Position numbers and translations under genes: made by a program. From assembly GCA_020720405.1 (NCBI GenBank), contig DYOS01000017.1:1-38373 (forward strand): a stretch of DNA of 38,373 bases, in the 5' to 3' direction. This document shows positions 1-38,373 of this stretch, in pieces. This DNA is from Caldithrix sp. (GTDB lineage Bacteria > Calditrichota > Calditrichia > Calditrichales > Calditrichaceae). The notes under the pieces are model-generated. The model saw nothing but the letters and a program-made list of their open reading frames with translations, made no database searches and was not told the origin of the DNA. Each line of letters opens with the position of its first letter. Position 1 is the stretch's first letter.

Positions 1-49
1 GTCATTCGTGGGCAAAGAATTTTTGGCAGGGGAAAAAATGAATCGGCTC

Positions 50-559
50 TCAGCCCAGGCTGCGCTGCAGGTTGTTCAGATTACGGTCCAGGAAATTTTG
101 CCAGCGCCGGATGCGGAATAGATGCAGATATACTTTGCTGAACAGGAGATTGATTTTTTCAATTGCCATAAACTCAGCCTCGGTGCTGCCATCGGGCAGT
201 TCGGCCAGTTTTAAAACCAGTTCAACCTTGTGACCGGTCGCTGTCAGAGAATCGCCAATTGCCTGAAGCCGCCACAGCATCGCATGGTCATCGGTCAGCA
301 AAAGCACCAGCTGGTCAATATTTAAAGCGCTTATTTTCAAGTGGAAAGATTCGCCATTATTACCTTTTTCCAGCCGGAAATCATTTTGCCACTGATCCCG
401 GTTGTTTTCCTGTCGGATTTGTGCCCACAGAACGGAAGCCGGCGCCTCAATGGTGAGATGCCGGCTGATCAGTAATTCCTCAGGCAGGACAAGGCCGTAG
501 ATAACCAGTGCCGAGAACAGAGGCAGCATGAGCAGAGCAATAATGCGCAAAGTCTTCAT
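50..559 (-). CDS. Membrane-anchored SRPBCC-like protein
   Basis: The protein has 169 residues and one N-terminal hydrophobic segment (about residues 5-25), read as an uncleaved anchor or signal sequence. The rest resembles the SRPBCC/START-like fold: an early strand (HLTIEAPASVLWAQI) is followed by 'RDQW', the layout of polyketide-cyclase/dehydrase-type proteins. No catalytic residue can be assigned, and the ligand is unknown. Its ATG overlaps the TGA stop of the upstream selenoprotein gene by 4 nt (ATGA), so the two are probably translationally coupled. Fold assignment is by pattern only; the ORF itself is secure. Confidence 0.6.
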   Translation of the reverse strand: MKTLRIIALLMLPLFSALVIYGLVLPEELLISRHLTIEAPASVLWAQIRQENNRDQWQNDFRLEKGNNGESFHLKISALNIDQLVLLLTDDHAMLWRLQAIGDSLTATGHKVELVLKLAELPDGSTEAEFMAIEKINLLFSKVYLHLFRIRRWQNFLDRNLNNLQRSLG

Positions 560-1338
560 TGGCTTAAAACCACCTTTATGGTTTGATTCCCGGCATCGGA
601 CGACAAGTGGATAAAATAAACCCCGGAAGCCGCCGGATAATTGTCCTGACTGGTTCCATCCCAGGTCACGGTATGCCGTCCCGCAGATTGGATGCCCTCG
701 CTCAGATGACGAACAAATCTACCCTGTCCGTCAAAGACACGCAACCGGACGGTCGATTGCTCAGCCAGCTCAAACTCAATGCTGATTCGGGAATTAAAGG
801 GATTGGGCCAGGCTTTGTTCAGGCTGAAGCTGCGCAGGGCCGGGGGATTGTCACCAATGGAACTGACCGCGAGCAGGTCATCGATTACCGAGCGGATTTC
901 AGTAGGGTTCACCCCGCTTTTGTAGTAACGGATAATGCCCAGTCCATCGATCACGATGCTGAAATCATTGCTTGAAATGCCGTAAGCATTTTTTGTCGAA
1001 CTGCCCTGCATCAAAGCAGGATATTGAATGCCGGTTGAGGCTTTAAAATTTTGAACCTGCGATTTACTGCCGTTCCAGTGGTCGATACCAAGTGCCACAA
1101 AATTGTCATTGGATTTATAGAAATCGGCGATTTGGGTTTGCGTGCTGTTACCAACAGACAGACAGGTTGGTCAGTTATAGCCAAAGAAAAACAGGTAAAC
1201 TACTTTGCCTCGATAGCTTAGCAATTGATGGCTGAGATTGGATGTATCCTGCAGGGTAAAATCCGGGGCCGGATCGCCCACTGCAACAGCCAGCAAAAAT
1301 GTAAATCCTGCAGCCGCCAGAAGTAATTGCTTTCTCAT
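556..1338 (-). CDS. Exported redoxin-like selenoprotein (UxxC) with C-terminal T9SS-type sorting domain
   Basis: The gene reads as 260 residues if the in-frame TGA at 1171-1173 is selenocysteine (Sec56). The ATG at 1338 has a good Shine-Dalgarno (AGGAGA, 4 nt spacer). Residues 1-20 are a signal peptide. Residues 22-155 form a thioredoxin-fold redoxin domain (DPAPDFTLQD, then VVYLFFFGYN, then U-P-T-C, then ALGIDHWNG). Residues 170-260 form a sorting domain with PNPFNS, TWDGT and ASGVYFIHL. Sec56 and Cys59 occupy the CxxC active-site position, so a thiol/selenol oxidoreductase in the periplasm or at the cell surface is inferred. A paralogue at 4077-4565 has TGA at the same site. The true stop is also TGA, overlapping the next ATG. 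A conventional caller would start this gene near 1098 and lose the active site. The alternative, a nonsense-mutated pseudogene, is unlikely given the paralogue. Confidence 0.87.
1143..1173 (-). promoter_or_regulatory. Sec UGA codon and candidate bacterial SECIS hairpin (gene at 556-1338)
   Basis: The TGA lies at 1171-1173. Counting from the base after it, nucleotides 11-12 and 14-18 pair with 22-28 (TG, a bulged T13, then CTGTT against AACAG-CA), leaving a GGT triloop at 19-21. This gives seven pairs, a single bulged U on the 5' side and G/U at +20/+21. That matches the spacing of the E. coli fdhF element as I recall it. A competing short hairpin (ACCAAC/GTTGGT) can also form. The structure was drawn by hand and no folding energy was calculated. 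Confidence 0.7.
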
Positions 1339-1471
1339 CAGGTCTCCTTTTTTTTAATTGTTTTTTATAAACTCTATCTCCGGTGATGTGTAATCAGAAA
1401 ACCATTTGTCCACGGATGATTTTCACAGATTAAATCCAGTGCAGAAATTAACCATTGAAAACCGCCAAAAT

Positions 1472-1544
1472 CGTCATTTCGAGCGCAGTGAGAAATCTTT
1501 GGGTTTACGGTCAATTTTAGATTCCTCCGGCGTTCGGAATGACG
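1472..1544. repeat. Dispersed hairpin repeat, copy A
   Basis: The two ends are imperfect inverted repeats: the left arm starts CGTCATTTCGAGCGC and the right arm ends GCGTTCGGAATGACG, with further pairing of GAAATCT to AGATTCC inside. This is the familiar 'gtcatt-cgag-gagaaatct' type of intergenic element found in many environmental genomes. It lies between the selenoprotein gene start (1338) and the beta-barrel gene end (1636). The rest of that 297-nt gap includes a stretch of the 'ccacggatgattttcacagattaaat' type near 1411-1436 and no gene. Confidence 0.6.
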
Positions 1545-1635
1545 AATCTGGTTCCCTGAATTAGCTTTTTAGCTCCCGGGAAGACCAAAAGCACAGAAAG
1601 GATCAGGCTTTCGCACAATTCCATTTTCAGGCGGA

Positions 1636-3168
1636 CTAAAAATGGCTGATCAGGGTCATTTCCACCCCGTTGAAGGGTTGAACCTCATAACAGATACCGC
1701 CCGTGCAGGCCGTTCCGCCACGCCGTTCACCCCAGAAAAGCCGCAGCTCGTGATTTTCCCCAAGACTACCTTTAATATGAGCGGCCGGCCAGACCGTAAT
1801 AATCCGGTCTTTTAATCCCTCCGTTGAGAGCCGGTCGGTTTCCAAAGGATCGTTGGAAAACTCAGAGCTTACCGAAAAGCTCCAGGCCTGAGAACGGGTA
1901 ACCCCGAAACTGAAGAAGTGATTGGCAGTGTTGTGATTGAGCGAGGAGTTAAACTGGTACAGGCGACGGAATTGCTGCCACTCGTATTGTCCCTGCCACG
2001 ACCAGCCTGCTGTTAAAGCCGCTGTTGTACTCAATCCGGCCGTGAATTGATTTTGTTTCTTCTGGAAAGCCTGATTTTCCTGTAAAAAATCAAAAAAAAG
2101 GCGCATTGTATTGGAATGACCCCAGGGATGTTCAGTCTCGATAAAATATTCTTCAAAACGGGAAGTGACACCTGCTATTTGGCTGACTGCTGTACTGTGG
2201 TTAATCGTGGCCAGATTTTCTCCGGGCAGGGCAAGCAGAGCTTCGGCCTGGAAACCGCGCTCATCAAGTGTTTCAATGACATGCGTAGTGCGATTGAGCA
2301 GGGTATAAGAATGTTCATGAACCAGGTTGGGCGGATCGTTATAATTTAAGGTCAGGTCATGATAGTCTTTATATTCCAGGCTATAGCTAAGCGGACCACG
2401 GCCACCGCTCAGGGCAAAATAAAAACCGTGGCTGCTTTCCCCGGCAAAGTTCCGGGACAAATCTTTAAACCGGAAATCATCGCCGGCATTTTGAACATAT
2501 TCAAGATAAGCATCACCGGCTAAGGGCAGATTAATCCTGGTGAAGAATCCGCCATAGCTTTGTTGTTTTGTCGTCTCCGCTGCATTCAGTACCATTAGAC
2601 CGCCATTCAGGGGAAAATCAAAACTGGTTTCAGCCTGACCGGCTGTTAGTGTAACCGGACGACGGTCGGAGAATTTCTCTCCGGGCGGTACCAGCCGGTT
2701 AAGCGGTCGGCCCCACAAAATTTTTGCCGACCAGTGTTGTTGAAAAAGAGCGATACGTGAACCAAGCAGGTCCTTCTGAAAACCGTATTGGCGACGGCTG
2801 GCCAGGTCCTCATAAACCACACCGGGCAGTTCGTAGGTACGCAACAGCAATCCCTGCCCCAGACTCTCATAAAAATGACCGGCTTCAGCCTGCCATATCT
2901 GGTTTTGATAACCAAGCCGGAACTGGGCCAGGTGGGTGTACTGTTCATCAGCGGCACCAAAGTTGAAATTTTCCAGGCGCAGCTGCCCGTTCCAGTTGCC
3001 AGGTCCCGCCTGAACGGTAAACTGGTTATGCCAGACTGTGCGCGATTTATCAGTGGAGCCGGGCAGATTGCCTAAGAGCAGGCTGCTTTGATTATCGAAA
3101 CGCAACTGAGCCTGAGCCGGCAGTATAAAAAGGAGCAGCCCGGCCGCAATGACAATAAGGAATTTCAT
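1636..3168 (-). CDS. Predicted outer-membrane beta-barrel protein, DUF6029-like
   Basis: The protein has 510 residues with a signal peptide (residues 1-20, ending PAQAQ) and long alternating polar/aromatic stretches typical of beta-barrel strands. It ends in an aromatic residue (MTLISHF), as outer-membrane proteins commonly do. The segment around residues 95-160 (AGHFYESLGQGLLLRTYE, then LLGSRIALF and ILWGRPLN) resembles DUF6029-family proteins of FCB bacteria. Function is unknown. The ATG overlaps the stop of the upstream TlpA-like gene (ATGA), which implies co-translation and a shared extracytoplasmic role. Confidence 0.65.
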   Translation of the reverse strand: MKFLIVIAAGLLLFILPAQAQLRFDNQSSLLLGNLPGSTDKSRTVWHNQFTVQAGPGNWNGQLRLENFNFGAADEQYTHLAQFRLGYQNQIWQAEAGHFYESLGQGLLLRTYELPGVVYEDLASRRQYGFQKDLLGSRIALFQQHWSAKILWGRPLNRLVPPGEKFSDRRPVTLTAGQAETSFDFPLNGGLMVLNAAETTKQQSYGGFFTRINLPLAGDAYLEYVQNAGDDFRFKDLSRNFAGESSHGFYFALSGGRGPLSYSLEYKDYHDLTLNYNDPPNLVHEHSYTLLNRTTHVIETLDERGFQAEALLALPGENLATINHSTAVSQIAGVTSRFEEYFIETEHPWGHSNTMRLFFDFLQENQAFQKKQNQFTAGLSTTAALTAGWSWQGQYEWQQFRRLYQFNSSLNHNTANHFFSFGVTRSQAWSFSVSSEFSNDPLETDRLSTEGLKDRIITVWPAAHIKGSLGENHELRLFWGERRGGTACTGGICYEVQPFNGVEMTLISHF

Positions 3169-3653
3169 TTACTGTCAGTCAATAGTTGATTGAGTTTTGC
3201 ACGTAATAAAATTTCATCACCGGGTGAAAAACCCTGATGACGGTAAACGATTTCCCCGTTGGCATTGATGATCAGCAGGGTTGGAATGGCGGTGATATTC
3301 AGCCGGGAAGCATATTCACTGTTTTCATCCCGCAGCACCGGGTATTCCAGACCATTGGCCAGGACTACCGGTTTAACTTTGGCGCTGTTGCGCGGGCTGT
3401 CGGTACTGACTCCGATAAACCGCACACCCTGTCCGTAAAATTCGGCAGAGAGCCGGTTCAGCTCGGGTAATGCCCTCAGACAGGGTTTGCACCAGGTTGC
3501 CCAGAAATCAATTACCGTCAGCGAGGTGCCGCGCAGCTCATGCACACTATTCCATTGATTATTCAAATCTTTGAGTTTAAAATCGGGCAGGGTAGCCGGA
3601 TATAAAATACCAGCCAGTAGCAGAAGGCTTAATAAAATACGATATCTGCTCAT
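3165..3653 (-). CDS. TlpA/ResA-like exported thioredoxin
   Basis: This 162-residue thioredoxin-fold protein has an N-terminal signal sequence (about residues 1-20). Its canonical active site FWATWCKPC (about residues 50-58) is followed by the cis-Pro loop AIPTLLIINANGEIV (about residues 117-131). It should be a periplasmic disulfide reductase or isomerase of the TlpA/ResA type. It lies between the two Sec-containing redoxins and is the cysteine version of that active site, a useful internal contrast. The start has the Shine-Dalgarno AGGAGA. It is divergent from the gene at 3679 with only 25 nt between the start codons. Confidence 0.88.
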   Translation of the reverse strand: MSRYRILLSLLLLAGILYPATLPDFKLKDLNNQWNSVHELRGTSLTVIDFWATWCKPCLRALPELNRLSAEFYGQGVRFIGVSTDSPRNSAKVKPVVLANGLEYPVLRDENSEYASRLNITAIPTLLIINANGEIVYRHQGFSPGDEILLRAKLNQLLTDSK

Positions 3654-3678
3654 TTAAATCTCTCCTTCAGGAAATATA

Positions 3679-4074
3679 ATGGTTGACACAATGACTGAAA
3701 CGGAAACCGGTGTTCGGTTAAAACTGGTCATAGAGCGGATCAAACCATTTCAGCTGCAATTGCAGATTCATCAGATTGGTCGGGATTTATTACTTATCCT
3801 TACAGGCGGTTCAGCCCATATCGGAGCGGTGGCGCTGGGTCAGTCTTATGGCAATGGTACGGCCAAATCGAATGCTTCGGTCATAGGCGCCTTTGGTCAT
3901 AAAGAAGACCAGCTCTCCGGGGAAATTGCCCGCTACGTAAGTAAAAAAACTGGTCAGCGCTGTTCCGTTGTTGCCGGAATTCATTTCGACAACCTGAGCC
4001 GAACCGATATTCTGATGATCCAGAGCGCAGTTCAGGAAATGGTGGAACAGGCTCTGCAAACGATGGCCAGTTAA
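3679..4074 (+). CDS. Small LpdD-like protein (prenylated-flavin chaperone-like domain)
   Basis: The product has 131 residues, no signal peptide and probably acts in the cytosol. The central motif LLLILTGGSAHIGAVALG (about residues 36-53) and the later GHKEDQLS / CSVVAGIHFDNLS resemble the LpdD-like domain, linked to prenylated-FMN-dependent decarboxylases (UbiD/LpdC). No UbiD or UbiX is in the window, so the partner is unknown. The ATG at 3679 follows AGGAAATATA. The gene runs opposite to both neighbours and stops 2 nt before the convergent selenoprotein gene ends. Family assignment is moderate. Confidence 0.6.
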   Translation: MVDTMTETETGVRLKLVIERIKPFQLQLQIHQIGRDLLLILTGGSAHIGAVALGQSYGNGTAKSNASVIGAFGHKEDQLSGEIARYVSKKTGQRCSVVAGIHFDNLSRTDILMIQSAVQEMVEQALQTMAS

Positions 4075-4076
4075 TT

Positions 4077-4565
4077 TTACTCGGCCAGAGCACTCTCAAT
4101 TGCGGCTGTTATTTTGGAAGTCTGAACCCCGTTGCCACGGTATTTGACCTGGCCGTCCTTGCCTAATACAACCGAGTAATCATACGATAAATCAAATTCA
4201 TTCTGCAGATTGCTGCCATTCAACAGCAGGGGATAGGTGATTCCGGTGAAATTCTTGAAATCACGCACCTGTGAGGCAGAACCATCCCAGCAGTCAATGC
4301 CCAGGGCCATGAAGTTTTCATCTTTATATATCTGAAAAATATCGCTTTCCGTAGCCGAACCGGCTGCCTTGCAGGAACTTCAGTTATAACCGAAGAAGAA
4401 AAGATAAACCACCCGGCCTTCATAATCACTCAGTGAAATTGATCCGTGATCAAGGCTGGTTTTTGTAAAGGCAAAACCTGATGTTGGTGTATTTTCCGTA
4501 CTCTTCGGAGTGGTACAGGCCAGAAGGAGTAAAAAAGTTACCGCGAACAGTTTTATATTTTTCAT
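4077..4565 (-). CDS. Redoxin-like selenoprotein (UxxC), predicted lipoprotein
   Basis: The gene is 162 residues when the in-frame TGA at 4380-4382 is read as selenocysteine (Sec62). The ATG at 4565 follows GGGAG. Residues 1-17 are a lipoprotein signal with lipobox LLAC, so the protein is probably lipid-anchored in the periplasm. Thioredoxin-fold landmarks are VVYLFFFGYN, then U-S-S-C (Sec62, Cys65), MALGIDCWDG, ITYPLLLNG and a C-terminal VLGKDGQVKYRG strand. It aligns closely with the redoxin domain of the protein at 556-1338, including the same TGA position, but lacks the sorting domain. It carries an extra Cys where the paralogue has His (GIDC against GIDH). Standard annotation would split it into two fragments at 4380-4565 and 4077-4310. 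Confidence 0.87.
4347..4382 (-). promoter_or_regulatory. Sec UGA codon and candidate bacterial SECIS hairpin (gene at 4077-4565)
   Basis: The TGA lies at 4380-4382. Counting from the next base, nucleotides 15-19 (AGCCG) pair with 23-27 (CGGCT) around a GTT loop at 20-22. A lower stem pairs 3-6 (TTCC) with 30-33 (GGAA) across an internal loop. G and U fall at +20/+21, the same positions as in the hairpin of the paralogue at 1143-1173, although the stem sequences are unrelated. Hand-drawn fold. Confidence 0.65.
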
Positions 4566-4592
4566 AAGGTCTCCCGATTTGTTCTTTGTAAC

Positions 4593-4607
4593 TGTAACGT
4601 GATTACA
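4593..4607. promoter_or_regulatory. Possible regulator palindrome TGTAA-N5-TTACA
   Basis: A perfect 5-bp inverted repeat (TGTAACGTGATTACA) lies 28 nt upstream of the lipoprotein selenoprotein start, within the divergent intergenic region shared with the ferritin-like gene at 4740. The half-site spacing resembles CRP/FNR-family operators, but no regulator is identified. It could be chance. Confidence 0.3.
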
Positions 4608-4739
4608 ATGAAAAATTTATTCCTTATCTAAAAAAAACTTTTTGTCCGTGCTGCGGAAATTTTCCGGGTAAGAATTTATGTCTATAAAATTTTATTTTTC
4701 CTAAATTATCCGCAGTGCAAAATCTAAACAGGAGTATCA

Positions 4740-5210
4740 ATGAAATATCTCAGCGATCTGCTCAATGTAGCCATTCAGCAGGAAATCCGTTCCCAGGAAT
4801 TGTACCGGCGCGGCATGGAAATCGTTACCGACAAAGAGACAAAGGTATTTTTAAAAGAACTGGCCGATGAAGAAGTGCAGCATGAAAAATTATTGGTAAA
4901 TGTTGTGGAAAATGGCTTGTACGATCTGAATGTGGCGGTCAGTGATCTCTCCGTTTTCGAGCCCGACGAGGCCAGCCACGGTCCGGAAAGTCTTGCTTTC
5001 AAACCGGAGTGGAAAATGGAAGAAATTCTGGAACTGGCCCTGAAAAGGGAATTCCGGGCTAACCAGCTATTCCAGGCTATGGCAGCGACAACTGTTGACC
5101 AGGAGTTGAAAACTTTGTTTAATAAGTTGGCTGAAGAAGAGATAAATCATCATCGGGCGGTAGAGAAAAAGTACAATCTGCACAAAGGTCTGATGGGGCC
5201 GGAAAACTGA
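4740..5210 (+). CDS. Ferritin-like diiron protein (rubrerythrin-related)
   Basis: This 156-residue all-helical protein contains two related halves with diiron-binding signatures: AIQQEIRSQELY (residues 12-23) and ADEEVQHEKLL (42-52), then ALKREFRANQLF (about 101-112) and AEEEINHHRAVEKKY (132-146). These are the E...ExxH pairs of the ferritin-like superfamily, as in the rubrerythrin core. The rubredoxin-type zinc or iron domain is absent. A role in peroxide or iron handling is likely but not provable here. It is transcribed divergently from the selenoprotein lipoprotein. The start follows CAGGAGTATCA, a clear ribosome-binding site. Confidence 0.8.
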   Translation: MKYLSDLLNVAIQQEIRSQELYRRGMEIVTDKETKVFLKELADEEVQHEKLLVNVVENGLYDLNVAVSDLSVFEPDEASHGPESLAFKPEWKMEEILELALKREFRANQLFQAMAATTVDQELKTLFNKLAEEEINHHRAVEKKYNLHKGLMGPEN

Positions 5211-5274
5211 TCTGTGACTGATGTCAGTTTTCGGGCAGATAAGAAAAAAAGATCAAAACAGCTATTTGGTTTTT

Positions 5275-5473
5275 AACACAGAGTTAGCAGAGAATATGAG
5301 AATACCGGTTTTTTAAATTCCGAATTCCCATCTCCTTCGGTTTTATCAGTGTCAATCGGTGGCTACTTTTTCTTTATTGAGATTTCTCATCTCCCGCCCG
5401 GGCGGGATTCTTCGAAGACTTGTCCCGCTCCGGCGGGATGACAAGCCTGGTAGGTTCTTCAATTCCAAATTCC
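5275..5473. repeat. Dispersed hairpin repeat, copy B, within a 288-nt gene-free gap
   Basis: The gap 5211-5498 holds no convincing gene. It contains a fragment of the 'aacacagag..agcagagaa' type (about 5277-5294), a 14-nt palindrome CCCGCCCGGGCGGG (5393-5406), and a hairpin TCCCGC-TCCG-GCGGGA (5423-5438) followed by TGACAAG. The 18-nt string TCTTCAATTCCAAATTCC at 5456-5473 recurs exactly at 8809-8826. The tail 'ctttgtggttaattttta' (5491-5508) runs into the end of mutY. Confidence 0.6.
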
Positions 5474-5498
5474 CAATTCCGTTCTGTGTGCTTTGTGG

Positions 5499-6545
5499 TT
5501 AATTTTTAGTGTTTTCGGCGGCTGAAAAACAATAAATCAGGTCAAGCTGCTCAATAATCTTCAGATGTGCTTTGTGTATTGCTTTATCCAACAATTCTTC
5601 TGTTCCAAGCATGGCCGTCTGCTGGTAATTCTTCAATTCCGGCAGGTCGGACGGATCGTGAATTATGATATAACTGTAATACAAATCGATATGGCTATAG
5701 CTGTGTTTAAGAATTCTCTGCCCGCCAGCTAAATGCTCAAGTTCATGGAGCGACCCGAGTTCACGGAGCGGAAATTCCCACATGGCGGGCAGTAATCCCG
5801 TGGCTGGGCGCTGGGCCAGCAGCCAGCCTTTGCTGTTCCGATAAATACAGGCCAGTTGAAACCGTTTTTGTTTTGGCGGTGGCGGTGATTTGAATGGGAT
5901 GACGGTGGTTTGATCCTGTTTTTTTGCCAGACACAAACCGGACAGAGGACAACGAATGCAGGACGGATTTTTCGGCTTACAAACTGTGGCGCCTAATTCC
6001 ATCAATGCCTCATTAAAATCACCCGGTTTTTCAACTGGAATAATATCCTGCAGAAAGCGGCGCACTTTTAGTTTTGTTTGCCCCTGCCGGATGTCCTCCG
6101 GCCAGGTCATAAACCGCATAACCACGCGCAGCACATTACCATCAACAACCGGGTATGGTTGGTTAAAAGCAATAGAGAGTATGGCTGCCGCTGTGTAATC
6201 ACCGATTCCCGGCAGGGTCAGTGCTTCCTTCAGATATGGCGGAAACTGTCCGTTGAAACCGGATTCAATAATTTGGGCAGCCTTGAGCAGATTGCGGGCC
6301 CGGTTATAATAGCCGAGACCCCGCCACAGTCTGATAATATCAGCCTCATCGGCGGCGGCCAGAGTTGAAATATCCGGGAACCGGGCAAAAATATTCAGAT
6401 AATAAGGTATAGCCTGTCTGACCTGTGTTTGCTGCAGCAGGTACTCGGAGAGAAAAACCGGGTACCATCCGGCCACATCCCGCCAGGGCAGAGGGCGCTT
6501 GTTGACGCTGAACCATTCCGTGATCAGCGAGGCGAAGGTGTCCAA
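5499..6545 (-). CDS. mutY: A/G-specific adenine glycosylase MutY
   Basis: The protein removes adenine mispaired with 8-oxoguanine in base-excision repair. Its 348 residues show the full family layout. The catalytic Glu34 is in SEYLLQQTQV, the helix-hairpin-helix is LPGIGDYTAAA (111-121), and the catalytic Asp135 is in VVDGNV. The [4Fe-4S] ligands are Cys189, 196, 199 and 205 (C-x6-C-x2-C-x5-C). The C-terminal half is a NUDIX-like 8-oxoG recognition domain. The start is a TTG at 6545 directly after the TAG stop of the PhoH gene. No better in-frame start exists, and the N-terminus aligns with the family from here. It is co-oriented with and immediately downstream of phoH. Confidence 0.95.
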   Translation of the reverse strand: MDTFASLITEWFSVNKRPLPWRDVAGWYPVFLSEYLLQQTQVRQAIPYYLNIFARFPDISTLAAADEADIIRLWRGLGYYNRARNLLKAAQIIESGFNGQFPPYLKEALTLPGIGDYTAAAILSIAFNQPYPVVDGNVLRVVMRFMTWPEDIRQGQTKLKVRRFLQDIIPVEKPGDFNEALMELGATVCKPKNPSCIRCPLSGLCLAKKQDQTTVIPFKSPPPPKQKRFQLACIYRNSKGWLLAQRPATGLLPAMWEFPLRELGSLHELEHLAGGQRILKHSYSHIDLYYSYIIIHDPSDLPELKNYQQTAMLGTEELLDKAIHKAHLKIIEQLDLIYCFSAAENTKN

Positions 6546-7988
6546 CTAATCCGACTGTTTATGATTGCTGATCAGGGAATTTTCGAACCAGCGCGAAACG
6601 TGTGAACGGACCATCTGCACCAGGCAAATCTGGGCGATATAGGGTTCCGGGTTGCGCAGGGAGCTTTCATAAAGATTGATCAGAGCGTTACTGTATTTGT
6701 CGAGGTAAACGCTGTCGATTTGAGTCGGGTCACCAAGAACAATCAGTTTGGTGTCTTCGCCAAGCCTGGTACCGAGTGTCCGCATCTGGAACGGGTTAGC
6801 GTTCTGGGCTTCATCAAAAATAACAAACGAATTGGTCAGATCGGCACCGCGGATATCGGCCAGGTTGAGCATTTCGATTACACCCGAATCGAGTAGCTTG
6901 TTGTAGCCTTCTTCGTGGTGGTCGCCGCTGCCGCTATTGGTAAAAAGGCGCAGTTTATCCATAAAGGGACGCATTTTCGGAATCAGCTTTCGTTTGACCG
7001 AGCCGGGCAGAAAACCAATATCTTCTCCCAGGCGGCTTTTGGTAATAACTGGTTTAATCAGCTTGATGGAGTCGTATTTTCTTTCTTTAAATACTTTTTC
7101 TAAAGCTGCCGCCATGGCAATATGGGTTTTTCCGGTTCCAGCCCGGCCAATAATGATCTGCACTTTGATACTGTCGTCAAGTGCCTGCTGCATACAGACG
7201 GCTTGCTCATAATTATACTCATAGCGGGTGTGGTCGAGCACTTTGGGTGCGGTGTCCAGAACCTTGGTGGCAAAATAATCAAAGTATTTGATGCGGTCCG
7301 TTTTGCGCAAACCCATGCCGAAAAAATGCCCGTTGGGGTCAATCAGAGCAACGCCCTCATTCTCGCGCAGTTTCCAGCGTTTACGGTAGGGTACTTCCCA
7401 TTCGCCGGCCTGGCGTTTGGAAAAAATCTGGTTGATCTCTTCCTCATCAAGCTGAATGGATTTGACGTCTTCAAAAAAGCTGGCCAGGTATTCATCAGAA
7501 ATCTTGTCGTGGCGGTAATCTTCCGTGCGAATGCCCAGAGCATTGCTTTTGATGCGCAGGTTACGGTCTTTGGTAACCAGGATAAACTGACGGTGTGGAA
7601 AATTTTCTTTAAGACCCAGAACCTGGGCCAGAATGGTGTTGTCTTTGTAATTCAGATCCAATTCAGGCGGGAAAGAAGAAGAGACATAGCCCTGCAGAAA
7701 AAGAAGCAGACCGTTCTTACCGTTTGGAATGGAGATGCCGTCTTCGATATTGGCATCCTTGCTGATCAGTTGTTCCAGTTTCTGGCTGATTTCCCGGGAA
7801 TTCGCCCCGATCATGTAATCTTTTTTCTTGTTGTCAATTTCATCAAGTACTGAAATGGCGATGATAACAATATGTTCTTCGAAACGGAAAATAGCGGAGG
7901 GATCATGCAGCAGGACGTTGGTATCGAGGATATAAACCCGGCGGTTGTCTTTTTCTTCCAGCGCTGGAAGATTATTTTTTTGAGTCAC
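6546..7988 (-). CDS. PIN domain plus PhoH-type ATPase (PhoH2-like)
   Basis: The 480-residue protein joins an N-terminal PIN nuclease domain to a C-terminal PhoH ATPase/helicase. PIN acidic residues are visible at Asp22 (YILDTNVLLHD), Glu50 (VLDEID), Asp117 (YKDNT) and Asp141 (TKDRN). The ATPase has Walker A GRAGTGKT (281-288) and Walker B VIFDEAQN (389-396). Related PhoH2 proteins unwind and cleave RNA; the same is inferred here. The start is GTG at 7988, with AGGAAAGGAAAA upstream. mutY follows without a gap. Confidence 0.93.
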   Translation of the reverse strand: MTQKNNLPALEEKDNRRVYILDTNVLLHDPSAIFRFEEHIVIIAISVLDEIDNKKKDYMIGANSREISQKLEQLISKDANIEDGISIPNGKNGLLLFLQGYVSSSFPPELDLNYKDNTILAQVLGLKENFPHRQFILVTKDRNLRIKSNALGIRTEDYRHDKISDEYLASFFEDVKSIQLDEEEINQIFSKRQAGEWEVPYRKRWKLRENEGVALIDPNGHFFGMGLRKTDRIKYFDYFATKVLDTAPKVLDHTRYEYNYEQAVCMQQALDDSIKVQIIIGRAGTGKTHIAMAAALEKVFKERKYDSIKLIKPVITKSRLGEDIGFLPGSVKRKLIPKMRPFMDKLRLFTNSGSGDHHEEGYNKLLDSGVIEMLNLADIRGADLTNSFVIFDEAQNANPFQMRTLGTRLGEDTKLIVLGDPTQIDSVYLDKYSNALINLYESSLRNPEPYIAQICLVQMVRSHVSRWFENSLISNHKQSD

Positions 7989-8170
7989 AATTTTCCTTTC
8001 CTGAAAATGTCGGGAACAAGATAATAAAATATTACCGGACAGTTGGGGGTTTTCGGTATGATTAACCAGAATTTAACATGGCCGTTCTGAATTCAGTGGG
8101 TTAATAAAAAAGCACAATGCCGGATAATTGTTTGAAGAATCCGGGCCGGATGACGATATCTGTGATTTTT

Positions 8171-8437
8171 TCAGTTTAGCCGTTCCGGTTTGAAATCGAG
8201 CTTGTCGATAAAAATATGTTTGCGGTTGGGATTTCCAAGTTCAGCCACGTTCTTTAATCCGGCCTCATCCTGCAGTACATCATCGGTTTTTGTCGAACAG
8301 GAAGCACAGGAATCGACGCCGTCAATTTTTGAACCGGCGCTGCAGGTACTTTCGATCTGTTTATGGCCCAGCAGACGGCCCAGGCTTAATAAAAGCAGGG
8401 CAGCGCCAAATATGACAGGAACAAGTAATAATTCCAT
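8171..8437 (-). CDS. Small membrane protein, NqrM-like
   Basis: The product has 88 residues from the ATG at 8437; an in-frame TTG at 8449 would add four residues. It has one N-terminal membrane helix (VPVIFGAALLLLSLGRLLG), then a Cys-containing segment (STCSAG, later DSCASCS) and a polar tail. Helix, 'GRLLGHKQIESTC' and a following Cys cluster resemble NqrM (DUF539), a maturation factor for Na+-NQR flavoprotein complexes. The family is usually beside nqr genes or apbE, and none is present here. The tail beyond the Cys cluster (about 45 residues) is unlike typical NqrM. The gap 7989-8170 upstream of phoH shows nothing else. Confidence 0.5.
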   Translation of the reverse strand: MELLLVPVIFGAALLLLSLGRLLGHKQIESTCSAGSKIDGVDSCASCSTKTDDVLQDEAGLKNVAELGNPNRKHIFIDKLDFKPERLN

Positions 8438-8449
8438 AGTTTTTTCCAA

Positions 8450-8846
8450 TCATTTATCTATTGATTTTTATCCACGAAATCATCCTTATTGTGTAACAAC
8501 AAGGGTTTATGAGATTGCAGAACGACAAATAGAGAGCTTTAATTGCAGACATTTTACAAATCTTTTTATTTTAATTGTGCTCATGGTTTTCCCACACTTT
8601 AATCTTTTTTTTGAAACCGCCATGTTTGTATCCCCCGCAGGCTGGTGCAACAAAGCTGTTTTTATAAGACTTATAGATTTCTCTCCCCGCTAAATCGGGA
8701 ATCGAAAACCTGTCCCGTGCAGACGGGATGACCGTTTTAAGGGATTTTGTAACAGCCTGAGCAGCGGGATGACATCGGATCGTGTTTCCTTGCTCCGGGG
8801 CGCAATGCTCTTCAATTCCAAATTCCTGCCCGAAATCGTCATTAGG
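8450..8846. repeat. Gene-free gap with dispersed hairpin repeat, copy C
   Basis: No credible gene is seen in this stretch of about 400 nt. Its right part carries 'tagatttctctcccc', a hairpin TCCCGT-GCAG-ACGGGA (8713-8728) followed by TGACC, another 'GCGGGATGACATCGG' unit (8763-8777) and the exact 18-mer TCTTCAATTCCAAATTCC (8809-8826) shared with 5456-5473. 'AAATCGTCATT' near 8832 repeats the start of copy A. The left part (8450-8670) is AT-rich and unremarkable. Confidence 0.55.
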
Positions 8847-10058
8847 TTAATGAATTTTTTTATAATTCTGTTCCTTCCTAATAAGATTGTGGACAATAAA
8901 AAATCCGATCCAGACCAATCCGCCCAGAACCAGGGCGATGTACCAGAGAACATTTCCGCCCCAATGTTCATAAATCCAGGTACCGGCCGCCGGCCCGAAA
9001 ATAAAAGCTGATGAAAAAGATAAAGTGTAAAGCCCCATATATTTGCCGCGGTGTTCTTCGCTGGCCCGGTTACCGATAAATCCGGCGACCAGCGGAAAAA
9101 CCAGCATTTCGCCAAAAGACCAGACAACCACGGTAAAAATGATATACCAGGGTTGAGCGCTAAAGGGCAGCAAACCAAAGCCCCAGAATAGTAACACCGC
9201 ACCCAGCGCCATCACCTTGAGGTGGTTTAGTTTTTCCAGACGGTGAATGAGCGGCATTTCCAGGAGGACAATTAAAAATGCATTAAAACCGAGCAGCATC
9301 CCGATCCGGTCTTCACTATAACTTAAAACGGATCTCAGGTAGAGCGGCCAGGTATTGAATAATTGGGTAAACATCAAAGCCAGGGTAAACATCAGGAACA
9401 GCACGGCAATAAAAATATGATCCTGCCACGGGCTTCGGGAAAGGACCGGCACTGTTGTGGCAGGACCTGCCGGGTAGCGGAAATCACGGTTCCGGAAGAA
9501 AAAATAAAGCATGATAGCAGCGCCGAAACAGGTCAAGCCGTCCAACCAGAAAATCCATTTGTAACTATACAAAGCCAGAAATCCGCCCAGAGCCGGCCCG
9601 ATAGTGAAGCCCAGATTAATGGCCAGCCGGTTCAGGGCAAAAGCCCGGGGCCGCAGTTCGGGCGGGGCGGTGGCAATCAATAATGACATATTTGCCGGGC
9701 GGAAGGCTTCTGTAACCAGAGCCAGGAAAAAAAGCATGGTTCCGATCTGGTAGGGATGAAACAGGTAGCCGAGACCGATATATCCGATGGTCGAAAGCAG
9801 CAGGCTGTATATCTGCACCCGCAGCGGGCCTATTTTATCGGTCAGCAGACCGCCGAAGTAGGCGCCGAAGACTGCCCCAAGTCCATAAATGCTTATGGTT
9901 CGGCCAGCTTCGCTGATGGTGAAACCGCGCTGCGTGGTCAGATACAGCGTCATAAAAAAGAGAACAACCGAGCCGCTGCGGTTGATCAGCACGGTAACGG
10001 CCAGCATCCAGGTGTTTTTATTCAGCCCGGCAAAGGAGCGGCGGTAAAGATTTATCAC
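8847..10058 (-). CDS. MFS transporter
   Basis: This 403-residue integral membrane protein has about 12 predicted helices in two halves. The loop between helices 2 and 3 carries the major-facilitator signature GAYFGGLLTDKIGPLR (about residues 64-79), and 'NLGFTIGPALGGFLALYSYKWIF' type residues follow in helix 5. Substrate cannot be read from the sequence. The start is GTG at 10058, overlapping the TGA of the LD-carboxypeptidase gene (GTGA). This coupling suggests transport of a peptidoglycan fragment, sugar or peptide, which is inference only. Confidence 0.88.
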   Translation of the reverse strand: MINLYRRSFAGLNKNTWMLAVTVLINRSGSVVLFFMTLYLTTQRGFTISEAGRTISIYGLGAVFGAYFGGLLTDKIGPLRVQIYSLLLSTIGYIGLGYLFHPYQIGTMLFFLALVTEAFRPANMSLLIATAPPELRPRAFALNRLAINLGFTIGPALGGFLALYSYKWIFWLDGLTCFGAAIMLYFFFRNRDFRYPAGPATTVPVLSRSPWQDHIFIAVLFLMFTLALMFTQLFNTWPLYLRSVLSYSEDRIGMLLGFNAFLIVLLEMPLIHRLEKLNHLKVMALGAVLLFWGFGLLPFSAQPWYIIFTVVVWSFGEMLVFPLVAGFIGNRASEEHRGKYMGLYTLSFSSAFIFGPAAGTWIYEHWGGNVLWYIALVLGGLVWIGFFIVHNLIRKEQNYKKIH

Positions 10059-11101
10059 AGAACAGCGGATTCCAGTAAAGTCAGTTGTCCGGCATCGGCG
10101 TTAAGACCGGCCATTATCCCCAGCGGCAGCACCGGCTTGTCGGCCACATGGCCGAAGGAAATACCCAGGCAAACCGGGAAATCAAAATCCTTAAATATTT
10201 CGCTGATTACTTCTTCCTTGCTTTGGGTATTGTTAAAGGCCGGTTTGTATTCGGCCGGTTGGACGGTTGGCATGCGGTCGAAAAATACCCCGCGGCATTT
10301 GTCGAATTTGCCGGCCTGTTTCAGGTGATTCAGCATCCGGTCCAGGTCATACGGCTCTTCGCCAACTTCTTCAATAAACAGGATAGCGTCGTCGGTATTC
10401 ACTTCCCAGGGTGTGCCAAGTGTAGCCTGAATCAAAGTCAGATTTCCACCGGTCAATCGGCCTTCGGCTTGCCCGGGACGAACCGTCCAAACCTGATTGG
10501 TGACCTGCAGGCTGCTTTCGAAAGGCGCATCATCAATCAATCCGGCCGGTTCCGCCGTCATCAGGGTGCGGGTAAAAAGCTTCCGGGTATAAGGTGTAAA
10601 GGACGATACGCCGACCGGGCCGTGAAAGGTAACCAATCCGCTGCGGGCACTGATGCCCAGCAAAAGAGAAGTGATGTCGCTATAGCCGATCAGAATTTTC
10701 GGATTGGCGGCGATCAGATTGTAGTCGAGATGCGGTAAAAGCTGAATACTGCTATAACCGCCGCGGATGGCCATAATGGCTTTAACCTGAGGATCGGCAA
10801 ACATGCTGTGCAAATCTTCCACCCGTTCGGCAATCGTTCCGGCGCTAAAACCGTTCTTTTTAAAAATATGCCGTCCCGGTTTGGGCACGAAACCAAGCTG
10901 TTCAATCTTTTCCCGAACGGAAATCATGGTCTCATTGGCTTCAAATAGCGGGGAGGCCGGGGTGATCAGACCGATAGTGTCTCCAAAATTTAATTTTAGC
11001 GGTTTAATTAAGCGCTTTGCATTTCCGGCCCGAACCTTTAAGGGATTTAGAAGAAAAAGTCCGGATGCAGTAGCCAGTTCAATAAAATTTCGACGGTTCA
11101 T
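10055..11101 (-). CDS. LD-carboxypeptidase (peptidase family S66) with Tat-like signal
   Basis: The enzyme family cleaves the L,D bond in murein tetrapeptides. With the ATG at 11101 (Shine-Dalgarno GGAGAA) the product has 348 residues. A TTG at 11146, overlapping the previous stop, would add 15 residues but is less likely. Catalytic-triad candidates are Ser141 in GYSDIT, Glu244/245 in LFIEEVGEEPYDLDR and His318 in GISFGHVADKP. The N-terminus MNRRNFIELATASGLFLL looks like a twin-arginine export signal. The classical LdcA is cytoplasmic, so this copy may act in the periplasm. It is coupled to the MFS gene downstream. Confidence 0.88.
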   Translation of the reverse strand: MNRRNFIELATASGLFLLNPLKVRAGNAKRLIKPLKLNFGDTIGLITPASPLFEANETMISVREKIEQLGFVPKPGRHIFKKNGFSAGTIAERVEDLHSMFADPQVKAIMAIRGGYSSIQLLPHLDYNLIAANPKILIGYSDITSLLLGISARSGLVTFHGPVGVSSFTPYTRKLFTRTLMTAEPAGLIDDAPFESSLQVTNQVWTVRPGQAEGRLTGGNLTLIQATLGTPWEVNTDDAILFIEEVGEEPYDLDRMLNHLKQAGKFDKCRGVFFDRMPTVQPAEYKPAFNNTQSKEEVISEIFKDFDFPVCLGISFGHVADKPVLPLGIMAGLNADAGQLTLLESAVL

Positions 11102-11142
11102 AGATTCTCCATAAGAACAGATTAGGTCTGATAGACCTGAGT

Positions 11143-12273
11143 TCAAATTTTTATAAAAATCTTCTTTTTGTACAAAAGGTAATTGAACAGATACAATACC
11201 AATATAAAACTTAGAGCGAAAGCCAGCGAGGCATTGACCGGACTAAGCCACCAGGTGAAAAGTCCGTCATACCAGATAGATTTGAGCGTTAACGATTCAC
11301 CATTTTCCCCGCTGAAGCGGATCAGAGACAGGCTTCTGGCCAGCACGCCGGCCAGAACATAAACAGCGATAGCATTGGCCCCGAAAACAATAAACGGTTT
11401 TGTCCATCGTTTGTAACCCAGCACATCGATAAAGAAATAACAAAAACCTAAAATGATCAGGGCTAATCCGGCCATGGTTACGGAATAGGAACTGGTCCAG
11501 ATATTTTTATTAATCGGCAGCCAGTAATTCCAGAAGGTGCCAAGCCACAGTGCGAAATTTCCGCTGATCAGCAGCCAGGTGGTTTTTTCCAGCGCTGATT
11601 TCTCACTGCGCAGCCAGTGCCCGGTCAGTACACCGAAAAGGGTGGTTGAGATCGCCGGCAGAGTGCTGAGAAATCCTTCCGGGTCCCACGGATTACTGTA
11701 TTGCCAGACGTGGTTGCCAAAAATAAGTCCATCCAGGTAATTGGACAGGTTGGCACCTTTGTCATAAAACCCGGCCCCCAATCCGGGAACCGGCAGCCAT
11801 TCCATCAATCCCCAGTAAATAAGCAGGAAGGCGACCGACCACCCGGCCTGACCGCGCACTCCGGTATTCAGCACGATAAAAGAAGTGATCATGTAGCAGA
11901 CGGCGATGCGTTGCAGGACTCCGGGGATGCGCAGGGTGCTCAGTTCAAAGAACGGAAATCCGCTCAGGAACAAACCCAGTCCGAACAATATCAGGGTTCG
12001 GCGGAGTATTTTTAAGTAAAGTTTGGGCCGGGGCAGAGCGCTTTTTTCCTGCTGCGAGAAGGCATAGACAATGGCCACCCCGACAATAAAAAGGAAAAAC
12101 GGGAAAATCAGATCGGTAAAGGTCCAGCCATGCCATTCGGCATGACGCAGTGGTGAATAGATATTTTCCCAGTCACCGGGATTATTTACCATAATCATGG
12201 CTGCGATGGTTGCGCCGCGGAATACATCAAGCGAAAGCAGGCGTCCGCTTAATTTGTCAGTTTGTTGAGTCAT
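11143..12273 (-). CDS. DUF5009 / heparan-alpha-glucosaminide N-acetyltransferase-like membrane protein
   Basis: The 376-residue protein has about ten membrane helices and the diagnostic N-terminus LDVFRGATIAAMIMVNNPG, followed by HAEWHGWTFTDLIFPFFLF with the conserved His and Asp. These are hallmarks of the HGSNAT/NagX (DUF5009) family, thought to acetylate amino sugars across the membrane. Its neighbours are an LD-carboxypeptidase and a transporter in the same orientation, which fits a role in murein or amino-sugar turnover. The start at 12273 is an ATG. Biochemical function is inferred from the family. Confidence 0.85.
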   Translation of the reverse strand: MTQQTDKLSGRLLSLDVFRGATIAAMIMVNNPGDWENIYSPLRHAEWHGWTFTDLIFPFFLFIVGVAIVYAFSQQEKSALPRPKLYLKILRRTLILFGLGLFLSGFPFFELSTLRIPGVLQRIAVCYMITSFIVLNTGVRGQAGWSVAFLLIYWGLMEWLPVPGLGAGFYDKGANLSNYLDGLIFGNHVWQYSNPWDPEGFLSTLPAISTTLFGVLTGHWLRSEKSALEKTTWLLISGNFALWLGTFWNYWLPINKNIWTSSYSVTMAGLALIILGFCYFFIDVLGYKRWTKPFIVFGANAIAVYVLAGVLARSLSLIRFSGENGESLTLKSIWYDGLFTWWLSPVNASLAFALSFILVLYLFNYLLYKKKIFIKI

Positions 12274-12514
12274 AGGTTATCCGAAAATTAGTGATAATAG
12301 TGAAATTACAACGAATTTGCGGTGGCTGCCGGGAAATAACAGATAAAAATGAAATCAGCGGAGGAAAATTTTCCCTGGGCGTTTATTCCGGCCTGGCGGG
12401 AGAAAAATTTTCACACTCAGCCACAAAGGCAGCGGATAATTCAAAAAGCCTTTCTTCGTAGTCTTCGCGGCTTGGTGTGAATAAAAAAACTGATCTAAAG
12501 ATTCTGACTTAAAG
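12274..12514. other. Intergenic gap with a 'ccacaaaggc..cttcgtagtcttcgcggcttggtgtg' fragment
   Basis: No gene is seen. Positions about 12420-12480 resemble the widespread 'cacaaaggcac / cttcgtgtcttcgtggtttggtgtg' intergenic sequence, the same kind of module seen in degraded form near 5277 and 5484. 'GGAAAATTTTCC' at 12362-12373 is a perfect 12-nt palindrome and is followed by a related 'GAAAAATTTTC' at 12402-12412. Confidence 0.4.
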
Positions 12515-12904
12515 CTAATCGTGGCTGCAGTCAGAGACAGTTTCCATTTCCAGTTGATTGCTCATGAACATGGCCACTGCCCGGCTGATTTCCTCTTCCC
12601 TGATCAGGTAGGCTTTGATTTTGTTTTGATCTAATTCGGAAATCAGATGCGGGCCGATATGTTTGCTGAATACGGCATCAACACCGCGCAAAGCATCAAT
12701 AATCGGGGCATGCGAATGATGATGTCCGTGATCATGGTTGTCGTGACCATGATGGTGATGATGTTCGCCATGATCCATTTTATTTTCGACAAAGGTCTGG
12801 CTGTCAATACCATTTTCATTGACATCAACAATGACAAAACCCTTGGCCCGGCCCATGTGGCCGCTTACGGTTGTACCGTTATTACTGCTGAATGCCAGCT
12901 TCAT
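12515..12904 (-). CDS. NifX/NifB-C-like (dinitrogenase cofactor biosynthesis domain) protein with His-rich insert
   Basis: This 129-residue protein begins MKLAFSSNNGTTVSGHMGRAKGFVIVDV, the usual opening of the Nitro_FeMo-Co domain, and continues ALRGVDAVFSKHIGPHLISEL. Such stand-alone domains bind metal clusters and are often unrelated to nitrogen fixation. Residues 46-67 are an insert made almost entirely of His, Gly and Asp, a probable metal-binding segment, and the C-terminus adds DCSHD. The start follows AGGAAC. No nif genes are nearby. Confidence 0.85.
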   Translation of the reverse strand: MKLAFSSNNGTTVSGHMGRAKGFVIVDVNENGIDSQTFVENKMDHGEHHHHHGHDNHDHGHHHSHAPIIDALRGVDAVFSKHIGPHLISELDQNKIKAYLIREEEISRAVAMFMSNQLEMETVSDCSHD

Positions 12905-13019
12905 ATAAGTTCCTTTCGAATAAAAATTAAAGATGTATGGAAAGTTTTGTTAGATTAAGTCATCGCTCAAATTGGTCAGTTATTATGAAATGCAACACTT
13001 AATCAGAGAGCTGAAATAT

Positions 13020-13274
13020 ATGTCAGAAATTGAGTTTACCCCTCAGGAAAAAGAAAGCATGGTCAAAAAATTGCGGCAATATCTGACCGAAAATCTTGAT
13101 CAGGAGATTTCCCGCTTCGATGCGGAATTTCTTCTCGATTTTATCAGCAAAGAAATTGGTGTCTACTTTTATAACCGCGGCCTGTTTGATGCTCAGGCCA
13201 TTTTAAAAAAACGGCTCGATGACCTGACCGAAGCAATTTACGAGCTGGAAAAACCGACCGGATCATCCCGATGA
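13020..13274 (+). CDS. DUF2164 family protein
   Basis: The product has 84 residues from the ATG at 13020, preceded by AGAGAG at a suitable distance. A TTG at 12972 or ATG at 12990 would extend it, but the extension is unlike the family. The sequence EFTPQEKESMVKKLRQYLTENLDQEI, then FLLDFISKEIGVYFYNRGL with the conserved YN, matches DUF2164. Function is unknown. Its stop overlaps the ATG of the permease gene (ATGA). Confidence 0.75.
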   Translation: MSEIEFTPQEKESMVKKLRQYLTENLDQEISRFDAEFLLDFISKEIGVYFYNRGLFDAQAILKKRLDDLTEAIYELEKPTGSSR

Positions 13275-14251
13275 GCAAGCGGACACTCTGGCTGACTTTA
13301 TTTCTTTTATCCGCAGGTGCAATTTTTCTCAGCCCGCTGATTGGTGAAAAAACACTGGCCCTGACTGAGATCTTCGGCGGGGAAGATGAAGCCATAATTA
13401 TACTTTATAATTTTCGTTTGCCGCGGATGGTTTTTGCCTTTCTGACCGGCGCCGGTCTGGCCATGATTGGTGCCGTTTTTCAGGGTATGCTCCGTAATGA
13501 TCTGGCCACGCCATACACCCTGGGCATTTCATCAGGCAGTGCCTTCGGTGCCGTAATTGCCATTAAACTCGGGCTGGATGCTTCTTTCCTTGGCTTTTCC
13601 ATGATTTCGGTCTTCGGCGTTGCGGCGGGTGCCATAACCATGTTTCTGATTGGCCGGATTGCTGCCACAAAATATGGTTTAGCCACCAGCAATTTGATTT
13701 TGGCCGGGGTGACTCTGAGCATCTTTTTCTCCGCCCTGACCCTGCTTATCCATTATCTGGCCGATTTTACCGAAACCTACCGCATGATCCGCTGGATGAT
13801 GGGCACACTGGAGACCGCCGGCTGGCGTTATCCGCTGGTTTTACTGCTGACCACGCTCCCGGTAGCCATATATCTGCTTCTGAATTACCAGTCTTTTAAT
13901 GTTTTGCTGACCGGGAAGGAAATGGCCCTGTCCAAAGGTGTCGATGTTTACAAGGTAGAAAGCATTACTTTTTATCTGACCTCGGTCCTGGTTGGGGTGA
14001 TTGTCTCCCTGGCCGGACCTATTGGTTTTGTCGGTTTGATTGTTCCGCATGTCCTGCGGCTGATGGGGGTAATGAATTACCGCGAATTACTGCCGGCTTC
14101 ATTTATTTCCGGCGGGGTGTTTTTAGTCTGGTGCGATACACTGGCCCGGGTGCTGATTGCCCCGGCCGAATTACCGGTCGGTATTATTACCGCACTGATC
14201 GGCGGGCCGTTTTTTATATTTTTACTGCTTCGTGGGCGAAAGGACTACTGA
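13271..14251 (+). CDS. FecCD/BtuC-type ABC transporter permease
   Basis: The 326-residue protein has about nine membrane helices. Family motifs are FRLPRMVFAFLTGAGLAMIG (near residue 40), GMLRNDLATPYTLGISSGSAFGA (about 75-97), SLAGPIGFVGLIVPHVLR (about 241-258, contacting the ATPase) and ELPVGIITALIGGPFFIFLL near the end. It would form the membrane channel for a siderophore, haem, cobalamin or metal chelate. No substrate-binding protein or ATPase is adjacent, so it is an orphan here. It is translationally coupled to DUF2164 and overlaps the convergent lipoprotein gene by 7 nt. Confidence 0.93.
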   Translation: MSKRTLWLTLFLLSAGAIFLSPLIGEKTLALTEIFGGEDEAIIILYNFRLPRMVFAFLTGAGLAMIGAVFQGMLRNDLATPYTLGISSGSAFGAVIAIKLGLDASFLGFSMISVFGVAAGAITMFLIGRIAATKYGLATSNLILAGVTLSIFFSALTLLIHYLADFTETYRMIRWMMGTLETAGWRYPLVLLLTTLPVAIYLLLNYQSFNVLLTGKEMALSKGVDVYKVESITFYLTSVLVGVIVSLAGPIGFVGLIVPHVLRLMGVMNYRELLPASFISGGVFLVWCDTLARVLIAPAELPVGIITALIGGPFFIFLLLRGRKDY

Positions 14252-15081
14252 CATTCTGCTTCCTGATAATCTGTTCCATTCTTATCTTCTTTGAAACAAA
14301 ACAGGCAAAGCCCTGATTCCTTGCCCCAAAGACGGATCTCTATAGCCTGAACCGGCAGCGGATAACCGGCGGCGCAGGTTTCGGCCACTTTTAGTTTTTC
14401 CTTCATAGATAGCGTTTCCGGAATAATAATCTCGACCCGGATCGAAAAATCCTTCTGCCATGAGACATCCTTCAAGCGGCCATTTGGTAGCAGGGGCGAT
14501 GGCATCACTGCCGGTCCGATAGCCGGGAAAATCTTCCGGTGAACCGGCTTTTCCTGCCCGTCCTGCATAAGGCGGATTTCAACTTCACCCGGATACACCC
14601 GCTCCTGGTAGGCCGTACCAATCCCGTTTACCATTTCTTTCATGGCTGGTGACTGATAGTTTTCCGGGTTGGTGAATTGCAGGTAGATAATGCGGTACAA
14701 TGCGGTTTTATCAAAAAAAAGATTAGCTCTGAAATTGGGCAGAACGCTGTCGGCGAAAATTTTTGCCGTCGCTGTCCGGCTCAGATTCCGCGGACCGGCC
14801 AAATCCATTCGCAGCCAGCCTGAAATTCCTTCCTCCGTTTGGATATTCAGCCATTGATTCTGCTGTCCGCTGACCCGGATAATTTCGCCATCTTTTAATT
14901 GAGCTAAGCTGGCCGATCCGGGATCAGGTTTACTGCGCAGATTGACGTTTTCTTTGATAATCCAGGCACTGTAACTGCCAGGTATTTCCCGGCTTTCCGG
15001 TACGGTTTCAACCACCTTCACAGCCGTGGGCTGGCAGGATAGTAGCAATCCTAAAATCAAAGCAGATAAATAGTATTTCAT
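14245..15081 (-). CDS. SH3-domain lipoprotein
   Basis: The protein has 278 residues with a lipoprotein signal (lipobox LLSC, Cys16). A bacterial SH3 domain follows at about residues 37-95 (NVNLRSKPDPGSASLAQLKDG ... WLNIQTEEGISGWLRMDL). The remaining 180 residues are mixed alpha/beta and not recognised. The C-terminus contains two Cys (LCLFC). SH3 domains of this type often bind cell-wall peptides. The gene is convergent with the permease gene and upstream of nothing obvious on its strand except intergenic sequence. Confidence 0.75.
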   Translation of the reverse strand: MKYYLSALILGLLLSCQPTAVKVVETVPESREIPGSYSAWIIKENVNLRSKPDPGSASLAQLKDGEIIRVSGQQNQWLNIQTEEGISGWLRMDLAGPRNLSRTATAKIFADSVLPNFRANLFFDKTALYRIIYLQFTNPENYQSPAMKEMVNGIGTAYQERVYPGEVEIRLMQDGQEKPVHRKIFPAIGPAVMPSPLLPNGRLKDVSWQKDFSIRVEIIIPETLSMKEKLKVAETCAAGYPLPVQAIEIRLWGKESGLCLFCFKEDKNGTDYQEAECQ

Positions 15082-15097
15082 AATTCTGGCAATTTTC

Positions 15098-15919
15098 CTA
15101 ATAAGTTATTTCGATGGTTTTCAAGGCGTTGGTTACAGCCGGTTCGGCTTTTCCAAGAAAATGCAGCAGATTATTGAGCACGTTTTGCGGTGGACGGAAG
15201 CGGGCTGAAATTCTGATCTGGGCTGGTTGACCATAAAAGTAGGTTTCAGCAGCGGCTTCATCGGCGAAGCTGAAATCCGGGTTGATTACCGGAATAACTG
15301 CGGCGCCCATTTCACTGGCGGTTTTCTCAAAAAGGTGCTGCACATAGCCAAAATGAGTGCAGCCCAGGAAAATTGCGTTGGGCAGATTGGTGCTGTTCTC
15401 CAGCCTGTTTCTCAGACCTTCACTGATCAGCAGAGCGGTTTCACCACCCTCCCCGAAATCTTCAATGGAACCGGCCAGCCCGGGCATGGAAAGCGATTCG
15501 AGACCCGGACAGTGCTGCTGGTAATAGCCACTGCCGACGGTGATCGGCGTAGCTACAAGCAGAATTTTCTGATATTCTTTTTGGAGCTGCCGCAGATAGC
15601 CTGTGTTGAAACTGGTATTGAGCTCTACTGCGGTTCCGGCTGTCCTTCCGGATTTGCCAAATAAAACCGAGAGTGTGTTGCAGGCGATGATTATTCTCTC
15701 CGGGCGGAAAGTCTTCTCCAACTCGAGTAAATCTGCTTCAAGGTGAGCTATCCGCGCCGCCTCATCCGGGAGCCGGTGATAGCTGATGGTAGCGGAGGGC
15801 TGAACATTGGCAAAAATCAGCTGCACTCCGTTATTTTTATCCTGTATCTGTTGGAACAAGCGGGCTGCGAAATTCAATCCGCCCCAGCCCGAATCAATGA
15901 TCAGCCAGCTTACCGCCAT
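15098..15919 (-). CDS. Glutamate racemase-like protein (Asp/Glu racemase family)
   Basis: The 273-residue protein matches the MurI fold: DSGWGGL at the N-terminus (usually DSGVGGL), the first catalytic cysteine in IIACNTLS (about residue 89) and the second in FLGCTHFGYV (about residue 188). MurI supplies D-glutamate for peptidoglycan. The segment after the first strand (ISYHRLPDEAARIAH) differs from the usual PYG motif, so it could be a divergent MurI or another racemase of the family. The start follows AGGGAAG. It is divergent from argR. Confidence 0.78.
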   Translation of the reverse strand: MAVSWLIIDSGWGGLNFAARLFQQIQDKNNGVQLIFANVQPSATISYHRLPDEAARIAHLEADLLELEKTFRPERIIIACNTLSVLFGKSGRTAGTAVELNTSFNTGYLRQLQKEYQKILLVATPITVGSGYYQQHCPGLESLSMPGLAGSIEDFGEGGETALLISEGLRNRLENSTNLPNAIFLGCTHFGYVQHLFEKTASEMGAAVIPVINPDFSFADEAAAETYFYGQPAQIRISARFRPPQNVLNNLLHFLGKAEPAVTNALKTIEITY

Positions 15920-15946
15920 AGCTTGCTTCCCTGCAATTCAACTCTT

Positions 15947-15960
15947 GTAATAATTATTGA
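15947..15960. promoter_or_regulatory. Probable ARG box (ArgR operator)
   Basis: GTAATAATTATTGA contains the palindromic core AATAATTATT and matches 11 of 14 positions of the textbook ARG box TGAATAATTATTCA. It sits in the racemase-argR intergenic region, 43 nt upstream of the chosen argR start, so autoregulation is likely. Confidence 0.55.
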
Positions 15961-16002
15961 AAGTATCTAATTTTCATGCAAAATAAAACACAGGAAGCCG
16001 GT

Positions 16003-16446
16003 ATGTCCAATAAATTGGCCAGACAATCAAAAATTCGTGAGATCATCGTCAGACAAGTTGTGGGCAGCCAGGAAGACCTGCTTGATTATCTGAAAGATGA
16101 TGGCTTTGAAACCACACAGGCTACTTTATCCAGAGACCTGCATGAAATCGGCATCGTCCGCGTCCCCGACGGTAAACGGTTCAAATATGTTTTCCACCAG
16201 GGAGATAATTCACAGGTTCTGCGCCAGATTATCGGGATGGAGATTGTCAATATATTATTCAACGAATCGGCCATAGTTGTCAAAACCATGCCCGGCCGGG
16301 CCCAGGGTGTCGGCATTTATCTTGATAAAATCCAGGACAGCCACATTATCGGCACCGTAGCCGGTGATGATTCGGTTATCATTATTCCCGATCAGCATAG
16401 CCGTATTCCGGAAATTGTGGCCCAGATCAGGGAAATCATGCAGTAA
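16003..16446 (+). CDS. argR: Arginine repressor ArgR
   Basis: The gene encodes the hexameric, arginine-sensing repressor or activator of arginine metabolism. From the ATG at 16003 (Shine-Dalgarno AGGAAG) it has 147 residues, the usual family length. An upstream ATG at 15976 lacks a ribosome-binding site. The N-terminal winged helix includes SQEDLLDYLKDDGFETTQATLSRDL with the conserved recognition-helix SRD. The C-terminal arginine-binding and oligomerisation domain includes VVKTMPGRAQGVGIYLD and IIGTVAGDDSVIII with the GDD ligand motif. No arginine genes are adjacent; carAB at the end of the window is a plausible target. Confidence 0.93.
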   Translation: MSNKLARQSKIREIIVRQVVGSQEDLLDYLKDDGFETTQATLSRDLHEIGIVRVPDGKRFKYVFHQGDNSQVLRQIIGMEIVNILFNESAIVVKTMPGRAQGVGIYLDKIQDSHIIGTVAGDDSVIIIPDQHSRIPEIVAQIREIMQ

Positions 16447-16523
16447 ACTGCTCCAGTATCCGGCCTGATTGCACCTACCAGCGGTTTTCTTTAGATTGGC
16501 CGATCGTGATTCAGCATATTTAA

Positions 16524-19151
16524 ATGAAAAATTCAAAAATTCAGGGTTTAGTCGAAGAATTTATTCTGCCTTTTGTCAATAAACCGGCTCGGTACACAGG
16601 CAACGAATTTAACACTATCCACAAAGATATATCTTCAGTTTCCGTCCGCATTGCTCTGGCTTTTCCGGAAGTTTACGAAATTGCCATGTCCTATGTTGGA
16701 TTCGGAATTCTTTATCACCAGTTGAACAAAGAGCCGGATGTCTGGGCAGAGCGGGTTAATGCCCCGTGGATCGATATGGAGAGCCGGCTTCGTGAAGTTA
16801 AAGTGCCCTTGTTCAGTCTTGAATCTTTTACCCCTCTAACCGAATTCGATCTGATCGGTTTTACGCTGCAGTATGAATTGACCTACACCAATATTCTGAA
16901 TATGCTGGATATGGCCGGAATTCCGTTGCTGGCCGCAGAGCGGAAGGAGAGCGATCCCCTGATTATTGCCGGCGGACCATGCAGCTGCAATCCCGAACCG
17001 ATGGCTGATTTTATGGATGCCTTTTTTATCGGGGATGGTGAGGAGGCGGTTCTGGAAATTGCGGCAGTGCTGCGCCAGGCCAAACAGTTGAACTGGACAA
17101 GGCCGGAAAAACTTTCTGCCCTGGCCGGAATCCGCGGCATCTATGTTCCGGCATTTCATCAAACCGGATTTGTAGAAGCGGGTGGATTTCTGGTTGTCAC
17201 CGGACGGCAGAAAACGGCCCCGGAGCGCATTCTGACCCGGATTATCCCTGAATTAAAATCTGAATATTACCCGGAAAAACCTCTTGTTCCCCTGATTGAT
17301 GTGGAGCATAATCGTCTGGCCGTTGAAACCATGCGCGGCTGCACCGAAGGCTGCCGCTACTGCAATGCCGGGATGATCTACCGCCCGACCCGGGAAAGAC
17401 CGGTTGATGAAATTATAAACTATGTGGATAAGGCGCTTGCTAATACCGGTTATGAGGAGCTTTCCTTTTTATCCTTATCCATTTCCGATTACTCCCGTTT
17501 GCCGGAGCTGATGCAGAAAGAGCAGGCAGCTCTCCGCGGACGTAATATAAATGTATCGTTTCCATCTATGCGCCTGGACAGTTTCAATGAAGAGATCGCC
17601 GGGTTTATCTCGACGGTTCGTAAATCCGGTTTTACCTTTGCCCCCGAAGCCGGAAGCGCCCGTTTGCGTCGCGTCATTAATAAAAATGTCAGCGATGATG
17701 ATCTTTTTAACTCGGTGAAGATTGCCCTGCAGAATGGATGGAGACAGTTAAAATTTTACTTTATGATTGGGTTGCCAACCGAAACAGAGGAGGATGTAGT
17801 TGCGATAGCCGATCTGCTGGAGCAGGTCGTTAACCTGAGTAAAGCCTTCGGTTTTGTACAGTTTCATGTTTCTGTATCGCCATTTGCGCCGAAGGCTCAC
17901 ACGCCGTTCCAATGGGAGCGGCAAAACAGTATTGAAGAATTAAAGCACAAGGTAGTTATTTTAAGATCCCGTTTCCGGTTTCTGAAACAAGTTAAATTAT
18001 CCTGGCGTGATGCCGAAGTAGCCGCCTTGGAAGGCATACTTGGCCGCGGAGACCGCAGGCAGGGACAAGTGATTATGGAAGCCTGGCGAAACGGCGCCAG
18101 ATTTGATGGATGGACCGATTTTTTTAACTGGGAAACCTGGGTTCAGGCGTTTCAAACCTGCCAGGTGGATATGAATTTATACACAGCTTCCCTTGACTTA
18201 AACCAGGCCTTGCCCTGGGATCATATCGACAAGGGTGTTACCCGTAATTTTTTAAGAAAGCAGCGGGATGAAGCCTACCGGGAAGCAGTGATTATTGATT
18301 GTAAAGAAGGTACCTGTTTTGGATGCGGCATTCAGCGAAAAGGGGGATTCAGGGAATTTGCTGATTGTTATACCAAACTGGAACTTCATCACCCGCAACC
18401 GGCCGGGGAACCTGATCACCAGTCGCCCGGGATAATCGTCACTGAGCAACAAGTGGAGCCTGGCCGGCCAGCTTTTATCCGCTACCGGGTTCGTTACAGC
18501 AAAAGTGAAATGGCCCGCTATATCGGCCATCTCGACTTAGCCCGAATTTTCGCCCGGGCCTGCAGCCGGGCTGCCGTACCGGTCATCTTTAGCGAAGGTT
18601 ACAACCCGCATCCGAAAATTGCCTTCGGACAGCCTCTCTCGCTGGGTGTATCATCCGAGGCTGAGTTTTTTGATATCGATATCCGCGATGATTATCAAAA
18701 AGACCTGGCCGGCGAGCTCAATCCGCTCTTACCGCAGGGTGTGCGGATTGTTGAGGTCGAAATCATACGCACCGGTCTGACTTCACTTTCCAACCTGATC
18801 AACCTGGCCGTGTACGAGGCTGATTTATCCCGGCTGGGTCTAGATCCGGCTGTTCTGTCAAAATCTGTGCAGCAAATCGCAGATTCGGAGGAAATTTCCA
18901 TCGAACGGCTCAGTAAAGGACGCCGGCAGCAAATCGACATAAAACCATTTATTGAAAAAATAGAATGGCAGCCGGAGCAGCTTAAAATAACTACCCGTAC
19001 CATTGAAAGCAGGACTGTGCGCATGTCCGAAGTGTTAACCGTTCTTTTGCAGGATACCGGCATTGATGTCCGGCGGATTCCTGTTCACCGCCTTGAGCAA
19101 AAGGTCTGTGCTCTGGATCAGGTTTTAACACCGTACAGCGCGGCGCTTTAA
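16524..19151 (+). CDS. Radical SAM protein fused to DUF2344 (TIGR03960 + TIGR03936 type)
   Basis: The 875-residue protein starts with a B12-binding-like region (about residues 40-190), followed by a radical SAM core with cluster ligands Cys273, Cys277 and Cys280 (CTEGCRYC). A short Cys-rich stretch follows the core (CKEGTCFGCG...DCY, about 592-615). The C-terminal DUF2344 domain is at about 650-860 (RYRVRYSKSEMARYIGHLDL). Separate genes encode the two parts in some bacteria. The substrate is unknown. The position just upstream of RNase E/G and rplU-rpmA is a context seen in many bacteria and hints at RNA or ribosome biology. Confidence 0.9.
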   Translation: MKNSKIQGLVEEFILPFVNKPARYTGNEFNTIHKDISSVSVRIALAFPEVYEIAMSYVGFGILYHQLNKEPDVWAERVNAPWIDMESRLREVKVPLFSLESFTPLTEFDLIGFTLQYELTYTNILNMLDMAGIPLLAAERKESDPLIIAGGPCSCNPEPMADFMDAFFIGDGEEAVLEIAAVLRQAKQLNWTRPEKLSALAGIRGIYVPAFHQTGFVEAGGFLVVTGRQKTAPERILTRIIPELKSEYYPEKPLVPLIDVEHNRLAVETMRGCTEGCRYCNAGMIYRPTRERPVDEIINYVDKALANTGYEELSFLSLSISDYSRLPELMQKEQAALRGRNINVSFPSMRLDSFNEEIAGFISTVRKSGFTFAPEAGSARLRRVINKNVSDDDLFNSVKIALQNGWRQLKFYFMIGLPTETEEDVVAIADLLEQVVNLSKAFGFVQFHVSVSPFAPKAHTPFQWERQNSIEELKHKVVILRSRFRFLKQVKLSWRDAEVAALEGILGRGDRRQGQVIMEAWRNGARFDGWTDFFNWETWVQAFQTCQVDMNLYTASLDLNQALPWDHIDKGVTRNFLRKQRDEAYREAVIIDCKEGTCFGCGIQRKGGFREFADCYTKLELHHPQPAGEPDHQSPGIIVTEQQVEPGRPAFIRYRVRYSKSEMARYIGHLDLARIFARACSRAAVPVIFSEGYNPHPKIAFGQPLSLGVSSEAEFFDIDIRDDYQKDLAGELNPLLPQGVRIVEVEIIRTGLTSLSNLINLAVYEADLSRLGLDPAVLSKSVQQIADSEEISIERLSKGRRQQIDIKPFIEKIEWQPEQLKITTRTIESRTVRMSEVLTVLLQDTGIDVRRIPVHRLEQKVCALDQVLTPYSAAL

Positions 19152-19217
19152 AAAACAGTTTTATCGCAATTACTTCCGTCTGGCGGCCCAATCCTTTCAG
19201 AAAAAGGATTATAGCTG

Positions 19218-20753
19218 ATGACTAAAGAAATTATTATTAATTCCACGAACGAAGAAACCAGAATTGCCATTCTCGAAGAATCCAAACTGGTCGAGCTTTT
19301 TGTTGAACGGCCGGAATATGAACGCATGGTCGGCGATATATACAAGGCAAAAATCAGCCGGATTCTCCCCGGTATGCAGGCTGCCTTTATCGATATCGGC
19401 CATGAACAGAATGCTTTTCTCCATTTCTCCGATGTGAGTTCCTCTTATCAGGAATATTTTATTGATTTTGATGAGGATGAGGCCGAACCGGCTGAGAAAC
19501 CCCGCCACCGCCGGCCGCAGCCGAAAAATGCCGAAGCCATTCTTAAGCAGGGTGAGGATATCCTTGTCCAGATTATTAAGGAGCCGATCGGCAAAAAGGG
19601 CTGCCGGGTGACCACCGATATTGCCCTGCCGGGAAGATTTGTTGTTTTGGTACCGGGGAAATCCTATGTCGGTATTTCACGGAAGATTACCAATCCGAAA
19701 GAACGGCGGCGGCTGAAGGATCTGGTTAAGAATATCATCCCGGAGAATTACGGCCTTATTATCCGCACCGTGGCCAATGAACGTTCCGAGAAGGAACTGA
19801 AAAGTGATATGGCCAAATTACTGGGAACCTGGAAAAAAGTGGAGAGGAAAATCAAAGCCCAGGAAGGACCGGTTTTGCTTTACAAGGATATGGCCATGGC
19901 ATCCAGTATTATCAGGGATTTATTCACGGCGGATGTTGAGAAGGTTGTGGTTGATTCGCGCAAACTGATGCGGGAGATTGAGAACTACGTCAATGTCGTC
20001 GCACCCCAGCTGGCCCATAAAGTAACCTATTATAAAAGCCGGGTCCCGATTTTTGATGCCCATAAGATTGAGCAGGAAATCGAGCAGATTGGCGAACCTA
20101 AAGTCTGGTTACGCAATGGTGGCTACCTGATTATCCAACCGACTGAAGCTCTTGTTTCTATAGATGTGAACTCCGGGAAATTTATCGGGAAAAAAGATCA
20201 CGAATCGAATTCGATGCGCATAAATATGGAAGCGGCCCGGGAAATTGCCCGGCAAGCCAGATTAAGGGATTTCGGCGGATTGATTGTCATCGATTTTATC
20301 GATGTGCTGGAAGAAGAGAACAAACGAAAAGTCTATATGGAACTGAAGAAGGAGTTCGCCAAAGACCGCTCCATCACTAAAATTGCCGACATGAGCCGGT
20401 TCGGACTGATCGAAATGACCCGCCAAAGGGTCCGGCCGAGTATCCTGCACACGATCAATGACAATTGCCCGGTTTGTCATGGTTCGGGTCTGGTACCAAC
20501 GATGAACACAATTGTCGCCCGGTTGGAAAGATGGATTCAGCGCTACCGCTCCGGGCGCGGTGACCGGCGCATCACCGTCCGGATGACCGAGGACGTTCAG
20601 CACTATCTGACTCAGGGCCGGTACAACCGCCGTCTCCGCCTGATGTGGAAATACTGGATGAAGTTAAATTTAGTAGCCGATAATTCCATTCCTATGGGGT
20701 CATTCCGGGTATTTGACCGGAACAATGAAAAGGAAATTGAACTGCAAAATTAA
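19218..20753 (+). CDS. rng: Ribonuclease E/G family protein
   Basis: This 511-residue endoribonuclease of the RNase G type processes rRNA 5' ends and decays mRNA. An S1 RNA-binding region occupies residues 36-125 (GDIYKAKISRILPGMQAAFIDIG), with an acidic insert (DFDEDEAEPAE). The catalytic Mg2+ ligands are Asp316 (SIDVNSG) and Asp359 (VIDFIDV). The Zn-link is CPVC (about 418-421). It lacks the long C-terminal scaffold of E. coli RNase E. AAGGA lies upstream of the ATG. The rplU promoter begins at its stop codon. Confidence 0.94.
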   Translation: MTKEIIINSTNEETRIAILEESKLVELFVERPEYERMVGDIYKAKISRILPGMQAAFIDIGHEQNAFLHFSDVSSSYQEYFIDFDEDEAEPAEKPRHRRPQPKNAEAILKQGEDILVQIIKEPIGKKGCRVTTDIALPGRFVVLVPGKSYVGISRKITNPKERRRLKDLVKNIIPENYGLIIRTVANERSEKELKSDMAKLLGTWKKVERKIKAQEGPVLLYKDMAMASSIIRDLFTADVEKVVVDSRKLMREIENYVNVVAPQLAHKVTYYKSRVPIFDAHKIEQEIEQIGEPKVWLRNGGYLIIQPTEALVSIDVNSGKFIGKKDHESNSMRINMEAAREIARQARLRDFGGLIVIDFIDVLEEENKRKVYMELKKEFAKDRSITKIADMSRFGLIEMTRQRVRPSILHTINDNCPVCHGSGLVPTMNTIVARLERWIQRYRSGRGDRRITVRMTEDVQHYLTQGRYNRRLRLMWKYWMKLNLVADNSIPMGSFRVFDRNNEKEIELQN

Positions 20754-20754
20754 T

Positions 20755-20783
20755 TTGACAAGAAATGAGCATGAATCTATATT
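20755..20783 (+). promoter_or_regulatory. Sigma-70-type promoter of rplU-rpmA
   Basis: A perfect -35 TTGACA (20755-20760) is followed by a 17-nt spacer and the -10 hexamer TATATT (20778-20783), 33 nt before the rplU ATG. The -35 overlaps the end of the RNase E/G stop region. Confidence 0.8.
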
Positions 20784-20816
20784 AAACGCTCGTTTCGATT
20801 ATTTCCAGGAGTAAAA

Positions 20817-21191
20817 ATGTACGCTATTGTTTCCATTGCCGGAAAACAGTTCAAAGTCGAGCAGAATAAGAAGGTTAAAGTGCCTCTTCTGCCCGGTGCC
20901 GCCGGTGATACTGTAAAATTTGACAGCGTTTTATTATATGTTGATGATAAAGAGGCCGTCCATATCGGCACGCCGAATGTTTCTAAAGTTAGTGTTTCTG
21001 CTACCGTAGTTGAGCATGGCCGGGATAAAAAAGTAATTGTCTTTAAGAAAAAGCGCCGTAAAGGTTATCAGAAAAAAAATGGTCACCGTCAGGATTTCAC
21101 CATGCTGCACATTGATGCTATTGGAGCGGTCAAGGCTGCCAGGGCTAAAAAAGAAGCGGTGAGTGAAACCAGCAGTGAGATGGAGGCATAA
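20817..21191 (+). CDS. rplU: 50S ribosomal protein L21
   Basis: The 124-residue protein opens [20 protein letters not shown] and carries [17 protein letters not shown], the conserved rRNA-binding motif of L21. The C-terminus has an extra 20-residue Ala/Glu/Lys tail ([14 protein letters not shown]) beyond the usual length of about 103. The start follows AGGAG. Its TAA stop overlaps the ATG of rpmA by one base. Confidence 0.97.
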
Positions 21192-21451
21192 TGGCTCATA
21201 AAAAAGGGGTCGGCAGTTCAAGAAACGGGCGTGATAGCCAATCCAAACGCCTGGGTGTGAAAGCCTTTGGTGGTGAATTTGTTACCGCCGGATCGATAAT
21301 TATGCGCCAGCGCGGTACCACCATCCACGCCGGTAAAAACGTTGGTTTAGGCAGTGATTACACCTTGTTTGCCATGATTGACGGGGTGGTAAAATTCCAC
21401 CGCAAAGACAAAAATCGTAAACAGGTCAGCATCTTACCCGTCGAAGCATAA
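21191..21451 (+). CDS. rpmA: 50S ribosomal protein L27
   Basis: The 86-residue protein starts [20 protein letters not shown], the L27 N-terminus that reaches the peptidyl-transferase centre. It continues with [15 protein letters not shown] and [13 protein letters not shown]. No cleavable Firmicutes-type extension is present. It is co-transcribed with rplU and followed by a strong terminator. Confidence 0.97.
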
Positions 21452-21470
21452 ACCTAAAGACTTCCCATTT

Positions 21471-21502
21471 AAAGCCGGATAGTTTCTATTCCGGCTTTTT
21501 TT
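21471..21502 (+). terminator. Rho-independent terminator of rplU-rpmA
   Basis: AAAGCCGGA pairs with TCCGGCTTT around a short loop that is itself partly paired (TAG/CTA), and is followed by a run of T. It lies 19 nt after the rpmA stop. Confidence 0.9.
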
Positions 21503-21554
21503 GTATACTGATGGTGAAATTTTTATCTGAGATTTAAATTTTAAAGGAGGTATT

Positions 21555-21743
21555 ATGAATACAAATGTTGGTGGATTTGACCGGATACTGCGGCTTATTC
21601 TCGGTCTGGTTGCTATATCCCTGGTATTTTTCGGCCCGAAAACCAACTGGGGTTGGTTTGGATTAATCCCACTGGTTACGGCCATTTTTAATTTCTGTCC
21701 GCTGTATATACCCTGCAAATTTTCGACAAAGAAAGAGAATTAA
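21555..21743 (+). CDS. DUF2892 small membrane protein
   Basis: The 62-residue protein has two short hydrophobic stretches and the DUF2892 pattern: N-terminal MNTNVGGFDRILRLILGL, then WGWFGLIPLVTAIFNFCPLYIPC. The two Cys in FCPLYIPC are typical of the family, which also occurs fused to rhodanese domains (YgaP). Function is unknown. The perfect ribosome-binding site AAAGGAGG lies 7 nt before the ATG. Confidence 0.88.
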   Translation: MNTNVGGFDRILRLILGLVAISLVFFGPKTNWGWFGLIPLVTAIFNFCPLYIPCKFSTKKEN

Positions 21744-21782
21744 CGGAAGCGCTATTTTCTTCTGCTCCAAAACAGAAATAAT

Positions 21783-21815
21783 AAAAAAGGCTGACCATTG
21801 AGTCAGCCTTTTTTA
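21783..21815. terminator. Bidirectional terminator
   Basis: AAAAAGGCTGAC-CATTGA-GTCAGCCTTTTT forms a 12-bp stem with A-tract and T-tract on both sides. It can terminate the DUF2892 gene on the plus strand and the BNR protein gene on the minus strand. Confidence 0.92.
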
Positions 21816-21830
21816 TTTGTGAATCCAGAT

Positions 21831-24800
21831 TTAGCGGATGAGTGTCAGTTTGCGGATAGCTCTTTTATTTCCACTTTCCAACCGTGAAAAGTACACACCG
21901 GAAGCAACCGGAATATTGTTCTGATTTGTGCCATCCCAGGTGACCTGGTAAAGCGCTTTGGCCGGCAGTAATTCCCGGTTGTAAATCTCTTTGACCAGTT
22001 TCCCGAGGTTATCATAAATCTGCAGTGTAACCGGTGCAGTTTCGGGCAAAGTAAAGCGTATTGTGGTTGATGGATTAAAGGGATTCGGGTAATTGGCTAA
22101 AAGCTCAAATTTGCCTGGTGTGGCAGGGCTATCCTCCACAGTGGTGAGATTATTCCCGGCCTTAATATCATCTATCGTCCAGCCCCAGCCATGAACGGCC
22201 TCATCGGCAAAAAGACGGAAACGCAGGTAAACCTGATCATCTATGCTATAATAGGTGGTCAGATTGGTTTCATGGCTGACCATCATCGCTTCAGTGCCGG
22301 CGCCGGCTGCGTCATAAGTACTCTGCCAGGTTGCATTTGCCCGGCAATCGTAGGGCGTAAGCAGAATCTGCCAGTTTTGACCATCAAGTGATCCTTCAAC
22401 CGTAACATAATCCCACATTTCTGCACTCGGGTAATATTTTCCGGGCTCGCCGGGTTCAACTATGGCCACGTCACGGTATTGCAGTTTTGAGCCGGGTTTA
22501 ATGATCAGTGGCTGCATCAGATTGGCCAGGTAATTGTAATTATCAGCATAGAAATGCGGCGTGTGGAGCATCGTACCGGAAAATCCGCTGTATGTTTGCT
22601 GTGAAATTGAACCTGAGAAAAGACTTTCCTGAATTTCGGCATTGATAATATTTTCAGCCGGTTCAAAATAATATTTGGTCTCGGTGTCTGAGTCGGAGAA
22701 CTGTCCATTACCGAAACATTTCAGGGAAATCGTTACATTCTGCGGCAGGGTAAGCGGATAAAATACCTGGTAATCCGTGAAGGCGGTTAAGGCAGTAAGC
22801 GTTGTGAAACGGTTGCCGTTTACCCAAACCTGTACGGAGTCATAACTGTTACGGGTATAAAAACTGATCGGTAAATTACCGGTCTGCAGATTTGGCAAAC
22901 CCGGTTCATCAAGAATAGCAGCAAGAAAAGGCATAACCGGTTCTTCAATTTCCTCACGATAAACGCTCCAGATGCCCCGGCCATGGGTTACTGCCACAAC
23001 ATCCTGACCGACTATTTTCAGGCGGCGGATACTGGCTGCCGGAAGATTATCATTGGCATAAGTCCAGGTCTGTCCCTCATTGTTGCTGATGAATAAGCCA
23101 ATGTCCGTTCCGGCCCAGATTTCAGTTTTATCAAAAGGCATAACCAGTACCGTGTGAACAGGGACATTTGGCAAATTCCCGGTGATGTTCTGCCAGGTCT
23201 GTCCGAGGTCGGTCGTCCGGTAAATTTTATCCAAACCGGAAACGCCAAAGGTTAAGAAGGCAGTACTGTCCTCTGTCGGATGTGAACTGATGCCGGTGAC
23301 AACATATCCCGGGCGGGGTGAAGCGCGGTAGGTAAATGAAGCGCCGCCGTTTTCAGAGACAAAAATATTGGCAGCTCCAACCCAGATAATATCACCATTC
23401 GCCAAAGATGGGGCGAGGCGTGGATAGGAGCCGCTGTAATTCACATCAACTGCGCTCCAGGACTGACCTCCATTTGCAGTGTGGTAAAATACATTGCCAT
23501 CAGTAGCTGAGTACAATTTATCAGAATCGTAAGCGTTCATGGCCAGCGGTGTGTGGAAAATACTGCTTTCCGGCATATTATTATTTATTGAAGAGAAGCT
23601 CAGGCCGCCATCCTCGGATTTATAAATCCGGTTATCATACAGTGTGCCGTATAAAACCAGTTCATTAAATTTATTCCAGGCACAGTCAAAACCGTCACCG
23701 CCTATGCTTTCGGTCCAAAAACTGTATTTATCCGGAAAGGATGGAGAAACGTGTGTGCCGTTATCCTGTGTGCCGCCAATAAATTTTGGGGTATAGGGAT
23801 GGCGGTCACCGTCGTAATACTGGGTAACATTATAGCCGCTATTTTTTTCTTCCCAGCTCACACCCTGATTGGCTGAATAATGGACGCCGCCGTCATTTCC
23901 GGCCAGCAGGGCAAAATTGTCTCCGGATAGTATGGTCGTCAGACAGTGCTGATCGGCATGGACATAAGGTAAAGAAGTGCCACCATACCACATACTTATC
24001 TGTGCGTAGGAGAATGCTGCGCCGGTAAACGTGGCTTTATAAATATTGATTCCTCCGACGAAGACAACATTTTTGTTCAACGGGCTGACGGTAATGGCAT
24101 TGTCGTACCAGCCTTGTCCGCCCAGCCAGTTGGTGCTGTTACCGTAATTGGTCCAGCCCTTGCCACCGTCAGCCGAACGGTAAATACCCTGCAGCCCGCC
24201 GCTCCCATTTTCTGCAGCGGCATAAAGAATGGTGGTATCGGTCGGGGCAGCGGCCATTTCAATCCGGTAATGCCCGGATATTTCCTCACTCACTTTGGTA
24301 AAGGATTGACCGCCATTGGTTGAGCGGTAAATACCAGCGGCATTCACGGTTATAAACTGGGTATTGAAGCGGTTTGGGTTGGCCAGAATCTGCTGAACCC
24401 GGTTGCCGTTACTGAAAGTCTGGGTCCAGTTGTCGCCGCCATTTACCGACCGGAATACACCGTTATTGGTTGCTGCCAGAACTGTGTTTGGCTGAGCGGG
24501 ATCAACAATCAGCCGGTTTACATATTTAAAATTGGAATTTCCGGCAGTGGCCGGCAATTGAGACCAGGAGTTTCCGCCGTCGGTGCTTTTAAAAATTCCA
24601 TCGCCAATAATGGCATCGTAATTTGAAAAACCCTCACCGGTACCGGCATAAACAATATCCGGCTGGTTTTGGCACTGAGCCAGGCAGGTTATACTGAGTA
24701 CAGGCAGTTCATCACTGACCGGCTGCCAGGTGCTACCAGCATCAGTGGTCAGCCAGATGCCGCCGCCAACAGCGCCGGCCAGCCAGCGATTGGAATCCTG

Positions 24801-25208
24801 CGGATGAATAAGTATGGATCTGGTCCGTCCGCCGACATTCCCGGGGCCGCGTTCGGTCCATTGCAGAGAGCTGTTATTTGATGTTTTATTAGACACCGGC
24901 AGCTTCTTAGCTTTTTCCCAGGCCTGGAACCGCCAGTTTCCGGAGTAAGAGAAAGGCCGGCCGACCTCAGAGCGCAGGGCCATTTCCATCAGGGCGGCTG
25001 CATCAGGGCGGTCGGTTTTTGGTTGACCGCTTTCCCGGCGCTGCTTTTTTTGGCTAAATAAATATTGATTAAGATCCGTATTGGTTTGAAGACCTTGTTT
25101 TTTGCTCCGTTCCGGCAGGGACGGCATATAAACAGTCATAACGATTAGTCCGAAGACCAGAATGGTCAATTTAACCAGAAAGCTTTTATATCTCATCGGC
25201 ATCTCCAT
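21831..25208 (-). CDS. Large secreted BNR/sortilin-type beta-propeller protein with T9SS-type sorting domain
   Basis: The protein has 1125 residues. A signal/anchor segment lies at about residues 8-28. The N-terminal two thirds hold many BNR/Asp-box repeats (for example STDGGNSW, SVNGGDNW, STNGGQSF, SADGGKGW, SEDGGLSF, TTDLGQTW, SNNEGQTW), the VPS10/sortilin-like propeller. A beta-sandwich and a region of the 'immune-inhibitor/MAM-like' kind follow (about 850-1030). The last 85 residues are the sorting domain with NYPNPFNPSTTIRF, TWDGT and ASGVYFSRL. It should be exported and attached at, or released from, the cell surface. Ligand or substrate is unknown. The terminator at 21783-21815 serves it. 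Confidence 0.85.
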   Translation of the reverse strand: MEMPMRYKSFLVKLTILVFGLIVMTVYMPSLPERSKKQGLQTNTDLNQYLFSQKKQRRESGQPKTDRPDAAALMEMALRSEVGRPFSYSGNWRFQAWEKAKKLPVSNKTSNNSSLQWTERGPGNVGGRTRSILIHPQDSNRWLAGAVGGGIWLTTDAGSTWQPVSDELPVLSITCLAQCQNQPDIVYAGTGEGFSNYDAIIGDGIFKSTDGGNSWSQLPATAGNSNFKYVNRLIVDPAQPNTVLAATNNGVFRSVNGGDNWTQTFSNGNRVQQILANPNRFNTQFITVNAAGIYRSTNGGQSFTKVSEEISGHYRIEMAAAPTDTTILYAAAENGSGGLQGIYRSADGGKGWTNYGNSTNWLGGQGWYDNAITVSPLNKNVVFVGGINIYKATFTGAAFSYAQISMWYGGTSLPYVHADQHCLTTILSGDNFALLAGNDGGVHYSANQGVSWEEKNSGYNVTQYYDGDRHPYTPKFIGGTQDNGTHVSPSFPDKYSFWTESIGGDGFDCAWNKFNELVLYGTLYDNRIYKSEDGGLSFSSINNNMPESSIFHTPLAMNAYDSDKLYSATDGNVFYHTANGGQSWSAVDVNYSGSYPRLAPSLANGDIIWVGAANIFVSENGGASFTYRASPRPGYVVTGISSHPTEDSTAFLTFGVSGLDKIYRTTDLGQTWQNITGNLPNVPVHTVLVMPFDKTEIWAGTDIGLFISNNEGQTWTYANDNLPAASIRRLKIVGQDVVAVTHGRGIWSVYREEIEEPVMPFLAAILDEPGLPNLQTGNLPISFYTRNSYDSVQVWVNGNRFTTLTALTAFTDYQVFYPLTLPQNVTISLKCFGNGQFSDSDTETKYYFEPAENIINAEIQESLFSGSISQQTYSGFSGTMLHTPHFYADNYNYLANLMQPLIIKPGSKLQYRDVAIVEPGEPGKYYPSAEMWDYVTVEGSLDGQNWQILLTPYDCRANATWQSTYDAAGAGTEAMMVSHETNLTTYYSIDDQVYLRFRLFADEAVHGWGWTIDDIKAGNNLTTVEDSPATPGKFELLANYPNPFNPSTTIRFTLPETAPVTLQIYDNLGKLVKEIYNRELLPAKALYQVTWDGTNQNNIPVASGVYFSRLESGNKRAIRKLTLIR

Positions 25209-25400
25209 TCAAGGTTGAATTTCTGATTTATTAGTCGGCCAATATAGGTGGTTTGTTAAGGCTATGCTCTGTTAAATTCAGCACAAATCAAGTTTATTCC
25301 CCGGTGATAGGTACCAGCGATGGCAGGTTTATCCGAAGGGTGAAACGGGTTACTTTATTTTTGCGATTTTACAGCCGGGGAGGCGGGGCAGAAATAAAAA

Positions 25401-25418
25401 CGCCCGGTAAACCGGGCG
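25401..25418 (-). terminator. Terminator of the Cys-rich protein gene
   Basis: On the minus strand CGCCCGGT-TT-ACCGGGCG is followed by TTTTTATTT, 28 nt after the stop of the gene at 25446-25682. The rest of the 25209-25445 gap holds the leader of the large BNR gene and nothing I recognise. Confidence 0.82.
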
Positions 25419-25445
25419 AACAAAAAGGCAGGTAACAGTGCGTGT

Positions 25446-25682
25446 TTAATAATCTTCTTCGTTGTAATAATCTTCGTTTGTAGTGAAGGCTGATGAATTG
25501 AATTTCTTTTCCTTGGTGCAGAAATCAAAAAATTCACAGTCATGGCATTCAAAATCATCACAGTTGATCATATCCTCACAGGTACCGTTCAGGTCAAGAG
25601 TTATCGATTCACGATAACACAGGGAACCATGATTATAATGGCATTCTTCGCAGCTGCAGGTGAGGTTTTCGAAATAACTCAT
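25446..25682 (-). CDS. Cysteine-rich acidic small protein, unknown
   Basis: This 78-residue protein has nine Cys, mainly in pairs (CSCEEC, CHDC), with several Asp/Glu/Tyr and a tail NEDYYNEEDY. It has no signal peptide and no membrane segment. The spacing suggests a metal-binding or structural zinc/iron site, but the family is not recognised. The strong ribosome-binding site GGAGGT precedes the ATG and a good terminator follows, so it is a real gene. It is the last member of proS - rhomboid - Cys-rich, 24 nt after the rhomboid stop. Confidence 0.75.
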   Translation of the reverse strand: MSYFENLTCSCEECHYNHGSLCYRESITLDLNGTCEDMINCDDFECHDCEFFDFCTKEKKFNSSAFTTNEDYYNEEDY

Positions 25683-25706
25683 AGAGCCGGACCTCCGTCT
25701 AAAGTT

Positions 25707-26537
25707 TTAGTTAAAACGTTTTTCATCGTGTTCACGCAGATATTTACTGCCTTCTTCGAGTTTCTTTTTTTCATCATCAGTCAGGTTGATGTATCCGACA
25801 CGGTTGATTTTGTCCAGCAGCTCATCAACGAGCCGGCGGTAATATTCGGTTTTGGCTTCCCCGCCTTTAGTGTAAAACAGATTTGGGGCAGACCTTGTTT
25901 TCCGCATGCTACCCCTGAAAGTACTTTTCAGTTTGTAAAAATATTCCCAGTACTTCAGGTAAACAAAACCGACCACCATACCCCCGAGATGAGCGGCATG
26001 GGCAATACCATCAACATTTGGACCGATGGTTGAAAAGAAAGAAACGAGAGCCAGAAAACCCATAAAATATTTTGCTTTTACCGGGAACATAAAATAGATG
26101 TAAATCAAACGGTCGGGGTAGTTCAGGGCATAGGCGATCATTATACCGTACACTGCACCTGATGCTCCGATGGTGCTGGCATCGGACAAAAACAGAACAA
26201 ATAATCCGGCCCCGATCCCGGTCAGCAGGTAATAGATCAGAAACCGGCGCGTACCCCAGGTCCGTTCCAGCTCCGAGCCGAACATCCACAAAACGAACAT
26301 GTTAAAAAATACATGCCAGAAATCGCCATGCAGAAACAGATAGGTAAACAGCTGCCAGAGGCGAAAACTATAGATGACTTCCAGCGGTCGCAGGGCGAAA
26401 TTGCTGACTAAAACCTGGTTAAGAGACAAATTCAGCTGCAGGATAAATACCGTGGCATTAATCAGCATGATGTTTTTAATGGCCGGCGGCAAATCCCCGA
26501 AGGGGCTGAAACTTAAATTAGTCCGGTATTGATTCAT
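25707..26537 (-). CDS. Rhomboid-family intramembrane serine protease
   Basis: The 276-residue protein has about six membrane helices. The catalytic dyad is Ser126 in IGASGAVYG and His183 in AHAAHLGGMVVG. HxxxN is seen in the second helix (FWHVFFNMFVLW), as in GlpG-type enzymes. A cytoplasmic tail of about 75 residues, rich in Lys/Glu, follows the last helix (DELLDKINRVGYINLTDDEK). It cleaves membrane-protein substrates within the bilayer; targets are unknown. It lies 50 nt downstream of proS. Confidence 0.93.
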   Translation of the reverse strand: MNQYRTNLSFSPFGDLPPAIKNIMLINATVFILQLNLSLNQVLVSNFALRPLEVIYSFRLWQLFTYLFLHGDFWHVFFNMFVLWMFGSELERTWGTRRFLIYYLLTGIGAGLFVLFLSDASTIGASGAVYGIMIAYALNYPDRLIYIYFMFPVKAKYFMGFLALVSFFSTIGPNVDGIAHAAHLGGMVVGFVYLKYWEYFYKLKSTFRGSMRKTRSAPNLFYTKGGEAKTEYYRRLVDELLDKINRVGYINLTDDEKKKLEEGSKYLREHDEKRFN

Positions 26538-26587
26538 GTCTTTCCCCGGTCAGAGGTCCGGTTCTTCCTTTTTGTTTTTTCTGAATA

Positions 26588-28018
26588 TTAATATGCTCTG
26601 GCAACGATGACCCGGCGCCCCGATTCCTTACCGCAAACAATGCATGCCCCGTCTTCGGAAACTGCATCAAAGGGAATAGTGCGGATAGTGGCGTTACTGT
26701 CATCTTTAAATTTTGTTTCGCAGGCCGGATTTCCGCACCAATGAACATGAGCAAATCCGCCTTCAGCCGCTAAAAAGTCCTTTAGTTCATCGTAGCGGTC
26801 GAAGTTCCTGCTGTTGGTTTCACGGAATTGACGTGCCTTCTCCAGCATTTCAATCTGCATCTGTTCCAGGCTGTTTTTAACTATTTCAAAAATTCCGTCC
26901 CGGCTGATGAATTGTTTTTCCATCAGGTCACGGCGAACCATGACAACCTGGTTTTTTTCAACATCCTTGGGGCCGATTTCGAGGCGCAGCGGTATGCCCT
27001 GCAATTCCCATTCGGCGAATTTATAGCCTGGTTTATACTGGTCGCGGTCATCGAATATCACATTCCAGCCAGTCTTCAGTTCCCGGTAAATACTATCGGC
27101 AAAGCTGATAACGCTCTCTTTTTCAGGGTCATTTCTCCAGATTGGCACAATGACGATCGGACGCTGAGCCATGCGGGGTGGCAGAACAAGGCCATTATCA
27201 TCGGAATGAGCCATAATCAGGGCGCCGATCAACCGGGTACTGACGCCCCAGGATGTGGCGTAAACATATTTTTGCTGGCCGTCCTGATCCTGAAATTTTA
27301 CATCGAAGGCTTTGGCAAAATTTTGCCCGAGATTGTGTGATGTTCCGGCCTGCAGGGCTTTGCGGTCCTGCATCATGGCTTCGATGGAATAGGTATGAAC
27401 GGCACCGGCAAATTTTTCGGAATCGGATTTGCGTCCGGCTATAACCGGAATGGCCAGATATTCTTCAGCGAAGGTTTTGTAAACCTGGAGCATCTTCAAA
27501 GCTTCGGCTTCGGTTTCCTCCGGTGTGGCATGGGCGGTATGTCCCTCCTGCCATAAAAATTCTGAAGTGCGCAGAAAAAGACGGGTCCGCATTTCCCAGC
27601 GTATGACATTGGCCCATTGATTATACAGCAGCGGCAGATCACGATAACTCATGATCCACTTTTTGTACATACTCCAGATTATGGTTTCAGAGGTTGGACG
27701 GATATATAATTTTTCTTCCAGCACCTGTCCGCCGCCAATGGTCACCACGGCACATTCCGGGGAAAAACCCTCGACATGCTCGGCTTCCTTGTGCATAAAA
27801 CTTTCCGGGATAAGCAGGGGGAAATAGGCATTGACGTGACCGGTTTCCTTAAACATACGGTCAAGATTTTGCTGGATCAGTTCCCAGATGGCGTAACCGT
27901 TGGGTCGGATAACCATGGCTCCCTTCACCGGGGAATAATCGGCCAGTTTGCCTTGCAGAATAATATCGGTGTACCAGCGTGAATAATCTTCGCTGCGCGG
28001 CGTTACATTCTTTGCCAT
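26588..28018 (-). CDS. proS: Prolyl-tRNA synthetase, archaeal/eukaryote-type (ProS type 3)
   Basis: The 476-residue class II synthetase starts [16 protein letters not shown] and lacks the INS editing domain of the bacterial type. Class II motifs include [47 protein letters not shown] and a C-terminal zinc-binding region with Cys pairs CGNPAC and CIVCG. The last residues VIVARAY end in the Tyr typical of this type. It charges tRNA-Pro in the cytosol. GAGG lies upstream of the ATG. Confidence 0.97.
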
Positions 28019-28118
28019 TTAATGCCTCAACTGGATTTTAATATGAGTGTCTTTGCCCGGTAGTGGTTAAAAATCAAGGAGCAGGAAATCCCATTAAAAG
28101 CTTTCGTTAATAAGAAAG

Positions 28119-28192
28119 TACGCCCGGAAGGAATCGAACCCTCAGCCTTTGGAACCGGAATCCAACGCTCTATCCAATTGAGCTACGGGCGC
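28119..28192 (-). tRNA. tRNA-Arg (anticodon CCG)
   Basis: On the minus strand the 74-nt gene folds into a full cloverleaf. The acceptor GCGCCCG pairs with CGGGCGT (G1-U72 closing wobble). The D arm is GCTC..GAGC. The anticodon stem TTGGA/TCCAA encloses TTCCGGT with anticodon CCG, and the T arm is GAGGG-TTCGATT-CCTTC. The discriminator is A, and CCA is not encoded. Confidence 0.95.
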
Positions 28193-28209
28193 ATTGATTA
28201 AGGGCGTTG

Positions 28210-28238
28210 AATATATCGGACAGGCCTATGGTTGTCAA
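28210..28238 (-). promoter_or_regulatory. Sigma-70-type promoter of tRNA-Arg
   Basis: On the minus strand TTGACA (28238-28233), a 17-nt spacer and TATATT (28215-28210) lie 18 nt before the tRNA 5' end. The hexamers and spacing are identical to the rplU promoter. Confidence 0.8.
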
Positions 28239-28308
28239 GTCGATTTCAAACATCTTAACCCATTGAAACAAGATTAGCCGTAATTTTGGTACTTACCCGG
28301 TTGGCGGA

Positions 28309-30042
28309 TTAAAATTGACTGATCAGGCCGAAGTGGATTTTCCCTTCAGAAAATGAATCTCCGGCGGCCAGTCCGAAATCGACACCCAAAATTCCCAGGG
28401 GAGAATCAATCCTTAAACCGCCGCCATAACTGTAAAGAAAATCTTCCAATCCGGGATGGACAAAATATCCGCCGTCGGTAAAAACAAACAGGCGGGAGTT
28501 CTTTCCGGTCAGAAAACGGTATTCGAGATTTGCCCAGGCCATAGTCGACCCAAAGAACTGATCTTCACGGAAACCGCGCAGGCTGCGGGCGCCGCCAAAC
28601 CAAAAAAAATCGGTTTTCTGTAAAACTGCACCGCGTACCTGACTGCCGGTCAGAACCAGGGAAATTACCTGCCGCGGTAAAACCGGTACATACCATTCAA
28701 AGCGCATCAGCAGGCTGTGCAGCGCCGAGTTGGAGGCCAGGCTGTCTTCACGCAGCAGGTATTCGGGACCAAGGTTTTGCTTTACACCCGCCTGATAGCG
28801 GGTTTCGTACAAAATGCCCTGATTGGGATTGGGACGGTAATTACGGGTATCGTAAAGCAGCCCGGTTTGCAGCTCGGTTGTCCGGGTGCGCAGCAAATGG
28901 TCTTCGGCGCTGGCTGCCGAATCCGGGATGATGGAGCGGAAATTACCGGCTAACTGGAGTGATAAAAATTCATTCAGATGGAAACTGAACTGGAGCTGAT
29001 TGCGCCATTCGATAAAGGTTGTATCACGGACGATGCGCTGCAGGCTGCCCGAAACATCGAGCGGCCAGTCCATCAGCCAGGGCTCTGTATAGCTCATCCG
29101 GAACTGTTCGGAAAACTTATCTGGTTTCTGCCAGAAGATGCCAAACTTCCGGCCTGTGCCGAACAGGTTATTAAAATTGACATCAATCAGACCGGTCAGA
29201 TAGCCGTCTTCTGACGCTGTTGGTGGCGGGATGTAACCGACCACACCGTCAAAACTGGCCGCACTGCCTTCTTCCAGCCGGAATAAAACATCGGCGGTGT
29301 TTGGATTTAGCGGTATCAGTTCGGGACCCTGTACCGTTTTGAAAACGGCTGTTTTTTCCAGCCGCGACTTGAACCGCTCCCATTCCCGGCGCTCGTAAAT
29401 TTCTCCGCTGCGAAAGCGTAGCTCACGCTGAATAAAGGCTGGCCGGGTGTATTTATTGCCGATCAGAAACAAATGGTTTAAGCGGATTTTTTCTCCCTCC
29501 CGGATATGGAGGTGGAGGTTTACTTCCGGTTGGCCGGCGCCGGGCAGAATGGCGAGGGAGGCTATTTCAGCCTGGGCCAGGGCATAACCCGAATCAGCAG
29601 CGAGATGGAGAAAATCGAGCAGCTGCTGGCTGATCTGTTTTTCATTATAGACCTGCCCGGTTTTGAGAAACGAAACGGAACGGTAACGGAGGCTATCAAT
29701 TTTGTCCGCAGTCAGACGGAGATTCCGTATAACGGCCTGATGTCCGGGGGAAATCCAGAAGATGATTTCGATGGAATTTGGCTTCGGTTCACTCCGGGTG
29801 ACAGAGTCAACCCGGGCCAACAGATAGCCCTCGGCCTGTAATTTTTTTTCGAAGTAGCTGATGGTGGCTGCAACCTGGGCCGGATTAAAAGTCTGATTGA
29901 TTTTGAGCGGTGTTTTTTTTAGAAGCTGGCGCAGCAGACTGTTTTTTGCAGGTTGAACCTGTATGCCAGTCACGATAGTCTGCGCCGGCAAAAAAGATAA
30001 CAGTATCAGTACAAACAGAACAGGCCATTTAATGTAGTGCAT
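28309..30042 (-). CDS. BamA/TamA-like outer-membrane protein (POTRA plus D15 barrel)
   Basis: The 577-residue protein has a signal peptide (ends PAQTIVTG), two or three POTRA-like repeats (about residues 25-270, for example IRLNHLFLIGNKYTRPAFIQRELRFRSGEIY) and a C-terminal barrel of the bacterial surface antigen type. The barrel includes the conserved VRGAVLQ..FFWFGGARSLRGFREDQF region, corresponding to the VRGF/Y loop, and ends in SQF with a terminal Phe. Bacterial BamA is usually longer with five POTRAs, so this is probably a TamA-like or secondary insertase. Protein insertion or export is inferred. Confidence 0.87.
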   Translation of the reverse strand: MHYIKWPVLFVLILLSFLPAQTIVTGIQVQPAKNSLLRQLLKKTPLKINQTFNPAQVAATISYFEKKLQAEGYLLARVDSVTRSEPKPNSIEIIFWISPGHQAVIRNLRLTADKIDSLRYRSVSFLKTGQVYNEKQISQQLLDFLHLAADSGYALAQAEIASLAILPGAGQPEVNLHLHIREGEKIRLNHLFLIGNKYTRPAFIQRELRFRSGEIYERREWERFKSRLEKTAVFKTVQGPELIPLNPNTADVLFRLEEGSAASFDGVVGYIPPPTASEDGYLTGLIDVNFNNLFGTGRKFGIFWQKPDKFSEQFRMSYTEPWLMDWPLDVSGSLQRIVRDTTFIEWRNQLQFSFHLNEFLSLQLAGNFRSIIPDSAASAEDHLLRTRTTELQTGLLYDTRNYRPNPNQGILYETRYQAGVKQNLGPEYLLREDSLASNSALHSLLMRFEWYVPVLPRQVISLVLTGSQVRGAVLQKTDFFWFGGARSLRGFREDQFFGSTMAWANLEYRFLTGKNSRLFVFTDGGYFVHPGLEDFLYSYGGGLRIDSPLGILGVDFGLAAGDSFSEGKIHFGLISQF

Positions 30043-30079
30043 AATTTAAATTAAACAGCCGGTCTGTGGTCAGCAAACC

Positions 30080-32260
30080 TTAGCGCTGCAGGAGCATTTT
30101 CCGGACCAGGCTATAGTTTTCCGCTTGCAGGCGGCAGAAATAAATACCCGAGGCCGCCGGTCGCCCGGATTCGTCATCACCCGGCCAGGAAAACTGGTAT
30201 GATCCGGCTGGAAAATGACCTGAAATCAGTTCCCGCACCAGCCGGCCCTGCACATTGTAAACAGACAAAACGATATTTGCCGCTTCCGGTAGTTGGAAGG
30301 AGATATGGGTGGCCGGGTTGAAAGGATTGGGAAAATTTGGGAACAGAACCGGTTGATCAGCCAGCGTGGCCTGCGAATGCAGTCTGATTGCCGGGTGAAA
30401 CTCGCTGCTGCCATCAATGCTCAGACTTTGCAGCCGGTACCAGATCCATTGATCCGCCAACGGTTCGATGTCGGTAAACTCATACCAGGTTTCACCGGAG
30501 CTGTTACCCTGACCGGGGATGGGAGCGGTTGTGATTTTTTGATAGTTTCCGGTAACCGGAGTCAGGGAATCCGCCGTGGTTGCCCGGTAAATATGGAAAC
30601 CAAGATTATTGATTTCGGAAGCCGTCTGCCAGGTTAACTTCCGTCCGCCGGGGACAGCTTCAGCACTGAAACGGCTAAGTTCAACCGGCAGACTGTAATC
30701 GCCGTTTTCAGCATATACCAGCACCTTGAGCAGGGACGGGGTTTGATTGGCATAAAATTTAAGGCTATGGGTTCCTGCGCTCAGGTTTTCTCTTAGGAGC
30801 AGCGTTTTAACATCGCCCATGATAACATTGCCGACAAAGGCGCTGTCGCCGGTCCAGCCAAAATCTTGTGTATCCAGTTCAATACGCATTTCGTCATCGT
30901 CAGCACCGTTGATATTGGCGCCCAGGTGATCCCAGCCCGGTTCCTCATCCGCCACAGCGGAAATATAAATAGCCACGTTCCCGGCATCGCAGGAAAAATT
31001 ATAGCTGTGGTACAAAGCATTATTGCTGCCCGATGGGGCTGTATCGTAAACATCCTGATTTAAAACTATGGCCCCACCCGGACTACCCAGTACTGTGACA
31101 TCGTATAATATAGGTGTAGCTTCTGAAGCAATGGTAATCTGATGCGCTGCTTCGGGCAAAGTGGTTTCGAAAACCAGAGTCCGGGGTATGCCGCCGTCCA
31201 CTTGTCCATTCCAGCTGTTAGCCGTGTTATAACCGTAATCCGTACCGTTCAGAATCAGTTTCATATCATCATCATCATCGTAGGGACTAATATTTTCGGC
31301 TTTGCCGGTGGCAATAACCACGACATTACCGCCCAAACTGTTGAAATTAAGTGATTTCCATGATCCATCGGCAATACCATCATCAATTTCACTGATTACA
31401 TCGCGCAGCAGAACCGGATTGCCCATAGTTATTGAGAAGGATGGATCATACCCGGCGGTTTTAATTTCCACAAAATCGACGATGAACTGGCTTTGTCCCA
31501 GCCAGCCGTTTGTCCAAATTTTAATTACATCTACACCGGATTCGGTTGTAAACAGATAAACCAGGTTATCATTCCAACAATTATATGAGTAGTCGGCATT
31601 GAGAATATTACCGTCTTCAAAATCAGATGGTGTGATATGCTGAATCAGTTGGCCATCAACATAAGTCTCATAATACTGCCGGGCCCGGCGGTAGGTGCGG
31701 TAGGTGTGCCAGTCCTGATTATCGATGACGGGTGTGTGTGTATTGAGATCAACATAAAAATTATTGGCCAGATTGATGTCTTTGTGGATACGGGAACGCC
31801 ACCAGGTTTCGGCGGCAGCCCAGGATGAGTCGGGATGGGCGGTTTGCTCCATAAACCAGACGGCCTCATTCTCAGTGATGGGTAGTTCCTCGGAATGCCA
31901 TAAGCCCCAGCCGCGGCTGCCGACCGGCAGGGTATTAAGGGTGCGGACCCGGATGGTCGCAGAAACGATTGCATCCTTATTATAAATGGGTCGCTTATAC
32001 TGAGTTATAATGCCGACATTCTGCATCAGAGACACATCTTCTCCCAGAGGTCTTCCCGGGCCGCCATTCAGGGGATTCGTTAATATGGCATGCATATATC
32101 CATCCTGTACGGTTGGCGGATCTTGTGTGCCATCACCTAAAAATTCCCACCAGGTTCGGGCATAGTCAAAATCATCCCGCTCCAGCGGAGGCACAATATA
32201 GGTCTGCCCAAAAGACCAGCCGGTCATGAGCAGGGTGAAAAACAGAAACTTCCTTATCAT
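30080..32260 (-). CDS. Secreted multidomain protein with duplicated beta-domain and T9SS-type sorting domain
   Basis: The 726-residue protein has a signal peptide (residues 1-18). Residues 20-270 form a concanavalin/LamG-like beta region rich in Trp (WGLWHSEELP, WWRSRIHKDINL, HTYRTYRRARQYYETYVDG), possibly glycan-binding. Two consecutive related beta-domains follow (about 275-400 and 400-525), each with an acidic run (DDDDDMKLIL; DDDEMRIEL) and a closing APHQIT/AGTHSLKF-like hairpin. The sorting domain has NFPNPFNPATHISFQLPE and ASGIYFCRL. No catalytic site is recognised. The ATG overlaps the stop of the UbiA-family gene (ATGA). Confidence 0.8.
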   Translation of the reverse strand: MIRKFLFFTLLMTGWSFGQTYIVPPLERDDFDYARTWWEFLGDGTQDPPTVQDGYMHAILTNPLNGGPGRPLGEDVSLMQNVGIITQYKRPIYNKDAIVSATIRVRTLNTLPVGSRGWGLWHSEELPITENEAVWFMEQTAHPDSSWAAAETWWRSRIHKDINLANNFYVDLNTHTPVIDNQDWHTYRTYRRARQYYETYVDGQLIQHITPSDFEDGNILNADYSYNCWNDNLVYLFTTESGVDVIKIWTNGWLGQSQFIVDFVEIKTAGYDPSFSITMGNPVLLRDVISEIDDGIADGSWKSLNFNSLGGNVVVIATGKAENISPYDDDDDMKLILNGTDYGYNTANSWNGQVDGGIPRTLVFETTLPEAAHQITIASEATPILYDVTVLGSPGGAIVLNQDVYDTAPSGSNNALYHSYNFSCDAGNVAIYISAVADEEPGWDHLGANINGADDDEMRIELDTQDFGWTGDSAFVGNVIMGDVKTLLLRENLSAGTHSLKFYANQTPSLLKVLVYAENGDYSLPVELSRFSAEAVPGGRKLTWQTASEINNLGFHIYRATTADSLTPVTGNYQKITTAPIPGQGNSSGETWYEFTDIEPLADQWIWYRLQSLSIDGSSEFHPAIRLHSQATLADQPVLFPNFPNPFNPATHISFQLPEAANIVLSVYNVQGRLVRELISGHFPAGSYQFSWPGDDESGRPAASGIYFCRLQAENYSLVRKMLLQR

Positions 32261-33297
32261 TTATTAAAACTCCATAATGTTCTTAATTTTTGTAAGAGAT
32301 TACTTTCGCTGTACAGACTAAGTCGGAAGAAACCGCGGTGAATTAAGGTCAGCAGAAAAAGCAGTCCGAATCTACCCTGAAACCAGATCAGGAAAAGATT
32401 TAGTTCAAGGGTCAAAATTACCGTCGGGAAACTGTGATGCAGAAACTGGGATAACGAGCGCTGCGGGGCAAACGGGTTTTCCGGCTGACTTTTTTCGGAT
32501 AAACCGGCCCAAACCCAGACGCCAAGATAAAACAGGGTTACCGTGCCGTGTAAAATCTGGATGGGCAGAGGGAAGTTGATCAGCGGCCAGAATAACAGTA
32601 CAAGAATAGCACTGAGCAGCAGGCGTTCCAGAACAAGATTAAAATAAAATAAAACCGTCGCCCGGTGCAGACCTTTTTCCACAACAAAAGTATTTGTTTT
32701 GGTCTGCAAATCCTTTTTCCAGTCACTGATCTGATGATTCAGATCGGAGGACAGGCCGCGGGAAAAAATATAAAAAAGGAACAGGGCAGTAAACATCAAT
32801 CCGGGCCAGCCCAATATGGAAAAAACGATTAGTGCCGGCAGAAATCTCTGGGCTAATACGACCAGCAGCAGCCCGAGTGCGCCGCGTTCTTTGAGGCGCA
32901 CCGGCGGCATGCTGTACAGAACTGAGATCAGCAGCCAGGTACTCATAAAAATTATAAAAAGAACGCTGCGGCGGAAAGGCCAGGAGAAAAGCAGGGTCAG
33001 TAATAGAAAAAGAGTAACAATCAACGCTGCTTTAAATTTGCTGTCGTCACTGAAGGTGTTTTCTTTGCCGTGTTCGAAATCGAGATCACGGTCAAAAAAG
33101 TCGTTGATCAGATAGCCGAAAGTGGTTGCGAAGATGCTTAAAAGAAGCAGACCGGCTACGGAATAAAAAGCAACCGGGCTATAATCCTGGCGGATGAGCA
33201 GAATAGCATAGAGCAGAGCTTGATTTTCGAATAGGGAATTAAAATTGAATACGGCCCAGTTACGCCAGCCGAGGTATTTTTTTATTTGTCTGTACAT
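32257..33297 (-). CDS. UbiA-family prenyltransferase-like membrane protein
   Basis: The protein has 346 residues from the ATG at 33297 (MYRQIKKYLGWRNW). Longer starts exist at 33372 (ATG) and 33438 (GTG) but would add an atypical polar segment. It has about nine membrane helices and both Asp-rich motifs of UbiA enzymes: NDFFDRDLD (first) and DLNHQISDWKKD (second). These bind the Mg2+-prenyl diphosphate. The acceptor is unknown. It may make a lipid-linked precursor or modify a quinone. It is coupled to the secreted protein gene at 30080-32260. Confidence 0.75.
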   Translation of the reverse strand: MYRQIKKYLGWRNWAVFNFNSLFENQALLYAILLIRQDYSPVAFYSVAGLLLLSIFATTFGYLINDFFDRDLDFEHGKENTFSDDSKFKAALIVTLFLLLTLLFSWPFRRSVLFIIFMSTWLLISVLYSMPPVRLKERGALGLLLVVLAQRFLPALIVFSILGWPGLMFTALFLFYIFSRGLSSDLNHQISDWKKDLQTKTNTFVVEKGLHRATVLFYFNLVLERLLLSAILVLLFWPLINFPLPIQILHGTVTLFYLGVWVWAGLSEKSQPENPFAPQRSLSQFLHHSFPTVILTLELNLFLIWFQGRFGLLFLLTLIHRGFFRLSLYSESNLLQKLRTLWSFNK

Positions 33298-33465
33298 GGC
33301 CTGCTTTGATTCTTGTTTTAAGGTGTTTAGAGCTTGTTCACCAGATTGGCGAAAGTGTAACCGCTCATTCATCTTTTTGCAAGACGTTATAATTAGGATT
33401 TTGTCTGATTCTGAGTTGTGCTGTAGGATAAAATTCACTGCAATAAATCACGGGTTTAGAAGTAA

Positions 33466-33753
33466 ATGGGGATTCAATCCTATGGTGAAGATAATAAGTA
33501 TCCGTCCGCTGAAGTACATCTTTTCAAGTGTATGGAGTGCTTTGTATTTTCGGCCATAAACCATTTACAGGAGATACAAATAACTACTCAAAAAAGAGTC
33601 TTGCACCGCGCCGCCGTATTGGACAGCTTAATATCGACAGCCAAACTGCATGGCCATGATCCTTATGAATATCTGAAAGATCTGTTTAGCCGTATTGCCG
33701 ATCATCCGCACCACCGGTTGGCTGAATTACTCCCGGCCAATTGGGGAAAATAA
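33466..33753 (+). pseudogene. IS66-family transposase C-terminal remnant
   Basis: Residues 48-93 of this 95-codon frame (RAAVLDSLISTAKLHGHDPYEYL..., ending LAELLPANWGK) match the C-terminal IS66 domain, where the consensus reads SLIxTAKLNGxDPxxYLxxLL and ends LLPWN. The first 47 residues do not resemble IS66, and the catalytic DDE core is absent. It is therefore the 3' relic of an insertion sequence; no terminal inverted repeat is obvious nearby. Whether the frame is still translated is unknown. Homology starts near 33607. Confidence 0.75.
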
Positions 33754-33842
33754 CCCGGTTGCAATATGTACTTCAGCGGAGGGACACAGTTATAGAATAC
33801 TTTTAGAAATATCGTTATTAATAATAGAGTTTGCTGTTGCTT

Positions 33843-36800
33843 CTAATCGTACTCGGCGCTGCTTTTGATCTGCAGTCGGTCGAGCACACCGCGCGACAAG
33901 GCTTCAAACAGACGCATGGCAATCTGGCGGTTGGTTATCAGCATCACCCCGAAATCCACCGCTGCCCGGCGGATCAAATAACCGTTGGTCAGCTCCTCCT
34001 TCTGGAAACTTTTTGGAATATTGATCACCAGATCCACCTTCCGCTCGCGGATAATATCCACTGCTGAGGGATGGGTGTCATCCAGCGGCCAGGCTACTTT
34101 TTCGGCATTAAATCCGTTTTCGGTCAGAAATTTTGCAGTGCCTCCCGTGGCGTAAATTTTTACATGGCCATTCAGGACTTTTAGCAGCGGTTCCAACAGC
34201 TCGGCTTTGGATTCAATCGGGCCGGTCGAGAGCAGCACGCTTTTAAAAGGAAAGCGGTAACCGACGGCAATAAGCGCCTTGATAAAGGCCTCGTCAAAAT
34301 CATCCCCAAAGCAGCCGACTTCCCCGGTCGAAGCCATTTCTACGCCAAGTACCGGGTCGGCACCTTCCAGCCGGGTAAAGGAAAACTGCGGGGCCTTTAC
34401 ACCAACGCAATTAATATCGAACTGGTCCTTGCCCGGACGTTCGAAAGGCAGACCAAGCATGACTTTGGCTGCAATGTCGATAAAATTGATCCCGAGAATT
34501 TTGGAGACAAAGGGGAAACTGCGTGAAGCGCGCAGGTTGCATTCAATAACCATCACCTCATTATTTTTGGCGATAAACTGAATATTAAACGGTCCGGTAA
34601 TCTGCAGGGCTTTGGCGATTTGCCCGGCAATCTGCCGAACCCGGCGCATGGTTTCGAGGTACAGCCGCTGCGGTGGAAAGACGAGCGTCGCATCACCGGA
34701 ATGAACACCGGCATTTTCCACATGTTCGGAAATGGCATAAACGACAATTTCGCCGTTTTTAGCCACACCGTCGTACTCGATTTCTTTGGCATTGGTGTAA
34801 AATTTACTGATCACGGTCGGATGGTCACCGGAAATTTCTACCGCCCGCTCGAGATATTTCTCCAGTTCTTCAGCATTCGAGGCCACGGACATGGCTGCGC
34901 CGCTCAGCACATACGAGGGCCGGACCAGTACCGGGTAGCCGACTTTTCCGGCAAATTTGAGCGCCTGTGTTGGGGAATCCAGCCTGCCCCAGACCGGTTG
35001 ACCGATACCAAGCTCGTCGAGCAAAGTGGAAAAAATACTGCGGTTTTCGGCGCGGTCGATCTGCTCGGCCGGCGTTCCTAAAATGGGCAGACCGGCCTTG
35101 GCCAGCGGAATAGCCAGGTTGTTGGGAATTTGTCCACCCATCGAAAGCAGTACTCCGCCCAGCGGAATCATGTTTTGTAGTTCAATAATGATTTCCTCGC
35201 TGATTTCGTCAAAAATCAGCATATCCGATTCATCGTAATCGGTACTCACCGTTTCCGGGTTGTAATTGAGAATAATGGTCGGCAGCCCAGCCCGGCGCAG
35301 GCTGCGCACGGCATTCACCGCACACCAGTCAAATTCCACCGAACTGCCGATATGATAAGCGCCTGAGCCCAGAATAAGAATATGCTTTTCCTGCGGCATG
35401 GGCAGATCGTGCTGATCGGCATTGTAGCTGAGATAAAGATAATTGGTTTCGGCCGGGTATTCGCCGGCCATGGTGTCGATCTGGCGGATTTTCGGATGAA
35501 TGTTCAGCCCATGGCGCAGTTTACGGATAGCCTCTGCTTTTTGGCCGGTCAGCAGGGCCAGTTGGGTATCGGAAAACCCGGCCTGTTTGGCGCGCAGCAG
35601 CAGGTCGCCCGGTAATTCCGCTTTGCGGAACAGCTCAAGCTGTTTGGTGATATCATGAACCTTTTTCAGTTTGTGTAAAAACCACTGATCGATGCGGCTC
35701 AGGTTGTTAATTTCGGTGATGCTGAAGCCGCGCTCAAAGGCCTGCATAATGGCGAAAATCCGGTTTTCGGTCGGCGCCTGCAGTTCGCTGCTGATATCCT
35801 GCACCTCAAGCTGTGGATTGGCCGTCAGTCCGCGGGCGCCAGTACCGAGCATGCGCAGGGCTTTCTGCAGCGCTTCCTCAAAATGGCGGCCGATGGCCAT
35901 CACTTCGCCAACCGATTTCATGCCCGAACCGATGCGTTTGGAGACCCTCCGGAATTTGCGCAGATCCCAACGTGGAATCTTGACTACCACATAATCGAGA
36001 GCCGGTTCAAAAAAGGCCGAAGTCGATCCGGTGACGGCGTTCTTCAATTCGGGCAGGGTATATCCAAGCGCCAGCTTGGCCGCTACAAAAGCCAGCGGAT
36101 AACCGGTGGCCTTGGATGCCAGGGCAGAACTGCGCGAGAGCCGGGCATTGACTTCAATAACCCGGTAGTCCTCCGATTTAGGGTCGAGGGCGTACTGAAT
36201 ATTGCATTCGCCAACCACACCGAGATGACGGATAACCTGCAGACCGATAGCACGCAGCTTGTGATATTCGTGGTTGTTCAGGGTCTGGCTGGGTGCGACG
36301 ACAATGCTTTCGCCGGTGTGAATGCCAACCGGATCAAAATTTTCCATATTGCAGACGGCAATACAGTTATCACTGGCATCGCGGACAATTTCATATTCGA
36401 TTTCCTTCCAGCCGCCGAGATATTCTTCCACCAGCACCTGCGGGGCATGGGCCAGGGCGCTTTTAACCCGCTCTTCCAGCTCCGTTTGATTATGGCAAAC
36501 CCCGGAGCCCAATCCGCCCAGGGCATAGGCGACACGAATCATAACCGGAAAACCGATTTCTACGGCAATGCTGCGGGCCGCCTGCCAGTCAGTGGCAGTA
36601 GCGCTTCGGGCGGTTTTCACTTCAATTTCGTTAAGCCGTTGGGTGAACCGGTTACGGTCTTCGGTATCCATCACTGTTTCGACCGGTGTGCCCAGCACCT
36701 GCACGTCAAACTCGGTCAGGGTACCGTTTTCATACAGGGCCACGCCGGCATTCAACGCAGTTTGGCCGCCAAAGCTGAGCAGCAAACCGTCGGGTCGTTC

Positions 36801-37031
36801 TTTCTCGATCACCTGGCGGATAAAGGGCGGAGTGACCGGCAGGAAATAGACCTGATCGGCCAGGTCGCTGCTGGTTTGGATGGTGGCGATATTGGGATTG
36901 ATCAGGATAGTGAAAATGCCCTCTTCTTTCAGGGCTTTGATGGCCTGGCTGCCGGAGTAATCAAACTCGCCGGCCTCGCCTATTTTCAGGGCCGCACTGC
37001 CCAGGATGAGTACTTTTTTATATTGGATCAT
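33843..37031 (-). CDS. carB: Carbamoyl-phosphate synthase large subunit
   Basis: The 1062-residue protein has two ATP-grasp halves (carboxy-phosphate and carbamate phosphorylation) and a C-terminal MGS-like allosteric domain (about 930-1062, YATGGTAKFL). It makes carbamoyl phosphate for pyrimidine and arginine synthesis. The ATP-grasp halves look like the eukaryotic CAD/CPS type rather than E. coli CarB: GEAGEFDYSGSQAIKALKEEG in the first and GSSVEFDWCAVNAVRSL, YNPETVSTDYDESD in the second. The ATG overlaps the carA stop (ATGA). Confidence 0.96.
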   Translation of the reverse strand: MIQYKKVLILGSAALKIGEAGEFDYSGSQAIKALKEEGIFTILINPNIATIQTSSDLADQVYFLPVTPPFIRQVIEKERPDGLLLSFGGQTALNAGVALYENGTLTEFDVQVLGTPVETVMDTEDRNRFTQRLNEIEVKTARSATATDWQAARSIAVEIGFPVMIRVAYALGGLGSGVCHNQTELEERVKSALAHAPQVLVEEYLGGWKEIEYEIVRDASDNCIAVCNMENFDPVGIHTGESIVVAPSQTLNNHEYHKLRAIGLQVIRHLGVVGECNIQYALDPKSEDYRVIEVNARLSRSSALASKATGYPLAFVAAKLALGYTLPELKNAVTGSTSAFFEPALDYVVVKIPRWDLRKFRRVSKRIGSGMKSVGEVMAIGRHFEEALQKALRMLGTGARGLTANPQLEVQDISSELQAPTENRIFAIMQAFERGFSITEINNLSRIDQWFLHKLKKVHDITKQLELFRKAELPGDLLLRAKQAGFSDTQLALLTGQKAEAIRKLRHGLNIHPKIRQIDTMAGEYPAETNYLYLSYNADQHDLPMPQEKHILILGSGAYHIGSSVEFDWCAVNAVRSLRRAGLPTIILNYNPETVSTDYDESDMLIFDEISEEIIIELQNMIPLGGVLLSMGGQIPNNLAIPLAKAGLPILGTPAEQIDRAENRSIFSTLLDELGIGQPVWGRLDSPTQALKFAGKVGYPVLVRPSYVLSGAAMSVASNAEELEKYLERAVEISGDHPTVISKFYTNAKEIEYDGVAKNGEIVVYAISEHVENAGVHSGDATLVFPPQRLYLETMRRVRQIAGQIAKALQITGPFNIQFIAKNNEVMVIECNLRASRSFPFVSKILGINFIDIAAKVMLGLPFERPGKDQFDINCVGVKAPQFSFTRLEGADPVLGVEMASTGEVGCFGDDFDEAFIKALIAVGYRFPFKSVLLSTGPIESKAELLEPLLKVLNGHVKIYATGGTAKFLTENGFNAEKVAWPLDDTHPSAVDIIRERKVDLVINIPKSFQKEELTNGYLIRRAAVDFGVMLITNRQIAMRLFEALSRGVLDRLQIKSSAEYD

Positions 37032-38098
37032 TGGCCTTCCAGAAGTTTGGCGAAATCATTAAAAATAAAGGAGGTGTCGACCGGCCCGGGCGCGGCCTCG
37101 GGATGAAACTGCACCGAGAAGAAGCGCCCACTTTCGTGGATAATGCCTTCGATGGTTTGATCGTTGAGATTGGTGTACAGGGTCTTCCAGTCTTTGGGCA
37201 GGTGGTCAATATCCACGGCGTAACCGTGGTTTTGCGACGAGACAAAGGCCTGTTGGCTGAGATGGTTGAGCACCGGCTGGTTCTGGCCGCGATGTCCGAA
37301 TTTCATTTTGTAAGTAGATGCGCCGGCGGCCAGGGCCATGATCTGGTGACCGAGACAAATGCCCATCACCGGGCGCTCATTCTGATAAGCCAGTTGCACA
37401 CGCTGGATGGTTTCGGTACACATCGCCGGGTCACCGGGTCCGTTCGAAACCAGCAGCCCGTCGTATTCCATTTGGGAAATGTCGTAGTCAAAGGGGACGC
37501 GGATAACCTGTAAATTGCGTATGGTCAGCTCGCGGATGATGTTTTCTTTGGTGCCGCAATCCAGAAACAGAACCCGCTTGCCATCGCCAAAGGTCTGTAT
37601 TTCCGGGCGGCTGATCTGGCGTACCAAATGTTCTTTATTGGGATCGTACCATTCGGGTTCTTTGCCGTCAAGGATGATTTTACCAAGCATACTGCCTTTA
37701 TCGCGCAGATGCCGGGTCAGGCGGCGGGTATCAATTCCGCTCAGGGCAGGGATGCGCTGTTTGTACAGCCAGTGACTGAGACTGGTTTCCTCATTCCAGT
37801 GCTGGTAATTGTTGGAATAGTCGGCCACAATCAGTCCGCGGATGGTACCGGCCGGGGATTCATAATTGGGGTGCAGACCGCCGCTGCTGTGGAAAGCAGG
37901 CATACCGTAATTGCCAATAAGGGGATAGGTTAAAACTAAAATCTGTCCGGTGTAGGAAGGATCGGTCAGGGTTTCCGGGTAACCGACCATCCCGGTATTG
38001 AAAACGACTTCGCCGGCCACGGACTGGTTCCAGCCAAAGGCCGTACCGCTAAAAATTTCGCCGTCTTCGAGAACAAGCTGTGCAGGAGATGATTCTAT
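37028..38098 (-). CDS. carA: Carbamoyl-phosphate synthase small subunit, non-ATG start
   Basis: This glutamine amidotransferase subunit supplies ammonia to CarB. Class I GATase features are NGPGDP, the nucleophile Cys248 in MGICLGHQ, and FSVQFHPEAAPGP with the catalytic His and Glu. The first conventional in-frame start is GTG at 38020, but the upstream codons AQLVLEDGEIFSGTAFGWNQS are the conserved CarA N-terminus and must be translated. The only start-like codon after a ribosome-binding site (GGAGG, 6-nt spacer) is ATA at 38096-38098, giving 356 residues, close to the family length. Either AUA is used or an ATG has mutated. An upstream in-frame TAA limits the extension. Confidence 0.88.
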   Translation of the reverse strand: MESSPAQLVLEDGEIFSGTAFGWNQSVAGEVVFNTGMVGYPETLTDPSYTGQILVLTYPLIGNYGMPAFHSSGGLHPNYESPAGTIRGLIVADYSNNYQHWNEETSLSHWLYKQRIPALSGIDTRRLTRHLRDKGSMLGKIILDGKEPEWYDPNKEHLVRQISRPEIQTFGDGKRVLFLDCGTKENIIRELTIRNLQVIRVPFDYDISQMEYDGLLVSNGPGDPAMCTETIQRVQLAYQNERPVMGICLGHQIMALAAGASTYKMKFGHRGQNQPVLNHLSQQAFVSSQNHGYAVDIDHLPKDWKTLYTNLNDQTIEGIIHESGRFFSVQFHPEAAPGPVDTSFIFNDFAKLLEGQ

Positions 38099-38373
38099 GG
38101 AGGGCCTCCGATTTGATAAAATTGATGCTGTGCAAACCGGGATTAAGGATACGAAAACGATACGCTTTTCACAATTTTATTTATGATGGTTTATAAATAT
38201 TCAGTTTTCTTTTGGACAGGATAACAGGCTTAAAACCAAGGTTTAAGAATGAAAGATGAAAAGTTTAAATGGAAAACCCGCGCCCTCATTTTGACATTCT
38301 TCAATGCAGGAGGCAAGCGGGCCTGCCAGTTTCGAATTGTTATAAGATTCACCTCGTGGCAATGAAATACTTT
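38099..38373. other. carA leader and end of window, no clear gene
   Basis: The carA leader carries a weak ARG-box-like sequence on the minus strand at 38203-38190 (TGAATATTTATAAA; 8 of 10 half-site positions). The remaining sequence, to 38373, holds only a 38-codon frame from 38249 with no recognisable homology. Confidence 0.35.

Follow-up and report, generated by a model that had tools for sequence, protein, structure and literature searches.

A minus-strand gene in the 38,373-nucleotide stretch of Caldithrix sp. DNA analyzed here (the window) very probably encodes an exported selenocysteine (Sec) oxidoreductase, RdxTail, whose in-frame UGA at 1171-1173 is almost certainly decoded as Sec. 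The initial annotation had proposed this selenoprotein and a TGA-containing paralogue. Our analysis further identifies the paralogue as a lipoprotein and the RdxTail tail as one of T9SS type, and it places the two genes in a conserved TlpA/DUF6029 cassette.

The redoxins RdxTail and RdxLipo

The RdxTail frame starts with an ATG at 1338, preceded 5 nt upstream by AGGAG, ends with a TGA at 556-558 and contains a single internal TGA at 1171-1173. Reading the latter as Sec had been predicted to yield a complete exported redoxin, and we recovered the frame, the domain and the signal-like start. As also anticipated, a standard pipeline would truncate the gene near 1098, since the table-11 ORF spans 556-1098 with a GTG start. 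The features of the two redoxin genes are as follows (hairpin positions are numbered with the T of TGA as nt 1).

50-559, minus: small ORF (orf50), start overlapping the RdxTail stop by 4 bases (ATGA)
556-1338, minus: RdxTail, predicted exported UxxC redoxin with a C-terminal sorting-type tail, 260 residues if TGA 1171-1173 is Sec
568-810, minus: C-terminal Por_Secre_tail/FlgD_ig-type domain of RdxTail, residues 177-257, from profile scores
1145-1157, minus: apical SECIS-type hairpin of RdxTail, 5-bp stem (nt 17-21 with 25-29), loop GGU
1162-1164, minus: Cys59, second UxxC residue, invariant across 22 aligned sequences
1171-1173, minus: in-frame UGA, predicted Sec56, first residue of U-P-T-C, TGA at the same column in orthologues
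1279-1338, minus: signal-peptide-like N terminus of RdxTail (MRKQLLLAAAGFTFLLAVA), judged by eye from the sequence
4077-4565, minus: RdxLipo, paralogous UxxC redoxin with lipobox LLAC (Cys17), without tail
4353-4365, minus: SECIS-type hairpin AGCC-GGUUC-GGCU of RdxLipo, in silico
4380-4382, minus: in-frame UGA, predicted Sec62 of RdxLipo (U-S-S-C), TGA at the RdxTail column

RdxTail matches PF08534 at 49.3 bits (cut-off 26.6) and PF00578 at 44.3 bits (cut-off 26), and the combination of UxxC with either domain above its curated cut-off is that of the Redoxin and Prx-like UxxC selenoproteins. The tail scores 31.5 bits with PF18962 (cut-off 27) and 38.1 bits with TIGR04183 (cut-off 23), although the tail type is not unique because the same region matches FlgD_ig at 47.7 bits. 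A sorting domain above cut-off and a signal peptide (judged by eye) together form the profile of T9SS cargo, and SprA is encoded in the source genome (SprA_N, 142 bits in a profile search). We consider it highly likely that RdxTail is an exported oxidoreductase and, from its tail, probable that it resides at the cell surface. The downstream orf50 is probably translationally coupled to RdxTail; an ORF weakly similar to orf50 also comes after RdxTail in one other genome (G019).

RdxLipo, which terminates with TAA, scores 26.8 bits with PF08534 and 37 bits with PF00578 (cut-offs 26.6 and 26) and is probably an outer-membrane lipoprotein. Its TGA falls at the place claimed for it by the initial annotation, within USSC. 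RdxTail and RdxLipo have in common the stretch G-[KR]-VVYLFFFGYN-U-xx-C around the TGA, with several synonymous codon differences, which indicates that selection preserves the encoded protein both before and after the TGA.

Reading of the in-frame TGA

The source assembly (3.33 Mb, 97% complete) encodes SelA (475 bits), SelB (354 bits), SelD (348 bits) and a tRNA-Sec with anticodon TCA (66.5 bits), each above its curated cut-off; these are the products of selA, selB, selD and selC, whose absence had been named as grounds for abandoning the Sec reading. We interpret the lack of a match to the SelB winged-helix model PF09106 in this genome as a result of model sensitivity, since the full-length SelB model did match. 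SelD has its own in-frame TGA (NCAGU), followed by a GGU-loop hairpin (L019, G000:C198:35865-36803), and Sec-containing SelD is a known form. The genome also holds an AhpC-like peroxiredoxin gene (L149, G000:C222:4291-4689, minus) with an in-frame TGA at the peroxidatic position (F-T-F-V-U) and a CAGC-GGUC-GCUG hairpin after it, a candidate further selenoprotein.

We searched a set of 40 genomes of the window's phylum for homologues. Counting the two window genes, 12 orthologues from 10 genomes have TGA at the exact column (the others in G001, G002, G005, G008, G009, G013, which has two, G021, G031 and G034); the orthologues outside the window are 41-56% identical to the query. TGC or TGT occupies the column in family f2 (G015, G016, G017, G019 and G020) and in G024. 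The homologues thus carry Sec or Cys codons at the first redox residue of U-P-T-C (residue 56), as the initial annotation had placed it, and none refutes the assignment. Judged from the alignment, column-exact TGA in 12 diverged orthologues, with Cys in others, lies far beyond chance.

selA and/or tRNA-Sec are present in 10/10 TGA genomes, including G013, which has two TGA copies and a tRNA-Sec but no selA found in its assembly. Five of the six Cys-only genomes lack both selA and tRNA-Sec; as all five belong to f2, a single clade, Cys together with machinery loss counts as one or few events, not five. The sixth, G024, has both and keeps its Cys copy despite them; this, like the selA-less assembly of G013, counts against the Sec reading. 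In a tree of 36 redoxins, at least four Sec/Cys changes are required compared with 11.3 for shuffled labels, although well-supported branches force only one. One of the TGA orthologues (L029, G002:C296:18399-18803) has an extra in-frame TAA before its tail and is a candidate decayed copy or assembly error.

The family extends to a second phylum, around the Krumholzibacteriia MAG L091, where the redoxin was found in 32/80 genomes. TGA is present in 35 of the 42 redoxin matches, the best 27 included, and lies on the column in all ten of the redoxins that we read. Two genomes of this phylum carry two TGA redoxins side by side (G097:C78:5787-7112 and G050:C27:47535-48556), apparently through a separate duplication. 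Open frames of ~670-735 residues that combine a redoxin domain with a single TGA occur at L036, L038, G031:C19, G034:C51 and G023:C65; in L036 and L038 the TGA lies at FFASWU-PVC and a tail follows, suggesting a second, larger Sec-redoxin architecture.

The initial annotation expected a SECIS element after the UGA, and a GG-loop hairpin of bacterial type is found there. The loop begins with GG at nt 22-23 in the TGA orthologues of the window's phylum. Since protein-level constraint also preserves the Gly codon at the loop, we compared the stems with those of synonymously recoded sequences. With the loop starting at nt 22, the summed stem length of the 12 TGA orthologues was 56, compared with 24.4 +/- 5.3 in recoded sequences (0/1000), whereas the ten Cys orthologues reached 7 compared with 10.1. 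Ten second-phylum TGA copies reached 27 compared with 18.6 +/- 3.4 (22/1000), the hairpin being weaker there. A single mismatch beside the loop gave L021 a value of 0 in this strict test. The tested loop position was fixed after inspecting the hairpins, so that the weight rests on the Cys control and on the second phylum. Fold energy over nt 13-36 differs between TGA and Cys orthologues (P = 6e-5), whereas the two groups were not told apart by a general energy test spanning nt 4-42; only the apical hairpin discriminates. Among seven sequences in the same register, three of the five stem pairs changed on both sides. The data point to this hairpin as a SECIS of bacterial type for UGA 1171-1173.

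An intact conserved frame around the UGA, Cys homologues, SelA, SelB, SelD and tRNA-Sec, and an in-silico SECIS stem-loop are the features by which bacterial selenoproteins are recognized, and RdxTail has all of them. The TGA could instead be a real stop without Sec, marking a pseudogene, a sequencing error or a short regulatory peptide. What speaks for this is only that Sec insertion into RdxTail is predicted from sequence; the conservation of the TGA and its flanking coding sequence in 12 diverged orthologues and in a second phylum, and a Sec machinery encoded in the same genome, make a real stop very improbable, and we rejected the pseudogene and the sequencing error on the column-exact exchange of TGA and Cys. 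It is less probable still that TGA encodes Trp, Gly or Cys throughout this lineage. TGA terminates 10/30 window genes chosen as likely real, RdxTail included, so it is a normal stop in this genome, a result that bears out the exclusion of a general code change by the initial annotation and on which we likewise discarded TGA recoding; moreover, the in-frame TGAs found sit on redox or known Sec positions.

The redoxin cassette and its possible role

RdxLipo and RdxTail flank two further minus-strand genes.

1636-3168, minus: DUF6029 outer-membrane beta-barrel (PF19494, 70.5 bits), from synteny and a beta-barrel model
1690-1707, minus: DUF6029 C-x4-C pair, Cys488-TGGI-Cys493, on the hairpin that precedes the last strand, from conservation and model
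3165-3653, minus: TlpA/ResA-like thiol-disulfide oxidoreductase with WCKPC, from domain scores and synteny, overlapping DUF6029 by 4 nt

The order RdxLipo - TlpA - DUF6029 - RdxTail recurs in G015, G016, G019 and G020; G017 has the same parts split over two contigs, and G013 and G024 have TlpA - DUF6029 - RdxTail. The window shows the full order with a PAC_bac (proteasome-assembling-chaperone-like) gene between RdxLipo and TlpA (3679-4074, plus strand, opposite to the cassette), an insertion that none of the other searched cassettes showed. A Cys version exists in a Draconibacterium MAG (with tail), in Balneola and in a Saprospiraceae MAG, and selA had no match in these three. In the second phylum, TlpA and DUF6029 lie beside the redoxin at 6/8 loci examined. 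At L091:976-3180, a separate locus of the Krumholzibacteriia genome, they adjoin an exported CVPC protein with an FlgD-type tail, which appears to be another redox protein, different from the redoxin, in the same cassette position. By gene order, a cassette of TlpA-like protein, DUF6029 and one or more Sec or Cys redoxins occurs in at least four phyla and appears to be new. Redoxins without DUF6029 nearby in G001, G005, G031 and G034 argue against coupling. Weighing both, we find it fairly likely that RdxTail is functionally coupled to DUF6029 and TlpA.

The DUF6029 model is a barrel of middling confidence (mean pLDDT 72), and its Foldseek matches are outer-membrane barrels. An alignment of eleven DUF6029 proteins has just two conserved cysteines, Cys488 and Cys493, within C-x-x-G-[IVT]-C, and L091 and six more second-phylum copies keep the pair (18/18 inspected proteins). 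The model places the pair between the final two long strands, on a small hairpin. Both ends of outer-membrane barrels lie in the periplasm, and with this topology the Cys488/Cys493 loop would face outward; being the last loop, it is probably extracellular.

Block-mean pLDDT exceeds 90 across residues 21-150 in the model of the RdxTail redoxin domain, which structurally most resembles ResA thiol-disulfide oxidoreductases (TM 0.88 on target). None of 22 aligned redoxins has a Pro at the place of the cis-proline opposite the active site; the TlpA of the cassette keeps it (IPT). In our best reading, RdxTail is a selenol/thiol oxidoreductase with UxxC and a ResA fold that is secreted or held at the surface. 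SelB and tRNA-Sec would decode UGA 1171-1173 as Sec, helped by the GG-loop hairpin just downstream; the T9SS-type tail probably directs the protein to the cell surface by way of the SprA translocon. RdxTail and RdxLipo probably act together with the DUF6029 barrel and the TlpA-like reductase of the periplasm, and their likely job would be to supply disulfides at the outer membrane or beyond it with reducing equivalents.

A more specific proposal is a trans-envelope relay, in which electrons would flow from periplasmic TlpA through a redox-active surface Cys pair of DUF6029 to surface Sec redoxins, with Sec and Cys interchangeable across phyla. If true, the system would be a route for thiol-based reducing power through the outer membrane, but we regard it as speculative and rather unlikely. 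The barrel might instead be only a folding client, with the redoxins and TlpA handling its C488-C493 bond instead of surface substrates. That this is the sole conserved Cys pair in DUF6029 and that the TlpA, DUF6029 and redoxin genes are co-inherited fit such a role, although two or three redoxins are a lot for one disulfide, the tail suggests the surface, not periplasmic folding, and redoxins also occur away from DUF6029; we hold the folding-client explanation to be somewhat unlikely. An envelope peroxidase or detoxification enzyme, peroxiredoxin-like and independent of the barrel, whose Sec reduces peroxide, is distinctly improbable. The PF00578/PF08534 domains and the matches of the redoxin model to AhpE-type 1-Cys peroxiredoxins are compatible with it; the closest structures, however, are ResA oxidoreductases, a distinct AhpC-like protein encoded in this genome carries TGA at its peroxidatic residue, and RdxTail has UxxC in place of the peroxiredoxin motif PxxxTxxC(U), on which we rejected a peroxiredoxin assignment.

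Relation to known systems

UxxC selenoproteins in PF00578 and PF08534 are listed in reviews (PMC13188914, PMC9312934), and a UxxC Sec redoxin as such is an already known kind. RdxTail shares its domain family and the Sec in first position of UxxC with both the Prx-like thiol:disulfide oxidoreductases (PF00578, UxxC/UxxU) and the Redoxin family proteins (PF08534, UxxC); the tail, the lipoprotein partner, the DUF6029/TlpA cassette and the absent cis-proline are not mentioned in the portions of these reviews that describe the families. In the literature searched, which left subscription journals mostly outside, we found neither a description of a tailed, barrel-linked redoxin subfamily without the cis-proline nor selenoproteins as T9SS cargo or in a DUF6029/TlpA context. 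Standard gene callers overlook these redoxins or cut them short, leaving their active sites invisible in annotation. The family is mainly a Sec family in two phyla, and related Bacteroidota and Balneolota cassettes use Cys; such natural Sec/Cys pairs offer a way to study the need for selenium in an exported enzyme.

RdxTail has the fold, the extracytoplasmic location and the CxxC position in common with ResA/TlpA, from which it differs by Sec for Cys and by the missing cis-proline; it scores 46.5 bits with the NCBIfam ResA model (cut-off 170). Etrx2 of Streptococcus pneumoniae is a Cys enzyme of a Gram-positive bacterium. As an exposed lipoprotein thioredoxin (4hqz, 2yp6), it resembles the window's redoxins in fold and as a surface lipoprotein.

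The architecture of RdxTail is shared by HBP35 of Porphyromonas gingivalis, which combines a thioredoxin-type domain with a T9SS C-terminal domain, binds hemin and has an outer-membrane location and thioredoxin activity demonstrated by experiment (PMC2907840, PMC3120885); the excerpts of these reports describe neither a selenoprotein nor a DUF6029 link. DUF6029 (PF19494) barrels have been suggested to be polysaccharide-export porins (PMC9603273), and a casual, non-systematic inspection noticed no polysaccharide-export genes beside DUF6029 in the window. The barrel described here has the same domain and differs in its link to redoxins and its conserved Cys pair, a link that gives an uncharacterized barrel with an invariant Cys pair a testable redox role.
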